A stretch of DNA of 64,000 nt, taken from the IMG/VR virus record IMGVR_UViG_3300043449_002191, positions 62,001-126,000 of that record. One strand, 5' to 3'. How positions within the stretch are numbered: the stretch's first letter is position 1; each line of letters opens with the position of its first letter. This DNA is from a virus. Under the pieces are notes generated by a model. That model had not been told where the DNA came from. It was given only the letters and a program-made list of their open reading frames with translations, and made no database searches. Below are positions 1-64,000 of this stretch, piece after piece. The translations under genes and the position numbers were made by a program.

Positions 1-200
1 TCAGAACTAGTAGACTCCCCTTCAGGCTTTTCAAACAAATCTAAGCAATCCAAAAAGCACTGATGTATGCTCATATGTTTTTGCTTAGTTTCTTTGTTTA
101 ACTTTTTGACAGTTGCACTAATATGATCTATAGATGTGTAAATTTGCTTATCTTTTTGCTTCCATTCCCCATTATCGAATACTATCACGACCCATTTCAT
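1..200 (-). CDS. hypothetical protein, 3' end outside window
   Basis: Open frame of 66 codons beginning MKWVVIVFDNGEWKQKD and running off the left edge of the window. Its ATG overlaps the stop of the upstream WEPE-family gene as ATGA, and the tail of that gene (TGG GAG CCT GAA) supplies a GGGAG ribosome binding site five bases before the ATG. I do not recognise the family; no membrane segment or metal-binding motif is visible in the part seen. Confidence 0.6.
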   Translation of the reverse strand, partial: MKWVVIVFDNGEWKQKDKQIYTSIDHISATVKKLNKETKQKHMSIHQCFLDCLDLFEKPEGESTSS

Positions 201-394
201 TCAGGCTCCCAGTCATTTGCCCATTCCAGCCACGAAAATTCATGGACTGCTTTCCTAATTTGACGTTTAGGTGCTTCCATCTTAACATTTTGCTCCATAA
301 AGTCAAGGATATTTTCTAATACCTCTTCTCTTACGTCTACATTATTATTACTAAGATGCGCTTTTAGCTGTTTAATTGCTTCACTTCGTTTCAT
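197..394 (-). CDS. KRSE/WEPE-family mini-protein (paralogue 1)
   Basis: A 65-residue protein starting MKRSEAIKQLKAH and ending WLEWANDWEPE. It belongs to a family present seven times in this window, defined by an N-terminal K-R-S/D-E followed by a short helix, a variable middle, and a C-terminal W-E-P-E or W-E-D. This member lacks the usual GMLPP motif in the centre. The ATG is preceded by AGGGG and overlaps the upstream stop (ATGA). The function is unknown to me. The soluble acidic composition suggests a small cytoplasmic protein. Confidence 0.75.
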   Translation of the reverse strand: MKRSEAIKQLKAHLSNNNVDVREEVLENILDFMEQNVKMEAPKRQIRKAVHEFSWLEWANDWEPE

Positions 395-648
395 CGTTGA
401 CCCCTCATTTCTTTAATTTGATCTTCTAATTCGCTAATGGTATTTAATAAAACCGAAATAATTCTGTAATTTGAAGGAGGTGTATCTAGCCATTCAAATT
501 CATAGCCCTTACACTTAGATTGTAAATCAATTTTTAGCCATGTATAATTTGAACTTGCGCGGCACCCTAAAAATTTGCCATCCTCACTTATAACCATGCC
601 AAAACAATTATCATGGTCTGGTGTCATCGGAAATCCATATGCTTTCAT
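391..648 (-). CDS. hypothetical protein, 85 aa
   Basis: Acidic soluble protein starting MKAYGFPMTPDHDNCFGM and ending in a short helical tail (LEDQIKEMRGQR). The N-terminal part may be a small beta fold. An AGGAG site lies upstream, and the ATG overlaps the stop of the 42-residue gene at 645-773. The tail codons carry AGGGG, the ribosome binding site for the next gene. Not recognised. Confidence 0.7.
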   Translation of the reverse strand: MKAYGFPMTPDHDNCFGMVISEDGKFLGCRASSNYTWLKIDLQSKCKGYEFEWLDTPPSNYRIISVLLNTISELEDQIKEMRGQR

Positions 649-773
649 TTTAATCTCCTGACAAAATAATAAGTTAGCCCAAACCAGCGAACGGATGGTT
701 TATCTGCATTAAGGATAATAATTTTACCGCTGGGGGTTTTGTATAGTGATCTGGCGGCCTTTAGGTCATTCAT
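645..773 (-). CDS. small hypothetical protein, 42 aa
   Basis: Short frame starting MNDLKAARSLYKTPSGK and ending YYFVRRLK. It is preceded by a strong AGGAGG site and coupled at both ends: its start overlaps the stop of the 766-1044 gene (ATGAATGA) and its stop overlaps the next ATG (ATGA). Its tail codons (GTC AGG AGA TTA) contain the AGGAG site of the downstream gene. The arrangement makes it convincing despite its size. Basic; no recognised domain. Confidence 0.7.
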   Translation of the reverse strand: MNDLKAARSLYKTPSGKIIILNADKPSVRWFGLTYYFVRRLK

Positions 774-1044
774 GAACAATCCTCCTGATAGCCTTCCAGC
801 AGATATACCCAGCCTCACCATTCACATCATCGGTATTATGGTATTCAGATGCTTCCTCCAGTGCCTCAATAGCAAGGTCTAGTTTTTTCTGTAATTCTTC
901 ATAGGCGGAATATTCAATAACGTGAATAGCATTGCCACGGAACTTTTCAGTATCTTGTTCGTAAATATATGCAGATTTAACAGAGGGGTTGTCTACATTT
1001 AAAATGCTGTCAATCCAAAACTGTTCAGGCTTTTGATTGCTCAT
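766..1044 (-). CDS. hypothetical protein, 92 aa
   Basis: Starts MSNQKPEQFWIDSILNVD. A predicted helix (YEELQKKLDLAIEALEEA) is followed by AGYICWKAIRRIV. The AIEAL helix recurs in many small phage proteins of unknown role. It starts inside the tail of the upstream gene, whose GESEDE codons provide GGAG and the ATG. Confidence 0.7.
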   Translation of the reverse strand: MSNQKPEQFWIDSILNVDNPSVKSAYIYEQDTEKFRGNAIHVIEYSAYEELQKKLDLAIEALEEASEYHNTDDVNGEAGYICWKAIRRIVHE

Positions 1045-1252
1045 CTTCAGATTCTCCTCTATTGGCTGTTAATATTTTAAGGAAATTGTCTGCTGCGGTA
1101 TTTGCTAAGTCATACTGGTCTGGGAGCTTATAGCCTCTTTTAGACAACTCATCAACAAATGCCACGGCAATATTTGACTGCCAAGCAAACCAATACCCAA
1201 TATCTTTTTTCAATTCAGCAGATAAATGATCTATAGCTTCTTTAGTTTCCAT
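1025..1252 (-). CDS. hypothetical phage protein, 75 aa (WQSNIAVAF motif)
   Basis: Starts METKEAIDHLSAELKKD. The central FAWQSNIAVAFVDEL and later LANTAADNFLKIL resemble a widespread small phage protein that I know only as uncharacterised. It looks all-helical and soluble. AAGGAG precedes the ATG, which lies in the codons for the upstream KDGN tail, so translation is probably coupled. Confidence 0.75.
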   Translation of the reverse strand: METKEAIDHLSAELKKDIGYWFAWQSNIAVAFVDELSKRGYKLPDQYDLANTAADNFLKILTANRGESEDEQSKA

Positions 1253-1505
1253 CTTTAAGCTCCTTTAAAACAATTCTAGCTAATTTTCCACCATACATCA
1301 TGTAGCTATCATGGGGCTCAAGGTCTCTATTTGTGATGTTTTTGTACACGTCTTTCCAGTTAGGGGTAAGACCACCCTCAGCAACTAGCTCCCCTCGGTC
1401 ATTGTACATTCCATTATAGTTCCAATTGTTTTTGTCTGCATAGAATTCTAACGCTTCAATAGCTTTTCGTAGTTTAAATTTAAGATCTTTAGTAGAATCG
1501 GGCAT
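1242..1505 (-). CDS. hypothetical protein, 87 aa (ALEFYADKNNW motif)
   Basis: The N-terminal helix KAIEALEFYADKNNW and C-terminal GGKLARIVLKEL follow a pattern common in phage accessory proteins of unknown function. The start overlaps the upstream stop as TAATG. It probably belongs to the same minus-strand polycistronic unit as its neighbours. Confidence 0.7.
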   Translation of the reverse strand: MPDSTKDLKFKLRKAIEALEFYADKNNWNYNGMYNDRGELVAEGGLTPNWKDVYKNITNRDLEPHDSYMMYGGKLARIVLKELKDGN

Positions 1506-1717
1506 TATCTACCTGCCTTTTTAAGGATTTCTCGTAAATCATGCTGTAAGTCCTTGTATTTACTGTAAACTTCCTTATATTGAGCAATAAATGTATCATC
1601 CAATTCGATGCCATATTCTTCTAAATAGTCTTCGCCAAACATTTCAATAACTTCTTCTTGATCTTTTAGGTACAGCTTAAACCTATCTTCTTCATTTATA
1701 ACGACTTTACGTTTCAT
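1505..1717 (-). CDS. hypothetical acidic helical protein, 70 aa
   Basis: Starts MKRKVVINEEDRFKLYL. The longer frame back to 1732 is possible, but a GGAG site sits nine bases before the inner ATG (the ATGGAGAG of the outer start is itself that site), so the inner start is preferred. Strongly charged, probably helical (DLQHDLREILKKAGR). No recognised domain. Confidence 0.65.
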   Translation of the reverse strand: MKRKVVINEEDRFKLYLKDQEEVIEMFGEDYLEEYGIELDDTFIAQYKEVYSKYKDLQHDLREILKKAGR

Positions 1718-1925
1718 CTTTATACTCTCCACCAGTCATTAAAAAGCCAATTTGATTGGCAAGTTTAGTATTGCCAGCTCTAATTAATGAGTTAATTAGA
1801 GCCACTGAACTATACTCTCGTCCAGTTCTCTCGGCATCATATCTATCTAAAACAGATTGTGCCTCCTCATCAGTGTAGCTTTTTTGAATAACATAGTCAA
1901 GTAAAATTTGTTCAGGTGTTTTCAC
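1707..1925 (-). CDS. hypothetical protein, 72 aa, GTG start
   Basis: Starts at GTG with AGGAG eight bases upstream; translation begins MKTPEQILLDYVIQKSY. Mostly helical, ending GFLMTGGEYKDET. It overlaps the membrane-protein gene upstream by 14 bases. Not recognised. Confidence 0.7.
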   Translation of the reverse strand: MKTPEQILLDYVIQKSYTDEEAQSVLDRYDAERTGREYSSVALINSLIRAGNTKLANQIGFLMTGGEYKDET

Positions 1926-2112
1926 GGTCTAGCTCCTGTAAATAAAAACTAATAAACGAAAATGCGAGAAGAGGTGACATTATCGCAAGGATTCCTAAAT
2001 AACCATTTATTTCTATTGCGGATAACACCATAAAGGTATATCCCACTACAAGGACGGCAAGCGATATTAGCAAGATGGAAGCTTTCAAAAATGCTTTAAT
2101 AATCTTATTCAT
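1912..2112 (-). CDS. small two-helix membrane protein, 66 aa
   Basis: Two hydrophobic segments, about residues 10-32 (ASILLISLAVLVVGYTFMV) and 38-58 (LGILAIMSPLLAFSFISFYL), with a basic N-terminus (MNKIIKAFLK). It should sit in the inner membrane. The start codon lies inside the WEPEDE tail of the upstream gene, which supplies the GGGAG site. A holin-like role cannot be excluded but nothing specific supports it; lysis genes would more likely sit in the late region. Confidence 0.7.
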   Translation of the reverse strand: MNKIIKAFLKASILLISLAVLVVGYTFMVLSAIEINGYLGILAIMSPLLAFSFISFYLQELDRENT

Positions 2113-2314
2113 CTTCAGGCTCCCAAGCGTTTACGCCTTCTAGGTCCGATCCTAGCGCTTTAACTTCTGGTGGTAACATTCCTAAATCTTCCATAGCCAA
2201 TAATAATTCACTAGCAACCATTTCCCAGTATTCTTTTGGGTCTCTCTCAGTATAGTCCATTCTCGGTGTCATAATAACTTGAGCCATATATTTCACCATT
2301 TCACTTCGTTTCAT
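2105..2314 (-). CDS. KRSE/WEPE-family mini-protein (paralogue 2)
   Basis: A 69-residue member: MKRSEMVKYMAQVIM, then LGMLPPEVKALG, ending WEPEDE. The ATG is inside the DETK tail of the upstream zinc-ribbon gene. A TTG six bases further out gives a longer frame but has no ribosome binding site of its own. GAGG lies six bases before the chosen ATG. Confidence 0.8.
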   Translation of the reverse strand: MKRSEMVKYMAQVIMTPRMDYTERDPKEYWEMVASELLLAMEDLGMLPPEVKALGSDLEGVNAWEPEDE

Positions 2315-2561
2315 CTTCAACCTCTTTTAAAGAATCCAAAAACTTCCAGAATATATGTAAGTGAAATTTACTAGGGCTCACTGGAGAGTATTCACCACAG
2401 TCTGGGCATCTATAGGCCACAATTCCATCATATATGCCAAGAAAGCCGCCGTCAATGCCTATTTCGCGTTTCCAGACATATGGGGGACTATAGTTGTGTT
2501 TAAGATCATCTGGAATTTCCTCACCAATCCAATTTGAATTACATATAGGACAGTTACTCAT
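2301..2561 (-). CDS. zinc-ribbon protein, copy A
   Basis: An 86-residue protein with two CxxC pairs: CPICNS at residues 4-9 and CPDCGEYSPVS near residue 53, separated by a conserved block containing HNYSPPYVWKREIGIDGG. This pattern occurs in many phages as an uncharacterised treble-clef or ribbon protein. It is nearly identical to the copy at 3229-3489. Its last codons (GAT GAA ACG AAG TGA) contain the start of the next KRSE gene. Confidence 0.8.
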   Translation of the reverse strand: MSNCPICNSNWIGEEIPDDLKHNYSPPYVWKREIGIDGGFLGIYDGIVAYRCPDCGEYSPVSPSKFHLHIFWKFLDSLKEVEDETK

Positions 2562-2660
2562 CTTCAGGCTCCCATAAGCATTCGCTAGATACTAAAGTAT
2601 TACCGTTATCTTGATCTATATACCTAATTGTTTCTGGGGGTAGCATGCCAGCTTTTTCTA
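2307..2660. repeat. duplicated block, copy A (pairs with 3235-3586)
   Basis: This block holds the zinc-ribbon gene copy A and the C-terminal half of the adjoining WEPE gene. It repeats at 3235-3586 in the same orientation with few mismatches, with a 928-base period. Similarity ends in the middle of the WEPE genes. Confidence 0.85.
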
Positions 2661-2775
2661 TTTCTAATAATAAGCCACTAGACATGGTAATTCTATCCTG
2701 TTCAGTAGAACAAGTGCTAGTATCATTATCTTTTATCCAGTCTGCTAGGATTTTAAGGATCTCACTTCGTTTCAT
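2554..2775 (-). CDS. KRSE/WEPE-family mini-protein (paralogue 3)
   Basis: A 73-residue protein: MKRSEILKILADWIKD, then EKAGMLPPETIRYIDQDNG, ending CLWEPEDE. The C-terminal half is identical to paralogue 5 (3482-3691), while the N-terminal half is different in sequence, so the two look like recombinants with a breakpoint in mid-gene. The ATG at 2775 is preferred over an upstream in-frame TTG. Confidence 0.8.
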   Translation of the reverse strand: MKRSEILKILADWIKDNDTSTCSTEQDRITMSSGLLLEIEKAGMLPPETIRYIDQDNGNTLVSSECLWEPEDE

Positions 2776-3007
2776 CTTCAATCCCTTCGTTTAAAGCCGC
2801 AATCAATGCATCTGCATATTTTAGCGCTGCTGCTGCTGTTAGTTTACCAGTGTCTTGATAGTCAGGAAAAAAGCTTGCGTTATGTGATATTAGCCCTTGC
2901 ATCGCCAAAGCTGCAAAATGCTCACGTTTAGTTAAGCCAACGCATTGACCTACACCGCCATTATCAGCAAATGTTACTCCTATTGGTTCATGTGGGTTAG
3001 TTTTCAT
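2762..3007 (-). CDS. hypothetical phage protein, 81 aa (TKREHFAALAMQGL motif)
   Basis: Starts MKTNPHEPIGVTFADNGG. It has the block GLTKREHFAALAMQGL followed later by ALKYADALIAALNEG, a pattern widespread in tailed-phage genomes with no assigned function. The start is inside the WEPEDEN tail of the upstream gene (GGGAG seven bases before the ATG), and its DETK tail in turn holds the next start. Confidence 0.75.
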   Translation of the reverse strand: MKTNPHEPIGVTFADNGGVGQCVGLTKREHFAALAMQGLISHNASFFPDYQDTGKLTAAAALKYADALIAALNEGIEDETK

Positions 3008-3242
3008 CTTCAGGCTCCCACTCATACACATCTGGCAATTCCCCTAGAGACTTTCCATCCATGCTGGTCACTTGGTAAGTTTCCAATGGAGGCGGCAACA
3101 TACCGAACCCCTCAATCATATCTAGTAATCTAGATGCTCTACGCTTAAAGGTAGCCTCTTCTGTCTCATTACCGTGTTTACCATTCACTTCAGGGTCGGC
3201 CAGTTCATCAGCCATTAAATCTATCATCTCACTTCGTTTCAT
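2997..3242 (-). CDS. KRSE/WEPE-family mini-protein (paralogue 4)
   Basis: An 81-residue member: MKRSEMIDLMADELADPE, then GFGMLPPPLETYQVTS, ending YEWEPEDEN. It has the full set of family features. The ATG overlaps the GTGA-type junction below the upstream unit, with a GAGG site. Role unknown; the family appears to be variable between a fixed start and a fixed end. Confidence 0.8.
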   Translation of the reverse strand: MKRSEMIDLMADELADPEVNGKHGNETEEATFKRRASRLLDMIEGFGMLPPPLETYQVTSMDGKSLGELPDVYEWEPEDEN

Positions 3243-3489
3243 CGTTGACCTCTTTTAAAAAATCCAAAAACTTCCAGAATATATGTAAGTGAAATTTACT
3301 AGGGCTCACTGGAGAGTACTCGCCGCAATCTGGGCATTTCAAAGCCACAATACCATCATATATGCCAAGATAGCCGCCGTCAATACCTATTTCGCGTTTC
3401 CAGACATATGGGGGACTATAGTGATGTTTAAGATCATCTGGGATTTCTCCACCAATCCAATTTGAATTACAATTAGGACAGTTATTCAT
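3229..3489 (-). CDS. zinc-ribbon protein, copy B
   Basis: An 86-residue paralogue of 2301-2561 with the same CPNC and CPDCGEYSPVS pairs and only scattered substitutions (for example ALKCPDC in place of AYRCPDC). It is part of a roughly 350-base duplicated block that also contains the C-terminal half of the neighbouring WEPE gene. The tail is NDETK. Confidence 0.8.
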   Translation of the reverse strand: MNNCPNCNSNWIGGEIPDDLKHHYSPPYVWKREIGIDGGYLGIYDGIVALKCPDCGEYSPVSPSKFHLHIFWKFLDFLKEVNDETK

Positions 3490-3586
3490 CTTCAGGCTCC
3501 CATAAGCATTCGCTAGATACTAAAGTATTGCCGTTATCTTGATCTATATACCTAATTGTTTCAGGGGGCAGCATACCAGCCTTCTC
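3235..3586. repeat. duplicated block, copy B (pairs with 2307-2660)
   Basis: Second copy of the zinc-ribbon plus half-WEPE block. The long stretch from TTCAGGCTCCCATAAGC to the GMLPP codons is almost identical to copy A, while the DNA beyond it diverges abruptly. Confidence 0.85.
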
Positions 3587-3691
3587 CATCTCCTTTAAGA
3601 CAAGGACCATTCTATCTCTAGTGGTATAACTATTCGTTGTGAACTTAATATAGGTATCAGCCATTAAATCTAACATCTCACTTCGTTTCAT
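3482..3691 (-). CDS. KRSE/WEPE-family mini-protein (paralogue 5)
   Basis: A 69-residue member starting MKRSEMLDLMADTYIKF, with EKAGMLPPETIRYIDQDNG, ending CLWEPEDE. A longer frame from 3709 exists (MRRSLK...), but its first codons are the AAGGAG ribosome binding site placed seven bases before the inner ATG, so the inner start is chosen. Confidence 0.8.
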   Translation of the reverse strand: MKRSEMLDLMADTYIKFTTNSYTTRDRMVLVLKEMEKAGMLPPETIRYIDQDNGNTLVSSECLWEPEDE

Positions 3692-4226
3692 CTTCAGACT
3701 CCTTCTCATTGGCTATCTCCACAGCAAATAATAGATTTAGTTCTTGTTGGGCAGCAACATAAGCAGCATCAGCAGCAGCGGCAGCAGCATAAGCAGCAGT
3801 AGCAGCGGCATCAGCAGCATAAGCAGCAGTAGCAGCAGCGGCAGCAGCGGCAGCAGCATAAGCAGCATAAGCAGCAGCATAAGCAGCATAAGCAGCAGTA
3901 GCATAATAAACAAGTTGCTTATTATTTTCTTTAATTATTTTTAGATAGAGTTCGGCAGCGTTAATTGCTTTTCTTGGTCTTTTGTCATTAGGATACTTTT
4001 CTTCAAAGACATGTAAAACAGATGATGCACATTTTAATGCAAATTTAACATTCTGTTGTTTTGTAAACAAGTTTGTAATTACCCAAATTTTGTCTGAATA
4101 ACTAATATTTTCTAATAATACAAAATCTTCAATATTATTATCAAAATCTTTGTAATGTTCTAAAAAATTATCAAATCTATTTTTGCAAGGATTTAACTTT
4201 TCTATAATTTCTTTATTAATTTTCAT
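3678..4226 (-). CDS. Ala/Tyr-repeat protein with Imm-5-like core
   Basis: A 182-residue protein. Residues 75-100 (VLHVFEEKYPNDKRPRKAI) match the core I associate with the Imm-5-like family of small immunity or phage proteins. About 60 residues follow, built almost only from Ala with Tyr, Thr and Asp (AAYAAYAAAYAAYAAAA), then a short C-terminal tail ending EDETK. The DNA of this tract is a run of GCAGCA/GCATAA units (3751-3905), so its length may change by slippage. Start chosen at the ATG inside the WEPEDEN tail of the upstream gene. Function unknown; an anti-defence or immunity role is only a guess. Confidence 0.7.
   Translation of the reverse strand: MKINKEIIEKLNPCKNRFDNFLEHYKDFDNNIEDFVLLENISYSDKIWVITNLFTKQQNVKFALKCASSVLHVFEEKYPNDKRPRKAINAAELYLKIIKENNKQLVYYATAAYAAYAAAYAAYAAAAAAAAATAAYAADAAATAAYAAAAAADAAYVAAQQELNLLFAVEIANEKESEDETK
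3751..3905. repeat. GCA-type trinucleotide repeat tract
   Basis: About 155 bases made of imperfect GCAGCA, GCATAA and GCAGTA units. It encodes the Ala/Tyr tract of the minus-strand gene and leaves open serine-rich frames on the other strand, which are shadows. It is a candidate site for replication slippage. Confidence 0.85.
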
Positions 4227-4443
4227 CTTCAGGCTCCCAGTCAACTGCTACTCTAAATGTATAATGCTTTCCTTGGCCATCCTCAATTGTGGGCTTCATG
4301 CCTCTATTCTCAAATTCACCAAGAATAAAGTCAACCATTTTTCTTGGGCTAGACGATATATTGCTGTCAATGTACTCTGCAAAGATATTAGCCACAGCCT
4401 CCACCATCTCACTACGTTTAATTTTTCCTACTCCTCGATACAT
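4216..4443 (-). CDS. KRSE/WEPE-family mini-protein (paralogue 6)
   Basis: Begins MYRGVGKIKRSEMVEAV from the ATG at 4443, with GGGGG five bases upstream, and ends VDWEPEDEN; RGMKPTIEDGQG replaces the usual GMLPP. In all other members the protein starts at the residue before KRSE. Here that codon is ATT, preceded by GGAGTAGGAAAA, so either the upstream ATG is used or the ATT serves as a rare start. The first is more likely. Confidence 0.7.
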   Translation of the reverse strand: MYRGVGKIKRSEMVEAVANIFAEYIDSNISSSPRKMVDFILGEFENRGMKPTIEDGQGKHYTFRVAVDWEPEDEN

Positions 4444-4637
4444 GATACCCCCAAAGAGCTTTTAATTCTGTAGCAGATCTTTCCTGATTCTTTATCAAAA
4501 TACCGCTCTACATCATCCCAAATAGGTCTTTCATCTTCTATTATATCTTTTTTCTTGTCTAAGTTCAGGTGTATTGGCCCAGACTCAATACAACCCGAAG
4601 TCAAAAGCGCTGCTAAGACTATCACTTCCTTAAGCAT
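4428..4637 (-). CDS. small lipoprotein, 69 aa (tandem copy 1)
   Basis: A signal peptide with lipobox LLTSGC near residue 16 indicates an exported, lipid-anchored protein. The mature part contains HLNLDK and the block DVERYFDKESGKICYRIK followed by GVSCIEE. The same order of motifs appears in the gene just upstream, so the two arose by duplication. The family of small lipoproteins with CY...SC pairs is known to me only as uncharacterised; a spanin-like role is possible but unsupported. Confidence 0.75.
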   Translation of the reverse strand: MLKEVIVLAALLTSGCIESGPIHLNLDKKKDIIEDERPIWDDVERYFDKESGKICYRIKSSLGVSCIEE

Positions 4638-4828
4638 GAAATTCCTCTAGCGTTTCTAACAGTATAGCAAACCACGCCGTATTCCTCGTCAATATAACGC
4701 TCAAGGTCAGATGTTCCTCTGCTTTCTTGTTTAATTCTTTTGTCTAGGTTTAAATGTTTACGGCTAAACTTTTTGCCACAACCAGAAAACAGCATAAGCC
4801 CAATAATTACCATTACAATTTTTTTCAT
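4622..4828 (-). CDS. small lipoprotein, 68 aa (tandem copy 2)
   Basis: Lipobox LMLFSGC around residue 17, then KHLNLDKRIKQ and DLERYIDEEYGVVCYTVR with GISCLRK at the end. Paralogue of the neighbouring 69-residue lipoprotein. The ATG overlaps the stop of the DHFR gene (ATGA) with GGAG upstream, so it is translated with folA. Confidence 0.75.
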   Translation of the reverse strand: MKKIVMVIIGLMLFSGCGKKFSRKHLNLDKRIKQESRGTSDLERYIDEEYGVVCYTVRNARGISCLRK

Positions 4829-5319
4829 GGCCGCACTCCTTTAACCAAAGTCAAAAATGAAAGCTTTTCATTCAGGCACATTTTTGTAGTATCTGCTAGA
4901 ACAAACTCTTTTGGAGTCTGGGGATAATATACATCACCTTCGATAACTTTATCAATTACAGTCATGTAAATCTTATCAGTCATAGGGAGAGTCTTTTCAT
5001 AGATAGCAGCCCCACCGATAACAAAAACTTCACCTGTTTTATCTAGACCTTTAGCCAACTCAATGGCACTTTCAATGGAATCCACAAACTTAAGATTCTC
5101 GGTCTCTTTTATAGCTTTGGGTTTAGAGGTGATGACAATGTTCATGCGATTCTTTAGGGGTGATTTAATAGACTGGAAGGTCTTTCTGCCCATAATAACT
5201 ACATGGCCCGTAGTCCTAGCTTTAAAGTAAGCCAGCTCTTCAGGGATATACCATGGGATAATTCCGCCACGTCCGATAACACCATTTTTAGCCATGCAAA
5301 CAATATGAGAAAGCGTCAT
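4825..5319 (-). CDS. folA: dihydrofolate reductase
   Basis: A 164-residue enzyme of normal DHFR length, reducing dihydrofolate to tetrahydrofolate with NADPH. Visible signatures: the Met20-loop region NGVIGRGGIIPWYIPEEL with the catalytic acid at Glu28, the NADPH-binding VIMGRKTFQSI around residues 41-51, NIVITSK, and VIGGAAIYEKTLP for the second nucleotide loop. It probably sustains thymidylate synthesis; no thymidylate synthase is in the window. The start overlaps the upstream stop as ATGA. Confidence 0.95.
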   Translation of the reverse strand: MTLSHIVCMAKNGVIGRGGIIPWYIPEELAYFKARTTGHVVIMGRKTFQSIKSPLKNRMNIVITSKPKAIKETENLKFVDSIESAIELAKGLDKTGEVFVIGGAAIYEKTLPMTDKIYMTVIDKVIEGDVYYPQTPKEFVLADTTKMCLNEKLSFLTLVKGVRP

Positions 5320-5735
5320 TTTGTGTCGCCTTTCTCTAACGAATTTAATTGCATTACTCGAACAAACATTCCGTCATAATAAGCTCGCAATTTAACATCG
5401 AAAAGCGTATTTGTCCAGGTATCTTCAGAGGTTAGACTAAGTGTAATGTATTTTTTTTCAATATCTATCGAGTACAAATTAAACCCAAGAACAGTTAGGC
5501 GCTCCATTGCTATTTCTCTACCCACTTTTTTATTAAACTGATCTCCTGGGTGGAGAAACGCTGCCCCTACTTCCAAAGGAAAAGCTGCTGCATAGTAGTT
5601 ATCTTTAATTGCATTTGATGCAAACTCTACTAAGTCAGAAAACTGAGGTACTTCAATTACAAATGTACCGCAATTTCTCCGGCCATTGTAGCGTGGCTTC
5701 TCTGGACGGTTGTGGATAGTTGCATACCGATTCAT
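5316..5735 (-). CDS. hypothetical protein, 139 aa
   Basis: Soluble protein starting MNRYATIHNRPEKPRYNG with mixed alpha/beta character (RAYYDGMFVRVMQL near the C-terminus). A TATAAT box lies just upstream (5756-5761), so it heads the transcript that continues into folA and the lipoproteins. GGAGG precedes the ATG. No recognised family. Confidence 0.75.
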   Translation of the reverse strand: MNRYATIHNRPEKPRYNGRRNCGTFVIEVPQFSDLVEFASNAIKDNYYAAAFPLEVGAAFLHPGDQFNKKVGREIAMERLTVLGFNLYSIDIEKKYITLSLTSEDTWTNTLFDVKLRAYYDGMFVRVMQLNSLEKGDTK

Positions 5736-5755
5736 TACGACCTCCGTATTGATTT

Positions 5756-5761
5756 ATTATA
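5756..5761 (-). promoter_or_regulatory. TATAAT promoter box before 5316-5735
   Basis: The minus strand reads TTAAGGTATAATAAATC, then GGAGG and the ATG at 5735. It matches the GGTATAAT form seen before several other operons. No convincing -35 is visible. Confidence 0.5.
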
Positions 5762-5763
5762 CC

Positions 5764-5847
5764 TTAATTCCAAAAGTCGTTGTAATACCACCAATCCAAA
5801 GTCATACCAGAAAAAAGTACAATCATTAGTATAATTGCGTATTCCAT
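5764..5847 (-). CDS. 27-residue membrane peptide
   Basis: Frame MEYAIILMIVLFSGMTLDWW then YYNDFWN and stop. One hydrophobic segment (residues 4-16) precedes an aromatic tail. GGAG lies six bases upstream, and the start overlaps the stop of the phosphatase gene (TAATG). It fills the only gap between the two larger genes. Confidence 0.55.
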   Translation of the reverse strand: MEYAIILMIVLFSGMTLDWWYYNDFWN

Positions 5848-6488
5848 TATTTCTCCAAAGACTTTCTCAGGTTATCTGTTTCCAATATTACTCTTTCTTT
5901 ACTAAAGTCTAACTTTAATATTTGACAATTTTCATATCTAGGAAAGCTATCGTATTGACTTGCATCAGAATCAAGCAAAGCACATAAAAGCATAGTTATG
6001 TGTACTTGATGAGAAAAAACCATGATGTTGCCTTTAATACGACCCATCATGTAGTCCAGCTTCAATTTATTAACAAAAGTGACTGCTCTAGTGTAAGTGT
6101 CGGCTACGCTTTCGCCATTTTTAAAGCGGTAATAGAATTTGCCGTATCTGTCACGCTTTTCCAAGGTATCTTCAATATCAAGCTTATCTTTAAAATTTTT
6201 CCACTCCTGCTCTCGTATAAGAGCCTCCACATTAACAGTCTTAGCTTTAAGACCTTGAGTAGCAAGTTCATAAGTTTCCATTGCTCTTTTATAAGGGGAC
6301 ACGTAAATATGCACCTCAGAGTCATTCACCTTTCCCAAATCTCTCATAAGGTAATAGCCAGCCTCAATGCTCTGAATTCTACCTTCTTGGGTCAACGAGA
6401 TGTTTTGATCTAGCTCAGGGTAATGCTCATTATTTTTTTGCCTAACATTTCCTTCGGATTCACCGTGTCTAATTAAATAAATTTTCAT
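5847..6488 (-). CDS. histidine phosphatase (phosphoglycerate-mutase-like)
   Basis: A 213-residue protein with the diagnostic RHGES at residues 7-11 (phosphohistidine acceptor His8), the SPYKRAMET second-arginine region, a glutamate in the middle, and VFSHQVHI carrying the second active-site histidine. This superfamily dephosphorylates small metabolites or proteins; the substrate cannot be read from the sequence. An outer TTG at 6497 is possible, but the ATG fits the family start (MKIYLIRHGES). Upstream GAGG is rather distant (12 bases). Confidence 0.85.
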   Translation of the reverse strand: MKIYLIRHGESEGNVRQKNNEHYPELDQNISLTQEGRIQSIEAGYYLMRDLGKVNDSEVHIYVSPYKRAMETYELATQGLKAKTVNVEALIREQEWKNFKDKLDIEDTLEKRDRYGKFYYRFKNGESVADTYTRAVTFVNKLKLDYMMGRIKGNIMVFSHQVHITMLLCALLDSDASQYDSFPRYENCQILKLDFSKERVILETDNLRKSLEK

Positions 6489-6517
6489 AATACCCAAACC
6501 TCTTTTACAATTTTAAA

Positions 6518-6655
6518 TTAATAAATATAACAGGTATGTATTAAACCTTTTCCGTAGCAATATTCAGAGTTTATCTTGTGTATTTTATCAAGATTGTGGC
6601 TACTACAGACTATTTTGCCATTATACTCTAATTTATAGAGCGCCAATCGATTCAT
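6518..6655 (-). CDS. small Cys-containing hypothetical protein, 45 aa
   Basis: Frame MNRLALYKLEYNGKIVCSSH then NLDKIHKINSEYCYGKGLIH and TCYIY. GAGG is six bases before the ATG. The sequence composition and the site make it a probable gene. The GC-rich hairpin-rich stretch upstream (6691-6798) would be its 5' leader if they are co-transcribed. Confidence 0.6.
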   Translation of the reverse strand: MNRLALYKLEYNGKIVCSSHNLDKIHKINSEYCYGKGLIHTCYIY

Positions 6656-6690
6656 ATATACCTCACAGTAAAAGCATCCAATGCAATTAG

Positions 6691-6798
6691 TCGCCCATCC
6701 GTGGGCAACATTTTTAGGAAACAGTCGAACAGCAAGTGGGGCACGACTTTCGAGTTAACCGTATGGGCTCCCCAGCCCACCACCTTTCCTCGTCCTAA
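6691..6798 (-). ncRNA. candidate structured RNA or structured leader
   Basis: About 55% GC in DNA that is otherwise near one third GC. The stretch can fold as TTAGGA (6793-6798) with TCCTAA (6714-6719), enclosing a perfect TGGGCT/AGCCCA hairpin (6764-6779) and an AGTCG/CGACT stem (6723-6748). A second hairpin, TTGCCCA-CGGA-TGGGCGA (6691-6708), pairs fully only on the minus strand, where a mismatch becomes a U-G pair. Alternatively it is coding: a GTG-started frame (6652-6780, 42 codons, ending ATGA with the next gene) is open, but two further frames are also largely open. No known RNA class recognised. Confidence 0.35.
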
Positions 6799-6864
6799 CA
6801 AAACCAGTATATCAAAGATTAATTAAAAGTAAAGAATTATTTTTAGTAGGTATCAAACTGAGAA

Positions 6865-7080
6865 TCAGTCTTCTTCGATCTCGCCATAAACCTTGAGGTC
6901 AAAAACGCCTTCTTCTTCTGTAGGCGAATAAGTGTAAACCCAGTCAGGGCACCACCGTTGATACTCAGATTCTTTCATGAGTGCTTCTTCCAAGTATGAT
7001 AAAGACATTTCCATGTCATCCATGTCCGGTTTCCACTCAGCCTCATAAATAAGCCTTTTGGCTGGGCCATGGTCCATCAT
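6865..7080 (-). CDS. hypothetical acidic protein, 71 aa
   Basis: Starts MMDHGPAKRLIYEAEWKPD and ends KVYGEIEED. Contains a Trp-rich centre (YQRWCPDWVYTYSP). The ATG overlaps the aldolase stop as ATGA, so it is coupled to that gene. Not recognised. Confidence 0.7.
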   Translation of the reverse strand: MMDHGPAKRLIYEAEWKPDMDDMEMSLSYLEEALMKESEYQRWCPDWVYTYSPTEEEGVFDLKVYGEIEED

Positions 7081-7658
7081 CGCTTAACTCCTGATTTGAG
7101 TACGATTTCGCAAACATGGTCTGCTCGTTCAATATGCTCATAGCATTCCCAAGGATTACTTCCTACTACGCATACGCCATGTAAGGCCTGAGCAACGATA
7201 TCGCTACCTGTTAGCATTAAGTTCCTATAAGTGGACTCACCAAGTTCCTCTGAAACTGCAGGAATAATAGGTACATCTGGCCCTACTTTAGTATATCGTG
7301 ACAATTCAATGAATTGAGCAGCAATTTCCTGTAAAGACCATCCAGCATATAATGCCGCAATAATGTGAGTAGGATGAGCATGAACTACAACTCTGGTTGA
7401 GCTATTATCATGCAATTGGATTAACTTGTGCATATGCAGTTCACCGGAAGGTTTTGAACCATCTGGAATTACCAGATTGTTGCCATCTACCTTCATCTTG
7501 ATGATATCTTCAACTCGTAGCACGTTTTTTCTGACACCACTTGGAGTTATATATATGATATTGCTGCCTTTACGTCTTAGGGATGCATTGCCATCTCTGG
7601 TTGTAATCCAGCCTCGTTCATATAGTCTTTTCATCACATCGCACATTGCCGTGATCAT
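7077..7658 (-). CDS. class II aldolase/adducin-family protein
   Basis: A 193-residue protein of the zinc-dependent aldolase/epimerase/dehydratase fold. Seen directly: the GNASLR loop near residue 25, KPSGELHMH with the catalytic-type Glu73, the zinc pair His93 and His95 in VVHAHPTH, and a third zinc ligand candidate, His160, in ALHGVCVVG. All metal ligands are present, so it should be active. Relatives act on sugar phosphates (fuculose- or ribulose-phosphate) or methylthioribulose-phosphate; the substrate is unknown here. GGAG plus an ATGA overlap with the upstream gene fix the start. An unusual cargo gene for a phage. Confidence 0.85.
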   Translation of the reverse strand: MITAMCDVMKRLYERGWITTRDGNASLRRKGSNIIYITPSGVRKNVLRVEDIIKMKVDGNNLVIPDGSKPSGELHMHKLIQLHDNSSTRVVVHAHPTHIIAALYAGWSLQEIAAQFIELSRYTKVGPDVPIIPAVSEELGESTYRNLMLTGSDIVAQALHGVCVVGSNPWECYEHIERADHVCEIVLKSGVKR

Positions 7659-7897
7659 TGCTTCTCCGGTCTAAAATACAAGTCTAACTCTCTGGATTGG
7701 ATATCATAAGACGTATCTGAACCAAGAAGCCCTACGGTGTAGATGTGGACATTTGTTTGACTGCTTAGCGATAGATTTAGAGTAATTGTTCTGATGGCAG
7801 ATGGGTTTAAGAACATGGGCGTTTCTGATACAGCTGGACCCTTAATCGTAGCGTCATATTGAATTCGATAACCTTTAATGAAATCTGATATATCCAT
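7655..7897 (-). CDS. hypothetical protein, 80 aa
   Basis: Starts MDISDFIKGYRIQYDATIKG; beta-rich pattern (AIRTITLNLSLSSQTNVHIY). The tail codons include the GGAG site of the aldolase gene. Not recognised; could be a small virion or sugar-binding fold, but nothing proves it. Confidence 0.65.
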   Translation of the reverse strand: MDISDFIKGYRIQYDATIKGPAVSETPMFLNPSAIRTITLNLSLSSQTNVHIYTVGLLGSDTSYDIQSRELDLYFRPEKQ

Positions 7898-7898
7898 T

Positions 7899-8108
7899 TT
7901 ATTTCCCCTTTACTTTTACAGATTTAGCCAAACGCTCTTGCTTTTCGCAAAACTCTGAGGCTTCTTTGTTAAATTTAGCGGTACTAACCTGACGCTTCAA
8001 TTTGATATACGAGTGCATACAACCAATCCAAAAATCGCTTTTTTTAGCCCTCTTTGGTGCAGATTGGCATCCAATTGCAAAAATAATTGACAATAATAGA
8101 TATCTCAT
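7899..8108 (-). CDS. small lipoprotein, 69 aa
   Basis: Signal peptide MRYLLLSIIFAIGCQS with a lipobox cysteine at residue 14, followed by a basic mature region with two more cysteines (WIGCMHS, EFCEKQ). Exported and lipid-anchored by prediction. It follows the 53-residue membrane protein gene by one base. Confidence 0.7.
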   Translation of the reverse strand: MRYLLLSIIFAIGCQSAPKRAKKSDFWIGCMHSYIKLKRQVSTAKFNKEASEFCEKQERLAKSVKVKGK

Positions 8109-8109
8109 A

Positions 8110-8271
8110 TTAGCGCATCTCCCTTAACATAGCAGCAATAAAGATACCGCTAGCAATTGCAGAAATTAAACCTGGAATACTGAAGGTTAAAATACCACTT
8201 AACATCCATAAACTACAGGCGATTAGCCTTAATCTAGGAAGCTTTTTTAGACGTGCAATAAATAAAATCAT
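8110..8271 (-). CDS. small two-helix membrane protein, 53 aa
   Basis: Frame MILFIARLKKLPRLRLIACS then LWMLSGILTFSIPGLISAIA and SGIFIAAMLREMR. Two hydrophobic stretches separated by a Pro-Gly turn. GGAGG sits directly upstream and a TATAAT box lies before that. A TAATATG junction links it to the lipoprotein gene. A holin-like or anchor role is possible but unproven. Confidence 0.65.
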   Translation of the reverse strand: MILFIARLKKLPRLRLIACSLWMLSGILTFSIPGLISAIASGIFIAAMLREMR

Positions 8272-8288
8272 TTTACCTCCACAGAAGA

Positions 8289-8294
8289 ATTATA
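8289..8294 (-). promoter_or_regulatory. TATAAT promoter box before 8110-8271
   Basis: The minus strand reads CACTATAATTCTTCTGTGGAGG, then the ATG at 8271. Together with the plus-strand promoter next to it this forms a divergent promoter region of about 80 bases. Confidence 0.5.
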
Positions 8295-8304
8295 GTGTTT
8301 TTTC

Positions 8305-8334
8305 TTGCATTATTATACTTTTTTGTGGTAGAAT
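8305..8334 (+). promoter_or_regulatory. sigma70-like promoter for 8356-8868
   Basis: TTGCAT (8305-8310) and TAGAAT (8329-8334) are separated by 18 bases, with AGGAGG and the ATG about 15-20 bases downstream. It is the only promoter in the window where both hexamers look reasonable. Confidence 0.55.
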
Positions 8335-8355
8335 TATAGAGTAATAGGAGGATAT

Positions 8356-8868
8356 ATGAAAAAGCTTATTTTGATAGGGCTGTTAGCTTTTTGCTCAAAC
8401 GGTGTAGCCGATGAGGGATCAGTTTATTATGAACGAATTAATGCAGCGTTTACTTGGGATGGAGTTTTTAGTTTAGATGAGTATAAGCGTTATACGTTTG
8501 AGGGTCACGGGGTTGGCTTACAAACAGATGTATTGCAGTATGAAGAATTTCGTATTAGGACTAACACTCATTTAGTTCAAGGTAATTACGGTGTTATGTA
8601 TGGCGCTGGAGTGTCAGCCTTTCCTTTATGGTCGATTACTCGTAATCTTAAACTTGCCCCTGAATATAACTTAGGCTTTGACCTTTTTTCTACAAATAGC
8701 TTTTCTCCTTATAAGTCAACTCAATTAAATTTTAGCTCAAAGATTGGGCCTAAGTTAAAATATAAGGATCTTGAAGTTGGGGCTTATGTCTTTTACTCAG
8801 ACTCACTGAGCGGTGTAAATCTTTCAGGCACAAGCCTTCAGGTGAACTATACAATTTGGGGGTATTGA
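8356..8868 (+). CDS. secreted beta-barrel-like protein
   Basis: A 170-residue protein with a clear signal peptide (MKKLILIGLLAFCSNGVA, cleavage after about residue 18). The mature sequence is rich in alternating aromatic and polar strands (NTHLVQGNYGVMYGAGVSAF, LKYKDLEVGAYVFYSD) and ends in LQVNYTIWGY, as expected for a small outer-membrane barrel or periplasmic beta protein. It stands alone on the plus strand inside a minus-strand region, with its own promoter and terminator. It may change the infected cell surface (for example receptor masking), but this is inference. Confidence 0.7.
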   Translation: MKKLILIGLLAFCSNGVADEGSVYYERINAAFTWDGVFSLDEYKRYTFEGHGVGLQTDVLQYEEFRIRTNTHLVQGNYGVMYGAGVSAFPLWSITRNLKLAPEYNLGFDLFSTNSFSPYKSTQLNFSSKIGPKLKYKDLEVGAYVFYSDSLSGVNLSGTSLQVNYTIWGY

Positions 8869-8900
8869 TTCAAAGTTGATATCATATGATAACAAAAAGA

Positions 8901-8923
8901 CCCACAGGAAACTGTGGGTTTTT
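8901..8923 (+). terminator. rho-independent terminator after 8356-8868
   Basis: CCCACAG, loop GAAA, CTGTGGG, then TTTTT. A strong 7-base-pair stem with a stable tetraloop, 33 bases after the stop codon. Confidence 0.85.
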
Positions 8924-8984
8924 ACTTTAAAAATAGGATTAAATATAGAGTGTAGATCTAGTTATAGGCACAAAATTAAAGAGA

Positions 8985-9095
8985 TTATTCGCTTTTAGGT
9001 CCTTTTGCGTCAAATAAAAGGACCATCATAATTATGACAAAAGGCCAGAAAAAGACTCCCAGCAAAAAGACTAGACTGAAGGAGGTCACTTCCAT
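8985..9095 (-). CDS. 36-residue single-span membrane protein
   Basis: Frame MEVTSFSLVFLLGVFFWPFV then IIMMVLLFDAKGPKSE. One long hydrophobic segment with a charged C-terminus. The ATG lies in the tail codons of the 9086-9307 gene, and an AGGGG site is seven bases upstream within that gene. Too short for most gene callers but well placed. Confidence 0.6.
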   Translation of the reverse strand: MEVTSFSLVFLLGVFFWPFVIIMMVLLFDAKGPKSE

Positions 9096-9307
9096 TTAGG
9101 TGCCCCTGAAACTTCTTTTAAAAGGTCTTTGCCTTCGTTCACGCATTTATTCATAAGCTCTTCGTTTTCAGTAGGCGAGCTATCTTTTTCAATGACGCAA
9201 TTAGCTATAGAAACGGCACATTCTTCTTTGCTATCTTTTGTGATATATGGACTGTTAAATTGACACAACATGGCAATCACAGTTACTACTTTATCTAGCG
9301 AAACCAT
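9086..9307 (-). CDS. hypothetical protein with hydrophobic N-terminus, 73 aa
   Basis: Starts MVSLDKVVTVIAMLCQFNS with four cysteines later (EECAVSIANCVIEK, LMNKCVNEG). The N-terminus could be a weak signal or anchor, and the paired cysteines suggest a disulfide in the periplasm. GGGAGG before this ATG is supplied by the WED tail of the upstream KRDE gene; this start is preferred over a longer frame to 9346. Confidence 0.65.
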   Translation of the reverse strand: MVSLDKVVTVIAMLCQFNSPYITKDSKEECAVSIANCVIEKDSSPTENEELMNKCVNEGKDLLKEVSGAPKWK

Positions 9308-9308
9308 T

Positions 9309-9527
9309 TTAATCCTCCCACTTATATTTATTTTCAATCCAAGCAAATGCTTCTACCCCATGAGGTATTACTTTAGTCCGAATGGGCGGCGGAACCATCC
9401 CCACCATAGATTCACAATGAGTCAATACAATTTCAGCCAATTCGTCAGAGTTAATATCATCACCTTGTCCTTCAAGGTATGTATCAATTGCCATTTTAAG
9501 CACCTTTAAAGCCTCGTCCCTTTTCAT
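9309..9527 (-). CDS. KRSE/WEPE-family mini-protein (paralogue 7, divergent)
   Basis: A 72-residue distant member located 5 kb from the others: MKRDEALKVLKMAID, then MVGMVPPPIRTKVIP, ending WIENKYKWED. The layout is the same, including the tail whose codons (TGG GAG GAT TAA A ATG) form the ribosome binding site of the next gene. A GGAG site lies upstream in the tail of the 33-residue gene. Confidence 0.75.
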   Translation of the reverse strand: MKRDEALKVLKMAIDTYLEGQGDDINSDELAEIVLTHCESMVGMVPPPIRTKVIPHGVEAFAWIENKYKWED

Positions 9528-9625
9528 ATTTGCTCCTTAATTAGGTAAATTATAGACCCAAGCAAGAAAAAAAGCAAAACTATCGTAATTAATAAGCCTG
9601 TTTCAATATTCCTGTCATTTTTCAT
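9524..9625 (-). CDS. 33-residue single-span membrane protein
   Basis: Frame MKNDRNIETGLLITIVLLFF then LLGSIIYLIKEQI. One hydrophobic helix flanked by charged ends. The start overlaps the upstream stop (ATGA), the stop overlaps the next ATG (ATATGA), and its AAG GAG codons give the next gene its ribosome binding site. Coupling on both sides supports it. Confidence 0.6.
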   Translation of the reverse strand: MKNDRNIETGLLITIVLLFFLLGSIIYLIKEQI

Positions 9626-10026
9626 TTTTTAGACTTCTTTTTTAAGGGCTTTCTTGTGTACATTTTCTTTTTAGAGAAAAGGCCAATATCATCAAATTTA
9701 GAAACTGCCCATAATAATGTATTGAGATCAGCAATTGTACAAAGAGGTAATTCAATCTTTTTCTTTTCATCAAAAAACTTTATTACGCAGCCGCCATCAA
9801 AATTCTCAAAAGATACAATAGGCTTATTTCTCAGGCGCTCAGTCCACTGGTCGCCTTTAGCAATAAGAACAAATTTTGTGTACCAGCCCTTTTTGTCCTT
9901 AACGCCCTTGACCTTAAAAGTTGTAGAGTATTTTAATCCTGCTAAATCTTGAGACTCATCAATCATAGCCTCAAAAAACTTTTTATCAAGCTTTTCATGA
10001 CGAGCTTTAATTAAATTTTTTTCCAT
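9622..10026 (-). CDS. hypothetical protein, 134 aa, basic C-terminus
   Basis: Starts MEKNLIKARHEKLDKKFF at the ATG with AGGAG five bases upstream; a longer frame to 10080 would run into the GC-rich element and is rejected. The centre is beta-rich (TTFKVKGVKDKKGWYTKFVL), followed by a helix (IADLNTLLWAVSKF) and a Lys-rich tail (RKPLKKKSKK). The tail suggests nucleic-acid binding. Not recognised. Confidence 0.7.
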   Translation of the reverse strand: MEKNLIKARHEKLDKKFFEAMIDESQDLAGLKYSTTFKVKGVKDKKGWYTKFVLIAKGDQWTERLRNKPIVSFENFDGGCVIKFFDEKKKIELPLCTIADLNTLLWAVSKFDDIGLFSKKKMYTRKPLKKKSKK

Positions 10027-10044
10027 ATATTCTCCTAAAAAAGT

Positions 10045-10233
10045 GAGAGGGCCGGACGCTACTCCGACTATGCCGTTCATTGTGCTTGTGCGACCACAAC
10101 TATCGCTTTGATGTTATCGCTACTTCGTAGCGGCGAGGCCCCAGCCGCTATTAGTGCGTGTCTCCAGTGGCCCTTGTTTCAGGTCTTTCTAATCGGAACT
10201 ACCGACTTCCACAGCTTTCCACGCCGCTCTCTC
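10045..10233. ncRNA. candidate structured RNA, strand unclear
   Basis: A 189-base stretch with about 56% GC in an AT-rich genome and no good coding frame. The ends pair: GAGAGGGC (10045-10052) with GCTCTCTC (10226-10233), eight pairs on the plus strand with one G-U. Internal hairpins: TTGTG/CACAA (10086-10099), CGCTAC/GTAGCG (10118-10132) or the alternative AGCGGC/GCCGCT (10129-10149), and TCGG/CCGA (10193-10205). It lies between two minus-strand genes. It matches no riboswitch, tmRNA, RNase P or intron core that I can recognise. Confidence 0.45.
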
Positions 10234-10247
10234 AATAATATAATATC

Positions 10248-10466
10248 TTAAAATTCTTTGCTAAGATAATACTCAGTATATGCAATTTCTCGGTCTAAAG
10301 CCTCTTTACACTTGTTAGATCCACAAGTTAAACTAAATAAAACAGCAGCTTGACCAGCAATAAAGGATTCTCCAATAACTCGTTCTACGGTTTTATTGCA
10401 ATAGGCGCAATTCATATTTGTTACGGGGTTAATGCCAACGGGTAGTATTACTAGTTTATTGTCCAT
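10248..10466 (-). CDS. zinc-ribbon-like protein, 72 aa
   Basis: Starts MDNKLVILPVGINPVTN; CAYC near residue 20 and CGSNKC near residue 48 form a likely zinc site. GGAGG is five bases before this ATG, so the slightly longer frame (to 10478) is rejected. First gene of the leftmost minus-strand block. Function unknown. Confidence 0.7.
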   Translation of the reverse strand: MDNKLVILPVGINPVTNMNCAYCNKTVERVIGESFIAGQAAVLFSLTCGSNKCKEALDREIAYTEYYLSKEF

Positions 10467-10547
10467 AAAATCCTCCATAATCCATAAATACCATAAGTTT
10501 TATGTAAAGTCAATAAAATATTTCGACTAAAGTCCATATAATTGAAT

Positions 10548-10576
10548 AAAAAAAGCCCCCTGGGGCTAAGGGGGCT
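10548..10576 (-). terminator. rho-independent terminator, minus strand
   Basis: On the minus strand AGCCCCC, loop of nine bases, GGGGGCT, then a run of Ts. No minus-strand protein gene ends here, so it most likely ends a short transcript from the TATAAT box at 10629-10634. Confidence 0.75.
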
Positions 10577-10623
10577 AAAAAAGGAGGGGCAAGACCTTTT
10601 ATATTATTAGGGGGTATTTCCTA
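10548..10623 (-). ncRNA. candidate small RNA, about 75 nt
   Basis: A minus-strand TATAAT box (10629-10634) and a strong minus-strand terminator (10548-10576) are separated by a stretch with no reading frame. The predicted transcript contains CCCCTCC, complementary to the GGAGGGG type of ribosome binding site. It could be a regulatory RNA, but only promoter and terminator geometry support this. Confidence 0.4.
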
Positions 10624-10628
10624 AACAA

Positions 10629-10634
10629 ATTATA
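10629..10634 (-). promoter_or_regulatory. TATAAT promoter box for the candidate small RNA
   Basis: The minus strand reads TTTTTGAGGTATAATTTG. The same TTTTTGAGGTATAAT precedes the gene ending at 49225. Confidence 0.45.
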
Positions 10635-10643
10635 CCTCAAAAA

Positions 10644-10655
10644 CCCTAATCTTTT
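10644..10655 (+). promoter_or_regulatory. candidate late promoter motif, copy 1
   Basis: CCCTAATCTTTT directly before the ATG at 10660, with only four bases between. No ribosome binding site is present, so this gene may have a leaderless mRNA. Confidence 0.5.
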
Positions 10656-10659
10656 CAGT

Positions 10660-11010
10660 ATGAACGATAAAAAACTTTTAGATATTGCAAAAAGAATTTT
10701 AGAATTGGCCAAGAATACGCCTGAAGTACTTGAAAGCACTGAGCTTTCTAAAATGGACCCTTCTAAAAAATATTTGCGTATCCGCCAAGATTGGAATACT
10801 GAGTATAAGCAAGGTGGTAAGCACTATAAGCTTCCGTTTAATACTTTGACTCATATCAATCAGTTGCCTCAAATTGATGCACATCACCAAGGCAAAAAAG
10901 TTTGGCAAGAATCTAGTACTCCCGACAAGAAGTGGGGAGAAGAAACTTATGAGATGCTACCGGAAGGCTCTTTAAAACTTGTTGGCGCTAACTACGACAC
11001 TAGTGGTTAA
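10660..11010 (+). CDS. hypothetical late protein, 116 aa
   Basis: Starts MNDKKLLDIAKRILELAKNT with an N-terminal helix and a polar C-terminal half. First gene of the tail-fibre block. It lacks a Shine-Dalgarno sequence and begins just after the CCTAATCTT motif. The longer, weaker alternatives on the opposite strand are shadows. Probably a virion-associated or late accessory protein by position only. Confidence 0.7.
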   Translation: MNDKKLLDIAKRILELAKNTPEVLESTELSKMDPSKKYLRIRQDWNTEYKQGGKHYKLPFNTLTHINQLPQIDAHHQGKKVWQESSTPDKKWGEETYEMLPEGSLKLVGANYDTSG

Positions 11011-11012
11011 TA

Positions 11013-11023
11013 CCTAATCTTAT
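11013..11023 (+). promoter_or_regulatory. candidate late promoter motif, copy 2
   Basis: CCTAATCTTAT begins two bases after the upstream stop. The next ATG is 66 bases further on, after a leader that includes GTAGGAG. Confidence 0.55.
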
Positions 11024-11089
11024 TATTGAGTTCCTGCTGTCAGAAATGCCAGTAGCTTTCGGCCAAATGTCCGTAAGGTAGGAGAAAAA

Positions 11090-11740
11090 ATGGCTTTAAA
11101 TAAGATAGACGTTCTAAGTCTAGGTCGTGGTAGTTTAAAGGATAATAGTAATTCTATTATTGCCTTTTCATCCAACAGTGAAGTTCAAACTTGGTCCAAT
11201 ACTACTACGTATGCCCAATACAATGTTGTTGAGCATTCAAGCAAAATCTACAGATCTAAAGTTGCATCCAATTTAAGCAATACTCCTGACGCATCCCCAA
11301 ATCAGTGGGAAACTCTTTATTCAGACCCAAAAGACGGTGACATCTGTTTCGTGATCAACGGAGCAAATTCTAATATTATGCAACGTGCTAATAGCGTTTG
11401 GGTTAAATATAGAGAAACAAAAATTCAAATCACTTTAAATGATGGTCAAATTTTACCTGCCGCTATTTTTACATACATTGGCAGTACTAACTATTTTTCT
11501 ACATTAGAATATACAATTAAAAGAGGTGCTGGCCACAATAGAAAAAGGGCTGGCACTATGAAGATCTTAAATGATGGCTCTAGTGATGTGGCCTATGATC
11601 ATGAGTTCACAGAAATCGGCGACGATGTTGATACTTGGATTACTCCAGTTATCTCTGGCGGAACAGTCCAGTTACAATACACATCAGGCTTTGAAGGCAG
11701 CTCAATCCAACTTGAATATAAACTTACAGGATGGCAATAA
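11090..11740 (+). CDS. tail-fibre or baseplate protein with carbohydrate-binding-like segment
   Basis: A 216-residue protein. Residues 33-75 have the spacing of a chitin-binding type 5/12 module (TWSNTTTYAQYNVVEHSSK, then NTPDASPNQWETLY). The C-terminal part is beta-rich (VISGGTVQLQYTSG, SIQLEYKLTGW). It heads the fibre operon behind motif copy 2 and a GTAGGAG site. It probably contributes to surface binding. Confidence 0.65.
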   Translation: MALNKIDVLSLGRGSLKDNSNSIIAFSSNSEVQTWSNTTTYAQYNVVEHSSKIYRSKVASNLSNTPDASPNQWETLYSDPKDGDICFVINGANSNIMQRANSVWVKYRETKIQITLNDGQILPAAIFTYIGSTNYFSTLEYTIKRGAGHNRKRAGTMKILNDGSSDVAYDHEFTEIGDDVDTWITPVISGGTVQLQYTSGFEGSSIQLEYKLTGWQ

Positions 11741-11955
11741 TGAACGAGCAAATCCTTAGAGAGCAGATTATTGAACTTACAAAGCTTTTAGAGCTTAAAG
11801 ATGCTAGAATCAAAGAATTAGAGGTCTTAATGACAATGCCTTTTTCTTTAGTTCCTACGGTTTCTAGCAATACAGTTATTATAACCGATGCAAATCAAAC
11901 ACAAAACTCATGTGATTGTTATAAAAAACAGGGAGTAACTAATGACGGACTATAA
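11740..11955 (+). CDS. hypothetical coiled-coil protein, 71 aa
   Basis: Starts MNEQILREQIIELTKLLEL, a short coiled coil, followed by a Val/Ser-rich stretch and CDCYKKQG. The ATG overlaps the upstream stop (TAATG), which is preferred over the ATG nine bases earlier. Its end overlaps the large fibre gene by 14 bases. Possibly a fibre chaperone or linker, by position. Confidence 0.6.
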   Translation: MNEQILREQIIELTKLLELKDARIKELEVLMTMPFSLVPTVSSNTVIITDANQTQNSCDCYKKQGVTNDGL

Positions 11956-14900
11956 AACTCCACAACCATTAAATCAAGGTAGCGTAAAGCTATCTGAAGT
12001 ATCAATGGATACAGCTAGTGATCTATTGCAATCTCCTATCCACGATTCAGCCCTAAAAGTTACCGAGCAATTACTCAAAGTAACTGCTGACCTTTTAAGA
12101 CGACAGAGTTTTTTCTTGAGATCTGAAGGTCAAATGAAATGGGACGGTAACACTCTATTTTTTGACGAAAGCTCTATTGCTAATAATATCGCATTAGATA
12201 TTCTTCAAACAGAAAACAGTTCTCAACCAATTATCTCTATTAAAATGAATGGAGCTACTTCTGCTCCAGCTGTTGAGACAGAATTTAACTCAATTGCATT
12301 AGCTGATGGCGAAATGCTTTACCTTGAATTGGACCCAGCTATTGTAGCTGCTGCAGGTACATTACTTACTATTGAAAACAGTGTAGATTTTCCTTTGAGT
12401 GCCGCTGCTGGCAAAAGATTAGTTAGAACTACTATTGCTGCTGGTTTACCTACAGCCACAAGTCCAGTTGATCAGACTCCAGATCCAACTCCTGCCTCTA
12501 CTACTTATTATTTGCCGCTTGTAGCTAGAAGAGGTTCATACTTACAGTGGATTCCACACGGTATTTCTTGGCCAGCAGGTACATCTTCTCCTTTGGGTGC
12601 AGTTATCGTTGAAGGTTTCCAGGCTTATCCAGACCTTTTTGCAGATTCTTTTTTACAATTTACTTCTAAACTTATAGCGTTAGATGCTTTAGGCGGAGGG
12701 GTTCTTCTTTTAACTAACTCATTCGGTATAAGCGCATCAGTCACTATCCCCTCAAATGTCACTGTCTTAGGGCGTGGCGCTAAAACAGTTCTTACTGTAG
12801 CTGCTGGCGCTCAGATCATTATGAGCGAAAACTCTACTTTAGAAAATCTTAAAGTTGCAGTTGCATCAGATTTTAGTGGCGATGCTATTCATATGCTTGG
12901 AAGTAAAAGAGCTAAGCTTAAAAATGTCGTGGTAGACGTTTCTGCTGCAGTAGATCAGCCGCTTGAAGAAACTATTACATATAACGCTGCAGCATCGGTA
13001 TCAAATAAATTTGGCAGTACAGTTCTTGCTTTACTTGCTCTTTCTGATGGTAGTGTAATTTTAGGCGGTCATTTTACCAATTATAATGGTACAGCTGGAT
13101 TAAATTACTTAGTTAAACTTAACTCAGACGGAACACCTAATACAACTTTTAATACAAATGCTTCTTTAGGCTCTAAGTTTAATAATAGCGTATATGCTTT
13201 GTCTGCTTTATCTGATGGAAGCATTTTAGTTGGTGGATCTTTTACCAATTATAACGGGCAAAATGGTTGGAATAATTTAATTAAATTGTCGTCTACAGGA
13301 ATTGTAAATTCCACATTTAGTTCAAATACTTATCAAAAAATTCAACCAGTATCAGACTCAATTTCCTCTTCTATAAGATCAATTGCAGTAGACTCGTCTA
13401 ATAATATTTACACCTCTGGACAATTTAGTTTTATAAACAATAGCGATCAAGGCAGCACTACAACAGGCCCAATTACAAAAGATTCTTTTGGTAATTTTTA
13501 TTTTATAGGTAATAGTGGTATTACAATATATAAAACAGATGTGAATCGTGTAACTACTGTTTTTGCTTCTGGATTTACTGCCGCCATGGGTATTACTATT
13601 GATTCATCTGATAACCTTTACGTTTCTGATGCTGGAGCCCACGTAATTAAAAAAATTACCTCTGCTGGAGTTGTTTCTATTTTTGCAGGTGCTTCTGGGG
13701 TATCTGGATATGTAAATAATGCAAACCCTTTACTTGCTAGATTTAATGGTCCAAGGGGACTGTATGCTGTTGGTGTTGATGACGTATATGTGGCAGATAC
13801 TAGTAATCATGTTATTAGACGTGTCACTTCTGTCGGAGTAGGCACTGCTGTTGGTGCTGCTGCACCTACAGTAGCTTCTGGATATGTAAATAGTTCTACA
13901 AGTACTTCGGTTAGGTTTAATAATCCAAGCGGTGTAGTGGTTATTCCTGGTATGACTACGTATATGTACGTAACAGATACTAGTAATCACGTTATTAGAC
14001 GTACAAGCACATATATGGGATCTTCAATTACAACAACTGTTGCAGGTGCTGCTGCACCTACAGTAGCTTCTGGATATGTAAATAATGCCACAAGCACTAA
14101 CGTAAGATTTAACACTCCTCTTGGTATTGTTTTGGATTCTTCTGTTTCTCCTTACCAACTATATATTACTGATTCTAATAATTATGTTGTTAGAAAAATT
14201 GATCTTAGTACAGGAGCAACAACAACTCTTGCAGGTGCCGCTGCATCTACAGTAGCTTCTGGATATGTAAATAGTTCTATAAGTACTAATGTAAGATTTA
14301 GCTACCCATATGGAATTACGCTTTCTTCTGGCAGCCTTTATGTTTCAGATGGATCTGGTGTAATTAGACAAATTTCTACATCTACAGGAAGTACTATTAC
14401 TTATTCGGGGAATTTAAATGGGTATGTTTACAGAAATCTTGTAAAATTAAGCTCTGCAGGGGTAACAGACGCTACATACTCTACAAATACATCTTCGGGC
14501 GTATCATTTAATGAGTATATCAATGCATCTGCACTAGACTCATCAAATAATCTTTATATAGCCGGAAATTTTTCTGATTACAAAGGTGTGTCTGGAAGAA
14601 GCAAGCTTATAAAAGTAAATTCCAGTGGCGTTTTAGATACCTCATTTTGTGCAAATGCTTCAGATTCAAATAAATTTAACGGATCATTGCAATCAGTGGC
14701 AGTTCAAGCAGATGGAAAATTATTAGTCGGTGGATATTTTAGCGACTATGATGCAGCAACTGTAGATAATTTAGTTAGATTAAATGTCGATGGAACCGCT
14801 GACACATCTTTTTATACAAATGCTTCTATTGGTTCTAAATTTACAGGATATGTTAATGCGATTAAAGTCCAATCTGACGGCAAGATCTTAATTGGCGGAG

Positions 14901-15319
14901 CATTTTTAAATTATGATACAACTACGGGAAGAGACTTTCTTTTGAGACTTAATTCTAGTGGCTCATTAGATTTAAGTACATCTAATCCAACTAGCCAAAA
15001 TTTTTACACTAACGCAGTTGATGGCGGAAAATTAAATAATGCAATTTATTCTATAGGACTAAGTTCCAGCAATAATATTTTATTAGGCGGAGATTTTACT
15101 AATTATTCAGTAGCCGGACTTAATAGATATGCTTCAATACTGCCTTATGGAACTACCCTTGTAAATGCTGTTAATGTTACTGGGATAAGAGTTGAGTCTA
15201 ATAATTGCAGAATGTATGAATGTTGGTTTAAAGGTGTTTCTAGTGCCGTTCAAAGGCTTGGTATTAACTATGTGGCTGGATATACAGATAATGCTGATGT
15301 TGACAGCTTATTTGAATAA
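11942..15319 (+). CDS. large tail fibre: beta-helix interrupted by delta-60/NHL propeller repeats
   Basis: An 1125-residue protein. Residues 1-230 form an N-terminal attachment region. Residues 240-345 look like a right-handed beta-helix (LTNSFGISASVTIPSNVTVL, NSTLENLKVAV, RAKLKNVVVDVS). From about 350 to 1075 there are propeller repeats: delta-60 type units (SDGSILVGGSFTNYNG, LIKLSSTGIVNSTF) flanking NHL-type units (NLYVSDAGAHVIKKI, LYITDSNNYVVRKI). The C-terminus returns to beta-helix style (VTGIRVESNNCRMYECWF). Likely the main host-recognition fibre; the propeller looks inserted into the helix. DNA repeats with a period near 190 bases occur at 13850-14300. Confidence 0.8.
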   Translation: MTDYKTPQPLNQGSVKLSEVSMDTASDLLQSPIHDSALKVTEQLLKVTADLLRRQSFFLRSEGQMKWDGNTLFFDESSIANNIALDILQTENSSQPIISIKMNGATSAPAVETEFNSIALADGEMLYLELDPAIVAAAGTLLTIENSVDFPLSAAAGKRLVRTTIAAGLPTATSPVDQTPDPTPASTTYYLPLVARRGSYLQWIPHGISWPAGTSSPLGAVIVEGFQAYPDLFADSFLQFTSKLIALDALGGGVLLLTNSFGISASVTIPSNVTVLGRGAKTVLTVAAGAQIIMSENSTLENLKVAVASDFSGDAIHMLGSKRAKLKNVVVDVSAAVDQPLEETITYNAAASVSNKFGSTVLALLALSDGSVILGGHFTNYNGTAGLNYLVKLNSDGTPNTTFNTNASLGSKFNNSVYALSALSDGSILVGGSFTNYNGQNGWNNLIKLSSTGIVNSTFSSNTYQKIQPVSDSISSSIRSIAVDSSNNIYTSGQFSFINNSDQGSTTTGPITKDSFGNFYFIGNSGITIYKTDVNRVTTVFASGFTAAMGITIDSSDNLYVSDAGAHVIKKITSAGVVSIFAGASGVSGYVNNANPLLARFNGPRGLYAVGVDDVYVADTSNHVIRRVTSVGVGTAVGAAAPTVASGYVNSSTSTSVRFNNPSGVVVIPGMTTYMYVTDTSNHVIRRTSTYMGSSITTTVAGAAAPTVASGYVNNATSTNVRFNTPLGIVLDSSVSPYQLYITDSNNYVVRKIDLSTGATTTLAGAAASTVASGYVNSSISTNVRFSYPYGITLSSGSLYVSDGSGVIRQISTSTGSTITYSGNLNGYVYRNLVKLSSAGVTDATYSTNTSSGVSFNEYINASALDSSNNLYIAGNFSDYKGVSGRSKLIKVNSSGVLDTSFCANASDSNKFNGSLQSVAVQADGKLLVGGYFSDYDAATVDNLVRLNVDGTADTSFYTNASIGSKFTGYVNAIKVQSDGKILIGGAFLNYDTTTGRDFLLRLNSSGSLDLSTSNPTSQNFYTNAVDGGKLNNAIYSIGLSSSNNILLGGDFTNYSVAGLNRYASILPYGTTLVNAVNVTGIRVESNNCRMYECWFKGVSSAVQRLGINYVAGYTDNADVDSLFE
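13846..14290 (+). repeat. intragenic tandem repeats in the fibre gene
   Basis: Three closely similar units, each with the codons for GAAAPTVASGYVN, start near 13854, 14046 and 14235. A weaker copy lies near 13686. Identity at DNA level suggests recent duplication or ongoing recombination. Confidence 0.75.
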
Positions 15320-15328
15320 GGAGATTTT

Positions 15329-15673
15329 ATGCCAAAATTAGGTGGAGATTCAAACGCAATAGGTAAGGATCTGAATCATGCGTATAAAGCGCCTACAGAT
15401 TTAAGTTCTTCTACCGTTATTGATTGGGATGAAAACTCAATATTTTTTAATACTATTAGCGCAAATAAGACTTACACTTTTTCAAATATGGTGGAAGGTC
15501 AAACAATAGTTTTTATAGTAAAAAATACTGGAGCTTCAGCTATAACTTTGACATTCCCGACTTTAGTCAGTATTTACTTTGTTAATACAGTTCAGCCTGG
15601 AAAAGAAAATATTTACACATTTCTTAGATGCAATAGTAAAACTTATGTTACCGTAATTGATGGGATGGCCTAA
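15329..15673 (+). CDS. small tail-associated beta protein, 114 aa
   Basis: Starts MPKLGGDSNAIGKDLNHAY. The middle (TYTFSNMVEGQTIVFIVKNT, ASAITLTFPTLV) resembles the short beta domains found near phage fibre C-termini. Preceded by AAGGAG. It follows the large fibre by nine bases, so an accessory fibre part is likely. Confidence 0.6.
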   Translation: MPKLGGDSNAIGKDLNHAYKAPTDLSSSTVIDWDENSIFFNTISANKTYTFSNMVEGQTIVFIVKNTGASAITLTFPTLVSIYFVNTVQPGKENIYTFLRCNSKTYVTVIDGMA

Positions 15674-15675
15674 TA

Positions 15676-16713
15676 ATGATGATTCCGTTTTCTAATATGG
15701 CTAGATTTTATCAAACTAATGGATCTGATGGTAATCTTGTCGTCAGTTCTGGGACAACTATTATAGCAGCTGGTAGTATAAAAAAATACTTATCTATTAA
15801 TATAGCTGCAGGTGCAACATTAGAAATTACAGGGTCTGGCTCAGAATTAACCCAAATTGGCTGCAGAAGAGAGTTCATAAACAACGGGACTATAAAAGTT
15901 AGGAATACTACTACAGGATATTCTTCTACTACTGTTACTCCAACTGTAGCTCATGCTTATAACATTACTCATAGTTTAGTTCAAAGTAGTGGCGGTTCTG
16001 GCGGTCAAGGTGGTTCTAGTTACGATAGTGGTAATGCTGGTGGTGGTAGTCAATCGAATGGCAATGGCGGTGGCGGTGGCGGAGGCGGTGCTTACAGACT
16101 TGAGAAAGCTTGCGGTGTTTGCCCTTGCGATTCTCATGCTGCATCTATTGGTGGCGGTGGCGGAGCTGGTGGTAACGATGGTGGTACTGGCGGAAATAAT
16201 GGTTATGCAGGAGGAATTTCGAATGCCCTTTCCCACTCTTCTGCTGGTGGTGCAGGCGGCGGTCCTGGTGCAGGAGGGGCTTCTCCTGGCGGAGGCGGAG
16301 GCGGTGGTGGTGCTATAAGAAGCGGCAACTGTAAATCCGGCAATGGCGGAGGCGGAGGCGGTGGTGGTGCCCGTGGTAAACATGGTGGAGCAATACTTTT
16401 ATTTCTAGAAAGCTCTATTTCTGGTACTGGCATCATAAATGCAGACGGCGATGCTGGTGGTGCAGGCGGTAATGGAGGCAGTCAATCGAGCTATGCTGGC
16501 AGAGGCGGAGGCGGAGGCGGCGGAGCAGGTGGATCTGGTGGAACGGTTGTTATTTATAAGCAATCATTAGAATCTGCTCCAAACTATTCAGTATCTGGTG
16601 GATCTGGTGGATCTGGTGGAGTTAGTAGTGGAACTTATGCTACAAACGGCGGTGCTGGTGGAGTCGGATCAACAGGAGCTGCTTATATAATTAATATCTT
16701 AAATGGAATTTAA
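15676..16713 (+). CDS. glycine-rich adhesin (gp38-like)
   Basis: A 345-residue protein. The N-terminal 110 residues are beta-structured (TTIIAAGSIKKYLSINIAAG, FINNGTIKVRN). From residue 110 to the end, runs of Gly with Ser/Ala/Asn alternate with short loops. This is the arrangement of T-even-type gp38 adhesins, where glycine-rich segments pack as a polyglycine-II lattice and the loops decide host specificity. A cysteine-rich loop (EKACGVCPCDSH, near residue 145) and GNCKSGN are unusual. Likely a receptor-binding tip. The GC-rich DNA opens long frames on the other strand, all shadows. Confidence 0.75.
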   Translation: MMIPFSNMARFYQTNGSDGNLVVSSGTTIIAAGSIKKYLSINIAAGATLEITGSGSELTQIGCRREFINNGTIKVRNTTTGYSSTTVTPTVAHAYNITHSLVQSSGGSGGQGGSSYDSGNAGGGSQSNGNGGGGGGGGAYRLEKACGVCPCDSHAASIGGGGGAGGNDGGTGGNNGYAGGISNALSHSSAGGAGGGPGAGGASPGGGGGGGGAIRSGNCKSGNGGGGGGGGARGKHGGAILLFLESSISGTGIINADGDAGGAGGNGGSQSSYAGRGGGGGGGAGGSGGTVVIYKQSLESAPNYSVSGGSGGSGGVSSGTYATNGGAGGVGSTGAAYIINILNGI

Positions 16714-16731
16714 GTAGGTAAGAGGTAAAAA

Positions 16732-18918
16732 ATGTCAAACCCATCTAAACAATTTGAAATGATTAGGCTGTATCCTCGCCTTAGTTCTGACCCAACGTCT
16801 GGACGAGTTGGTGAAATATACTATAATACTACGTTAAATTCTTTAAGATTATGCACAAGCTCTCTTCCTACTTGGACTAATGTAGGTGAAAATTCTTCTA
16901 CATTTCAAGATAAAAATGCGCTATTAATAGAAGGGGGCGTGTGGTCAAATTCTTTTACTTCACCTGATAATACAATATCATTTGATCAAAGTGCTTTTAT
17001 TCAATTACCTGGGTTTGATAAAGAATCTAACGAAATAGCAGCAGGATCTTATATTTTAAATGATCAGGAAGTTCTATATGTTGATATCAATAGAACAGTT
17101 GTTTCTTCTACATTAACTCCGTTAACTGCAAATATAAATGCCATTACTTCAAATAGCGATAGGCTTATAATTGCAAGAAATATTGGAGGAACTATTATTG
17201 TAGGGGATAGGCTATGCTTACCTACAAATTCACTGGGATCTTTAACGGAAAACCAAACAAGCCTAGATACGCAAAATTCTAACTTAAGACTTATAGACGG
17301 CGGAATTTGGTCTTTTTCTTCTAGCAACTCTTTATCGCTTTCATCAGACGCTTATATACAAGTTCCTGGACTTTTGTCAGCAGCTAATACTATAAGCTCT
17401 GGACCCTACACTGTACTTCCTGGAAACATTCTTTATTGTGAATTAAATAAAGAAGACGTAGTGTCTACACTATTTGTACAGGAAGTTTCTGTTAATACAT
17501 TACTTCCATTAAACTCATTTGTTTTAGCTTACAATGATGGATTAAAAGTTTGGATTTCAGATAATTTTGTTTTAAATTATGGTGAATCTAAAGAAGCAGG
17601 GCAAAATGTGTCTTCTGATCTTTTATCTTCAATTGGGGCCTCTAATTGGACTGATAAAGAGGGGCAATTAAGAATCCTTAAAGATGCTACACCATCTTCG
17701 ATTACATACATTACTCCTTTAAATAAAACTATTATTGATGGAACAATAAAATCTTTATCCATTAAAAATTCAAATGCTATTTTTGATGGAGCAAAAATTG
17801 ACTGGGAAGCTGGGGAAATTTACGACTATTCAGGGGCAACTTTATTATCTACATTTACTCCTCCTAATACTGAAATTTCTGATGGATATTTTAAATGGTA
17901 TTCAATTGCTTTAATTGCAGGAGCAATTGACATAAATAATGAAATAGAATTAATTTTAACTATAACAGCTTCTTCTGGGGAAAGTTTATTTAGTGCTAAT
18001 GCCCCTAAAGCTTTATACCCGTCTAGCTCTATTCACGTAGGGCAAGTTTCATTAGGTAACATTGGTGGAACTATTGAACCTATATTTCAGTCCGATATTA
18101 TTCAAAATACTTTGGGCGCAGGCGCTGGTGGAGCCAACGTAAATCTATCAAACCTTGAAACTACAGCAATTAACCAAGACTTACTGCCTGCAACAACAAA
18201 TAGTAAAGATATTGGCTCTGAGCTACTTGCATTTCAAGACGTATTTTCTTATGCGATTAGAACTAATGCAATTACTACTTTAAACGGATTAGGCTCTGTT
18301 ACGGTAGGTAATCCACTTACAATGGCAAACAATGGTATTAGTAACCTTGCCGATCCTCTTTTGGCACAGGATGCTGCAACTAAGTTTTACGTAGATGCCG
18401 CTGATTCTGCTTTAGACGCACGTCTAAGTGATCTAGAGGTTGATCCTGTAACTAAAACTTATGTGGATAATCAAGATGCGTTAAAGCTTGATCTTGCTGG
18501 TGGAACTATGTCAGGTAATATTGACATGGGGAACAATACTATCACTAACGTATTAAATCCAACTGCCCCACAAGATGTGGCTACTAAAGATTACGTCGAT
18601 AACCTTGCTGGATCTGGAACTAGCACTTTTGCCGCAGCTCAAAGCCAATTAGCCTATACAAATGTGACAGGTTTTTCTTTTAGTGCTAGCGGTAAAGGGT
18701 TAATTGAGGTTGTAATAGACGCAACTAGTGATTTATATGAAGTTTTTGATTTAATCGTAGTTAAAAAGGGTAGCACCTACGCTGTTGATTATATTAGTGC
18801 CGGAGATGCCAGTGGAGTTGACTTCAATATAACATCATCTGGACAAATCCAATACATTTCAGATACTTACGCTGGTTTTAATTCTTTGACTATCAAATTT
18901 AAAAAGACTGAGATCTAA
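16732..18918 (+). CDS. tail fibre protein, 728 aa
   Basis: The N-terminus (MSNPSKQFEMIRLYPRLSSD, GRVGEIYYNTTLNSLRLC) matches the start of many phage fibres. Repeated distal units occur twice: TMANNGISNLADPLLAQDAA, TKFYVDAADSALDARL and TMSGNIDMGNNTITNVLNPT, DVATKDYVDNLAG. The C-terminal 90 residues form a separate beta domain. The fibre-type ATKxYVD repeats make the assignment good. Preceded by AAGAGG. Confidence 0.85.
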   Translation: MSNPSKQFEMIRLYPRLSSDPTSGRVGEIYYNTTLNSLRLCTSSLPTWTNVGENSSTFQDKNALLIEGGVWSNSFTSPDNTISFDQSAFIQLPGFDKESNEIAAGSYILNDQEVLYVDINRTVVSSTLTPLTANINAITSNSDRLIIARNIGGTIIVGDRLCLPTNSLGSLTENQTSLDTQNSNLRLIDGGIWSFSSSNSLSLSSDAYIQVPGLLSAANTISSGPYTVLPGNILYCELNKEDVVSTLFVQEVSVNTLLPLNSFVLAYNDGLKVWISDNFVLNYGESKEAGQNVSSDLLSSIGASNWTDKEGQLRILKDATPSSITYITPLNKTIIDGTIKSLSIKNSNAIFDGAKIDWEAGEIYDYSGATLLSTFTPPNTEISDGYFKWYSIALIAGAIDINNEIELILTITASSGESLFSANAPKALYPSSSIHVGQVSLGNIGGTIEPIFQSDIIQNTLGAGAGGANVNLSNLETTAINQDLLPATTNSKDIGSELLAFQDVFSYAIRTNAITTLNGLGSVTVGNPLTMANNGISNLADPLLAQDAATKFYVDAADSALDARLSDLEVDPVTKTYVDNQDALKLDLAGGTMSGNIDMGNNTITNVLNPTAPQDVATKDYVDNLAGSGTSTFAAAQSQLAYTNVTGFSFSASGKGLIEVVIDATSDLYEVFDLIVVKKGSTYAVDYISAGDASGVDFNITSSGQIQYISDTYAGFNSLTIKFKKTEI

Positions 18919-18935
18919 GGTCTAGTAAAACGGGG

Positions 18936-18941
18936 TATAAT
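18936..18941 (+). promoter_or_regulatory. TATAAT box six bases before the protease ATG
   Basis: CGGGGTATAATAGTAGTATG: six bases between the box and the ATG. No ribosome binding site is visible, so the mRNA is predicted to be leaderless. Confidence 0.55.
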
Positions 18942-18947
18942 AGTAGT

Positions 18948-19622
18948 ATGAGAAAACTACTATTTACCCTAGCTCTTCTTATATCCTGCCTTTCGCAGGC
19001 AAAACTTAAAATTGCCATATTAGATACTGGGATAAAGCCTGATAAGATAAAAGATCTTAAGCTTTGTCCAAATGAAAGTATTGATTTTACCAATTCCAAT
19101 TTAAATGATGACCATGGCCATGGCACCAACATAGCTGGTCTTATCTCCCAACAAATACCAAAAAATCTAGATTATTGCTTAGTTATTATTAAGGTCTTTG
19201 ATATTAATAACTTAGATAGTGCTATCGAGTCTACAATTAAAGGATTTAGATATGCACAGATGATTAGAGCTAATATCATTAATTATTCTGGCGGTGGAGC
19301 ATCTTCAGATAAAGAAGAAAAAGCCACTATAATAAACGCCTTAAATAAGGGTATTAAAATATTTGTTGCTGCAGGAAATCAAGGCAAAGATTTAGATGGT
19401 AATTGCGACTATTTTCCTGCCTGTTATGACAAAAGATTGGTTATTGTTGGGTCAAAAACTTCTAAAAATAAAATTTCTGAAAATTCTAATAGAGGAAAAG
19501 TGGTTTCTGTTTGGGAAATAGGCAAAGATAGAGAGGCGCTTGATATAGTACTATCTGGTACATCTCAAGCAACTGCAGTTGCCACGGGGAGATATGCATA
19601 TGAAAAACTTACTGGTAAATAA
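18948..19622 (+). CDS. secreted subtilisin-family serine protease (S8)
   Basis: A 224-residue mini-subtilase. Signal peptide MRKLLFTLALLISCLSQA; catalytic Asp26 in AILDTGIK, His58 in DDHGHGTNIAG, oxyanion Asn144 in VAAGNQG, and Ser206 in LSGTSQATA. The full triad is intact. No I9-type propeptide separates the signal from the catalytic core, which is unusual for subtilases. It is exported by prediction and may act in the periplasm or outside, for example during lysis or against surface proteins. The next gene overlaps its end and encodes a small exported protein. Confidence 0.9.
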   Translation: MRKLLFTLALLISCLSQAKLKIAILDTGIKPDKIKDLKLCPNESIDFTNSNLNDDHGHGTNIAGLISQQIPKNLDYCLVIIKVFDINNLDSAIESTIKGFRYAQMIRANIINYSGGGASSDKEEKATIINALNKGIKIFVAAGNQGKDLDGNCDYFPACYDKRLVIVGSKTSKNKISENSNRGKVVSVWEIGKDREALDIVLSGTSQATAVATGRYAYEKLTGK

Positions 19623-19884
19623 AATGATTGCTACAGCAGCTTCAACTCTTCTTATTGCAATTTCATCGACGACTTCTGCCAATGATGTTTATGTACAGAA
19701 TAATTATAAGAGGGCCACTAATGTATTAAGCCAAATAGCATACAAAGAGCTTGGTATTGAAGGTTACTTGACTGATATGGAAAAAAGATATGTCCCAAAA
19801 GAGATAAAAGAGGATCTATCCGTGACCCTCGCTGTAAGCCGAATTATAGTAGAAAAAAAAGTAGTTTATATCTGGAGATTTTAA
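19600..19884 (+). CDS. small exported protein, 94 aa
   Basis: Starts MKNLLVNKMIATAASTLLIA with likely cleavage after SSTTSA. The mature part is 60-70 residues (NDVYVQNNYKRATNVLSQIA). The ATG lies inside the protease gene with GGGGAG eight bases upstream; an ATG six bases earlier is also possible. The overlap with the propeptide-less protease suggests a partner, such as a separate chaperone or inhibitor, but sequence alone does not show it. Confidence 0.65.
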   Translation: MKNLLVNKMIATAASTLLIAISSTTSANDVYVQNNYKRATNVLSQIAYKELGIEGYLTDMEKRYVPKEIKEDLSVTLAVSRIIVEKKVVYIWRF

Positions 19885-20495
19885 CCACGTTTTCTTACTG
19901 AACACCAATGAGCATGACCAAAGTCTGAGTCATCAGTATACCCAAGCTTTTGAGCGCCGCAGTCACACAGGCTTTTCTTTTCAATAGTTTCAGAAACAGC
20001 ATTAAAGGAATTTGAAATAGAGTTATCGTTGACGGACCCAGTAATCAAAGAGTTTTGCCTCCATCCACCTTTTACCATTGTACTCATAGACTTTAATGAC
20101 AGCGTTAAGTTAGTAGAAAAACAGTCTGAAACAAGTGCTGTAATGTCTGACTTTACTGTATCTAATAAAAAAACTTCATAAAAATTATCGATAATAGCTG
20201 ATGCAAATAGAGACTTTTCAACAAAATCATTTTTATCTTTAAAAAAGTTATTTATTCGGCTAATGTGATGCCCATGAAGATTTTTATCATACACTACAAT
20301 TAGAATGGAATCAGTATTCCAAGGATTATAGGTACTGTTTGCAGTTCCTGTAAAATGTCCTGGGGTACTTCCAATATAATTTACACTAGGTTGAAGCTTA
20401 AATACTTCAATCTCAATTCCAGCCTGATAGCCCCAACGTCTTATCATGTAGCCATTTAACTCAGTTAAAAACTCACCATAATCCCAATAAAGCAT
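19881..20495 (-). CDS. hypothetical protein with C-terminal Cys/His motif, 204 aa
   Basis: Starts MLYWDYGEFLTELNGYMIRR. The C-terminus LCDCGAQKLGYTD followed by FGHAHWCSVRK has the CxCG...HxxWC spacing of a small zinc motif seen at the ends of many phage proteins. The centre is helical. It is the first gene on the minus strand after the fibre block. GGAGG and a TATAAT box precede it. Function unknown. Confidence 0.7.
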   Translation of the reverse strand: MLYWDYGEFLTELNGYMIRRWGYQAGIEIEVFKLQPSVNYIGSTPGHFTGTANSTYNPWNTDSILIVVYDKNLHGHHISRINNFFKDKNDFVEKSLFASAIIDNFYEVFLLDTVKSDITALVSDCFSTNLTLSLKSMSTMVKGGWRQNSLITGSVNDNSISNSFNAVSETIEKKSLCDCGAQKLGYTDDSDFGHAHWCSVRKRG

Positions 20496-20523
20496 AATAG
20501 CCTCCGCATAATGATTGTGTCAT

Positions 20524-20529
20524 ATTATA
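20524..20529 (-). promoter_or_regulatory. TATAAT box before 19881-20495
   Basis: The minus strand reads TTTACTATAATATGAC, about 30 bases ahead of the ATG at 20495. Confidence 0.45.
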
Positions 20530-20538
20530 GTAAATATG

Positions 20539-21291
20539 TCAATCTATTTTTGTTAAAATTTCATACCCAGAATTGGTTATCAAAACGGTATGCTCAAATT
20601 GAGCCGATCTTTTGCCATTGTCACATTTTCCTACAATAATTTGTGACTCAGGTATCCTAGACCAAGATATTGCTGATCCTTTTTGTATCAAAATGGGCTC
20701 AACCGTTATACACGTCCAAGGTCTAAGTAAGGCTCCAGTTCCAGGAATTCCATAGCTTAGTATATTTGGTTCCATATGGTACTTTTTGCCTACGCCATGG
20801 CCAGTACATTCCTTAACCACGTCCAAATTATTACTTTTAGCTATCTGTTCTATGACAAATCCTATGTCACCAGTAGTGCCGTTGGGGTATATCATTGCTA
20901 TTCCGGCCATCATAGCGTTTTCTGCAGCAGCCATTAAGTTTATGTCCTTAAGCGATGTGCTACTTACAGAGACGGTTTTAGACGTATCCCCGATGTATTC
21001 GCCCAGAAGCACTGCAACGTCTATGTTAAGAATGTCACCCTCTTTTAGAGGTGTATCATCAGGTACACCGTGGCATACTACTTCGTTGACTGAAGTGCAA
21101 AGAGTATGCTTGTAGCCTTTGTACCCTACGTTAATCGGAGTTCCGCCTTTTGAAACAATGTAGTCGTGAGTGGCTTTATCAATTTCAGCTGTAGTTACAC
21201 CTTCCATGACCATATCTGACGCATACTTTAGCGCTTGGGCTGCCAATTTACCTGCTTTTGCCATTCCATTAGCAAAGTCTATATGCTTCAT
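20539..21291 (-). CDS. map: methionine aminopeptidase, type I
   Basis: A 250-residue enzyme removing N-terminal methionine from new proteins. All five metal ligands are visible: Asp91 (LNIDVAV), Asp102 (YIGDTSKTV), His165 (CTGHGVGK), Glu198 (ITVEPIL) and Glu233 (QFEHTVLI), together with His74 in CHGVPDD. Length is that of the bacterial type I enzyme without extensions. Phage-encoded copies are uncommon. A TATAAT box lies 46 bases upstream; the ribosome binding site is weak (AAGG). Confidence 0.93.
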   Translation of the reverse strand: MKHIDFANGMAKAGKLAAQALKYASDMVMEGVTTAEIDKATHDYIVSKGGTPINVGYKGYKHTLCTSVNEVVCHGVPDDTPLKEGDILNIDVAVLLGEYIGDTSKTVSVSSTSLKDINLMAAAENAMMAGIAMIYPNGTTGDIGFVIEQIAKSNNLDVVKECTGHGVGKKYHMEPNILSYGIPGTGALLRPWTCITVEPILIQKGSAISWSRIPESQIIVGKCDNGKRSAQFEHTVLITNSGYEILTKID

Positions 21292-21336
21292 GTCTAGACC
21301 TTAGTTTAGTGTTTTAATAAATTTTTCTACAAAAGT

Positions 21337-21342
21337 ATTATA
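21337..21342 (-). promoter_or_regulatory. TATAAT box before map
   Basis: The minus strand reads TTAGGGTATAATACTTTTG. It abuts the plus-strand CCTAATCTTAT motif, giving a compact divergent control region of about 80 bases between map and the endolysin gene. Confidence 0.5.
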
Positions 21343-21343
21343 C

Positions 21344-21355
21344 CCTAATCTTATA
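21344..21355 (+). promoter_or_regulatory. candidate late promoter motif, copy 3
   Basis: CCTAATCTTATA followed after 11 bases by GGGAG and the ATG of the endolysin-like gene at 21371. Confidence 0.6.
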
Positions 21356-21370
21356 TAGATGGGAGATTAA

Positions 21371-21775
21371 ATGATTGATTTAAGGGAGATCCTTAAAAGT
21401 TTGAGTTTTGATGACCAGACCCCAGAGGTTAAGGAGAATCTTTTGATTTTGCTTCAGCGCATCAATGTTATTAGGGAGGCTTACGGCAAACCTATGACTA
21501 TTACCTCTGGACTTAGGAGCATGGCTGATCATTTAAGAATTTATGCCGAAAAAGGCATTACTGACAAAAATAAGATTCCCATGAAATCAAAGCATCTTTA
21601 TGGTCAGGCGGTTGATATATCCGACCCAAAGAAAAAGCTACAAAAGTGGATTCTAGAAAACTTATCCGTAGTTGAAGAAGCTGGACTGTGGATGGAGGAT
21701 TTCTCTGCTACCCCTAATTGGGTCCATTTTCAAACAGTTCCGCCAGCAAGTGGAAAAAGGTTTTTTAAGCCATGA
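21371..21775 (+). CDS. M15-family peptidase, probable endolysin
   Basis: A 134-residue zinc peptidase of the D-Ala-D-Ala carboxypeptidase / L-Ala-D-Glu endopeptidase fold. Seen: MTITSGLRSMADH (residues 42-54), KSKHLYGQAVDIS with His75 and Asp82, and WVHFQ with His119, the standard H-x6-D...H zinc set. No signal peptide, so it would need a holin or similar to reach peptidoglycan. Behind motif copy 3, consistent with late lysis timing. Confidence 0.85.
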   Translation: MIDLREILKSLSFDDQTPEVKENLLILLQRINVIREAYGKPMTITSGLRSMADHLRIYAEKGITDKNKIPMKSKHLYGQAVDISDPKKKLQKWILENLSVVEEAGLWMEDFSATPNWVHFQTVPPASGKRFFKP

Positions 21776-22038
21776 TTTGGGATGATGACGACAAAGCAAT
21801 AAATCAATGGGATATAGCCAAAAAATCTGACGATTTAATAAATAAGATATCTAAGCTAAAGCAAAAAAGCTCTTTAACTATAAGCGAAAACGAACTGCTA
21901 CAGGAATACACTAAAGAGCTGCATGAGATGCAAGAAAAATGCTACCATAATTATAAAGTTGTTCTTTTATTCCACTGGCATAGAAAATATTGTGAAAGAT
22001 GCCATAAAGAAGATACTTCATACAGGCATGACGGCTAG
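21772..22038 (+). CDS. hypothetical protein with C-terminal Cys/His knuckle, 88 aa
   Basis: An acidic N-terminus (MIWDDDDKAINQWDIAKKSD), a helix, then CYHNYKVVLLFHWHRKYC followed by ERCHKEDTSYRH, a possible zinc site. Overlaps the endolysin stop by four bases. Its end overlaps the minus-strand gene at 22035, so the transcripts converge here. No terminator hairpin was found in the overlap. Confidence 0.65.
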   Translation: MIWDDDDKAINQWDIAKKSDDLINKISKLKQKSSLTISENELLQEYTKELHEMQEKCYHNYKVVLLFHWHRKYCERCHKEDTSYRHDG

Positions 22039-22250
22039 CTGTTTTGCGTATAATTAATCAGGGCCTTTAAATCAGTAATTGCTTTTGCCATCTCTTTATT
22101 TAAATTAGTCACGGTTTGCATTTTTTTGCTGGCAGTATCCTGATCACTATTATTTCCAGCCATAAGCATTTCAAAAGATTCTTTTCGCAATAAATCAGAT
22201 ATCCTGTAAAGCTCTTCCACTTTAATTAAAACCTGAGTAGATAAAATCAT
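22035..22250 (-). CDS. hypothetical helical protein, 71 aa
   Basis: Starts MILSTQVLIKVEELYRISDL; amphipathic helices throughout, likely a coiled coil. Last gene of the long minus-strand replication block. Not recognised. Confidence 0.65.
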   Translation of the reverse strand: MILSTQVLIKVEELYRISDLLRKESFEMLMAGNNSDQDTASKKMQTVTNLNKEMAKAITDLKALINYTQNS

Positions 22251-22251
22251 T

Positions 22252-22470
22252 TTATTTACCTTCCATGTTTAAAATTACATCACTGATATCTTCCATGCCT
22301 CTTTTATGCAAAAATTTGATAAGATCATTTTTAATTGTTTCAACATTTGTCACATCTTTCAGATATTCACTAGTAAAAGTATAAGAATCCAGAGGTGTGA
22401 CTCCTTCGTAAATAGTTAGCTCATAAGCACTGTCGATTCTTGGGTGTAAATTTACAACAACTGTTTTCAT
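22252..22470 (-). CDS. hypothetical protein, 72 aa
   Basis: Starts MKTVVVNLHPRIDSAYELTI, a small beta-alpha protein. The ATG overlaps the dNMP kinase stop (ATGA type) and GGAGG lies in the kinase tail. Not recognised. Confidence 0.65.
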   Translation of the reverse strand: MKTVVVNLHPRIDSAYELTIYEGVTPLDSYTFTSEYLKDVTNVETIKNDLIKFLHKRGMEDISDVILNMEGK

Positions 22471-23171
22471 AAAATCTCCTCCAATATAGCCTTTTCTGCA
22501 TTTTCTAAGAATTCTTGAAGTGCAACGGTTTTATTATCAATAACTACATCAAAATTATAGTCATCCAAGTCTCGTTCAGATGGATCTTCGGATACAGAAG
22601 TTGCAAACCTATTGATTCGAACGGTTAACAGTATATCGTATTTATCCATAAAACGCCGTAAACACTCTACCTCACTTTTATACCTTAAATCAGAGATAAT
22701 GTAAATACCGTCTGGGTCAATATTTTTTGCTTCTAATATAGCCTGAAAAGCCCAATAATCTGGGTCAACAGACCTTTTTGTGGAGCCTTCTAGGATACAT
22801 AGTGCCCTGGGTGTCCAATATAACTTCTCAAAGCGGCCAGAATACTCAGGGTTTCCTAATGCTTGTTTTGTAATAGGATGGACAAGATAATCTTTGGGTG
22901 ATTTTCCTTCTGAAGTCCTAAGCTCTTTGTATAAATGTTTTACAATCATTTCAGTAAATGAATCTTTTACATAAACTGGTTTATCTAACAGAGGCCATTC
23001 TTTTGTTTGCCTATCATCAATTGATGACCTATCAACCCTATACTGAGATGCAACATTGTCTTTTAATGGTTTTGCAAAACTCAATTGCACATATCCATAT
23101 TTTTTTGACAAATGTTCTGCTAACGTGTCTTTACCAGAACCCTTCCAACCACTTATAGCTATAATTTTCAT
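22467..23171 (-). CDS. deoxynucleoside monophosphate kinase
   Basis: A 234-residue P-loop kinase: ISGWKGSGKDTLAEHL (residues 6-21) is the T4 gene 1-type Walker A with GKDT. TPRALCILEGST and IISDLRYKSEVECL correspond to the substrate and lid regions. It would convert dNMPs to dNDPs for replication, possibly including a modified nucleotide. It fits the neighbouring nucleotide-metabolism and replication genes. Confidence 0.85.
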   Translation of the reverse strand: MKIIAISGWKGSGKDTLAEHLSKKYGYVQLSFAKPLKDNVASQYRVDRSSIDDRQTKEWPLLDKPVYVKDSFTEMIVKHLYKELRTSEGKSPKDYLVHPITKQALGNPEYSGRFEKLYWTPRALCILEGSTKRSVDPDYWAFQAILEAKNIDPDGIYIISDLRYKSEVECLRRFMDKYDILLTVRINRFATSVSEDPSERDLDDYNFDVVIDNKTVALQEFLENAEKAILEEIL

Positions 23172-23936
23172 TTATTGCCCCTTTATGAATTTTTTAATAT
23201 CCTTTATAATTATTGCATTTGCCCATGAACTTTTTACTTCTACTGAAAAAACTACACCTACAACATTCCCAAAAAAGTTAACTATTGGGCTTCCAGATGA
23301 GCCAGGATGAGCAGTAACTGTAGTTAATATGGCATTAAAAGATGCGATGCATATCCATGTTACTCCTATTGTATTATCTGGTTGAGGATATTCGATTTGA
23401 TATAATGATTGATTTTTAACCGTTTGACACATAACTTGATCCATATCATTTGTTATATTGTATAAGGGCATATAGATTATGGATTGGGCCACAGCCTCAC
23501 CCATTGTCATGGTTCTTGGATTTAAATTTGGGTGACCTATTGCAGCTATAGTCTCCCCTTCGGCTACAGATCTAGCGAGAGTTAACCCCTCTACGCCATT
23601 TAATGGCTGAAGTAAGCATAAGTCAGTCTCGTCGGATATTTTAAGTATCTTAACTTGACTGCTAAATTCTTCGCTTTCGGCTACCATATACCCATTTTTA
23701 GATAAACCGCAAACGTGTTTATTTGTAATTATTCCAGTTTTCCCACTTGGGAGTTTTACGTGAAAACCTGTTCCTCCAGCTCTAGATGTATCTGTGCGAG
23801 TTAGTTTAACAACTTTAGAAGACACGTAACTTCTTAGGGCTGTTTTGTGGACTTGTGGGGCAAAGACGGATAAAAAGATAAAGGATGTCAAGATAAGAAT
23901 GGCCTCTAAAAGCGAATTTAACATTAATTTTACCAT
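23172..23936 (-). CDS. membrane-anchored trypsin-like serine protease
   Basis: A 254-residue protein with an N-terminal hydrophobic segment (residues 9-27), then a chymotrypsin-fold core: GTGFHV, His74 in IITNKHVCG, Asp105 in SDETDLCLL, and Ser214 in AHPGSSGSPIVN. The triad is complete. It resembles the DegP/HtrA catalytic domain but lacks a PDZ domain. The anchor predicts action in the periplasm. Role unknown; protein quality control or host-envelope cleavage are options. Confidence 0.85.
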   Translation of the reverse strand: MVKLMLNSLLEAILILTSFIFLSVFAPQVHKTALRSYVSSKVVKLTRTDTSRAGGTGFHVKLPSGKTGIITNKHVCGLSKNGYMVAESEEFSSQVKILKISDETDLCLLQPLNGVEGLTLARSVAEGETIAAIGHPNLNPRTMTMGEAVAQSIIYMPLYNITNDMDQVMCQTVKNQSLYQIEYPQPDNTIGVTWICIASFNAILTTVTAHPGSSGSPIVNFFGNVVGVVFSVEVKSSWANAIIIKDIKKFIKGQ

Positions 23937-24436
23937 GAGATACCTACACTTAATCCATAAGTTTGATTAGTTAATCCAAAGGCCCCTACTGAAAAAGGCC
24001 CAGCTACCTTTCTTTCTATTGAGGCTCCATAACTAAGATCACTTCTCAAGAGATTGCTATCTTTATGCGAAGATGAGATCAGGGCAGATGCTTTCCATTG
24101 AGATTCATACCCACTATCTTTTCTAATAAATAAGTCAGTCTTTCTGTCAGAAATTTTTTCGCCTTGTTTAGTCTGATCAATAACAATTCGACCTTTGTCT
24201 ACAGTTCTAGTTTCAGTCTTAATCGTTCCATCTGGAAACTTAGTTTCAATCACAATAGTCTCTATATTTTTTTGTTCATCAGTTTTTTTAGACTCTTTCC
24301 ATTTAATAACTTCTTTTTCCACAATACGTTCTTCTATTCTTACGGACTCTTTTTTGGGAGCGGTGTATCGACCTATGGCTAATGACGCAACAACAAGTGC
24401 GGCAATGCCTAAGATGCTTTTTAGATTAAAAGTCAT
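23930..24436 (-). CDS. membrane-anchored protein with beta-rich C-terminus
   Basis: 168 residues. A single N-terminal span (SILGIAALVVASLAIGRYTA), a charged coiled region (VRIEERIVEKEVIKWKES), then a beta-rich C-terminal third ending TYGLSVGISW, which looks like an outer-membrane strand terminus. The layout would let it bridge the periplasm. Overlaps the protease gene by seven bases. A spanin-like function is a possibility only. Confidence 0.6.
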   Translation of the reverse strand: MTFNLKSILGIAALVVASLAIGRYTAPKKESVRIEERIVEKEVIKWKESKKTDEQKNIETIVIETKFPDGTIKTETRTVDKGRIVIDQTKQGEKISDRKTDLFIRKDSGYESQWKASALISSSHKDSNLLRSDLSYGASIERKVAGPFSVGAFGLTNQTYGLSVGISW

Positions 24437-24444
24437 AAATGCTC

Positions 24445-26169
24445 CTATCTTTTCCCATGCAAAACATCTTTTACAGCTTCTTGGGCCTTTTCAATGGCAG
24501 TCCTTGGGACTTGGACAAATTCACCTTTTGCCATCATTTCAGCAGCTTTTCCAAACTGGCTGCCAATATTCATAGAGGCTAATGTTTCCATAGTTATTTC
24601 ACCTAAATCTGTTACTTTTTGCGATATAGCTTCAGTCATAGCAACGTGAGTTTGCATATAGCCAAGCATTGTTTCATCGTCAGGCTCTGTTTCACATAAA
24701 AATCTATTCAGCGTTTGTACACTTAATCTTGCGCTATGATTTACAGTAATTGACGGGAGGTCTAGCCCATAAACTTTAGATCTACCATAATCAGATTTTG
24801 AGATAAACACAGATTCAGTTACGTTTGATCTAGACTTACCAACATAAAACTTTACACGACCACCGATCTTATCATTTTTGTTACGATTGATTGTAATAAA
24901 ATTATCTGAAATTTGATAAATGGCAAAGGAGTCGCCTACAGCGTCACCGCTAAGGTAGTTATTACTATCATTTTGAGCGTTATAGGCAAAACCAGATCTA
25001 TTTGTTTGAGCAAATGCAATAATATGGCAGTCTAACTTTTTAGCCAAGCTTTTAACGCTTCTAAAGATGTGTGCGAGCCTGTCTGGTTTCTTTTCCATCT
25101 TTTTTTCACGGCTATCAAGTGCAGAAGGGTAATCCCAAATAATGAGATCAAATGTTTTACCGTAAGTACGCTTGTACTGCTCATTTTTTTGAATAATCCA
25201 AGGAATAACATCCTCAATATACATTCCAAGCGGATCAGAGATCTCTTTAATAACTAGACCTTCGTTTTGATCTTTTTCGGAACCCATGATAATTTTTTTA
25301 AACGCCTCGATTTTATTCTGAATTAATGGAATTTTTCTATCATGAATAAGTTGAGTAGTCGTAAGTTTAGCTGTCACCTGAAGGCATTTGATCGCTACCT
25401 TAGATTCTTTTTCTTCATGAGAAACTATCAGCACGTTCTTTCCTAGTAAACGATTAGCTACAGCAATTGTGGCAGATGTAGTTGTCTTACCGGAGTTTGA
25501 TGGACCCATGATAGTAGTCAATTCGCCTCTGACTAAAGAACCTCTTGTTGAATCTTTAATAGAAAATGGATTTGATGGAGTTTGAATTCGTGCTGTAGCA
25601 AAAAGGAGTTCGTCAAAGTCTGGGTGACCAATAGTGCAATTCTCTAAAGATGAGGTATCTAATTTGTCTAGATCTAAGTCTATAAGAGACTGATCATACC
25701 CCTTTAGAGGATCTTCTACTGTGACTTTAGAGTTAACGGCTTGATTTAACACCTCTAAAGTCTTATTGACATCGCCACGGTTAATATGCTTTTCTGCAGA
25801 CTTAAGATTAGCCTTAACCCTTTCCATTGAAATAAAATCGTTTAACTTTGATTTTAACGGATGAAGGGAGGTAGTTTTGGCGTCCAAAAGAGACATATCT
25901 AATGTTTTGGTATATGGGGCAAGGTCTTGTTCTTTTGGGAACTTTTCAAATAAAACTTGAATAATATCGTTCTTTTTAGGTAATACAGTATGCCTACTGT
26001 AAAAATCTACAGCAATACTAAAAATTTCGCCCTGGTAGATATTTTGAAAATTGTTCTTCTTAAGATACATACTGCATGACAGTAGTACCTCGACATCTTC
26101 AACTAAATACCCGATCAGGGCTGACTGATACTTATCCGATAGCGATAATGTGCTTTCTATTTCGTTCAT
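24445..26169 (-). CDS. replicative DNA helicase (DnaB/gp41-like)
   Basis: 574 residues. An N-terminal helical domain (1-180), then a RecA-type motor: Walker A GPSNSGKTT at 222-230, a conserved SHEEKES after strand 2, Walker B LIIWDYPSALD with Asp346, and AFAQTNRSG (the DnaB motif 3/H3 sensor region). A C-terminal extension of about 90 residues follows. It unwinds DNA ahead of the fork, and the primase gene is two genes away. Length and motif order fit the DnaB family. Confidence 0.9.
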   Translation of the reverse strand: MNEIESTLSLSDKYQSALIGYLVEDVEVLLSCSMYLKKNNFQNIYQGEIFSIAVDFYSRHTVLPKKNDIIQVLFEKFPKEQDLAPYTKTLDMSLLDAKTTSLHPLKSKLNDFISMERVKANLKSAEKHINRGDVNKTLEVLNQAVNSKVTVEDPLKGYDQSLIDLDLDKLDTSSLENCTIGHPDFDELLFATARIQTPSNPFSIKDSTRGSLVRGELTTIMGPSNSGKTTTSATIAVANRLLGKNVLIVSHEEKESKVAIKCLQVTAKLTTTQLIHDRKIPLIQNKIEAFKKIIMGSEKDQNEGLVIKEISDPLGMYIEDVIPWIIQKNEQYKRTYGKTFDLIIWDYPSALDSREKKMEKKPDRLAHIFRSVKSLAKKLDCHIIAFAQTNRSGFAYNAQNDSNNYLSGDAVGDSFAIYQISDNFITINRNKNDKIGGRVKFYVGKSRSNVTESVFISKSDYGRSKVYGLDLPSITVNHSARLSVQTLNRFLCETEPDDETMLGYMQTHVAMTEAISQKVTDLGEITMETLASMNIGSQFGKAAEMMAKGEFVQVPRTAIEKAQEAVKDVLHGKR

Positions 26170-26172
26170 TGA

Positions 26173-26991
26173 TTATCCAAAAGTATAGTCTACTCTGTTG
26201 AGGTTTCTGCTCTCTATGAGTTTATTCATGATCTCTGTATAGTTTATACCGCTTTTTTTACATAAAAGTCTAGCCTTTTTACGAACCGAATGTTCGACTT
26301 TTTTGTAAGTAGCTAAATAAGCTAATTTTTCTGAGTAGTTATGAACATTCTCGTTAAGCTCTTTCTTATAATTATTTAGTTTTTGTTTAGACATTTTGCT
26401 TATACTTTGCTTAGTGTATTCCAGCTTGTCTATATCTGTTTTCTTTCTTGCTAATTCTTTAGCTAATCGTTTTTTATCCAATCCTTCTGATTTTTCAAAA
26501 AGAATATAGAGCTTATCATACTCAGTGTTCATTATTTCCATTTCATCAGAATTGTCATTTGAGCTAGGACCAAGATTTAAGTCTAGATTATTCATGCCAA
26601 TGCTCTCAATAGAAACGTCTGTATAAGATTCTTTGTAGTGAAACTTTCTATCTAAGGTAATAAGGAACGACTCAAGACGCTGATTTACATAACGCATCAA
26701 CACGTAGTAAAGATCCTTATCGGTCTTAAAGTTGCTGAGATCTTCTGTAGCAAATGCTAACCCAAAGGTTAAGCAGATATTATACATATCATCGTAATCA
26801 AACCCTAAATTCAAAAGGTCCGACCTATTTTTAATGAATACGTTTTTAGATAAAAATTTAATACAGCGATTAAAGTCTTTTCGTGTACGCAATGCCTCAA
26901 TTTTCTCTTTATTTTCATTAGCAAAAGCTTTTTTCAAAGAGTTGTTCTTTAAATAAACCGCCTCAAAATTGTCTTTACTCTTAAATGCCAT
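26173..26991 (-). CDS. hypothetical protein between helicase and primase, 272 aa
   Basis: Charged, helical protein. The segment FDYDDMYNICLTFGLAF followed by DLYYVLMRYVNQRLESFL has a faint resemblance to sigma factor region 2, but no clear -10 recognition helix or region 4 is present. The rest is coiled (KRLAKELARKKTDIDKLE). Position suggests a replication accessory such as a helicase loader, or a diverged transcription factor. I cannot choose between them. Confidence 0.6.
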   Translation of the reverse strand: MAFKSKDNFEAVYLKNNSLKKAFANENKEKIEALRTRKDFNRCIKFLSKNVFIKNRSDLLNLGFDYDDMYNICLTFGLAFATEDLSNFKTDKDLYYVLMRYVNQRLESFLITLDRKFHYKESYTDVSIESIGMNNLDLNLGPSSNDNSDEMEIMNTEYDKLYILFEKSEGLDKKRLAKELARKKTDIDKLEYTKQSISKMSKQKLNNYKKELNENVHNYSEKLAYLATYKKVEHSVRKKARLLCKKSGINYTEIMNKLIESRNLNRVDYTFG

Positions 26992-26999
26992 ATACCCTC

Positions 27000-27977
27000 C
27001 TAAAAGTTAAACTTAAAAACACTCTTCGGCATCAAGGTTGCCCCCTCAATAGCCGTTTTAATTTCATCTTCAGTACACTCACCAAAGTCAGCTTTTTTAC
27101 CGATTAATTCGCATCGGTCTTTGCAAGACTTCGGTACTCTTACTCTATAGCAATCCACAGGGATATCCCTATTAAGCTCTTCCATTTTTCTTTCAGCTTC
27201 GGCATCTTCATCAAGTGCCAAATAAACCTTATCAGGGTTTCCTTTTAAAATCAAGCTTAATTGTTTTTTAGATACGTTTAAACCCATAGTAGCTACATAT
27301 CCACCAATTTTATTGAATTTTAATGCGTCAAACGGACCTTCGCAGATAATTCTATGTTTATAAAGTGATGCAGTATCAACAAACATTACTAAAAGCTCAC
27401 GCCTAAACCCCTTGTTATTTCTCATTCTTTGAGATTTAGGGCAGTCAGGGGAAATATGACGCCCTTGGTATCCATAACACATACCGTTAACGTATATAGG
27501 TATGAGTACTCGCTGCATGAAAGGCGAATACCTGATCCCGTGTTTTTTAGCTAAATCCTTAGAAATACCACGACCTTCTAGATACTTAAGACCTTCCGCA
27601 GAAGACTCCGAATCTATATCAAATGAGCCAAATTCAGGCCATTCATATTGAGTCATTTCTGATTGCTCTTCTTCGCCATCAAAATTAAACTTAAACTCTG
27701 ACTCACTTTGATATTGAGGCTTAAAAAATTTACCTTTAAACAGCTTTTGCTTAGCTTCTTCTTCGGGTATTCCAAGTACGGCTGATACATATCCTACGAA
27801 AGATCTCTTGCCATATGAGCATTTAGCTCTATAGCAAATAGAATAACCATTATCTTTCAGTATAGAAAAATCGGATTCAACGCCACACATAGGGCATTTT
27901 GTATGAATAGTCCTATCTTTTTGCTTAAAAGATATACCATTTTCTGATAAAAAATTGATAATTCTATTATATAACAT
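27000..27977 (-). CDS. DNA primase (DnaG-type)
   Basis: 325 residues. The N-terminal zinc ribbon has Cys28, Cys31, Cys48 and Cys53 (CPMC, ICYRAKC). The TOPRIM core has Glu213 in IICEGPFDALK and the Asp pair 257/259 in LALDEDAE. It lacks a long C-terminal helicase-binding domain, so it is short compared with bacterial DnaG. It makes RNA primers with the helicase encoded nearby. AGAGG precedes the ATG, just after an 8-base-pair hairpin. Confidence 0.88.
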   Translation of the reverse strand: MLYNRIINFLSENGISFKQKDRTIHTKCPMCGVESDFSILKDNGYSICYRAKCSYGKRSFVGYVSAVLGIPEEEAKQKLFKGKFFKPQYQSESEFKFNFDGEEEQSEMTQYEWPEFGSFDIDSESSAEGLKYLEGRGISKDLAKKHGIRYSPFMQRVLIPIYVNGMCYGYQGRHISPDCPKSQRMRNNKGFRRELLVMFVDTASLYKHRIICEGPFDALKFNKIGGYVATMGLNVSKKQLSLILKGNPDKVYLALDEDAEAERKMEELNRDIPVDCYRVRVPKSCKDRCELIGKKADFGECTEDEIKTAIEGATLMPKSVFKFNF

Positions 27978-27984
27978 AAACCTC

Positions 27985-28003
27985 TAGGGGGCAATGCCCC
28001 CTA
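27985..28003 (-). promoter_or_regulatory. perfect hairpin before the primase ribosome binding site
   Basis: TAGGGGGC-AAT-GCCCCCTA, eight pairs with a three-base loop. The AGAGG of the primase gene follows immediately on the minus strand. No T-run, so it is not a typical terminator; it may be a processing, attenuation or protein-binding site between the recombinase and primase genes. Confidence 0.5.
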
Positions 28004-28051
28004 TCCTTACTATTTACAGGTTATCACTATATTTCTGTAAAAGCAAGGGGT

Positions 28052-29116
28052 TTATGATAATGCTTTTTCTTCAATCTTTTTGAGGAGTTCTTGCTGGAGA
28101 CCTTCGTCATCACGAATTGCCGTCAAACAAGCAACAAGACCACGGTAGCTGTTTTCGCCAATTTTGTAGGTTACGTTATTTGGTCGCTCAATGATACCCA
28201 TGTTTTTAGCCAATGTAAAGATCTCTTCATACTGATTGATGATACCTTTGTTGTAGTCCAGAGTAAACTCAGCAGTTCGGCCAGAGAACCCAACCGATGA
28301 CTCTTCAATCCTAAAACGAATTTTATGGCCAGTTTTTTGCGCTTTGTTCATAAAGTCTACTACAGATTCATCAGAAAACTCTTCGCCATCCAATGTAACT
28401 TTACCTTCTTTTGATTTATTAGGCTCAGTATAAGCAAAGAACTCAAACATATGTTTTGTAGCCCAAGAAGCAGCCATCTTAACCGTTTTACCACGCATCT
28501 GTTCTTTCATATCCATTTCTGCACGGATATGGGCAGTACAAACAAGCGCAATGTTATACTTACGGATAACTGGCAAGATCATCATTAACCCGTCTTTTAA
28601 TGTAAGGGCTTGGTCACCAATCTGTTGAGTAAGAATTGTGTCAGCGTTCTGAGTCCTGCGACCAACAATATTAGAAAGAGAGTCGATGATGACTAATTTA
28701 ATTGGAGCGCCTTCTTGACACATAGCTGCAATCTCGCCAGCAATACGGTCAAAAATATGCTCAGGCTGATTCACATCATAAGTCAAAAAGCGATCTTCAT
28801 CAATTCCCCATTTAGCCAGTGAAGAGCTGTTAGATTGGAACTTACTACGCATTTCCGTATCAAACTTAATAGCAATAGCTTCTGGGTCTGATTTATGTAA
28901 CCCTCCAATTAAGGCATTCATCATGATTGATTTACCTCCTTTTGGTGGACCATATAAAAGCATGGACATACCAAAAGGGAGTCCGTTTCCTGCTGTAGCA
29001 AAAGTCCAGTTTACGGATGGACTCGGAGTTTTGAGGCAATTTTTCATTGCATCATCACCTTTGCTAACATCCACAGCACCTTCTAAATTTCTAAGTTTTG
29101 TAAGCCATTTACTCAT
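28052..29116 (-). CDS. uvsX: RecA/UvsX-like recombinase
   Basis: 354 residues. Walker A GPPKGGKS (56-63), Walker B KLVIIDSLSNIVGRR (Asp145), and IALVCTAHIRAEMD for the sensor region. The start region NWTFATAGNGLPFG fits UvsX-type proteins more than bacterial RecA. It catalyses strand exchange in recombination-dependent replication, working with the gp32-like and gp46/47-like proteins in this window. Confidence 0.88.
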   Translation of the reverse strand: MSKWLTKLRNLEGAVDVSKGDDAMKNCLKTPSPSVNWTFATAGNGLPFGMSMLLYGPPKGGKSIMMNALIGGLHKSDPEAIAIKFDTEMRSKFQSNSSSLAKWGIDEDRFLTYDVNQPEHIFDRIAGEIAAMCQEGAPIKLVIIDSLSNIVGRRTQNADTILTQQIGDQALTLKDGLMMILPVIRKYNIALVCTAHIRAEMDMKEQMRGKTVKMAASWATKHMFEFFAYTEPNKSKEGKVTLDGEEFSDESVVDFMNKAQKTGHKIRFRIEESSVGFSGRTAEFTLDYNKGIINQYEEIFTLAKNMGIIERPNNVTYKIGENSYRGLVACLTAIRDDEGLQQELLKKIEEKALS

Positions 29117-29118
29117 AA

Positions 29119-29697
29119 TTATCTCCCGTTAGTTTTACCCATAAAGTTTTGTTGATCAACTAAATATGTTTGGCCTTCAAATCCATTATGGGCTGGACTT
29201 GGAGCTACCATTTTTTGAGCGGCTACTGATCTAGCCGTATAATGAGCCCTAATAAATGTAGAAATCTTAGCTTCTATAAGAGTTTTTGCTGCCTGAAGCG
29301 CATTCATAGTATCTAACGATCTTTGGCAATCTTCATCTCTAGCTATTAAAGCTTGTCGGAAATCTTCATTAAATTTAATCCCCAATTCCTTAAACTTTTC
29401 TTTATTCTGTGAAAAGTATTCTGGAGCTTTTTCTAAAAGCACGGTCGCTTTATCTAGATCAAATTGCTTTTCAGCATGAAGAATCTCATACTCAATCCAA
29501 GCAAGATATTTAGACGCAAGGTTTGCAGCTTCATTAAAAAAGGCTTCCAATTCTAAGGCTGTACCCTGATTGGCAATCTTAACTTCAGGCAATCGTTTTT
29601 CGGCCTGATAAATAGTTGCCATATCAAGAGTGATCGGCGCAGAATTTGGCCGACCACTGGGAATAGTTAATATTTGTGTATTAACTTCGCTATTCAT
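29119..29697 (-). CDS. hypothetical protein between recombinase and SSB, 192 aa
   Basis: Starts MNSEVNTQILTIPSGRPNSA; largely helical (QGTALELEAFFNEAANLASK, LDTMNALQAAKTLIEAK). Located between UvsX-like and gp32-like genes, where T4-type phages sometimes keep recombination mediators, but no UvsY motif is visible. Function unknown. Confidence 0.7.
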   Translation of the reverse strand: MNSEVNTQILTIPSGRPNSAPITLDMATIYQAEKRLPEVKIANQGTALELEAFFNEAANLASKYLAWIEYEILHAEKQFDLDKATVLLEKAPEYFSQNKEKFKELGIKFNEDFRQALIARDEDCQRSLDTMNALQAAKTLIEAKISTFIRAHYTARSVAAQKMVAPSPAHNGFEGQTYLVDQQNFMGKTNGR

Positions 29698-29700
29698 AGA

Positions 29701-30753
29701 TTACTTCTTTGGTCTAGTGAATGCTAAGAAATCTTCATCAGACATAACTGCTGCAGGTTTAATAGCCTGAGCCGCTGCTCCTTGAGGTGCGCTTCCTGAC
29801 AAAGGATTGGCGTAAGCCTCTTGAACAGCTTGTCGCTGTTGGACCTGATGAGCCATCATAGGAGCTGCAACATCTACACCTTGAAGCTCTAGGCCATTGG
29901 CTGTCTCTTTAGGAGTAAGAGTAGCACTAGCCGATGTGCCAGGGATTCTGACATTTAAAGAAGATTCTTCTTTTTCAGGGGCAGCAAACAAGGTGTCCAT
30001 TAAACGGGCTCGCTCTTCACCTTCAAGATTTAAAAGCATAGCCATTTCTTCTGTAGAAATCCCTTTAAATAAAGTTCCTAGATCTGCGGCTTCCTTATCG
30101 AGTCGTTCAATGATGTCAGGAGTCAATGTGTGAGGAATGTAACGGAAAGACCCGTCTTGTTGCGGAACCATATGGACATTAGCTGTATGGATAGCATCTT
30201 TATCACCTTTAAACTTTTTGTTAATCTTAAAGTTTAAAAACACGCCATTTAATCCAGCCAAATTGATGCCTTTTTGCTGCCATTCTTTACCCTTTGATTC
30301 AAGGTCGTTAAACATTTTTTGACCAATGGCCAAAACACCTAATTGATTCTCTTGATTGATAACATTGATGTAATATTTCTTTTCAACTTGAAGAGGGAAG
30401 ATATACTGATAGCGGAATTTTTTCAATTGCTCATCAGAGGCTCCTCCTAAGCGAAGCTCTTCAAGGCGTGATTCTAATTCACGTACTCGGTCACAAAAAG
30501 GACAATGTTTTACAATAACTCCATCTTTATTCTTTTCTTCGACACACAGGAAGGGCTTTTGTTTACCATCAGTTCCACGGACACCTCTGTGTACTTTATA
30601 ATATTTAGCTACACGTCCAGAGTTTGCCATACTCTTAATAGGTGGAATAATACGATAAATATTATCTTTGGTGTCATCAACGTAAAACCATTTTACACCA
30701 CCGCTAAAGTTTTTGTTTCCAGAAAAGTCTGCGCTACCGATTTGAACTGACAT
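29701..30753 (-). CDS. single-stranded DNA-binding protein (gp32-like)
   Basis: 350 residues. A zinc site as in T4 gp32: His55 (KVHRG), Cys70 (PFLCVEE), Cys84 and Cys87 (KHCPFCDR). The OB-fold core follows with YIFPLQVEKKYYINVI. The C-terminal 90 residues are Ala/Gln/Pro-rich and end SDEDFLAFTRPKK, likely a flexible tail for partner proteins. Placed next to the recombinase and polymerase genes. Confidence 0.85.
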   Translation of the reverse strand: MSVQIGSADFSGNKNFSGGVKWFYVDDTKDNIYRIIPPIKSMANSGRVAKYYKVHRGVRGTDGKQKPFLCVEEKNKDGVIVKHCPFCDRVRELESRLEELRLGGASDEQLKKFRYQYIFPLQVEKKYYINVINQENQLGVLAIGQKMFNDLESKGKEWQQKGINLAGLNGVFLNFKINKKFKGDKDAIHTANVHMVPQQDGSFRYIPHTLTPDIIERLDKEAADLGTLFKGISTEEMAMLLNLEGEERARLMDTLFAAPEKEESSLNVRIPGTSASATLTPKETANGLELQGVDVAAPMMAHQVQQRQAVQEAYANPLSGSAPQGAAAQAIKPAAVMSDEDFLAFTRPKK

Positions 30754-30766
30754 ATGTCCTCCTGTT

Positions 30767-31492
30767 TTAGCCTACAATTTGGCCTTTGTTTTTAGACTTA
30801 ATCATAGCTCTTACTTCTCCTAAGAGCTTTTTAATATTATTATCATTTAAATCAATTGAGCTTGGCACTTCTGTAGCCAAAATTTGGCGTGGAAGCATTT
30901 GCTCACTCAATCCATCAATAGCATTATACACCAAAACCACATTTTTCTTACCAGAAAATTTAGCCTTAAGTGCAGCTTCACCGATTTGTCGTTTTACAAT
31001 AGCCGATTCCAATTCATTTCCATAGTTTTTTCTAAGCATATTTTCAACGGCTTCTTCTACAGGAACATCATAAACCCTATCTGAAGGGCTTACTACTGGT
31101 GTAGGCAATTGGGAAATATTAAACTCAGTGCGGATTTGAGCAAATACGTTAAGAAGAACAAAGTGCGAGTTAGATGTATACAAAGGTCCAGATTGACTCT
31201 TAACCAATGTCGATACAAGCCTGCTTCTTAGATATGAGGCGTCTACAGATGGGACCCCATATGCTTCAGCTTTTTTACAGAAATCCTCTGCATTTTCTCC
31301 TGTAACAAGTACAATGTCTGTCAAATCTGATGCTAAGCTTTTGTACTGATCTTCTAGTACTTTTAATTCTGTTGCGGCATTGTTTTTCAATGCTTCTGCC
31401 TGGGCTCTAATCCTGTGATCAACATCTTCTACGTTAATTGAGGCTTCGGCTTTTTTATCTGCAATTTTTTCTAATAACTCTTTTAAATCCAT
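30767..31492 (-). CDS. hypothetical protein, 241 aa
   Basis: Starts MDLKELLEKIADKKAEASIN, with a coiled N-terminal half and a mixed C-terminal half (KNVVLVYNAIDGLSEQML). First gene after the polymerase on the minus strand, with its own TATAAT box and AAGGAG. Role unknown; replication-associated by position. Confidence 0.7.
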   Translation of the reverse strand: MDLKELLEKIADKKAEASINVEDVDHRIRAQAEALKNNAATELKVLEDQYKSLASDLTDIVLVTGENAEDFCKKAEAYGVPSVDASYLRSRLVSTLVKSQSGPLYTSNSHFVLLNVFAQIRTEFNISQLPTPVVSPSDRVYDVPVEEAVENMLRKNYGNELESAIVKRQIGEAALKAKFSGKKNVVLVYNAIDGLSEQMLPRQILATEVPSSIDLNDNNIKKLLGEVRAMIKSKNKGQIVG

Positions 31493-31511
31493 ATTGATCT
31501 CCTTAAATACT

Positions 31512-31517
31512 ATTATA
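31512..31517 (-). promoter_or_regulatory. TATAAT box before 30767-31492
   Basis: The minus strand reads AGAGCTATAATAGTATTTAAGGAG, then the ATG at 31492. It lies between the polymerase stop and this gene. Confidence 0.5.
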
Positions 31518-31523
31518 GCTCTT

Positions 31524-34500
31524 TTACGACATATTATACTTTTCTAAATCTTCCTGCTTAATATAAGTATCTAGCTTTCTTAATGAAATGCCTCTGTGTG
31601 AAATTTTGTAAGTAGCTAAGGCAATAAGACCTTTATACCCCATTGGAGCTAAAGATGTTCCATAAGCTGGCCACAAAACTTCTTCGGAAAAGGTTCCGTT
31701 ACAATCTAGTACTACTTTGGTTGCTTGTTTTGATTTATTTTGATAACTAAAAGCTTTTTCCTCAATAACATATGAGATAGTATTGATATCTACATCTTGT
31801 CCACCAGGAATTAAAGCTAAATCCCAGTTAATGCTAGCGTCTTTTGGAAGTAGTTTTTGAAGGAAAACTTTCATCTTAGTCATGTCGTTTTCTGCAGCCC
31901 ACTCTTTTAGTTTTTCTAAATGAAACCCATCAATAATAGGTCTTTTATCCTGAGACATCCAGATATATACACCATGACCTGCAGCAGATTCCACTTTTAA
32001 GCCACCACGTTTAGGTAAAACTATATCTCTCAAGTCGTCAGAGTGAATTGTAATAAGCTGCTTTTTAATCATGTACTTACCCAAAGAAGTCATGCCAATA
32101 TATTCTTCAGGGACTTTTTTAGGCTTTTCTTTACGAATTTCACCTTTAATCTTTTCAAACATCATGAGCTTTTCCTCTGTCGGCATTCCTTCAGGAAACA
32201 GGGAGTCTAGGACGCCAGCGGCAATAAGTTTTAAGCTTATGCCAGTATTTACTGCAGATCTACCTTCCTCAGAGTCTTTGGCTCTTTTAGAGTGATGAGT
32301 AGAGATGTACTGATGAATAGACGTATACGGCTTGCCTTTCATTAAAGCGTGGTAAGCTTTTTCACCAACCCCGTTAAGGATAGAGAATGGGGCAATGATC
32401 TTATCATTCTTAAGCTCATATGTATCTGTCGAGGAGTTAATGTCTGGGAGCAATGTAAACTCGGAGACGTGCCTCCAGAACTTTGATGCAAGCTCATCTT
32501 TTGATGAGTTAGATAAGATTGCTTTCCACCAGTCAAGAGGATAGCGAGTTTTAAGATACATACAGGCATAGGCTACATATGCGTATGATACAGCGTGGGA
32601 TTTATTAAACGCATAGTTTGCAGAAGCCATGATCTGCTTGATTAGCAGGTTAACCTGATCTTCAGTCCAGCCTTTTTTTAAGGCAGCTTCTTTAAGTTTA
32701 TTTGAAGCATCGTTTAGGACCTTCATATTCTTTTTGCCGATACCACGACGAACTTCATCGGCTTCCGCATCATCCATTTCAGCTATTTTTTTGAAGATTT
32801 CAATCGTCTGCTCTTGATATAACTGTACCCCATTAGTTTCGCCTAAAATAGGCTCTAAGTCGTTATTTACGTAAACAGTAGCTTCGCCCTTACTTCGTGC
32901 CACAAACACTTCTGATAGAGTTCTAGAGCTTGTTTCATTTTCAGGAGCATCTAATGTACCAGGACGGCAAAGTGCGGTTATAGCGGCAATCTGGTCTATA
33001 GTCTTGGGTTTAGTAGCTATCAAGTAAGGTCTAACTGTGGGAGTATCGAACTGGAATACAGATTCTGTATATCCAAGTCCAAAGTTTTCCCAGCATTCTG
33101 AGTCATCGGGAAGATTCCATGGGTCCAAGATTACCCCTGTACGCTCTTTAATTGACCTTAAGGCGGCCTGAATATCCTTGAGGGTATTTACACCCAGTAA
33201 GTCGAATTTAACGCCCCCAGCGGCTTCTGCCCACTTAGGAGAGAAGGCGGTAACCCATTCATTTTTAGCTTGAATGATAGGCATATAGTCCGTAACAGGA
33301 TTATCGGTAATTAAATAGCCACAAGCATGACTTCCCTTGTTTCTCTGTACGCCCATCATTTCGGTAACTACCGCCCATACCTCTGGGTTAGCATCTGCAT
33401 ATTTTTGTAATTTTTCGTTACTTTCAAGTAAACCCTGATTGTGAACACCACTTTCGTCTGTGTACCCAAAAACAAAGTCATAATCCTCGACCCCTTGTGG
33501 AGTCTGAGGCAAGGCTTTAGTAAGATCTTCGGTTTCTTTTCGGACTGAGCCAAGAATAGTTCTTTCCGCATCTTTAATTGAAGACTTTAACTTTAGTAAT
33601 ACGTTTGTCGATAATCTACAAACTGAATCGCCATACTTGTCATTTAAATACTGAATAACCTTACCTTGATCAGAAACGTCCATATCAACGTCAGGCAAAG
33701 TATTTGCTTTAATGCGGCCTTCAGTCAAGAATCGACCGAATGATAATCCATGTTTTAAGGGATTAATACCAGACACGCCGATTAAATAAAGCAGTAAGCT
33801 GCCTCCAGCGGAACCACGGACATTGAGAAGAACGTCATTCTCTTTGCAGAAGTTAGCAATATCTTCAATAGTTTCAAAATACGCTAATAAATTGATTTTA
33901 GAATTATAAGCAAGAACCTCTATCTCCATTTTAAGTCTATCCATCATTTCTTGGTTTGACCAATCCATACGGCCATACTTATCAATAGTAGACTTAAGTC
34001 GATTTAAAAATCTTTCTGAATCACCAGCCAATATCCATCTGTTTTCTGAAGTTTCTAATTTAAAGTCATTAAATTTAGATGCCCACTGATAAGAGTTATC
34101 AACCCACTCTTCGATATCTTTATCAGAAACACCTAGACTAGCTTTAAGCTTTTCTGCAGCTTCATCAGTACTTAAAATGTGATACGATTCATGGAAACGC
34201 CAATTTTCTTGGCCATTTCCAAGGCGAGAGTCTTGAATAGCTTTATGCTCAGGGTTTGCAAAGTGCGAGTCTAAGGATATAAGGGCAGGATCTTTGTGTT
34301 TTTTAGCAAGTTCTAACACAAACTGATTCAAAGGCTTTTGCCTGTCTTTATCATGTTCGCAGCTACATTCATTTTCCTTAAAATACCCAGGTTTAACAAT
34401 TCTACCTGAGTCATCTTTTTCCGGTCTAACCCATTCATGAGTAACTGAGTGAGGAAAAACCTCTACAAAAAATCCGTCCTGAGCGATTTCTTTAAGTTTC

Positions 34501-35123
34501 AGGTACATATGCTCGGCTCTTTTAGTGTCAGGCTTAATCAATCCATTCCTTGAGCCAAGCAAAAACCATTGAACTGGGCCTCTCATACATGAGCTACCTA
34601 TTGTGACCTGCCCTTTGACTGACATTAATTCCTCAATAGTAATCATGGGTTTAGTTTCGCCGACCTTAACAATAGATCGCTCCCACATAGCTTTAGAAAT
34701 TTTACAGAAATACTGGTATGCTTGTGGAGTCCTAAAATGTACAGTAACGTGAAGATATGTGTCACCCATTGCCTGAGATTTAGCTTCAGATTCGATGTCT
34801 GCATCAGAAAGATCAGTCTTTTTACCCCTGAGCCCTTTAGGTTTAATAGCCTTATTTTTAAGGGCTACTTTGTAAAGGTTTACGTATTCTTCATAGAAAG
34901 GGTTTACCATATAGGCTTCGATGCCTAGAATAGGTTTAGCACCTTTTTTATTAGCCAATACATATAGTTCCATAGCTGAATTCATGTGCCCATGTTCAGT
35001 AAAAGTTACATGGGTAGCGCCAAGTTCTAGATTTTTTTCGATTATTTGAGATACTGTAGAGCCGCCGTCTAAACTATAGTCAGAGTGACTATGTGGATTA
35101 TTTAACTGTTTAAATTTGCCCAT
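31524..35123 (-). CDS. dnaE: DNA polymerase III alpha subunit (DnaE-type, with PHP domain)
   Basis: 1199 residues, close to bacterial DnaE length. The N-terminal PHP domain keeps its metal residues (NPHSHSDYSLDGG with His11/His13, and FTEHGH with Glu43/His44), so it may be an active proofreading site. The palm has LPDVDMDVSDQGK near residues 474-486, supplying catalytic aspartates. Thumb/fingers motifs are LCRPGTLDAPENE and ADEVRRGIGKKN. A tail follows. A C-family replicase in a phage is uncommon (SPbeta YorL is one example), and it replaces the usual phage A- or B-family polymerase. None of those was seen in the window. Confidence 0.93.
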   Translation of the reverse strand: MGKFKQLNNPHSHSDYSLDGGSTVSQIIEKNLELGATHVTFTEHGHMNSAMELYVLANKKGAKPILGIEAYMVNPFYEEYVNLYKVALKNKAIKPKGLRGKKTDLSDADIESEAKSQAMGDTYLHVTVHFRTPQAYQYFCKISKAMWERSIVKVGETKPMITIEELMSVKGQVTIGSSCMRGPVQWFLLGSRNGLIKPDTKRAEHMYLKLKEIAQDGFFVEVFPHSVTHEWVRPEKDDSGRIVKPGYFKENECSCEHDKDRQKPLNQFVLELAKKHKDPALISLDSHFANPEHKAIQDSRLGNGQENWRFHESYHILSTDEAAEKLKASLGVSDKDIEEWVDNSYQWASKFNDFKLETSENRWILAGDSERFLNRLKSTIDKYGRMDWSNQEMMDRLKMEIEVLAYNSKINLLAYFETIEDIANFCKENDVLLNVRGSAGGSLLLYLIGVSGINPLKHGLSFGRFLTEGRIKANTLPDVDMDVSDQGKVIQYLNDKYGDSVCRLSTNVLLKLKSSIKDAERTILGSVRKETEDLTKALPQTPQGVEDYDFVFGYTDESGVHNQGLLESNEKLQKYADANPEVWAVVTEMMGVQRNKGSHACGYLITDNPVTDYMPIIQAKNEWVTAFSPKWAEAAGGVKFDLLGVNTLKDIQAALRSIKERTGVILDPWNLPDDSECWENFGLGYTESVFQFDTPTVRPYLIATKPKTIDQIAAITALCRPGTLDAPENETSSRTLSEVFVARSKGEATVYVNNDLEPILGETNGVQLYQEQTIEIFKKIAEMDDAEADEVRRGIGKKNMKVLNDASNKLKEAALKKGWTEDQVNLLIKQIMASANYAFNKSHAVSYAYVAYACMYLKTRYPLDWWKAILSNSSKDELASKFWRHVSEFTLLPDINSSTDTYELKNDKIIAPFSILNGVGEKAYHALMKGKPYTSIHQYISTHHSKRAKDSEEGRSAVNTGISLKLIAAGVLDSLFPEGMPTEEKLMMFEKIKGEIRKEKPKKVPEEYIGMTSLGKYMIKKQLITIHSDDLRDIVLPKRGGLKVESAAGHGVYIWMSQDKRPIIDGFHLEKLKEWAAENDMTKMKVFLQKLLPKDASINWDLALIPGGQDVDINTISYVIEEKAFSYQNKSKQATKVVLDCNGTFSEEVLWPAYGTSLAPMGYKGLIALATYKISHRGISLRKLDTYIKQEDLEKYNMS

Positions 35124-35141
35124 TTAACCCTCGCTAAGACG

Positions 35142-35357
35142 TTATTGGTCCACCTTGAAACCATGTCTTAGCTTAATTATAGCACAATTATAAATATCGT
35201 CCAGTTCTTTTTGAGTTAGATGTAGCGCTTTTTTGATTAATGTCTCAGGAACGCCATCAGGATAAGCATCAAGCATTTTATTAAGTGAATTACCAAACTT
35301 TGGCATATCCACAAAATCGCCGTCCATAAGAATTTTATCTTTTATGTTTTTACTCAC
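35142..35357 (-). CDS. hypothetical protein, 71 aa
   Basis: Chosen start is the GTG overlapping the upstream stop (GTGAGTAA), giving MSKNIKDKILMDGDFVDMPK. An ATG at 35390 would add 11 residues but overlaps the neighbour by 41 bases. Neither has a strong ribosome binding site. The C-terminal half (IKKALHLTQKELDDIYNCAI) is helix-turn-helix-like. Not recognised. Confidence 0.6.
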   Translation of the reverse strand: MSKNIKDKILMDGDFVDMPKFGNSLNKMLDAYPDGVPETLIKKALHLTQKELDDIYNCAIIKLRHGFKVDQ

Positions 35358-35727
35358 GTTTTTTAAATTCCAAAAGTTTAAAGGAGACATCTTTCATTTC
35401 GTCTTCATATCTCATTATAGCATCTTTTTTATTCTCAATATTTTTATCGAGAAAAATAATCTTGCGGCTAATTTGATCGGCCTGCTCAAGTAAAGATGCC
35501 CTTTTGTAATTTAAATGTATATATTCGGAAATACTTACAATTAATGCGCTTGTTTTTAGGATTTTAAGAGTTTCGTCTATTGTTTTTATTCTAGATTCTG
35601 TAGAGCTTAATTTAATAAGCTCTTTTTCTTTTTCATTATTTAAAAGGCGAATGGATTCCTCTGCCACTTCTATAAGAGCAATTAAATCAGTTACATAGAT
35701 GTTATCTTCTGGGACCCATATTGTCAT
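35350..35727 (-). CDS. coiled-coil protein, 125 aa
   Basis: Almost entirely heptad-type helix (LLNNEKEKELIKLSSTESRI, DKNIENKKDAIMRYEDEMKD). Function unknown; a structural or scaffolding-type coiled coil in the replication block. It follows the zinc-ribbon gene by one base. Confidence 0.7.
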   Translation of the reverse strand: MTIWVPEDNIYVTDLIALIEVAEESIRLLNNEKEKELIKLSSTESRIKTIDETLKILKTSALIVSISEYIHLNYKRASLLEQADQISRKIIFLDKNIENKKDAIMRYEDEMKDVSFKLLEFKKRE

Positions 35728-35728
35728 A

Positions 35729-36061
35729 TTAAGTTATACTACGTTTTTGGTGTGAACAGGCTTCATTATCGCAAGTTAGTGTTGTCAGTTTTTTACCATC
35801 AGCCCTTTCCATTGACCAATATTTATACTTACCTTTTCCACAAACCTCACAAGACTGACCATCCTGTTTATTCTTTTTTTTCTTACCTTTTTTCTCTATT
35901 TCCTCTGGTTCTTCTCCAAGTTTTTTGTTTTGTAAAAATTGCAACGCTTTATCAAGGGCCTTACGAAGACTGGCATTTTCTTTTTTAAGTTTTTCTAATT
36001 CCTTTTTAAGTTGCCTAATTTTGTTTGACCCGTCAGCTCTATCTCCAAAAGAGCGTCCCAT
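35729..36061 (-). CDS. coiled-coil plus zinc-ribbon protein, 110 aa
   Basis: Starts MGRSFGDRADGSNKIRQLKK with GAGG five bases upstream, preferred over a longer frame to 36175 that overlaps the next gene. A leucine-zipper-like stretch (KELEKLKKENASLRKALDKA) is followed by a Lys-rich linker and a four-ligand ribbon, SCEVCGKGKYKY...TCDNEACSH. The layout suggests DNA or RNA polymerase contact. Late-transcription co-factor is one speculation. Confidence 0.7.
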   Translation of the reverse strand: MGRSFGDRADGSNKIRQLKKELEKLKKENASLRKALDKALQFLQNKKLGEEPEEIEKKGKKKKNKQDGQSCEVCGKGKYKYWSMERADGKKLTTLTCDNEACSHQKRSIT

Positions 36062-36077
36062 ATTAACCTCGTCGGGT

Positions 36078-37355
36078 TTAATCCTCAATGCTTGTAAAAG
36101 GTTTGATAATTTCGTCCAATGAGCTGTCCTTTTCAGCTCCACTTGCGTTAATAAAACGCTGGTCTCCAACGGCATGATCTTCCGTTGTTTCCCACATTAC
36201 TTGGTTTTGCGGTGAGTTCATAATACTAAAAGTTTGAGCAAATGAGTTCGGTGGAACTAAAGCTCCATTTAGAATTAAGAAGGCTCCATTAGGAAGTTGC
36301 GTACTAAGAGATAGGTGTACGTGACCTAGAGCAAACACTGCGTACTTTTCATCATCTTTTAAGGATGAGTTTAATCTATTAATTTGAGTTTCAATTGATC
36401 TAATTGAAATTGTATTTCCAGGATTCCCTACATTTAAATTTGTGTCACCATGTGTAGCGTATACTTTATGACCTAGCGCATCATAAACTACCCAAGGAGT
36501 AAGGGGTTGATAGAATTTCACATTCGTAATATGTGAACATGATTTTTTAACAGCATAGTAAATGGAAGTCTCTAATGCGTTCCATTTTTGAGATGTAGCT
36601 CTGCCATTATGAACAGAAACGTCTCGACCATGATTTCCTACGGCAAAATTAACAACTACTTCAGGAAAGTTTTCAGCAAAACGTGCAATACCCTGACTCA
36701 GCAAGTGAATAGCACGGCAAACCTGTTCATGTACAGGTGCTGCAGAAGATTTATCATGAAGCTCATTCTCAATAATGTCTCCTAAAATAGATACGACTAG
36801 TTTTGTCTCATCTCTATAGTGATCTTTATATGAGCATACATTTTTAACAATCTTAGCAAAAGACCTAGACTCTTCAATCTTACCCCAGTTGTGACCAGTC
36901 TCTCTAGCTTCTAGATCGCTACCAAAGTGAAGGTCACTCAAAAGTAAGTTGAGTACCCTCTTTGTTTTTTTGCCTGTCTTCTTTTTTGAAGAAACTTTAT
37001 AGGGTTTGATATCCAGCTTAGGCTGTTTCTTTAAGATTTCATCCAAGTTTCTAAGAAAAAGATCTCTGTCGCCGATTTTTCTTTCAGTTTCAAGTTGCTT
37101 TTTTCTTAGGCTTTTCATGTCGTTAACTGATGCTAAGTCTTTTTGAATCTCATGCCCAAAATGTACGGTTCTAATTTGAGTAAATCCGCCAAACTTTCGG
37201 AGAGCCCACTCAGTTGCAAGCCCTCCGTTAGAGAAATACTCAGTAATTTTTAACAGAGACGGCTCCACATTTGCGGCCCTTGCCACTTTCTTGATATCAG
37301 CTACGATATCCTTAAGAGTCAAATTAGTAGTCTCAGTTTTTTTAACCTTGCCCAT
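36078..37355 (-). CDS. calcineurin-like metallophosphoesterase with N-terminal DNA-binding-like repeat
   Basis: 425 residues. Metal-site motifs in order: LLLSDLHFGSD (Asp141, His143), SILGDIIEN (Asp193), FAVGNHGRD (Asn241, His242), YATHGDTN, and FALGHVHLS. The first 70 residues (YFSNGGLATEWALRKFGGFT) recall homing-endonuclease-associated repeats that bind DNA. A phosphodiesterase or nuclease acting on DNA is likely. The start with GAGG six bases upstream is preferred over 37367. A CCTAATCTTAT motif precedes it. Confidence 0.82.
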   Translation of the reverse strand: MGKVKKTETTNLTLKDIVADIKKVARAANVEPSLLKITEYFSNGGLATEWALRKFGGFTQIRTVHFGHEIQKDLASVNDMKSLRKKQLETERKIGDRDLFLRNLDEILKKQPKLDIKPYKVSSKKKTGKKTKRVLNLLLSDLHFGSDLEARETGHNWGKIEESRSFAKIVKNVCSYKDHYRDETKLVVSILGDIIENELHDKSSAAPVHEQVCRAIHLLSQGIARFAENFPEVVVNFAVGNHGRDVSVHNGRATSQKWNALETSIYYAVKKSCSHITNVKFYQPLTPWVVYDALGHKVYATHGDTNLNVGNPGNTISIRSIETQINRLNSSLKDDEKYAVFALGHVHLSLSTQLPNGAFLILNGALVPPNSFAQTFSIMNSPQNQVMWETTEDHAVGDQRFINASGAEKDSSLDEIIKPFTSIED

Positions 37356-37371
37356 TAAATACCTCACTGTT

Positions 37372-37383
37372 TATAAGATTAGG
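37372..37383 (-). promoter_or_regulatory. candidate late promoter motif, copy 4
   Basis: The minus strand reads GCCTAATCTTATAAACAGTGAGG. The only copy on the minus strand, upstream of the metallophosphoesterase gene. Confidence 0.55.
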
Positions 37384-37393
37384 CACTATTGCC

Positions 37394-37942
37394 TTAATTA
37401 GCCGCCGTATCAGTAGTTTTATTAATAGTATAAATATTTTGAATTGTACAAGTTAAAGTTCCATCGTCATACGTAACCGAAAAAGTATCCCCAACTCTTT
37501 TTCCCACGACTGAAGTCCTGAGTTCTTCTGTAATATTCGCAGAAGTAAGCTCAATCGTTTTAAAAGGGCTTTCCTGGACCTGAGTCCCGTCATTTAATAT
37601 AAATGTTTCAGATACGGCAACTACAGATTCAGGAGTTGCTTCTGAAGTTTCAGTCAAGATGTTTTGAGAAACCAAAATCTCGACTTTTTTACGTTCTTTT
37701 GAAGCCCTAACTTCATTTAAAGATTTACGAATATCATCAACTTTAACTTCAGCAGCTTCAGCAATAGAAGCGCTCAAGTCTTGCAGATACTCAATAGTTT
37801 GAACAAGTTCTTGATGACCTTGATGTGTTTGATAAGCAGTCACAAACACTCTATTAAGCATACCTTCAAAGCCAGATAGCTTTTTTGTAAGCTCAGTGAG
37901 ATTAGCTTCTAATGTTTCTAATCGTTCCAATGTAGTTGCCAT
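37394..37942 (-). CDS. coiled-coil protein with Gre/FKBP-like C-terminal segment
   Basis: 182 residues. The N-terminal 100 residues are coiled coil (LERLETLEANLTELTKKLSG). The last 60 residues (SPFKTIELTSANITEELR, VVGKRVGDTFSVTYDDG) have the SPxxxxL...GKxVGDxxxV pattern of GreA/GreB C-terminal domains. Length and layout are like a transcript-cleavage factor, but the acidic coil tip typical of Gre factors is not evident. Ambiguous; it could also be a virion or chaperone-like protein. Confidence 0.55.
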   Translation of the reverse strand: MATTLERLETLEANLTELTKKLSGFEGMLNRVFVTAYQTHQGHQELVQTIEYLQDLSASIAEAAEVKVDDIRKSLNEVRASKERKKVEILVSQNILTETSEATPESVVAVSETFILNDGTQVQESPFKTIELTSANITEELRTSVVGKRVGDTFSVTYDDGTLTCTIQNIYTINKTTDTAAN

Positions 37943-37958
37943 AAATCCTCCTATAGTA

Positions 37959-37964
37959 ATTATA
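37959..37964 (-). promoter_or_regulatory. TATAAT box before 37394-37942
   Basis: The minus strand reads GTGATATAATTACTATAGGAGG, then the ATG at 37942. It starts right after the stop of the protease gene. Confidence 0.5.
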
Positions 37965-38855
37965 TCACTTAAATTCTTCTAATGTTTGTTTATATGAGCT
38001 TGTTTTACTCATAAGCTCTTCAACTTTTTCAGCAAATTTTTTGGCCTGATTACTTTCAGAACCAAAAATAGTTTTGATCTTCATAAGTTCTTGAAGCATT
38101 TTATCAATAGCCCTGGTAGAAACTCTAACACTGTCAAGATCGTCAACCATTACGTTTACAATACCATCTGAAAGACCCATTTTTAGTGCATCCTCAGCTT
38201 CTACCCAGAGGTTTTTAAGGACCATAATCTTAAACTTTTCCAAAGGAATGCCCGATCTTTTAGCAATCTTTGCATCCATTCGAAGCGTATAAGTGTCAAT
38301 CATAGTCAAAAGACCCTTCATTTCTTCTACAGTTCCTCTAACACCACCCGAAGCTGGATGAAACATTAGAACGCTCTTATCCATTGTAAGTCGTTTTTTA
38401 CCAACTTGGTGTAATTGCGCTCCCATGCTTGCACACAGAGTAACACAGATTGTACTGATTCGTCCAGACTTTTCTACAAAATCTGTCAATCTAGCGCCAT
38501 CAAAAACAGACCCACCTGGAGAATCGATAAGCAAATAGACTTGACCTTCTGTTCTATTTAAAGCATCTTTAAGCATTTGAACAGCAATATCAACAGTTAT
38601 GTTTTGAACATCGGTGTCAAAAAATACTACATTATTCGAACCTTTAATCTCTCTAACAGGCTTGCTGATTGTTTTATCGTCGCTTTTTAAAACGACTTTA
38701 TCAATTCCTGACCCTTCTACATTTAATTCAGTAATAACTGTAGAAGTTTTTTGCGGTTGTCCTTCGTTTTTGCCAATTTTATTTAAAATCAGGACGTTTC
38801 CAGCGATAGTAATAATAGCGAAACCTAGCGCCAATCCTTTTAAAAGTTTACTCAT
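37965..38855 (-). CDS. membrane-anchored ClpP/SppA-like serine protease
   Basis: 296 residues. An N-terminal span (LALGFAIITIAGNVLIL, residues 8-24), a 60-residue linker, then a crotonase-fold protease core: LIDSPGGSVFDG (111-120), the nucleophile Ser143 in CASMGAQ, His166 in LMFHPASG, and a downstream Asp near residue 223. A single-copy core of ClpP size behind a membrane anchor is closer to SppA/NfeD proteases than to free ClpP. Perhaps it degrades membrane or periplasmic peptides. It could also process head proteins, but the anchor argues against that. Confidence 0.85.
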   Translation of the reverse strand: MSKLLKGLALGFAIITIAGNVLILNKIGKNEGQPQKTSTVITELNVEGSGIDKVVLKSDDKTISKPVREIKGSNNVVFFDTDVQNITVDIAVQMLKDALNRTEGQVYLLIDSPGGSVFDGARLTDFVEKSGRISTICVTLCASMGAQLHQVGKKRLTMDKSVLMFHPASGGVRGTVEEMKGLLTMIDTYTLRMDAKIAKRSGIPLEKFKIMVLKNLWVEAEDALKMGLSDGIVNVMVDDLDSVRVSTRAIDKMLQELMKIKTIFGSESNQAKKFAEKVEELMSKTSSYKQTLEEFK

Positions 38856-38857
38856 TT

Positions 38858-39646
38858 TTACTCCTTAACATTTTTATTTAAATTTTGAAAGTGGTTTAAT
38901 AAAGTGGCCGTTGTATTTGCTCCCAAACCACTAATTCCAGACGACCCTGAATTGGATTCAGCTTGTCTAGCGTTCATGGCGTCAATTTCTGATTGAGACG
39001 GCATTTTTAACGGTTTTCTAGTCGGATCTACAACTTGTGCGTAGTCGATTCCCTCCTTAGAGACAGACTCACTCTGCCTTCTTTTTCGCTGTTTTGGTTG
39101 TGCAGATTGCACAGGTTGTTGTTGACGTGGCGTTTTATAAGCTTGCTTGGGTACTGAAATAGTGTTAACGACAGTAGTCTTATGCTGGATATCTTGCTGA
39201 GCTGTCATTGGCTTAATAGTAGGCGTAGCAGCCTTTTGTTCTGCAGGCTTGCTGGTATTAAGAACCCTGCTGGCCAAAGCTTTCAATGCATCTACTTCTT
39301 CATCTGAAAAAGGAAGGTCCGCCCTTTGTGCCTGAGTAGCTGTTTCTTCGGGCTTCATGCCTAAAAGACGCTCTAAACGGGAAAGGATGAAGGTTTTGAT
39401 CTCAGTCTTAACGGCGTCAATGATTTCAGGTCTAGCAGAACCCTCGCCAAATAAATCATGCTTAAGAAGAGCTTCGTAAAGCTTTGCCTGCTCAATTCTT
39501 TTCATGGCCTCGTTTAGAACAAATGAGCTTTCTTCTTCTTGGATATAATTCTGAGCAATTTCATCAAGATCATTGGTTGAGTACCTAAGTGTATCTGTGG
39601 TATGACTGTACTCGTATTCTTCTTCGTCAACTAAAAAGTTATTCAT
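38858..39646 (-). CDS. hypothetical Gln/Pro-rich protein, 262 aa
   Basis: Starts MNNFLVDEEEYEYSHTTDTL at the ATG with GGAG six bases upstream; the longer frame to 39772 is rejected. Helical N-terminal half with ATQAQRADLPFSDEEVDALK; the second half is low-complexity (YKTPRQQQPVQSAQPKQRKR). Ends NTTATLLNHFQNLNKNVKE. Disordered linker protein of unknown role. Confidence 0.65.
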   Translation of the reverse strand: MNNFLVDEEEYEYSHTTDTLRYSTNDLDEIAQNYIQEEESSFVLNEAMKRIEQAKLYEALLKHDLFGEGSARPEIIDAVKTEIKTFILSRLERLLGMKPEETATQAQRADLPFSDEEVDALKALASRVLNTSKPAEQKAATPTIKPMTAQQDIQHKTTVVNTISVPKQAYKTPRQQQPVQSAQPKQRKRRQSESVSKEGIDYAQVVDPTRKPLKMPSQSEIDAMNARQAESNSGSSGISGLGANTTATLLNHFQNLNKNVKE

Positions 39647-39659
39647 AAACTCTCCAAAG

Positions 39660-39665
39660 ATTATA
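39660..39665 (-). promoter_or_regulatory. TATAAT box before 38858-39646
   Basis: The minus strand reads TATGTATAATCTTTGGAGAG, 14 bases before the ATG. Confidence 0.45.
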
Positions 39666-39755
39666 CATATATAATACCTCGTTTTTAGTATAAATCGTAT
39701 AAACCAAAAATCTTTTAAAAATATAAGGTAAATGATTGGTTTAACTGGTGTATTA

Positions 39756-39769
39756 CATATTGCAATATG
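39756..39769. promoter_or_regulatory. 14-base perfect palindrome
   Basis: CATATTGCAATATG between nrdA and the next transcription unit. A possible operator for a dimeric repressor; no protein can be assigned. Confidence 0.4.
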
Positions 39770-39807
39770 CAATAATCTAATAAAAACAATATGTTAAGTC
39801 TAAAAGT

Positions 39808-39857
39808 ACTTTGACCATGATAAGTAAATATATCTAAAAACATATCACGATCAAAGT
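39808..39857 (-). terminator. long stem after nrdA
   Basis: ACTTTGATCGTGATA (39843-39857 read on minus) can pair over 15 positions with TATCATGGTCAAAGT (39808-39822), with two G-U pairs on the minus strand and mismatches on the plus strand. It lies 12 bases after the nrdA stop. The T-run is weak (TACTTTTAG), so it may end transcription or protect the 3' end. Confidence 0.5.
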
Positions 39858-39869
39858 CTAGATGTAATT

Positions 39870-41597
39870 CTAAGCCTCGCAGGACTTGCAATCAGACTCA
39901 TCCTTAAAGACACTATCCCCCTTAAGAACACTCTCAGGGCGCAGGTAATAAAGCCCTTTAAGGCCAAGCTGCCAAGCCTCCAAGTGAACGGAATGGATGT
40001 ATTTAGCTAACTTCTTCTTATCCTCTTCGTTCTGGACATCATCGGGCATAGCGAAAAACAAATTAATACTCTGACCCTGATCAATCCACTTCTGCCTCTG
40101 TCCAGCCTGCCTAACGATGGCAAACTGGTTAATCTCACGGGCGGTAAAAAATACCTCTTTTTCTAAGTCGCTAAGGCCATCTACGTTCTTTACAGACCCT
40201 TTATCTTTATTGATCTGATTCCAGACCTCCACAGTATTAAGTCCTTTAGACTCAAGAAGCTTTTCTAAAACAGGGTTTTTGCGTATAAACGTACCTTTAG
40301 CAGACTTCTGGGCATAAATATTAGCTCCAATAGGTTCAACTCCTTGAGAAACTCCCCCAGAGATAAGACTATTAGAAACAGTAGGGGCAATAGCCAATAA
40401 AGTCGCATTCCTTCTAGTTCCAGTTGTATCCCACGGGCAAGCTCCGTACTCTTTAGCTAATTCTTTTGTAGCCTGATCAGCATCTGCCCTAATTTTACTA
40501 AAGATCTCGGCATTAAGCATCATAGACTCATAAGAATCAAAGGGTATGCTTTTTTCCTGTAGGAGGGTGTGCCAGCCTAAGACACCTAAACCAAGGGGCC
40601 TAGCATCTTCAGACATACGTCTAGCCTTATCAAGGCCAGGAATGCTTTTAGATTTTTCATTGAATTCCGTAACAATTGCGTCCAAGAACATAATGGCCAG
40701 CTTTACGGTGTCAGTATCTTTCCACTCATCATATCGGGCCAAGTTAAGCGACGAAAGCACACAAACGTAAGTGTATTCGTCTGAAGACGGCAAGAAGATC
40801 TCGTTACAAAGCTGAGACGCATAGATTTTACGGCCCCCAAAGGTCTCTGGAGCCTTTTTGTTGGCCGTGTCGCCAAACATAAGGTATGGCTCTCCAGTCT
40901 CAACACGGGCTTTTAAGATCTTGTTCCACAAATTTCGCTCATGTTCTGCTCCGTTTAGGGCTTTTTCCATGAAATCATCGGAAATAATCACGGCATGATG
41001 AAAGTTTGAGGATTGACAGCGACGAGAAGGGTCTCCAGTGGGTCTACGGATGTCAATAAATTCATCGATATCACCATGCTCAACCTCTAAATAAATAGCC
41101 TCAGCACCTCTCCTGACGCCGCCCTGGGCGGTGGACTGGATAACCTGTTCGTCCACCTTCAGCCAGGGGATAATTCCTTCGGACTTACCGTTCCCCCTGA
41201 TCGCCGCCCCTCTGGGGCGGATAGCGCCGTAGTATTTGCCAATACCGCCGCCGTTTTTCGTCAGCATAGCTGTCTCATGGTATCCCTTGAAGATGCCATC
41301 TACACTATCCTGGACATACTGTCCAAAACAACTTACGGGTAAACCCCGTTCGGTGCCACTATTAGACGCAATAGGAGTAGATAAACCAAGCCAATTATTA
41401 TAAATAATAGAATAGAATTTATCCTCAAGTTCAGGTTTATTTAGATTCTTAGCAGCAGATTTGCTTACACGACGATACATATCTACAGGCGTCTCTCCAT
41501 CCAATAGATAGCCACTTTTTAATGTTTGAAATCCCTCAAGCGTTAACCATTGGGGGGCTTTACCTTGCTGTTTTAACTCTAAAAGCTCGTTAGTCAT
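39870..41597 (-). CDS. nrdA: ribonucleoside-diphosphate reductase alpha subunit (class I)
   Basis: 575 residues from the ATG with AAGGAG six bases upstream. It is shorter than typical NrdA because no ATP-cone domain is visible at the N-terminus. Active-site elements: the first redox cysteine in PVSCFGQYVQDS, GGVRRG, the thiyl cysteine Cys264 with Glu266 in SQLCNEIFLP, the second redox cysteine in VCVLSSLNL, YYLRPES with the radical-path tyrosines, and a C-terminal CKSC pair. The catalytic Asn two residues before Cys264 is Gln262 here, which is odd. Without the cone, allosteric activity control may be lost. Confidence 0.93.
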   Translation of the reverse strand: MTNELLELKQQGKAPQWLTLEGFQTLKSGYLLDGETPVDMYRRVSKSAAKNLNKPELEDKFYSIIYNNWLGLSTPIASNSGTERGLPVSCFGQYVQDSVDGIFKGYHETAMLTKNGGGIGKYYGAIRPRGAAIRGNGKSEGIIPWLKVDEQVIQSTAQGGVRRGAEAIYLEVEHGDIDEFIDIRRPTGDPSRRCQSSNFHHAVIISDDFMEKALNGAEHERNLWNKILKARVETGEPYLMFGDTANKKAPETFGGRKIYASQLCNEIFLPSSDEYTYVCVLSSLNLARYDEWKDTDTVKLAIMFLDAIVTEFNEKSKSIPGLDKARRMSEDARPLGLGVLGWHTLLQEKSIPFDSYESMMLNAEIFSKIRADADQATKELAKEYGACPWDTTGTRRNATLLAIAPTVSNSLISGGVSQGVEPIGANIYAQKSAKGTFIRKNPVLEKLLESKGLNTVEVWNQINKDKGSVKNVDGLSDLEKEVFFTAREINQFAIVRQAGQRQKWIDQGQSINLFFAMPDDVQNEEDKKKLAKYIHSVHLEAWQLGLKGLYYLRPESVLKGDSVFKDESDCKSCEA

Positions 41598-42552
41598 TCC
41601 ATACTCCTTCAAAGTCAATCACACCTCTAGCGTAAGCGGTAACCTTACCTGCAAAAAAATCTTGCATTTCTACGCCATTACTTAAAACGTCAAACCATTG
41701 TAATCGGTCTAGGGCAGTTTTGTCAATATTTTTCCAATTAGACTTTAAGCCAAGCTCATGAAGCTTAGTATTAGCCCTATATCGCATATAGTTCTTAAGA
41801 TCGCTTTCTGTTAAATTAGGAAGATCACCTTTTTCAAAGGCTTTTTCAATAAATGCATCTTCTAGCTCAATTGTAAGTCTAGCCGCATCGTAAATTTCTT
41901 TTTTTAGCTCATCTGTCCAGATTTCAGGGTTTTCCTTAATAAACTCCCTAAAAAGCCAGCAGCCAGCATTGCTATGCAAAGATTCGTCTCTAATAGACCA
42001 GCTAACAATTTGGCCTACGCCCTTAAGGTAATTCCTTTGAGAAAAGGACATTAAGATAGCAAAGGAGCTGAATAAGCTGACACCTTCATTAAAGGCAGAG
42101 AATACAGCCATTGACTTAGCCAAATCTACTTTATTCTTAGATTTCATAGACATTAGCCTGTCAATTTTGCTTTTTGTTGTAGGTTCATGCAAAAAGGCTT
42201 CATAATTATCTAGACCAAGAGTATCATTAAGATACGCATATCCGGCAATATGTATTGTCTCAAATGAGGAAAACGTATTAGCCATCATCTGAATTTCAGG
42301 CTTTTTGAATCGGTTAGCAATAACATTTGTCCAATAATCAGAAATAATGACCTCGGCTTGAGTAAATCCTTTTAAGATCGACCCAATGACGTGTCTGTCA
42401 GTGTCAGATAGATTAATTTTCCAATCATTTACATCCGAAGCCATTTGAACTTCGGTGTGAAGCCAATGAGATTGCTGGGCCTTTAACCAGTAATCGTAAG
42501 CTTGAGGATATTCGAACGGCCTATAGATTGGTCTAGGTGTAAGTAGTCCCAA
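41590..42552 (-). CDS. nrdB: ribonucleoside-diphosphate reductase beta subunit (class I)
   Basis: 320 residues, TTG start after AGGGGG; the first residues (LLTPRPIYRPFEYPQAYDYW) are the normal NrdB N-terminus. Di-iron and radical residues: ETIHIAGYAY (Glu, His and the radical Tyr with normal spacing) and RDESLHSNAG (Glu and His). It supplies the tyrosyl radical to NrdA, whose gene overlaps it by eight bases. A GGTATAAT box lies 34 bases upstream. Confidence 0.94.
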   Translation of the reverse strand: MGLLTPRPIYRPFEYPQAYDYWLKAQQSHWLHTEVQMASDVNDWKINLSDTDRHVIGSILKGFTQAEVIISDYWTNVIANRFKKPEIQMMANTFSSFETIHIAGYAYLNDTLGLDNYEAFLHEPTTKSKIDRLMSMKSKNKVDLAKSMAVFSAFNEGVSLFSSFAILMSFSQRNYLKGVGQIVSWSIRDESLHSNAGCWLFREFIKENPEIWTDELKKEIYDAARLTIELEDAFIEKAFEKGDLPNLTESDLKNYMRYRANTKLHELGLKSNWKNIDKTALDRLQWFDVLSNGVEMQDFFAGKVTAYARGVIDFEGVWND

Positions 42553-42585
42553 GTAGCCCCCTTATGCTGTAGTAACTATTTTTTA

Positions 42586-42591
42586 ATTATA
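42586..42591 (-). promoter_or_regulatory. TATAAT box before nrdB-nrdA
   Basis: The minus strand reads AACGGTATAATTAAAAAATAG; the box begins just after the stop of the resolvase gene. Confidence 0.5.
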
Positions 42592-42594
42592 CCG

Positions 42595-43194
42595 TTATGA
42601 CTGCTTTAACTCAAGAAGAATTTGGTCTAGATCTAAAGATTTTTTTTGGGACTCTAAGGATTTAGTGTACCCAAAATAGGCCAATGCAATGGCATCAGCT
42701 ATATCATGATCTTTTTTAAGTAATTTTAAGTTAAACATATTATTGGCCCATAATACTGCAAGGTGTTTTGGTGTAACCTTTCCTCTGGCTACCCCATCTT
42801 TAACAGATTTATTATGTTTACGCTGATCTTTAGTCAATTTTATGCTTAAATCTGATCGCCATCTAGATGTATCAACATAATACAATTTATTAGTTCTACT
42901 ATGAATAGCTAATGCCTGCAAAAATAAGCAGTGTATAAATTCTAGCTGTTTTTGGCTAGATCTAAATTTGCCAGCATTGGTTTGTTCTGCAAAAATATAA
43001 TCCGGTGATTCTTCTTCAATTTTTTCAAATATAGCTGAATTGGCCTTATGTGCCCTAAAGTACATTTCTAAATCTTGCAATCTTTGAGACTGAGTGTTAG
43101 AAGTTTTTAATAGACCATAAGACAAAAGTTTGCCATCTTCAATGACAGCAAACCCTGTTTTTGTTGATATGTCTAATCCTAAAACTTTAGTCAA
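42595..43194 (-). CDS. RuvC-like Holliday junction resolvase
   Basis: 199 residues in the RNase H fold: VLGLDISTKTGFAVI (Asp8), IFAEQTNAGKFRSS (Glu), and KKDHDIADAIALAYFG (Asp). These fit the RuvC-type acidic residues. Start chosen at TTG with GGGGAG seven bases upstream, overlapping the stop of the previous gene; a GTG at 43221 would add nine residues. It would resolve branched DNA before packaging. Confidence 0.8.
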   Translation of the reverse strand: MTKVLGLDISTKTGFAVIEDGKLLSYGLLKTSNTQSQRLQDLEMYFRAHKANSAIFEKIEEESPDYIFAEQTNAGKFRSSQKQLEFIHCLFLQALAIHSRTNKLYYVDTSRWRSDLSIKLTKDQRKHNKSVKDGVARGKVTPKHLAVLWANNMFNLKLLKKDHDIADAIALAYFGYTKSLESQKKSLDLDQILLELKQS

Positions 43195-43501
43195 CGATAG
43201 GCTCCCCTTCGACTTCGCCACGTTCCTGAAGGATCTTATAAATCAGTTTTGTCTTCATTTTAATAGCTTTAACTGGAAGAGTATAAGTTTCATTAGCAAC
43301 TTTAAGCTGTTCTTTCAAAGATTTAATGTCTTCATCTTTAGATTGAGTTACTTCAAGCAATGTTCTTTGTTTTGCCATATCAGCAATTTTGTCGTTTAAT
43401 TGCTCATTTTTAAGCATATAAACTTCTTCTACAAATGTAGGATCAAGTTCTTTAACTTTATCAAAAAGAGTCTTTGGTCCTTTTTTAGCTTTTTTAGCCA
43501 T
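43187..43501 (-). CDS. basic coiled-coil protein, 104 aa
   Basis: Starts MAKKAKKGPKTLFDKVKELD; mostly helical (EQLNDKIADMAKQRTLLEVT) with a final KLIYKILQERGE helix. The basic N-terminus suggests nucleic-acid contact. Not recognised. Confidence 0.65.
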   Translation of the reverse strand: MAKKAKKGPKTLFDKVKELDPTFVEEVYMLKNEQLNDKIADMAKQRTLLEVTQSKDEDIKSLKEQLKVANETYTLPVKAIKMKTKLIYKILQERGEVEGEPIVD

Positions 43502-43504
43502 GGG

Positions 43505-43693
43505 TTACTCCGTAACTGTTTGGTTGTTGTTTTGTTGATCTAATAAAGCGTTTAAAACGTAAATACCGCCAAGAATTTGAAGTCTTTGAGCTTTTAGGTC
43601 TTCTATTAACTGTAAAGCAGTCTTTATTCTTTGATCGACTTCTTTAAGCTCTGTTTCCAGTTTCTCTTTAAGCTGCTCTTGGTTTAACGTCAT
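43505..43693 (-). CDS. coiled-coil protein, 62 aa
   Basis: Starts MTLNQEQLKEKLETELKEVD at the ATG with AGAGG close upstream; the longer frame to 43747 is rejected. One long helix. A TATAAT box lies 15 bases before the start. Confidence 0.65.
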   Translation of the reverse strand: MTLNQEQLKEKLETELKEVDQRIKTALQLIEDLKAQRLQILGGIYVLNALLDQQNNNQTVTE

Positions 43694-43708
43694 AAATCCT
43701 CTCAACTT

Positions 43709-43714
43709 ATTATA
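43709..43714 (-). promoter_or_regulatory. TATAAT box before 43505-43693
   Basis: The minus strand reads AATGCTATAATAAGTTGAGAGG. It lies across the stop of the 43710-44135 gene. Confidence 0.45.
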
Positions 43715-44135
43715 GCATTTTTTCTGATTCAGCGGTCCATAGAACATCTAATTCAACTATTTCAGCTCCGACAACCGCACATACAACTACCCTGACTGGT
43801 TTTTTACCAGAAGATATATATGAGTCTGAAAGCTCCCTAAAGTATTCTACGACTTTTGTCGGCTTTACTTCCCACTTCCTTACGTTTTCTTCATCCACAT
43901 TTTCATTAGCACAGATCATTTGAGAATAATTCCTTAAGTCTTCTTGGGAAATAAATACTCGTACAATCCCACTTGCGCTAGAATTCTCTTCTTTTGGGTT
44001 TTCCATGTAAAAAGAAGACCTTGCTCCATCGGTAACCAAGCATATGTAGACGGGGCTGTCTTTTGCAATTTTTTCAAAATATGCTTTCATTAAGTTTTCA
44101 GGCAACGTGTATGGTCTACTATTGACTAACGACAT
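43710..44135 (-). CDS. hypothetical protein, 141 aa
   Basis: Starts MSLVNSRPYTLPENLMKAYF. Mixed alpha/beta: YICLVTDGARSSFYMENPKE, VRVFISQEDLRNYSQMI and PVRVVVCAVVGAEIVELDVL. Overlaps the gp46-like gene by 17 bases, so they are co-expressed. Not recognised. Confidence 0.7.
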   Translation of the reverse strand: MSLVNSRPYTLPENLMKAYFEKIAKDSPVYICLVTDGARSSFYMENPKEENSSASGIVRVFISQEDLRNYSQMICANENVDEENVRKWEVKPTKVVEYFRELSDSYISSGKKPVRVVVCAVVGAEIVELDVLWTAESEKML

Positions 44136-45927
44136 ATGACTCTCTTCCGTTATATTCTATCTGTATTACTTTATCAAAACTCTCTTTAATCTCAGTTGCA
44201 TGATCAATAATAATAACTAGACCATTTACTCTAGATTTAATCATATCAATCGCAGCCTGTTTTTCTTCTACTCCAAATCCATCCATGGCTTCATCTAAGC
44301 AAACCCAGCCAAGTGCGCTACCAGACCTAGATCTAATAGCCTCTGATGCAGCTAAATCTGTGCAAAGTTCTATTGAACACTGCTGACCACCCGATAGCTG
44401 CCTAAGAGTTCTTGTTTTTCCATGTTTCTGTAGGCTTACATTAATCTGCTTTTTTGTGGTCCCCTTGCCTTTTACCTCTTTGTTGGAATCAATTTTAACA
44501 ACAAATTCGTTTACATTTGGTATTTCAGAGATCATGTCATTTGCTCTAGATTGAATATCAAGTAGAATTTCATCAAAAATAGAGCCCATAAACCCATCTC
44601 TACCAATCATTTTTAAGGCGAGACTATAATTATGCGCCTGTTTTTGCACAGATAGCAGCTCGACTTGGGCATCATTTAGATTTTTTTGCATAGCAGCTAT
44701 TTGCTCGATGGACCTTTGCCTATTAAGTTTAATTTTTTCCAAAGTGTCTAGGTTCATTTGTAACGATGCCTTTTTATCTGAAAGTAACCTGATTGGCATA
44801 TTTCTGTTTTCAGTTTCCATTTTTATGGACATAATCTTTACATTTAAAGCGGATAATGACTGATTAGTTTGGTCCTCTAATTCTTTCAAGTGAGGCAGTT
44901 CTAGTTGAAGAGATTCTGAATTTTTAATATATTGGATGTTTTCTGAAAACTTTTTACGTTTATCTTCAATAAGGGCCTGGACTTGGTTTACTTTTTCCTG
45001 AGAAGTGTTCCAGCCATCTCTGTTGCAAGTGTTGCACATTCCATTAGATGCGTGTTCGATAAAATTATGCAGCTCCATAACTTCTTGTTTAGTTTTATCG
45101 TTTTCTTTTTTTAACATTTCAACTTTTGACATTACTGAAACAATATCTTTTTGTCGATTTCTTACAGATAAAAGCTTTGATTCTAATTCTTTTAGTTGAC
45201 TACTTATCTCAGCCGTTTCTGGCATAGATCTGTCAACAGAAAGTTTAGAAATTTCAAGGTCAGTTTGCAAAATTTGTTGCCTAATTGATTCTACTTCACT
45301 TAAAGATATTTCGTTTGGTAAATTTGAGGAAAAAATTTGAATATTTGTTTGAAATCCTTCAATTTTTTGTTTAATTGCAGATTCCGCTCTTTCTAAATCT
45401 TTTAATTTTAAATCTATTTCATCAGATGCAGATTCTAGCTCCCCCAAGTTTAAGGGGTTAGTTAAGAATTCCTTTATCTGTGCATCCGTAGAGTTTATAA
45501 ACTCACCCTTGGTTCTTTGTTCTCTATATGTGATTATCTTTAAAACATCCTCAGAGCATTTAACTATGTTACCCATAAAGTATTCTTTTGCTCCAGTAGA
45601 TAAAGACTCATATGGTTTTCCGTTTATTTGCAAAGAAAACTTTGGATTTCTAGTTAAAGTGTAGGTATTTGTGCCATCTGTAAGGGTAAGCTCGGCAAAT
45701 ATTGACTTGCTTTCATCATTTTTAAGTTCTGTAGCAGGTGTAGAGTTTATATCTAAACAAAAGGCCATTGCCTCCATTATTGAGGATTTGCCAGTTCCAG
45801 ACGAAAGTGTGGAGTTAGTTCTGTAGCCAGAGATTAAAACAAGACCTTTTTCAGGAAAAGTAACTGCAGCTTTTTCCTTAAAACTCTTAAAACCTTCAAT
45901 TTCAATCTTTATTGGCCTTAATATCAT
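44119..45927 (-). CDS. SMC/Rad50-like recombination nuclease subunit (gp46-like)
   Basis: 602 residues from the ATG with AGGAG five bases upstream. Walker A LSSGTGKSS (41-49), a long coiled coil with a central zinc hook CNTC near residue 300, the ABC signature LRQLSGGQQCSIE, and Walker B VCLDEAMDGFG. It pairs with an Mre11/gp47-type nuclease, here probably the gene at 53546-54550 on the other strand. Role: DNA-end resection for recombination and replication. Confidence 0.9.
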   Translation of the reverse strand: MILRPIKIEIEGFKSFKEKAAVTFPEKGLVLISGYRTNSTLSSGTGKSSIMEAMAFCLDINSTPATELKNDESKSIFAELTLTDGTNTYTLTRNPKFSLQINGKPYESLSTGAKEYFMGNIVKCSEDVLKIITYREQRTKGEFINSTDAQIKEFLTNPLNLGELESASDEIDLKLKDLERAESAIKQKIEGFQTNIQIFSSNLPNEISLSEVESIRQQILQTDLEISKLSVDRSMPETAEISSQLKELESKLLSVRNRQKDIVSVMSKVEMLKKENDKTKQEVMELHNFIEHASNGMCNTCNRDGWNTSQEKVNQVQALIEDKRKKFSENIQYIKNSESLQLELPHLKELEDQTNQSLSALNVKIMSIKMETENRNMPIRLLSDKKASLQMNLDTLEKIKLNRQRSIEQIAAMQKNLNDAQVELLSVQKQAHNYSLALKMIGRDGFMGSIFDEILLDIQSRANDMISEIPNVNEFVVKIDSNKEVKGKGTTKKQINVSLQKHGKTRTLRQLSGGQQCSIELCTDLAASEAIRSRSGSALGWVCLDEAMDGFGVEEKQAAIDMIKSRVNGLVIIIDHATEIKESFDKVIQIEYNGRESYVVSQ

Positions 45928-46900
45928 TAAGTCTCCTGAGTAGCTCTTCAAAGTCTTGATCTGAGCAGCCTAGATTCAATCTAAAAAATTGATCTGTTGC
46001 CCCAAAAAATGAGCCCTCGATACTAATGATATTATACTGTTTTTCTATTGATTCTTTACCATTTAGATCTGTTTTATGTTTGCACCAAATAAACATACCG
46101 TCTAAATCGCCATTTTCTATAGTAAAGGGTAATTTTTTAGTATTTTCAATATGTTTTAGTTTTTCTCGTCTATTATTTAGTATTTTTTTACCGTAAGATA
46201 TTGCATTTATTACATCTTTTTGTTTTATTTTTTCAACAATAAGCTCCGCAGCTGTAGAATACCCTCCTGTAGAAAGCTCTACATATTCAGTCATGGCATT
46301 GGCAATTTTTTTATCTTTACAATATGCGTAACCAATCCTAAGTCCAGCTAATCCTAAAGATTTAGCTAACGAGTATATTATTATGTCTGCTTTTGGTACG
46401 GTTATATCATTTTTATATTGAGGCCATGAATAGCAAGCGTCTATAACTGTAAAAGATGTTTCGTCTGAATTGTTAAAGTAATCTGCAGAGCATCCGTCTG
46501 GATTGTTTGGATGAACAATAAAATTTACACAATTGCTTAAGGTATTTAATTTGGCGCTGTTTGTTAATATTTTTGAATTGCTATTACCGAAATTAATTAA
46601 AACCTTTAACCTGCCCCAATAAAGATCTTTCATTACCCAGGTGTCTAATCCATAAACCTTTTTAACCGCATATGAAGCTGCTGATACAAGCTGGCTTGCT
46701 CCAATACCAACAACAAGATGTTCCTGGTTTTTATGTAACTTTTTAATTAATGATTCTATCTTTTTTGATGGTATGGCGCAATTGTAGTCAGAAAAATGGC
46801 TATATTTTACTTTTATGGTTTTAGTAAAATTTTCCCAATATTTAGTCATGTACTTTGGATAACCAAACCCTAAATCTAATGGGCTATTCTTCATCTTCAT
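45902..46900 (-). CDS. PLP-dependent aminotransferase, fold type I, alliinase/TAA1-like
   Basis: 332 residues. A phosphate-binding GIGASQ (65-70), HPNNPDGC (130-137), Asp154 in VIDACYSWPQY, and the PLP lysine Lys180 in YSLAKSLGLAGLRIGYAY with Arg188. The NPDG...YxWPxY...SLAKxxGxAGxRIG order is that of the alliinase / tryptophan-aminotransferase group. It may make a modified metabolite or DNA base. It starts inside the tail of the FmdB-like gene (GGGGA seven bases upstream). No partner enzyme is evident in the window. Confidence 0.82.
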   Translation of the reverse strand: MKMKNSPLDLGFGYPKYMTKYWENFTKTIKVKYSHFSDYNCAIPSKKIESLIKKLHKNQEHLVVGIGASQLVSAASYAVKKVYGLDTWVMKDLYWGRLKVLINFGNSNSKILTNSAKLNTLSNCVNFIVHPNNPDGCSADYFNNSDETSFTVIDACYSWPQYKNDITVPKADIIIYSLAKSLGLAGLRIGYAYCKDKKIANAMTEYVELSTGGYSTAAELIVEKIKQKDVINAISYGKKILNNRREKLKHIENTKKLPFTIENGDLDGMFIWCKHKTDLNGKESIEKQYNIISIEGSFFGATDQFFRLNLGCSDQDFEELLRRLNDIKANKD

Positions 46901-47159
46901 CTGAAAGTCCCCGTTGCTCTTTATACCTTTCGTCGTCTTGCTTGCTTCTTTCTTCCATAATATTTTCAATATCATGGAGCCTCTCTACAGCTCTACCCAT
47001 TACTCCGTTGTCTAATTTTTCAATAACTTGGGTGGTCCCAATTTTAATAACAGGCTTTGATGCTACCCCACAGGTAGGGCAATCGGCCACATCTTTTCTT
47101 CTTTCTAAAATAAGCTTAAAATCCCCATGCTCTGGACACTTATAAGTAAACCAGCCCAT
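46884..47159 (-). CDS. FmdB-like zinc-ribbon protein, 91 aa
   Basis: An N-terminal ribbon YKCPEHGDF...ERRKDVADCPTCG followed by a helical acidic tail (RLHDIENIMEERSKQDDERY). The ribbon matches the FmdB family of putative regulators. The stop overlaps the start of the aminotransferase; its own start overlaps the membrane-protein stop. Regulatory role inferred only from the family. Confidence 0.75.
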   Translation of the reverse strand: MGWFTYKCPEHGDFKLILERRKDVADCPTCGVASKPVIKIGTTQVIEKLDNGVMGRAVERLHDIENIMEERSKQDDERYKEQRGLSDEDEE

Positions 47160-47473
47160 TATTCCTCCAGAGGCAATTGATCAAATCCAGAGCTTTTAAT
47201 AAACTCTTCAGATGCATCCTTACATATTAAAATTGCAGTTTCATTCGGCAAATTTAATGTAAGTGCTGATGTACATCCTATAAAAAACCCTAATTGAACA
47301 TTTTTAGGAATTAAAGCAGAAAGAGCATTTAATCTTTCGTTTTGATGATTTAAAATAAAAGAGAAAAGCAGCAATAAGACCGCAGTTGTAAATAGGCTTG
47401 CCTGTATTTTAGCTTTTTTAATTTCGCTAATATTTTGCCAAGCATTTTTGATTTTACTTAAAATGTTACTCAT
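47159..47473 (-). CDS. small membrane protein, 104 aa
   Basis: One hydrophobic span (SLFTTAVLLLLFSFILNH, about 27-44) after a basic N-terminus, and a second moderately hydrophobic part (VQLGFFIGCTSALTLNL). Starts within the chaperonin tail (8-base overlap). Not recognised. Confidence 0.65.
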   Translation of the reverse strand: MSNILSKIKNAWQNISEIKKAKIQASLFTTAVLLLLFSFILNHQNERLNALSALIPKNVQLGFFIGCTSALTLNLPNETAILICKDASEEFIKSSGFDQLPLEE

Positions 47474-49247
47474 TTTCTACCGATCCTCTCTGCCCTGTAG
47501 CAGCTTCGAATTGTCTTACAAACTTTTCTTCTTGTTTATCTGAATCATTATCCCTCTTAAAGGCAACAATACCGCCAAGCGTTCCAAGTAAGGATGCGAT
47601 TGAAATACTGTTTCTAATAGCTTCAAGTACTGCTGGCGCAGAATCTAATAAGTCATATGCTGGAACCCATTTTTCTGCTGACAGGTCATAGGTTAACGAA
47701 TCATCCTTTAAAATGTTGTAAATCTGAGTTAGAATTTCTTCTGGCACATACCCATAGTTTCTATATAAAGCCTTAACAGGATGAAGCAAGGATTCGCCTA
47801 AAATAAGAGCTGCAAGCTTTTTAGGCCAATTATCTGTAATCTTTTCTGCTCTTACTGTAAGCTCGGCAGCAATTCTTGTAAGAATATACCCACCACCTGG
47901 AACAGCACCATGCTTTAAGGCTCCTTTAATCGCCATCCAAGCGTCCTCAGCTCTATCACGCTTTTCTCTTGTTTCTCCAGACGATGGTCCAGAGATATTG
48001 AGTCTTACAATTCCAGCAGTAAGTTTACCAATTCTAACTTCCAAATCATTTAATTCGTAAATGCTTTCTGGCTTTTCTTTTTGCAGTTTAAGTTCTTCGA
48101 CTCTGATAGAAATAGCTTCTGGGTCTTCATCAGCAAAAACCATTGTTTTATATCGTGATACATCAATTTTCTTAACCCTGGAATTATTGCATACAAATTG
48201 TGGGTTAATATCAACAATTGGCCTGTCAATTGGATTAAACACTGGAGTTCCAGTATAAGCCTGCAAGTCATACAGGAAATTAGTTCTCCAGTTCTGGATG
48301 GCCTTTTCAGGAGTCATTAAAGGTAGGATTTTAACTTTAGAGTGGGGATGGTTCCAGTTTACGTGCAAGTCTCCAAGAACGATTTCAGAAAATCCATGGG
48401 CCACTAATACAATGTTTTTATCCTGTCTGTTTGTCTCATCAAAATATTCAGAAAGCTTTGTAAATGCTTCAAAAACTTGCGACATATCATTAATGTTACC
48501 GTCAAACAGGATCACAATTGGATTGTTTAATTCAACTCCATTACCACTCTTATTATTAATAAAGCCATTGGAAAAATTCCTACAAGATTCTTCATATCCA
48601 CGTTCTACGGTATACCCATTGATTCGCTCAACGATATATTTTGATGGACCTTGCATTTCTACAATAGTCATGTTCCCTTCTTCTCCGACAAGCTCAAGAC
48701 CTTCAATAATTGCGTCTGAAAGCTCTAAATCACCATTTCCAGATAAAGAAGCTACTTTATGTAAAACCTCTTTATAATTATCCCCGTTAATCTTAAGCTT
48801 ATATTTTTCTACAATCTCTTCCATTACAGGTACAAGCTTTTCCATTTCCCTAACGATCTTCTGAGGGCTAAGTCTTGGGTTATTTTTTGTGGCATCAGAT
48901 GTATATTCTGCAATTGCGCTCGAAAGGATTGTTGCTGTAGTAGTTCCGTCCCCAGCTTCATTTGCAGTTCTAATAGCAGCATCCCTTGCCGCCTCAAGGA
49001 TAAGCTGTTTAGTAGCTTCTTCATATCCAAGATTTTTAACAACAGTCACGCCGTCTTTTGTAATAATTGGCTTCATGTTAACTTCGGAGCGTTCGATCAA
49101 AACTTGACGACCACCTGGACCTAAAGTAGCTCCTACCATTTCAGCAATGTGAGATAGCGTTTTCACAACTTCATCCTGAAGCTTAGTGCTAGATGGAATC
49201 ATTACTTTTGCTGCAGATTTTGGTTTACCTACTTGAAACAGACTCAT
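47466..49247 (-). CDS. groEL: GroEL-type chaperonin
   Basis: 593 residues from the ATG with AAGGAG six bases upstream. ATP-binding signatures: ATLGPGGRQVLIE, ITKDGVTVV (Asp65) and EAGDGTTTATIL (Asp100, counterpart of GroEL Asp87). GALKHGAVPGGGYIL covers the C-terminal hinge and DAWMAI carries the second ATPase aspartate. The GGM tail is absent; the end is hydrophilic (AATGQRGSVENE). Phages such as EL, OBP and AR9 encode diverged chaperonins. Probably folds phage proteins, perhaps with the GroES-like gene at 53259. Confidence 0.92.
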   Translation of the reverse strand: MSLFQVGKPKSAAKVMIPSSTKLQDEVVKTLSHIAEMVGATLGPGGRQVLIERSEVNMKPIITKDGVTVVKNLGYEEATKQLILEAARDAAIRTANEAGDGTTTATILSSAIAEYTSDATKNNPRLSPQKIVREMEKLVPVMEEIVEKYKLKINGDNYKEVLHKVASLSGNGDLELSDAIIEGLELVGEEGNMTIVEMQGPSKYIVERINGYTVERGYEESCRNFSNGFINNKSGNGVELNNPIVILFDGNINDMSQVFEAFTKLSEYFDETNRQDKNIVLVAHGFSEIVLGDLHVNWNHPHSKVKILPLMTPEKAIQNWRTNFLYDLQAYTGTPVFNPIDRPIVDINPQFVCNNSRVKKIDVSRYKTMVFADEDPEAISIRVEELKLQKEKPESIYELNDLEVRIGKLTAGIVRLNISGPSSGETREKRDRAEDAWMAIKGALKHGAVPGGGYILTRIAAELTVRAEKITDNWPKKLAALILGESLLHPVKALYRNYGYVPEEILTQIYNILKDDSLTYDLSAEKWVPAYDLLDSAPAVLEAIRNSISIASLLGTLGGIVAFKRDNDSDKQEEKFVRQFEAATGQRGSVENE

Positions 49248-50553
49248 TATATGCTCCTTCATAATAATCAGTTTTACCGAACTCTATGTTTTTAAATTCT
49301 TTTAAAAATTGTTTAGCCTGCTCTTTTAACCAGAGTCTATCCTGCCTTACTGTTTCAGAGTTTGCTATCTTACTTAACTCGCTATGCAAGAATTTGAACA
49401 CCTGATAAATCTTGCCAGTTTCATGCTGCTCAAAAACCTCTTTAACAGTGGCTCCAAAATGCATTTTAATTACGTTTGGTATCATATGGCCAAACTTCTG
49501 TATAGCCTGCATCCTAATGTAAAGCTTTGGATTAGTATATTTACAGAGATCGTAGTTACCATTTGCTACAGGTCTAGCTTTAGGGATATATTCCACCTGT
49601 TTTACAGATTCGCCATTCTTAAATATATATTTAACCTTTCTAACCACATTTGCATAGGCAACTTTGCTAGCTTTTCTTTTCTTCCATACAGCAAGCTCTC
49701 TTTTGTATCCAAGAACCTTTAATCCGTCATTACCTTTGGTTCCGTACTCTCTTTCGTTAACCCACTTAGGGTACATATCTATAAACCATCGGTCAACTAA
49801 TCCAAGTTCTCCAATTTCCATAAGCTCGTACATATCGCCAGTTTTGATTTTTTCAATCTGTTTAGATGCATTTTTAATGGCTAGACTTTTTAAATATTCT
49901 GATTCGTCTAAACCTATAAAATCAAAGCTCATTCTTTTTAATGAAAATGGGGTGTGATTAATAAAAGGCAAGTCTTTTTGCTTAACTTCATTTCCACCAT
50001 TTAAAGCAAGGCCAAGCCAAACTCTAATAATTCTATCCGAAGTACACCCACGCTTTCTGTTGTCAAACTTTTTTACGCTTGGTTTTGTAACAATATAAGA
50101 TGCAATAAAGCCTTTTTTTTCTAAATCAGCAATAATATTAGTAACTTGTCTGCCAGATATTTTTAATATTTCAGCTATACGATTGTTGTTGATTTTTGTA
50201 AGGCCAGAATTCTGAAGGCTTCGTGCTAAAAGAATCCCATATACACGTCTATGGTTTTTATGCTTTTCTGTTGGGTATACTGCTGTTATTAATGGAATTT
50301 TGCCTGCTGATGGAACTTCTGTTTTTTTACATTCATTTGATAAGATGACTCCAGCAGTATTATCTGAGAAGATGTCACTTACAAACTTGTTTTTTGGAGC
50401 TACAGTTTTAATAACTTTAACCCTATGCTTAATACCAACTTCATTTGTTCGATCTTCCCACTTAGAATCCAGGTAGACTTCTGAACTTAATTCAAAATCC
50501 TCTCGACTAAGACCAATGGCTACGTTTTTATACTGGTAAACAAATGATTTCAT
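49225..50553 (-). CDS. winged-helix DNA-binding protein, possible replication initiator
   Basis: 442 residues from the ATG six bases after a TATAAT box. The segment RIAEILKISGRQVTNIIADL followed by EKKGFIASY is a winged-helix element. The remaining 300 residues are basic and not recognised. Phage initiators often have such a domain, and its gene faces a helicase gene across a 219-base AT-rich gap. A TTG at 50595 gives a longer frame, but the promoter overlaps it. Confidence 0.7.
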   Translation of the reverse strand: MKSFVYQYKNVAIGLSREDFELSSEVYLDSKWEDRTNEVGIKHRVKVIKTVAPKNKFVSDIFSDNTAGVILSNECKKTEVPSAGKIPLITAVYPTEKHKNHRRVYGILLARSLQNSGLTKINNNRIAEILKISGRQVTNIIADLEKKGFIASYIVTKPSVKKFDNRKRGCTSDRIIRVWLGLALNGGNEVKQKDLPFINHTPFSLKRMSFDFIGLDESEYLKSLAIKNASKQIEKIKTGDMYELMEIGELGLVDRWFIDMYPKWVNEREYGTKGNDGLKVLGYKRELAVWKKRKASKVAYANVVRKVKYIFKNGESVKQVEYIPKARPVANGNYDLCKYTNPKLYIRMQAIQKFGHMIPNVIKMHFGATVKEVFEQHETGKIYQVFKFLHSELSKIANSETVRQDRLWLKEQAKQFLKEFKNIEFGKTDYYEGAYNESVSSR

Positions 50554-50559
50554 GATGCT

Positions 50560-50565
50560 ATTATA
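50560..50565 (-). promoter_or_regulatory. TATAAT box six bases before the ATG at 50553
   Basis: The minus strand reads TTTTTGAGGTATAATAGCATCATG. No ribosome binding site lies between box and ATG, so a leaderless mRNA is predicted. Confidence 0.55.
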
Positions 50566-50760
50566 CCTCAAAAATGACCGCCGCCCATTAGACAAATCAA
50601 TATTTCCTGGTAATAGACAATAATTTATTAACTTTAATATAACTTTAAATAAAAGAATAATTGTTATTAAAAGCTTATCTATAACCTAGAAATATTCATC
50701 TTTTTACCGGAATAAGGTATGAAAGTGAATCTGCTATAGTCGGGCCGCACCAAAAAATGG

Positions 50761-50766
50761 TATAAT
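50761..50766 (+). promoter_or_regulatory. TATAAT box six bases before the ATG at 50773
   Basis: AAAAAATGGTATAATAAACACATG: the same six-base spacing as at 18936 and 50560, again without a ribosome binding site. Confidence 0.55.
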
Positions 50767-50772
50767 AAACAC

Positions 50773-52254
50773 ATGAAAATGCTACTTAAAAACCCTTCTC
50801 AAATAATTCTTCCTTCAGATTCAGAGGCTGTAAAAAGCTTTTTGACATTTACAGACAGGTCCGTAAACTATCAAATTAAAAGGCTTAAAGATAACTACAG
50901 GTGGAAAAACTCTGATCCAGAATCATTTCAAGAAAGGCTAGAGACTTTAAAGGATCAAGCTAAAGTCTGTCTTCTTGATTATGACGAAGATGGTAATGCA
51001 GTTACCTACTCAGGTCTAGCTAATGATTTGAACGGTAGATTTGGATGGGAGTTGCCAGATAATGAAAGTAAACTAACGGACTCAATTATACCCTGGAATA
51101 AACCCCCAGAATACTCTCTTAGGTACTATCAAAGAGATGCAGTGGATGCTTTATTTAAAGTAAAACATGGGGCTGTCAGTTTGCCTACTGGTTCTGGAAA
51201 GTCTGCAATAATTTACACTATCTGTAAAGAAAACCCAGTCCAGACTCTTATTATGACTCCCTCTAAGAGTATTACTAATCAGATTTATAATGAGTTTATT
51301 ACACTATTTGGTAAAAAGCGTGTTGGTAAGTACGGTGACGGTAAAAAAGAAATTGGAAAATTATTTACTGTAGCCACTGGACAAGCTTTAACTAGGGTAG
51401 AAAAAGGAACTGAAGAGTATGAATTTTTATCAAAAACTCAGCAGTTTATAGCAGACGAAAGCCACACTACGCCAGCAGAAACATTTGAAAAGGTTTGTCT
51501 TGGAGTAGCCAAAAATTCCCAGTTTAGATTCTTTGTGTCAGCCACTCAAATTAGAACCGATGGATCTGAGCTTGTATTAAAAGGTATTACTGGACCTATA
51601 GTATACGCCAAATCATTTAGAGAGCTTGTGAATGAAGGTTACTTAGCTAAGCCAATAGTTAGAGTAATTAAAGCGCCTGCAACTGGTTTTTCTTATACCG
51701 ACATCAACAAAGAAACAAGAGCCCAACTTTACCTTAATCCAGAGGTTAACAGGATTGCTGCTGAATTTGCAACAAAAGCCGTAACAATAGCCAATAGACC
51801 CACCGTAATCTTAATAGAAGAGTTTAGGCAGTTTGTGGCTCTTAAAAACCATATTGGAATACCGTTTTCATTTGCTCATGGCGGAGCTTCTGATAGAGAA
51901 GATGCTTCTGGAGTAAAATTAAAAGATATTTTACCACAAGAATACTGGAAATGCGATGTAGAAGAAGAGATTAGGAAGTTTAATAGTGGAGAAACTAAAC
52001 TCCTTATTGGAACGTCTGCAATCTCTACTGGCGTTGATATTAAACCGACAGGCTGCATAATTTACCTCCAAGGCGGTATGTCAGAGATTTCCCTTAAACA
52101 GGGATTAGGCAGAGCCACTAGAATGGTTCCAGGAAAAATAGATTTTATTGCAGTAGATTTTTTAGTAGAAGGTTCACCAGCAATGGAGAGACACTTTCAA
52201 GCGAGACTTAATATATATCAGGAATTAACCGACGACATAGAATACTTGGGATAA
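50773..52254 (+). CDS. uvsW: SF2 DNA helicase (UvsW-like)
   Basis: 493 residues. After a 110-residue N-terminal domain come YQRDAVDALFK (Q-type motif), Walker A LPTGSGKS (about 136-143), FIADESHT (DExH, about 228), FVSATQIR, SFAHGGASDRE, and QGLGRATRM (motif VI, about 444). The order is typical of UvsW, which branch-migrates and rewinds DNA during recombination-dependent replication. Predicted leaderless. Confidence 0.85.
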   Translation: MKMLLKNPSQIILPSDSEAVKSFLTFTDRSVNYQIKRLKDNYRWKNSDPESFQERLETLKDQAKVCLLDYDEDGNAVTYSGLANDLNGRFGWELPDNESKLTDSIIPWNKPPEYSLRYYQRDAVDALFKVKHGAVSLPTGSGKSAIIYTICKENPVQTLIMTPSKSITNQIYNEFITLFGKKRVGKYGDGKKEIGKLFTVATGQALTRVEKGTEEYEFLSKTQQFIADESHTTPAETFEKVCLGVAKNSQFRFFVSATQIRTDGSELVLKGITGPIVYAKSFRELVNEGYLAKPIVRVIKAPATGFSYTDINKETRAQLYLNPEVNRIAAEFATKAVTIANRPTVILIEEFRQFVALKNHIGIPFSFAHGGASDREDASGVKLKDILPQEYWKCDVEEEIRKFNSGETKLLIGTSAISTGVDIKPTGCIIYLQGGMSEISLKQGLGRATRMVPGKIDFIAVDFLVEGSPAMERHFQARLNIYQELTDDIEYLG

Positions 52255-52256
52255 AT

Positions 52257-53249
52257 ATGAAAGATCAAAAATTAGTAGATTTTAGAGTATTTGTTGGCAA
52301 GATGGATAGCATCTTGAAAGAAAATGAAAAAGAAATTGGTAAAAGCCAAAGACAGCTTTTAAATGACCTATTTTCCGTAGAAAAGCAGTTTAAAGCCTTG
52401 TTACTAAAATCAAAAGAAGGCGAAAAGGTATATGAAGATTTTATTAATTTTATCTTAGAAGAAAAAGAGAATACTTTATCATGTAGGCCATACTTTAGAG
52501 AAAGACAGGATACATTTACAAAGCGTATTTTTAATCTATTTAAGAAAAAAGACAGTAAGAGATTACAAAAATATAAAATAAATTACAAGTTTATGAAATG
52601 GGCAATAGAAAAATATACAGGAAAAAATAAAAGATCAATGAGGAAGCTAATAAAAGAAGCTGAGCATATTAGAAAAACCCTGTGCGAAAACAACCTACCG
52701 CTTGTGTTGAATAAAGTTAGAATGTTCTGGTCAAAAACACCTCAAAAACATTTGGATTATATGGATTTAGTACAGACCTCTACAGAGGGACTTCTTATTG
52801 CCATAGATAACTTTGTACCCCCATATAATACTGTTTTCAGGTCTGTGGCGATTGGCAGAATGACTTTGAATATGATGGAAGATTATAATGACACTATGGT
52901 TAAGCTTTCTCCTAAAGATAAGCGTATATTATACAGGGCTAATAAAGCCAAGAATATAAAAGAAAACGTATCTAAAACAGAGTTAACAGACTTTGTAAAT
53001 GAGTCTTTTAAAGGTGTTAGTTCAGAAGATATTGAGAACTTGCAAAAAGCTACTACAGAAATTGTAGATTTATATTCTCCTAGCTCTAGTGGACTAGCTC
53101 CAGTAGAACAAATTGCAGATAAGAACTCAATAGAAGATATTGTTGAAAAAACTCAATTAAAAGAAAGACTTATGTATTTAATGAAAAACTTAACCCTATT
53201 AGAAAGCAAAGTCTTATTGCTTAAACATGGGGAATTTGAAGGACTTTAA
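52257..53249 (+). CDS. RNA polymerase sigma-like factor lacking region 4
   Basis: 330 residues. Residues 140-225 carry region 2: NNLPLVLNKVRMFW, LDYMDLVQTSTEGLLIAIDN and FRSVAIGRMTLNM. A linker follows, and the protein ends LTLLESKVLLLKHGEFEGL, the start of region 4, without the helix-turn-helix. T4 gp55 also lacks region 4 and recognises only a -10-like late element. Likely a late sigma factor for this phage, with the CCTAATCTTAT motif as a candidate target. The stop is followed at once by the GroES-like gene, so a late frameshift cannot be fully excluded. Confidence 0.72.
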   Translation: MKDQKLVDFRVFVGKMDSILKENEKEIGKSQRQLLNDLFSVEKQFKALLLKSKEGEKVYEDFINFILEEKENTLSCRPYFRERQDTFTKRIFNLFKKKDSKRLQKYKINYKFMKWAIEKYTGKNKRSMRKLIKEAEHIRKTLCENNLPLVLNKVRMFWSKTPQKHLDYMDLVQTSTEGLLIAIDNFVPPYNTVFRSVAIGRMTLNMMEDYNDTMVKLSPKDKRILYRANKAKNIKENVSKTELTDFVNESFKGVSSEDIENLQKATTEIVDLYSPSSSGLAPVEQIADKNSIEDIVEKTQLKERLMYLMKNLTLLESKVLLLKHGEFEGL

Positions 53250-53258
53250 GGAGGAAAA

Positions 53259-53549
53259 ATGTCTGCTGTAACAAAAAAAGGTATTTTAGCTGTATCACAG
53301 CCACAGTTCAAAAAAGTAGAAGCCGAGCTTAAAGGCGGTATTGCAGTTATTGCTCAAAGAATTAACTTAATCAAGGTTGATTTGGTTTTGGGGTATAATT
53401 TTAATGGAACTGAACTAACGGCTGGGGATAAAATTATCCTTAGAGGAGACAGTGGACTACAACCATGGGCTAAGCAAGTCGTTTCTTTAGATAATAAAGA
53501 ATTTGTTTTGTGCCCAGAAGATCAAATTTTAGGATATGAAAAAGCATGA
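53259..53549 (+). CDS. GroES-like co-chaperonin candidate
   Basis: 96 residues. ILAVSQPQFKKVEAELKGGI at the start and TAGDKIILRGDSG, then EFVLCPEDQILGYE at the end, follow the GroES layout (an N-terminal strand, a Gly-rich mobile-loop region, GDxVLL, and a final EYxxxxExDIL strand). Similar to T4 gp31-type proteins in size. AAGGAGG precedes the ATG. The partner GroEL lies 4 kb away on the opposite strand. Assignment is from motif order only. Confidence 0.6.
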   Translation: MSAVTKKGILAVSQPQFKKVEAELKGGIAVIAQRINLIKVDLVLGYNFNGTELTAGDKIILRGDSGLQPWAKQVVSLDNKEFVLCPEDQILGYEKA

Positions 53550-54550
53550 AAGTATTGGCCATTGGTGATATGCACGTCAAAAAAGATAACCTGGAAGAGT
53601 CGGCTAGACTCACCGATTGGATTTATTCCTTAGCTAAGGAAAAAGATCCAGATTTTATTGTCTTTTTGGGTGACCAATACGATACAATGGGTATTGTAAG
53701 AGTAGAGGTAATTGATTTCTGGACCAGGGCTTACAATAAACTGTCAGAATACCCTGTAATATCTCTTATAGGCAATCATGATCTTAACTCAGAAGCAACA
53801 GCATCATCCATGGTATCTCACCATAAAGCAACTACGGTAGTTAAAAATACCCTAATGTATTCTGGCAACATAGGGTTTATGAGCTTTATTAGAGATAACA
53901 GTCAGTTTGAAAAAGCAGCCATGGATCTCTATAACAAAGGCGCAAGGCTTATCTTTTGTCATGCAGAATTCAATGGTGCCCAGTTTGAAAGCGGTGCATA
54001 TGCCCCACACGGTATTGATGCAAATCTATTCCCAAAAGACTTAAAGTTTGTGTCGGGACACTTTCATAAAAAACAAGCTTTTGGAAACATCCAGTATTTG
54101 GGGACACCTAGACATTTAACCAGAAGCGATATAAACGAAATAAAAGGTGTACATATTATTGATACTAACACCTTAAACATGGAATTTATAGCTACGCCAC
54201 AAAGCGTATGTCAACCGTTTACTTTTATTTCCATAAACTCTGAAGAAGACTTAAAAAATATACCTACAGACATATCTGATTTTAATAAAGTGTATATAGA
54301 TATTAAAGGTACGGATGAGCTTATCAAAAAAGCCAAGAAGATTGTGCCAATAGGTGCAAAAATAAGAGTTTTTGAAGATCAGGAGCTAATTAAGACATTA
54401 GAGATAAAAGAATCAGAAGGAATACCTACAGCATTTTTAAAGTATTCTGAGAAATTCTTCAATACAAACTCGGCTTCAAAAGATACTCAAGAAGATGTAA
54501 TGAACTTGGTGTATAAACTTTGCCCATCACTAAAGATTGGAGAAAAATAA
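53546..54550 (+). CDS. Mre11/SbcD-like nuclease (gp47-like)
   Basis: 334 residues with a full calcineurin-type metal site: AIGDMHVKK (Asp8, His10), FLGDQYD, LIGNHDLNS, IFCHAEF, and SGHFHKKQ. C-terminal capping domain follows. Partner of the Rad50/gp46-like protein at 44119-45927; the two are usually adjacent in T4-type phages but split here across the strand switch. Overlaps the GroES-like gene by four bases. Confidence 0.87.
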   Translation: MKVLAIGDMHVKKDNLEESARLTDWIYSLAKEKDPDFIVFLGDQYDTMGIVRVEVIDFWTRAYNKLSEYPVISLIGNHDLNSEATASSMVSHHKATTVVKNTLMYSGNIGFMSFIRDNSQFEKAAMDLYNKGARLIFCHAEFNGAQFESGAYAPHGIDANLFPKDLKFVSGHFHKKQAFGNIQYLGTPRHLTRSDINEIKGVHIIDTNTLNMEFIATPQSVCQPFTFISINSEEDLKNIPTDISDFNKVYIDIKGTDELIKKAKKIVPIGAKIRVFEDQELIKTLEIKESEGIPTAFLKYSEKFFNTNSASKDTQEDVMNLVYKLCPSLKIGEK

Positions 54551-54867
54551 TGAGTAACCCATCTTTTATGGATCAATTGGAATACTTAAAAGGCATGACA
54601 ATACGACTTGATTCAATTCATGAAGCTCAAAAAACACAGTTAATGTGGTACGGATTGCTTATTAATGGAACAAAAAACGTAACCTTAAAGATAGATACAG
54701 AAAAAAAGATAGTTTATTATGAGTGCGAGGCTGATAAGTTCAGAAACTCAAAATTCAATAAAGGTTTATATCCAAAGATTGATAGCTGGGCAAAATTACT
54801 CTTATGGCCCACAACTGTAATTGTTATTTCAGTAAATGGTAAGGTTGTATATGACTCAAGGTCCTAA
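54550..54867 (+). CDS. hypothetical protein, 105 aa
   Basis: Starts MSNPSFMDQLEYLKGMTIRL at the ATG overlapping the upstream stop (TAATG), GGAG eight bases before; the frame back to 54520 is rejected. Beta-rich (NVTLKIDTEKKIVYYECEAD). Sits between nuclease and terminase genes. Not recognised. Confidence 0.65.
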   Translation: MSNPSFMDQLEYLKGMTIRLDSIHEAQKTQLMWYGLLINGTKNVTLKIDTEKKIVYYECEADKFRNSKFNKGLYPKIDSWAKLLLWPTTVIVISVNGKVVYDSRS

Positions 54868-55543
54868 AAGTCTAATAACAGTAGACGATATTCAAAAAAT
54901 GACTATAGTCCCAAGAGATAAGATCATTGAGGCTGCAGAATTATTTCTGTCTATACCAGAATTAAATGTGCTAAAAGCATATATGGACAAAGGTGGAATG
55001 GAACTTTCTGCAGAAACTGCAGCAAGATTTTATGAGTTATTCCTAAATGGATCAGACTGCAAAGATATCTACAGGCTTAATGCCGCTTTCCCTTATGAAG
55101 CTATACTATGGTCCAGAATAAAGTATAGATGGGATTTAACAAAAGATGAATATGTGTATAAGCTTCAGGAGACAGTAAGAGAAAAAGTAATGAAAGCACA
55201 ATTAGAGACAACATCTCTAATGGCTGATATGCTTACCGCTGCAAATAAAAAAAATAGCGATAAGATTAAGAAGTACCTACAAACCGGAGATGAAGAGACA
55301 TTAAAAGGCGCATTATCCATTGAGTCACTGCAGTCTCTTTTAAGGATTACCGAAGGTCTGATAAAGGTCACTGGGCAAGATCGTGTGGTTAAAAATGTCA
55401 CAGAAACAAAAAATACACAAAACTTAAATGTAAATGTAAACACTTCTAGTAAAGATGATAATTCAGATTTAAGCCCTGAAGCAGCAGCTAAAATATTGGC
55501 AGCTATAGCTGAAGATAGAAGAAAAAAGAATGAAAACAGTTAA
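54851..55543 (+). CDS. probable terminase small subunit
   Basis: 230 residues from the ATG with AAGG upstream, directly before and overlapping the large terminase gene by 14 bases. The segment LNGSDCKDIYRLNAAFPYEA resembles an HTH, and a long coiled region (VREKVMKAQLETTSLMADML) fits oligomerisation. Gene order is the main support; the sequence is not diagnostic. Confidence 0.55.
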   Translation: MTQGPKSLITVDDIQKMTIVPRDKIIEAAELFLSIPELNVLKAYMDKGGMELSAETAARFYELFLNGSDCKDIYRLNAAFPYEAILWSRIKYRWDLTKDEYVYKLQETVREKVMKAQLETTSLMADMLTAANKKNSDKIKKYLQTGDEETLKGALSIESLQSLLRITEGLIKVTGQDRVVKNVTETKNTQNLNVNVNTSSKDDNSDLSPEAAAKILAAIAEDRRKKNENS

Positions 55544-57419
55544 CTTAGATCCAAATTTAACAAAAGTATTTAATACTAAGTTTGAAACAAAAGATCAAAT
55601 GAAGGATTGGGTATTTTTATTTTTAGGTCTAGACTTGCCAGATTCATATATTGACCCAGATAGCAACTCAAGTCCTATTGAGTGGATGTTTGACGTTTAT
55701 AATATGTACAAAACTAATACTGCAGACCAAAGTCCATCTGTGATTACGGTAAGCTCAAGGGAAAGCTATAAAACTCTTACAGAAGCTATTCTTGCCGTTA
55801 TACTCATGGGGCACTTTAATGCTACAATATGTCACATGGCTGCAATTGTTCCACAAGCCACAGCAGCTCAAAAGTATATTACTAATTTTTTAGCAAAAGT
55901 AACACCATACATGGAATACTTTGGGCGATCAATTAATTCCCAAAACGCAAAAGAAGTTTCTATTAAAAACCCAGATGGATCATCTACCTGGATGAAGATC
56001 GTCGTATGTACAATTGCCGGAGCTAATTCTAGCCACAGTAATGTCCTTTGCGTAGACGAGGTTGATACTATTAGATCGCAAGAGGGTATACGAGCTTATA
56101 AAGAAGCGGAATTTATCCCTGGAGTTTTTAATGGGCAAAATCCAATTACAATAAAAACCTCTACTATGAAGTTTCCAGGAGGACTTTTTTCAAAAGAAAT
56201 GGAAAAAGCTTCTAAAGAAAACTGGAAAACATTTAAGTGGAATATTTTAGATATAACTGAATATTGCCCATCAGAACGAGCTAGACCAGATCTACCTAAA
56301 AAGATCATGTACACTAGAGACAAAAAGCTACCTCTTAAAGCTATTGGTGAAAAAGAATATGAAAGTTTAACCGATAAAGAAAAAGAAGAATATATAAAGC
56401 AAGACGCAATGGGTGGGTGTGCAGGATGCCCTCTTCTCCCCGTTTGTAAAGGTAGATTACACCAAAGAAGGCCATCGGATAAAGGTGGGTTATGGAAACC
56501 GATTTCTTTTACTATATCGCAATTTAAAAAAACAGACCCAGACTTAGGCGAAGCCCAGCTAATGTGTTGGAAGCCGTCTTCTCAAGGTATGGTTTATGGT
56601 AGATTTCTAGAAAGAGCTGACGGTAAAGGAAACACATATACACTAAAACAGGCATGGGAAGTTTTTACTGGGGACGAAGCTCCAGAAAATGTAAATATTA
56701 CAATGCTGACCCAGCTCATGAAAGAAAAGGGAATCTCTTTTTACGCAGGGGTTGACTGGGGATTTAGACATTATTTTGCTATTACTATCTCAGCATTAAT
56801 GCCAAACAAAGAATGGTGGATCATTGACTCTTATGCTGTTTCTGGGCTAGAGTTTGAGCAAATGATGGACCTTGCTATGCAGGTTAGGGATATCTATAAA
56901 CCTAAAATGTGGTTTGCGGATACCGCCCAACCCATGTTTATCAAAGCTTTTAAGAAAAACAAAATGCCTTGCAAAAACTTCAAAAAAGATGTTATGGGGG
57001 GTATCTCTGCCGTTCGTGGCCAGATCGTTGATGCAAAAGATACCAGAAGGCTTAAAGTTATCATACATGACAGAAACGAAAGCGTCTTGATAGGGTTCAG
57101 AGAGCATACTTTTATGCTGGACTCCTTGGGGAATATAACTCAAGAGCCTGATGATTCGGAAGTTGCAGATACAATGGATACCTTAAGATATCAAGCTCAG
57201 AACTTATTTGCACCAAAAAACAAGCCAACAGTTACAGAAAATATAGAAAAATCAACTATTTATATGGATAATCCATATGGAGATAGGCCAGAATTCCAAA
57301 CTCCTCAGCACAGTTGGAACGAAATCAAGAAAAAAGCAATGATTTCAACAGCTAAGGAAGAAATAACAGGGGACACAAAAGGAAGTGACGGCATAATCTG
57401 GACCTTTGACGATGAATAA
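55530..57419 (+). CDS. terL: terminase large subunit
   Basis: 629 residues. The ATPase has a non-canonical P-loop, SSRESYKT (about 75-82), and Walker B VLCVDEVDTI. The RNase H-like nuclease has FYAGVDWGF, WFADTAQP and EVADTMDTLR supplying three aspartates. A cysteine set (EYCPSE near 245, then GGCAGCPLLPVCKG near 295-308) in the linker suggests a metal or Fe-S site, which is unusual. The motor translocates DNA into the procapsid. Confidence 0.92.
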   Translation: MKTVNLDPNLTKVFNTKFETKDQMKDWVFLFLGLDLPDSYIDPDSNSSPIEWMFDVYNMYKTNTADQSPSVITVSSRESYKTLTEAILAVILMGHFNATICHMAAIVPQATAAQKYITNFLAKVTPYMEYFGRSINSQNAKEVSIKNPDGSSTWMKIVVCTIAGANSSHSNVLCVDEVDTIRSQEGIRAYKEAEFIPGVFNGQNPITIKTSTMKFPGGLFSKEMEKASKENWKTFKWNILDITEYCPSERARPDLPKKIMYTRDKKLPLKAIGEKEYESLTDKEKEEYIKQDAMGGCAGCPLLPVCKGRLHQRRPSDKGGLWKPISFTISQFKKTDPDLGEAQLMCWKPSSQGMVYGRFLERADGKGNTYTLKQAWEVFTGDEAPENVNITMLTQLMKEKGISFYAGVDWGFRHYFAITISALMPNKEWWIIDSYAVSGLEFEQMMDLAMQVRDIYKPKMWFADTAQPMFIKAFKKNKMPCKNFKKDVMGGISAVRGQIVDAKDTRRLKVIIHDRNESVLIGFREHTFMLDSLGNITQEPDDSEVADTMDTLRYQAQNLFAPKNKPTVTENIEKSTIYMDNPYGDRPEFQTPQHSWNEIKKKAMISTAKEEITGDTKGSDGIIWTFDDE

Positions 57420-57428
57420 AGCTAATAG

Positions 57429-57440
57429 CCTAATCTTATA
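57429..57440 (+). promoter_or_regulatory. candidate late promoter motif, copy 5
   Basis: CCTAATCTTATA ten bases after the terminase stop. Part of a small inverted repeat (TAATCTT/AAGATTA). A TATAAT box also lies 22 bases further on. Confidence 0.55.
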
Positions 57441-57461
57441 GAAAGATTAATAGTTTTGTGG

Positions 57462-57467
57462 TATAAT
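57462..57467 (+). promoter_or_regulatory. TATAAT box before 57485-58462
   Basis: GTGGTATAATACTTTTGAGG, then the ATG. The presence of both motif types here suggests use at more than one stage. Confidence 0.5.
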
Positions 57468-57484
57468 ACTTTTGAGGAAAAGTC

Positions 57485-58462
57485 ATGAATAATCATATTT
57501 TAAACATTATCAATCAATTTATGTGCTACAGTGACCCATCCGTTACTGATAATCCTCACCAAAGAGCTTTTGATCACCGTAGAGCAATCAATACATTGTC
57601 TGTAAAAAATCCATACTCTAGCTCTAAAGTATTGGCACCAGGGCAATCCTTTAAGTTAATTGATAGCACAACAGAGCATGGCTTCCAAGCTGGAAGCACT
57701 ATACTTACCTTAGACCTTATTTCTGCGGAAGAATCTTTGTACCGATTGTCAGTTAGCGGTCCTGCAGATTTAAAAACGGCACGTTCTGTATCCTCAATTA
57801 CTTCATGTGCAGTTACAGTAAACAATAACGCTGTAGTAGAGTTTAATTTTTCTGGAGCCACACTTACAGGAGTCCAAGCTGGAGATCTTCTTAGAATCAA
57901 GGGTGCCGTATTACACGACTCTGGAGTCTGCGCTTTTAATCCGCTTAATTCAGGTTTTTGGAAAATTTTGGCTGTTTCTGGAACAAAAGTAAGCTGCGTT
58001 AGGCCAGCAGGTGATGTGGATCAAGCTATTGCAGAAAATATAGCAGATGCATCAAGTGATGTTGAATTTTTTGCAGATGACGGAGTTCAAAAAGGAAATA
58101 AAATATCGATCAGCGGTACTTTAAGCGTAGTCTCTCAAAGAGTTTATGAAATTAAAGATGTTACTCCAAGCTATATTGATTTTGTATCTACTCAACCGCT
58201 ACCATTGGAATCTGACCTTGCTTATGAAGCAGATTCTATTGTTATCTATAGCATGGTAAAAAAGTTCTTCTATATCGAATGTGATCAAGAGTGTGTAATC
58301 AGATTTAATGGAGATACTGGAGATTCTAACAAATTATCTCCAATCGCTGCAGGAAATAGCCAATTGCCAGCATTTATGTCTAAAGTTGGCGATAGCTATA
58401 TATGTGAGATTGTAAATAAGTCAATCAACTCCTGCAATATTAAATTCTTTACTTGTGAGTAA
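57485..58462 (+). CDS. putative virion structural protein, 325 aa
   Basis: Beta-rich protein starting MNNHILNIINQFMCYSDPSV. Sits between terminase and portal genes. Several Ig-like or jelly-roll stretches (VEFNFSGATLTGVQAGDLLR, FFYIECDQECVIRFNG). No signature of a major capsid protein, and the major capsid gene is not obvious in the window. Could be a neck, decoration or head-tail protein. Confidence 0.6.
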   Translation: MNNHILNIINQFMCYSDPSVTDNPHQRAFDHRRAINTLSVKNPYSSSKVLAPGQSFKLIDSTTEHGFQAGSTILTLDLISAEESLYRLSVSGPADLKTARSVSSITSCAVTVNNNAVVEFNFSGATLTGVQAGDLLRIKGAVLHDSGVCAFNPLNSGFWKILAVSGTKVSCVRPAGDVDQAIAENIADASSDVEFFADDGVQKGNKISISGTLSVVSQRVYEIKDVTPSYIDFVSTQPLPLESDLAYEADSIVIYSMVKKFFYIECDQECVIRFNGDTGDSNKLSPIAAGNSQLPAFMSKVGDSYICEIVNKSINSCNIKFFTCE

Positions 58463-58466
58463 TTAA

Positions 58467-60551
58467 ATGGCTAAAGATAACGAAAAGAAACAGCCGATTT
58501 TAGCATTAGATCCAGTCTCATATAATATGCTCAAAAAACAAGAGCAAGATGAGATTGAATCTGCTAGTGCAAAAACAGAAAAAACTGAAGCTCAAGAAAA
58601 GTCAGTTCTCGGCATGATTCTAAAGTCACTTCAAAGTCAAGCTGCCCAACAAGTCGATAGGATGGCCTTTGAGGTTGATCCATTAAATCATAATACTAAT
58701 ACAGCAAACTTTTATAAAGTAAAAACTAATCTTACCCCAGATCACGTCATTAAAAAGCTTATTGGTCCAAGTGGGGATGAATTAGTTTCACAAATTCTAC
58801 AAGCAAGAGCAAACCACATCTCCGCTTTTGGTAGACCTAGAACGGATAGATTTTCTACAGGCTTTGATTTTGTCGATATGGATAAAAATGCCATTAGGAC
58901 AGAAGAAGAGCAAAAAGCTTTACAGGAAAGAGTAGAAAAAGCCAGAGCATTTCTTTGGAAATGCGGCTTAGAAAAACTTGATACTGAAGCTGATCAGCCT
59001 AATTTAAGTCAAATACTCAAACAAGTTGTCAGAGATGGTATTGCTTACGGAAGGCTCGCAGTAGAACATTTATACGGAGCAGACCCTAAAACTGGTAAAA
59101 AAGTTTATTACGGCTTTAGACCTGTTGACGCCGGAACTGTCTATAAGATTTTACCTAAACGTGAACAAGACCAGACTTTAAGGGCTCAAGCCGTATCTAT
59201 TTTAGCTGGTCTTAAAAACGAAAAAATCAGCGTAGAAAAATACAAAAAAGACGAATACAGATACGTTCAAGTTATTGACGGTAAACCTGTCCAAGCATTT
59301 GCAGAAGAAGAACTTTCGCTATACAATCTTTATCCTGTCACAAACGTAGAATACAATGGCTATCCGCTAACTCCAATTGACCAAGCTTTAAATGCAATCA
59401 TGACTCACATCAATATTGCAATGCACAATAAGCTGTACTTCCAAAACGGAAGAGCAGCCAAAGGGATGCTTATTTTTAAATCTGACAGTATAGATGAGTC
59501 AACTGTACAGAAGATTAGACTTCAATTCCATCAGTCAATTAACTCAGTTCAGAATTCCTGGAGAATGCCAGTATTTGCAGTTGGTGCAGAAGATGACGTA
59601 CAATTTTCTTCAATAGATACTCAAGGTCGTGACGCAGAGTTTCAATATTTAATGGATAACAATGCCAGGGTAATCCTTTCGTCTTTCCAAATGTCCCCAG
59701 AAGAATTACCTGGGTATGCTCACCTTGCAAGAGGTACTAACACACAGGCTCTTTCAGAATCTGATAATGAATGGAAGCTTACTGCAGCCCGTGATGTAGG
59801 TTTACGTCCACTAGTTCTTGATATTCAAGATTTCTTAAATAATCATATTTTACCTAAAATTGATGCAGAGTTAGCTAAAACCCACCAAATTGTTTTGGCT
59901 GGATTAGAAAAAGATAGTCCAGAAAAAGAAGCTACTAGATTGCAGCAAGATATGCCTATTCATATGACCTACAATGAGGTCTTGGAATACGTAGAAAAGA
60001 ATTTGTTAGACAAGTCAGTTGGTGGAGACTTCCCATTAAACCCACAGTACCAAGCTATTATCAGTCAATATCTTACAGTAGGTCAAATATTAGAAAGCTT
60101 TTTTGGCGTTAAAGACGCATCTAAAGACCCACGTTATCAGTACGTAAGAGACCCTTTCTGGTTCCAAAACCAGCAAATTTTATTACAAAAAGCTCAAGTT
60201 GCTATGCAGCAACAAATGATGGTTGAGCAACAAATGCAACAACAAATGATGGCACAACAACAAGCTGCTATGGGCCAAGATCCTAATGCTCCACAAGAAG
60301 GCCAAGATCAATCTTTACCACCACAACAAGGTTCAAATCCACAAGATAATATGCAGAAAAATTCTGAATGGGCTATAGCAAATTATCAAGTAATGGAAAA
60401 GGCTATTAAAAACAACCACAATTCCATTTCAAAAATGCTCCTAAATAGACATTCGCAAATGGTAGATAAGCATTTATCTAAATGGTCCGAAGACTCCAAA
60501 AAAGCCCTAAAAGAGCTAGAAAAGGTCTTAAAAGATAAGAAAGAGGACTAA
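58467..60551 (+). CDS. portal protein
   Basis: 694 residues, long for a portal. The middle has typical portal features: FSTGFDFVDMDK, VVRDGIAYGRLAVEHL, YNLYPVTNVEYNGYPLTPID, and LARGTNTQALSESDNEWKL. It is followed by a Gln/Met-rich tract near residue 580 (QQQMMVEQQMQQQMMAQQQ) and a C-terminal coiled coil. Located directly after the structural gene and before head morphogenesis, as expected for the dodecameric DNA gate. Confidence 0.82.
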   Translation: MAKDNEKKQPILALDPVSYNMLKKQEQDEIESASAKTEKTEAQEKSVLGMILKSLQSQAAQQVDRMAFEVDPLNHNTNTANFYKVKTNLTPDHVIKKLIGPSGDELVSQILQARANHISAFGRPRTDRFSTGFDFVDMDKNAIRTEEEQKALQERVEKARAFLWKCGLEKLDTEADQPNLSQILKQVVRDGIAYGRLAVEHLYGADPKTGKKVYYGFRPVDAGTVYKILPKREQDQTLRAQAVSILAGLKNEKISVEKYKKDEYRYVQVIDGKPVQAFAEEELSLYNLYPVTNVEYNGYPLTPIDQALNAIMTHINIAMHNKLYFQNGRAAKGMLIFKSDSIDESTVQKIRLQFHQSINSVQNSWRMPVFAVGAEDDVQFSSIDTQGRDAEFQYLMDNNARVILSSFQMSPEELPGYAHLARGTNTQALSESDNEWKLTAARDVGLRPLVLDIQDFLNNHILPKIDAELAKTHQIVLAGLEKDSPEKEATRLQQDMPIHMTYNEVLEYVEKNLLDKSVGGDFPLNPQYQAIISQYLTVGQILESFFGVKDASKDPRYQYVRDPFWFQNQQILLQKAQVAMQQQMMVEQQMQQQMMAQQQAAMGQDPNAPQEGQDQSLPPQQGSNPQDNMQKNSEWAIANYQVMEKAIKNNHNSISKMLLNRHSQMVDKHLSKWSEDSKKALKELEKVLKDKKED

Positions 60552-61439
60552 ATGCAGCTCTCTCTTTTTCAAAGACAGCTAATAATGAATAAGGTCGATG
60601 AGCTATTTGATTCAGCAAAAGCTCGTTTACAAGGACGTTTTTTCAAAGGTCCAGCAATATACTTTGAAGTAATTAATGCAACTCACCCTGAAGAAACTAT
60701 TGAAGGCATATATACCCACGCCCTTAAAACTATGTTTGGACCAACTGCCACTACTTCCTCCGAAAGATCAATAGAACACCTTTCTGAAATAGCTGGAAAT
60801 TACATTGACGCTCAAAAAATGAAAGTTAAAAATTATGTAATTGCAGATGTTTTAAACGCTAAAACCGCAAGCGAGGCATATAAAGCTGTATCTGACAATT
60901 TAGGTAAAGCCCAGAAGTACATGGAAATGCTTGTTGCTAATGAAACCAAGCTGATACAGTCTTACGCCTCAAAAGAAGGTGTTTCTCGCATTGCTGCAGA
61001 TATGAAAGACGATAACCCTACTATAGTCTGGTTTGGGCCAGTAGATAATAAAACTTGTAAGCATTGCAAAGAAATGTATCATGACGATGCTATGCCACTT
61101 AAACCAAAACCTTGGAAAATGTCACAATTAAGGGACGGATACTTTAAACCAAAAGAATGGGACAGAGCTTCTGTTTTCCATAATGCTCACCCTAGATGCA
61201 GACACGCTATGAGTTATGTACCTAAAAATATGGGGTTTAATGATAGAGGGCAGATTGAGTTTAAGCATTTTGGATACGACTATTACCAGGATTATTATTC
61301 TACACAAAAAAGTCAACCAGAATATGGCGAACCATTAAAAAAAGAGCTAGACCTTAGTCAATTCTTTATGGATTATGACGAATATATTGAATATCAGATT
61401 CAGCATGAAAAGGCTCATCACAAAAACTCCAAACCCTAA
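60552..61439 (+). CDS. head morphogenesis protein (Mu gpF/SPP1 gp7-like)
   Basis: 295 residues. The diagnostic C-terminal signature is VDNKTCKHCKEMYHDDA followed by FHNAHPRCRHAMSYVP, a Cys/His zinc-type motif of the minor head family. The N-terminal half is helical. It starts at the base after the portal stop. Involved in capsid assembly or portal binding. Confidence 0.85.
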   Translation: MQLSLFQRQLIMNKVDELFDSAKARLQGRFFKGPAIYFEVINATHPEETIEGIYTHALKTMFGPTATTSSERSIEHLSEIAGNYIDAQKMKVKNYVIADVLNAKTASEAYKAVSDNLGKAQKYMEMLVANETKLIQSYASKEGVSRIAADMKDDNPTIVWFGPVDNKTCKHCKEMYHDDAMPLKPKPWKMSQLRDGYFKPKEWDRASVFHNAHPRCRHAMSYVPKNMGFNDRGQIEFKHFGYDYYQDYYSTQKSQPEYGEPLKKELDLSQFFMDYDEYIEYQIQHEKAHHKNSKP

Positions 61440-61446
61440 TCTTATT
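61435..61446 (+). promoter_or_regulatory. candidate late promoter motif, copy 6
   Basis: CCTAATCTTATT, overlapping the stop codon of the upstream gene and 20 bases before the protease-kinase ATG. Confidence 0.55.
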
Positions 61447-61466
61447 AAAGGTATGGAGATCAAATA

Positions 61467-63173
61467 ATGTCACTGAAAATCGATGGTATTGCCGCATCAT
61501 CTGCTTTAGATAGTTCTGGTGAAATACTGGAAATAGAAGGCTTAGATATCTCCGATTTTATCGAAGGTCGTGGTGTACTTAACTGGGAGCATGATAATAA
61601 GCATGAAAATACAGTTGGTGCCATAGTCTATGCTAAAAAGATTTTACAAAAATCTGACTGCGAAAATGATCGTCAACGTAGGTATTGGGACTCAGTAAAA
61701 AAGCCTTTTGTGTATATAATCGGCGAACTTTTTGATGACGAAGATCATCCAGGCGCAATTGCTATTGCAGCTATGATCAGATATTATTCTAAAAAATCAG
61801 AAAAAATGCTAGTTGGCTTTTCAATTGAAGGTTCTACTCTAGAACGTGATGGCAATATGCTTAAACAGGCTATTGCTAGGCGCTGCGCTATTACCATTAA
61901 ACCTGCCAATAAAACTGCTATTGCCGACATCTATGAAGATGAAAAAGTCAAAAAGCTTATGAATGACATGGAAAAATCCCAATCAGACGTACAGCTATTT
62001 GAAGTAGACTCTTTTACATTAGAAGATAAAGAAGTTCCATATTCCCCATACATGGAAATCCATAAGGCTATTGAAGATCTAAACAAAACATTGACTGCAG
62101 GCATGGGTAATGTAGCTCCAAGCCAGTTAGTAGGTGGAGCAGCTTTAGTTCGTGAGCAATTAAGCGGAACTCAAAAAAATAAGGTAAAAGCCGCCCTAAG
62201 AGACTGGGATAAAAGAACGCCCTTAAAACAAGTAATTAAAAATGTATTGCCAGAAATTGGCGATAAATATGTAGAACATTTTACTGATTTAGCCGAAGAC
62301 TTGATGCTTAAAAAATCTATGCAAAATCCAGCAGTTAGATTATCATCTAAGCATGGGCATACTCCTCTCCATCCAGAGCAAAACGAATTAATTGAAGGTC
62401 TTCAAGTTACACAAGACTTAGATAAAATGCCAGTATTTAAACCAAAACACGACCTTTACGGTTCCGCTATATATAAAGGTAAAAACGACAAAGGTCAAAC
62501 AGTTTTAATTAAAAGCCCAGAAAAAGATAAACCAGAAGACTTACACAACTTTGCTCAAAAAGCTTCTATGTACCATGGAATAGCAAAAAGCGTTTTTGGT
62601 CTTGGCGACAATGTGCCTGAAACAGCAGCATTTAAACATGAAAGCTTAAAAAACTCAAATAAACATCATGGAGATTGGTTCCAAGCTATTGAGCATAAAA
62701 AGGACACTAAGACTCCATTGGAAGACCAAAAAGGGTATAACGCCGTTATTGCTACACCTGAAGGTCAAGATAAGCTTTCAAAGCTATTGATAATGGACCA
62801 TATTTTAGGTGGTAGAGATAGACACGCCGGAAATATTTTATTTGATAAAAAAGGCGAGCTGCACCTTATCGATAATGATAGATCTTTTGATCATTACGAC
62901 TCAGACTTTTTACCTTCAGAAACACACGAAGAAATAATGCCTGAAAATGGATTTTTAATTTCCGATGATACCGCAAATTGGATTAAAAAAGTTGACCCAA
63001 AAATTTTACTTAAGACTATGCTAGACCATGGTATACACCATGATACCGCAAAAAAATCCATTTTGAAGCTAAAAGCTTATCAAAAAATGGCAAAAAAGGG
63101 ATATAATATTAAAGATTTAATAGATAAAGCTCATATGTCTGTGAGTGCTGCACCCAAGGAAAAGGTTAAGTAA
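61467..63173 (+). CDS. prohead protease fused to a kinase-like domain
   Basis: 568 residues. Residues 1-155 match the phage prohead protease fold: GIAASSALDSSGEI, His42 in NWEHDN, VYIIGELFDDEDH, and Ser119 in LVGFSIEGST, then the AIARRCAITIKPANKTA end. Residues 330-540 have PI3/4-kinase or HipA-like features: TVLIKSP (Lys349), FAQKASMYHGIAKSVFGLGD, GGRDRHAGNILFD (Asp451, His453, Asn456) and LHLIDNDRSF (Asp469). The Asp/Asn/Asp set looks complete, so it may be catalytically active. Function of a head-associated kinase is unknown; it could be packaged and injected. AATGGAGATC gives GGAG upstream of the ATG. Confidence 0.78.
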   Translation: MSLKIDGIAASSALDSSGEILEIEGLDISDFIEGRGVLNWEHDNKHENTVGAIVYAKKILQKSDCENDRQRRYWDSVKKPFVYIIGELFDDEDHPGAIAIAAMIRYYSKKSEKMLVGFSIEGSTLERDGNMLKQAIARRCAITIKPANKTAIADIYEDEKVKKLMNDMEKSQSDVQLFEVDSFTLEDKEVPYSPYMEIHKAIEDLNKTLTAGMGNVAPSQLVGGAALVREQLSGTQKNKVKAALRDWDKRTPLKQVIKNVLPEIGDKYVEHFTDLAEDLMLKKSMQNPAVRLSSKHGHTPLHPEQNELIEGLQVTQDLDKMPVFKPKHDLYGSAIYKGKNDKGQTVLIKSPEKDKPEDLHNFAQKASMYHGIAKSVFGLGDNVPETAAFKHESLKNSNKHHGDWFQAIEHKKDTKTPLEDQKGYNAVIATPEGQDKLSKLLIMDHILGGRDRHAGNILFDKKGELHLIDNDRSFDHYDSDFLPSETHEEIMPENGFLISDDTANWIKKVDPKILLKTMLDHGIHHDTAKKSILKLKAYQKMAKKGYNIKDLIDKAHMSVSAAPKEKVK

Positions 63174-63778
63174 TGAAAGTCTATGTCATTAAAAGCGTAA
63201 ACTCAGACATCCCCTTGGCTGAAATCAGAACTGATGGCAGATCTGTTGATTTTATTGTAGATAATACTGAAGGCCAACTTCCATCAAAAGTGGGCAATAG
63301 CCTAGAAGCGCTTAAAAAATACCTAAAGTCTTCTAGTATCTACTTAGAAGAACCAACTCAGCCTACAGCACATTTAATCAGATACGTTCTATCAAACGGA
63401 GATGTTGCTGAAATCACTACTGACGGTAAAACCTGCCTTTTAAATGGTAACCTGCTAACTGAGCAAGAAAAATATGCTCTATTTGATGCTATTAAAAGAA
63501 AAGAAATTCAAGTATCTAGAAAATCTGATGATATACAACCAGTTTTACCTAAAGCGCAAAAGCCTTTAGAGGAAATTAAGCCAAAACAACTGCACCCTAC
63601 TATTCAATCTCAAATGAAAGAATACTTTGAAGAAAAAAGAAAGCAATTGGAAAAATCAACACCAGATATGGATCATGAGATTGAAGATTCTGTGGCTAAG
63701 ATGGCCGGAGACAGACAAGAAGTAGGCTTTGTAAGGGACCTTTTGTATTGGTTAAAGCACGGAGGCAATCGTGAATAA
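63173..63778 (+). CDS. hypothetical head-region protein, 201 aa
   Basis: Starts MKVYVIKSVNSDIPLAEIRT. Two similar beta units (LAEIRTDGRSVDFIVDNTEG and DVAEITTDGKTCLLNGNLLT), then a charged linker and helix. Overlaps the protease-kinase stop by one base. Possibly a scaffold or injected protein; unrecognised. Confidence 0.65.
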   Translation: MKVYVIKSVNSDIPLAEIRTDGRSVDFIVDNTEGQLPSKVGNSLEALKKYLKSSSIYLEEPTQPTAHLIRYVLSNGDVAEITTDGKTCLLNGNLLTEQEKYALFDAIKRKEIQVSRKSDDIQPVLPKAQKPLEEIKPKQLHPTIQSQMKEYFEEKRKQLEKSTPDMDHEIEDSVAKMAGDRQEVGFVRDLLYWLKHGGNRE

Positions 63779-64000
63779 GACTTTTTTTGACGAAAACACC
63801 TCTCCACAAGAGCTTGAATCTACAATAAATCAATATATTGATACACCAAAAGATAGTCACCCAGAAGACTTATCAGAAAAGGTATATGAAGCTGCCGCAC
63901 ATCCTCAAATGCCAGCAGCGCATTTATCTAAACTTTACCTTCATAACATGGCAAAACCAGAAAATACTCCAGAAAATATAGGCAGCCATGAAAGTATAGA
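63771..64000 (+). CDS. hypothetical protein, 3' end outside window
   Basis: GTG start with GGAGG seven bases upstream; it overlaps the upstream stop by eight bases. Open for 76 codons to the window edge: MNKTFFDENTSPQELESTIN. Helical with repeated His/Pro segments (AAHPQMPAAHLSKLYLHNM). Not recognised. Confidence 0.6.
   Translation, partial: MNKTFFDENTSPQELESTINQYIDTPKDSHPEDLSEKVYEAAAHPQMPAAHLSKLYLHNMAKPENTPENIGSHESI

What the first reader, a model, noticed from the sequence alone, without database searches (positions are those of the whole stretch)
10045..10233. 189-base GC-rich island with paired ends: candidate new structured RNA
56% GC, no plausible reading frame, eight-pair closing stem and several internal hairpins, two of them mutually exclusive (10118-10132 versus 10129-10149), which could act as a switch. 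It lies between small minus-strand genes. GC-rich islands in AT-rich genomes are a known hallmark of structured RNAs.
Basis: partly seen in the sequence, partly recalled or inferred. Interest (0 to 1): 0.65.

Follow-up and report, generated by a model that had tools for sequence, protein, structure and literature searches.

The report
New structured RNA family in phages
A stretch of phage DNA between two small genes encodes a folded, non-coding RNA that recurs in dozens of unrelated uncultured phages, matches nothing in the RNA family database, and whose job is not yet known.

Summary
The island is real and is a structured RNA, on the MINUS strand (10234→10037). It belongs to a previously uncatalogued family: 82 distinct copies in about 70 IMG/VR phage contigs plus one MAG phage contig. 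No Rfam 15 match (even E≤5 for 12 members), none in 50,697 phage records or 72,556 plasmids at the sensitivity used.

All members share four helices: a closing stem P1, a P2/P3 arm around a near-invariant internal loop (GCGUGG[A/G]AAGCUGUGG…CCACUGGAGACACGC), and hairpin P4 with loop AGU[A/C]GCGN. Pairing is 98.6%, with 352 two-sided compensatory cells versus 85 in shuffles. A non-helical covariation (Fisher p≈1e-10) links the internal loop to the base before P4. Two long domains are hypervariable.

A sigma70-like promoter is enriched exactly 7 nt before P1 (z=8), and a U-tract follows P1, so the RNA is most likely its own transcription unit. Orientation, unrelated neighbours and tandem copies argue against a cis-regulator.

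Function is inferred only: a trans-acting phage RNA presenting an invariant binding (or catalytic) core. Retron, IS110 bridge RNA, TnpB guide, Y RNA, tRNA and tmRNA readings were tested and not supported.

The parts
10037..10234 (-). whole non-coding RNA gene body: P1 to U-tract (CM match 10043-10231)
   Evidence: cmsearch with R1, 58.4 bits, E=1.4e-12
10259..10264 (-). -35-like hexamer TTAGCA
   Evidence: 9/12 consensus match, 16-nt spacer; family-wide promoter peak at this position
10237..10242 (-). -10-like hexamer TATATT, 5 nt before the modelled P1 start
10227..10234 (-). P1 5' strand (UGAGAGAG, one bulged A at 10228)
   Evidence: pairs with 10044-10050; P1 covaries at all 6 modelled pairs
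10220..10224 (-). P2 5' strand GCGUG
   Evidence: pairs with 10156-10160; two-sided changes in divergent copies
10213..10219 (-). conserved internal loop, 5' side (GAAAGCU); A10218 is the position that covaries with A10069
   Evidence: near-invariant; non-helical covariation
10209..10212 (-). P3 5' strand GUGG
   Evidence: pairs with 10167-10170
10171..10208 (-). hypervariable P3 apical domain (38 nt)
   Evidence: almost no sequence shared between members; folds better than shuffles on average, mean z -1.02
10156..10170 (-). conserved core 3' half CCACUGGAGACACGC (P3', loop UGGAGA, P2')
   Evidence: exact match
10051..10068 (-). P4 hairpin GUCGG-AGUAGCGU-CCGGC with conserved loop; A10069 precedes it
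   Evidence: stem covaries at all 5 pairs
10044..10050 (-). P1 3' strand CCUCUCA
10037..10042 (-). U6 tract directly after P1, terminator-like end
   Evidence: sequence; T peak at +3 to +5 across the family
9622..10026 (-). downstream small gene (134 aa, unknown) with RBS AGGAG at 10032-10036
   Evidence: no Pfam or PHROGs match
10248..10478 (-). upstream small gene (76 aa, unknown), ends 13 nt before P1

Best explanation
The window holds one copy of a new family of stand-alone phage non-coding RNAs. Shown by sequence comparison: the RNA is read from the minus strand; its ends pair (P1); P2 and P3 form an arm around a near-invariant internal loop; P4 is a hairpin with a conserved loop that contains a U-N-R sequence (a possible U-turn); P4 abuts P1; the P2/P3 internal loop covaries with the base just 5' of P4, so the arm very probably docks back onto the junction; two other domains may be almost any folded sequence; a subset of copies has a sigma70-like promoter set so that transcription starts at P1, and a U-tract right after P1 is common. 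Inferred: host RNA polymerase makes a roughly 130-260 nt transcript that starts and ends at P1, folds into a compact RNA and acts in trans, by presenting the invariant core to a molecule of the host or phage (most likely a protein, otherwise a small ligand). P1, the P3 apex and the linker serve as scaffold and stability elements. Copies in tandem raise the dose. Not shown: expression, the partner and the biological effect.
For: Family and structure: own genome has three copies; IMG/VR pattern scans; 60 of 66 records hit by the model; 98.6% of cells paired, 352 two-sided cells against 84.9 shuffled, covariation score 0.570 against 0.155 and at most 0.119 when slid. RNAalifold finds the same 20 pairs unaided. 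P1 was not used to pick the 48 founding members. Tertiary contact: A/G in the internal loop with A versus G/U before P4, 38:3 against 5:23, strongest non-helix signal. Own transcription: -10/-35 score peaks 7 nt before P1 (z=8.1); 13 of 76 copies score at least 9/12 against 1.3 expected in equal windows, maximum 4; T peak after P1. Trans rather than cis: downstream genes are nearly all unrelated and 15 of 71 copies have an opposing downstream gene, yet only 5 are antisense to both neighbours.
Against: No expression data. Strong promoter matches occur in a minority of copies, so many may ride on operon transcripts. Near-invariance of the core is partly ascertainment, since the search patterns fixed it; the copies found by the model alone vary more in P2/P3. 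Fisher p for the tertiary contact ignores relatedness. A binding partner was not found: no protein family near the RNA that is absent from controls occurs in more than 10 of 73 positive groups, and those look like shared phage lineage or host genes.
Confidence: 0.6

Rival explanations
1. A cis-acting leader (riboswitch or attenuator) that controls the gene just downstream, here the 134-aa ORF at 9622-10026.
For: In many copies a same-strand gene with an RBS starts 15-25 nt after P1; a conserved pocket-like internal loop would suit a ligand; P1 lies near the RBS.
Against: Downstream genes are of many kinds (GroEL-like, primase-like, phosphoesterases, tiny unknown ORFs); only two pairs among 31 are homologous. 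15 of 71 copies have a convergent downstream gene. No alternative pairing with the RBS was seen to be conserved, and the proposed switch hairpins are not conserved. Copies also stand in tandem.
Confidence: 0.12
2. A new ribozyme: the internal loop, the base before P4 and the P4 loop form an active site that cleaves or processes the RNA.
For: Many invariant unpaired bases in an internal loop plus a conserved hairpin loop, a tertiary contact near them, variable peripheral domains as in self-cleaving ribozymes; no protein partner seen.
Against: No match to any known ribozyme class in Rfam. Promoter and U-tract already define both ends, so cleavage is not needed to explain them. No invariant position sits at an obvious cleavage site.
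Confidence: 0.12
3. A mobile or guide RNA (bridge RNA, retron ncRNA, OMEGA guide, or homing element) whose variable domains are the programmable part.
For: Closing stem plus two hypervariable domains; copies at different genomic places in related phages; tandem pairs; replaced variable domain between orthologous copies in G000 and G009.
Against: No IS110 transposase, reverse transcriptase or TnpB domain in any of 33 RNA-positive phage records. Variable domains differ in length and fold, unlike short guide loops. Flanking repeats or target sites were not searched for systematically.
Confidence: 0.05
4. A stand-alone RNA sponge: the core is an aptamer that soaks up a host signal molecule, for example a defence nucleotide, as merRNA of Bdellovibrio is proposed to store c-di-GMP.
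For: Own promoter, tandem copies, invariant internal loop, independence from neighbours; merRNA is a precedent for an aptamer without a regulated gene (PMC3627812).
Against: No ligand known; no resemblance to any riboswitch aptamer in Rfam; conservation could equally serve a protein.
Confidence: 0.11

Closest known systems
T4 RNA C and RNA D (species 1 and 2 stable RNAs)
   Same: Phage-encoded, 119-139 nt, side by side, function still unknown (PMC9697503; record); RNA C carries a tRNA-like T-arm, as do 4 of 82 family members.
   Different: R1 gives no match to them at E<=10; RNA C lacks the GCGUGG...CCACUGGAGACACGC core; they sit in a tRNA cluster.
Bacterial and phage Y RNAs (Ro60 partners)
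   Same: Paired ends, variable loop, occasional tRNA-like part (own knowledge).
   Different: P1 here is free to vary in sequence, whereas Y RNA stems are sequence-conserved for Ro binding (own knowledge); Ro60/TROVE is found in 1 of 33 RNA-positive phages.
Bdellovibrio merRNA
   Same: A stand-alone structured RNA with no regulated gene, proposed as a sponge (PMC3627812).
   Different: It contains a known c-di-GMP riboswitch domain; this family matches no riboswitch.
GOLLD, ROOL and OLE ornate RNAs
   Same: Conserved structured RNAs of unknown function found by comparative genomics (PMC12286853).
   Different: Those are several hundred nt (own knowledge); this core is about 80 nt plus variable parts, and no Rfam model hits it.
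IS110 bridge RNA
   Same: A folded non-coding RNA with variable loops (PMC11208160, listed).
   Different: Needs an IS110 recombinase; none in 33 records.

Membership tests
Any Rfam 15 family | covariance model score at or near the curated threshold | tested here: not met
   No hit at gathering threshold in the window or 13 loci except ordinary tRNAs; none at E<=5 in 12 member loci; only chance hits for the window at E<=10.
tRNA / tmRNA | cloverleaf or tmRNA detected by ARAGORN or Rfam | tested here: not met
   None in the window; none at the RNA positions in 17 loci. T-arm only in 4 of 82 members.
Retron ncRNA | encoded with a reverse transcriptase | tested here: not met
   No RVT_1 in 33 RNA-positive records; control rings.
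IS110 bridge RNA | encoded with an IS110 transposase | tested here: not met
   No PF02371 in 33 records; control rings.
TnpB OMEGA RNA | encoded with TnpB | tested here: not met
   No PF07282 in 33 records; control rings. IscB itself was not searched.
Y RNA | Ro60/TROVE protein in the same genome | tested here: not met
   1 of 33 records (G012) has TROVE.
Riboswitch / cis leader | constant association with a gene of one function, expression platform | tested here: not met
   Downstream genes unrelated, 15 of 71 opposing.
T4 RNA C/D | sequence and structure homology | tested here: not met
   R1 finds nothing at E<=10 in the T4 stretch.
Self-cleaving ribozyme | cleavage activity | not testable with these tools
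   Needs an in-vitro assay.
Stand-alone ncRNA gene | own promoter and 3' end at the structure's borders | tested here: inconclusive
   Positional promoter and T-tract enrichment across the family, clear in a subset; no transcript data.

The most novel reading that the evidence does not exclude
A new class of phage RNA machine: a compact RNA with a tertiary-docked invariant core that phages of many kinds make from its own promoter, in one to three copies, to bind and disable (or hijack) a conserved host component such as a defence signal, nuclease or polymerase, with domains that diversify freely.
Probability: 0.3. Interest if true: 0.87.

Novelty: categorically new. Interest (0 to 1): 0.72.

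Why it matters
Structured non-coding RNA classes with this much conservation are rarely found, and most that have been studied turned out to bind something important or to be catalytic. This one is spread over unrelated phages (8 to 165 kb contigs), absent from Rfam and from deposited phage records at the sensitivity used, and comes with sharp, testable predictions: transcript ends, four helices, one tertiary contact and a core that must bind something. 'Categorically new' refers to the RNA class; stand-alone phage RNAs of unknown function as such have long been known, as in T4 RNA C and D.

Tried and rejected
Single-sequence folding energy: not significant on either strand. Plus-strand reading: homologues conserve the minus strand. 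Chance pattern hits: about half of the 99 stretches lack the rest of the motif and were used as controls. T4 RNA C/D: looked promising (AGUAGCG twice, T-arm) but no model match. tRNA-like nature: T-arm insertions are far above chance (4 against 0.025) but in 4 of 82 only, so not a family trait. Dependentiae as the host lineage: 1 of 101 genomes, and that contig carries phage genes (integrase; DNA polymerase and primase by eye). Nearest cultured phage by terminase, Myxococcus phage Mx1 (33% identity), has no copy. Protein partner by co-occurrence: families shared by RNA-positive contigs look like lineage or host markers, e.g. a subtilase in 10 positive groups and 0 of 135 controls. Insertion-boundary test for the window copy: no relative of the downstream gene in IMG/VR. 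Literature: no paper with the core sequence or a matching description.

Full report
WHAT IS THERE. The window is bases 62001-126000 of a 157,341-nt IMG/VR phage record. Between two small minus-strand genes lies a 56% GC island in DNA of about 35% GC. Rfam 15 finds nothing in the window at gathering level and only chance hits in the region at E<=10. Folding energy is not unusual on either strand, so the case rests on homologues.

FINDING THE FAMILY. A DNA search of the same genome gave a second place, 73% identical over query positions 3-91; reading it showed two tandem copies with shared blocks GCGUGG-AAGCUGUGG and CCACUGGAGACACGC plus a 3' hairpin with GUAGCG in its loop. The 15-base block, scanned in IMG/VR, gave 99 stretches, about half with the whole motif in the right order. 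A second block and two gapped patterns added more. One hit came from 84,980 bacterial and archaeal genomes, in a Dependentiae MAG on a contig with an integrase; the other Dependentiae genomes searched lack it. A 61-nt consensus of the core finds nothing convincing in 50,697 phage records or 72,556 plasmids.

STRUCTURE. An alignment of 48 members (most rows were trimmed in the variable domains to anchor the alignment) with four helices has 98.8% of cells paired, 199 two-sided changes against 52.7 in shuffles and a covariation score of 0.554 against 0.151; sliding the partner by one column drops pairing to about a third. RNAalifold returns exactly these 20 pairs unaided. A model (R1) finds the window copy at 58.4 bits, E=1.4e-12, 60 of 66 records from the scans, and nothing in 642 kb of other phage DNA. 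With 82 distinct copies all four helices show two-sided changes, 18 of 20 pairs. P1 uses all four Watson-Crick pairs at nearly every position and was not used to pick the founding members, so it is unbiased. The core strings were used in the searches, so their invariance is partly imposed; copies found only by the model (for example L160, L161, L162 and the second copies in L008, L030, L032) show more variation in P2 and P3, still paired.

TERTIARY CONTACT. Mutual information over the alignment ranks ten P1 and P4 pairs first; the next signal joins an internal-loop base (A or G, column 17) with the base just 5' of P4 (column 716). A goes with A (38 of 41), G with G or U (23 of 28), p about 1e-10 without correction for descent. 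Column 17 shows no link with the A/C choice in the P4 loop, which speaks against mere lineage. The window copy is of the A/A type (A10218, A10069). I read this as the P2/P3 arm docking against the junction (inference).

VARIABLE DOMAINS. The P3 apex (median 40 nt) and the linker (median 63 nt) share almost no sequence between members, yet fold better than shuffles on average (z about -1.0 and -0.8) and are richer in GC than their surroundings in 71 of 82. Exact tRNA T-arms occur in four (0.025 expected). G000 and G009 hold an orthologous tandem pair (shared neighbour gene 55% identical): copy 1 keeps much of its linker while copy 2 keeps an identical P1 and the core but has an unrelated linker.

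TRANSCRIPTION. Relative to the first P1 base, the best match to TTGACA-N16-18-TATAAT has its -10 box ending 7 nt upstream, z=8.1 against 230 other offsets; 13 of 76 copies score at least 9/12 there against 1.3 in other windows. T content peaks 3-5 nt after P1. The window copy has TTAGCA-16-TATATT and U6. So a transcript that starts and ends at P1 is the simplest reading for many copies. The RNA is on the strand of at least one neighbour in 66 of 71 cases.

FUNCTION. Downstream genes are of many kinds and mostly unrelated; 15 of 71 oppose the RNA: a cis-regulator is unlikely. IS110 transposases, reverse transcriptases and TnpB are absent from 33 RNA-positive records and a Ro60 protein is in one. 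In six related large phages the RNA sits at different places except for one orthologous pair, so copies come, go or move. My best reading is a trans-acting RNA with an invariant core that binds a host or phage molecule; a sponge, on the precedent proposed for merRNA (PMC3627812), and a ribozyme are open rivals. None of this is shown.

HOSTS. Unknown. The nearest cultured terminase is that of Myxococcus phage Mx1 at 33%, which lacks the RNA. RNA-positive contigs share a subtilase family never seen in 135 control contigs (subtilase identity from Pfam), suggesting a common host group.

KNOWN OR NEW. No Rfam family, no paper found (open-access library only). T4 RNA C/D are the nearest analogues in kind, not in sequence. 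I conclude: a real, new RNA class, function unknown, worth experimental follow-up.

Noticed in passing
L007 2506-2582 (+); L081 reverse strand about 9508-9600; L032 reverse strand 1959-2043; L071 13961-14043 (+): A second recurrent paired element, TGAAUGAA[stem]...[stem]UUCCUUGAG, with a covarying stem; found only in these four phages among the IMG/VR stretches held after a pattern scan, always next to a copy of the RNA family. Probably a second RNA.
   Followed up: partly
L034, L047, L126 (P3 apex), L041 (linker): Exact tRNA T-arms inside the variable domains, 4 of 82 against 0.025 expected.
   Followed up: partly
L102 1537-2090 (+): Family member with a roughly 400-nt insertion in the P3 loop containing hairpins that look (by eye) like IS200/IS605 ends; the RNA seems to tolerate insertion there.
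   Followed up: no
G012 10618-11481 (-): A phage-encoded Ro60/TROVE protein in a record that also carries the RNA about 7.5 kb away.
   Followed up: no
window 18948-19622 (+): Subtilase-like protein of a family present in 10 RNA-positive phage groups and none of 135 controls; possible host-group marker.
   Followed up: partly
window 10554-10576 (-): 8-bp terminator-like hairpin with T-run between the convergent or divergent gene blocks.
   Followed up: no
window 47466-49262 (-): Phage-encoded GroEL-like chaperonin; a GroEL-like gene also lies directly downstream of the RNA in L082. Identified by eye only.
   Followed up: no
L196 909-1172 (T4 rnaC, rnaD): T4 RNA C has a very stable fold (z -4.6), an exact T-arm and AGUAGCG twice; no model match to the family.
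   Followed up: partly
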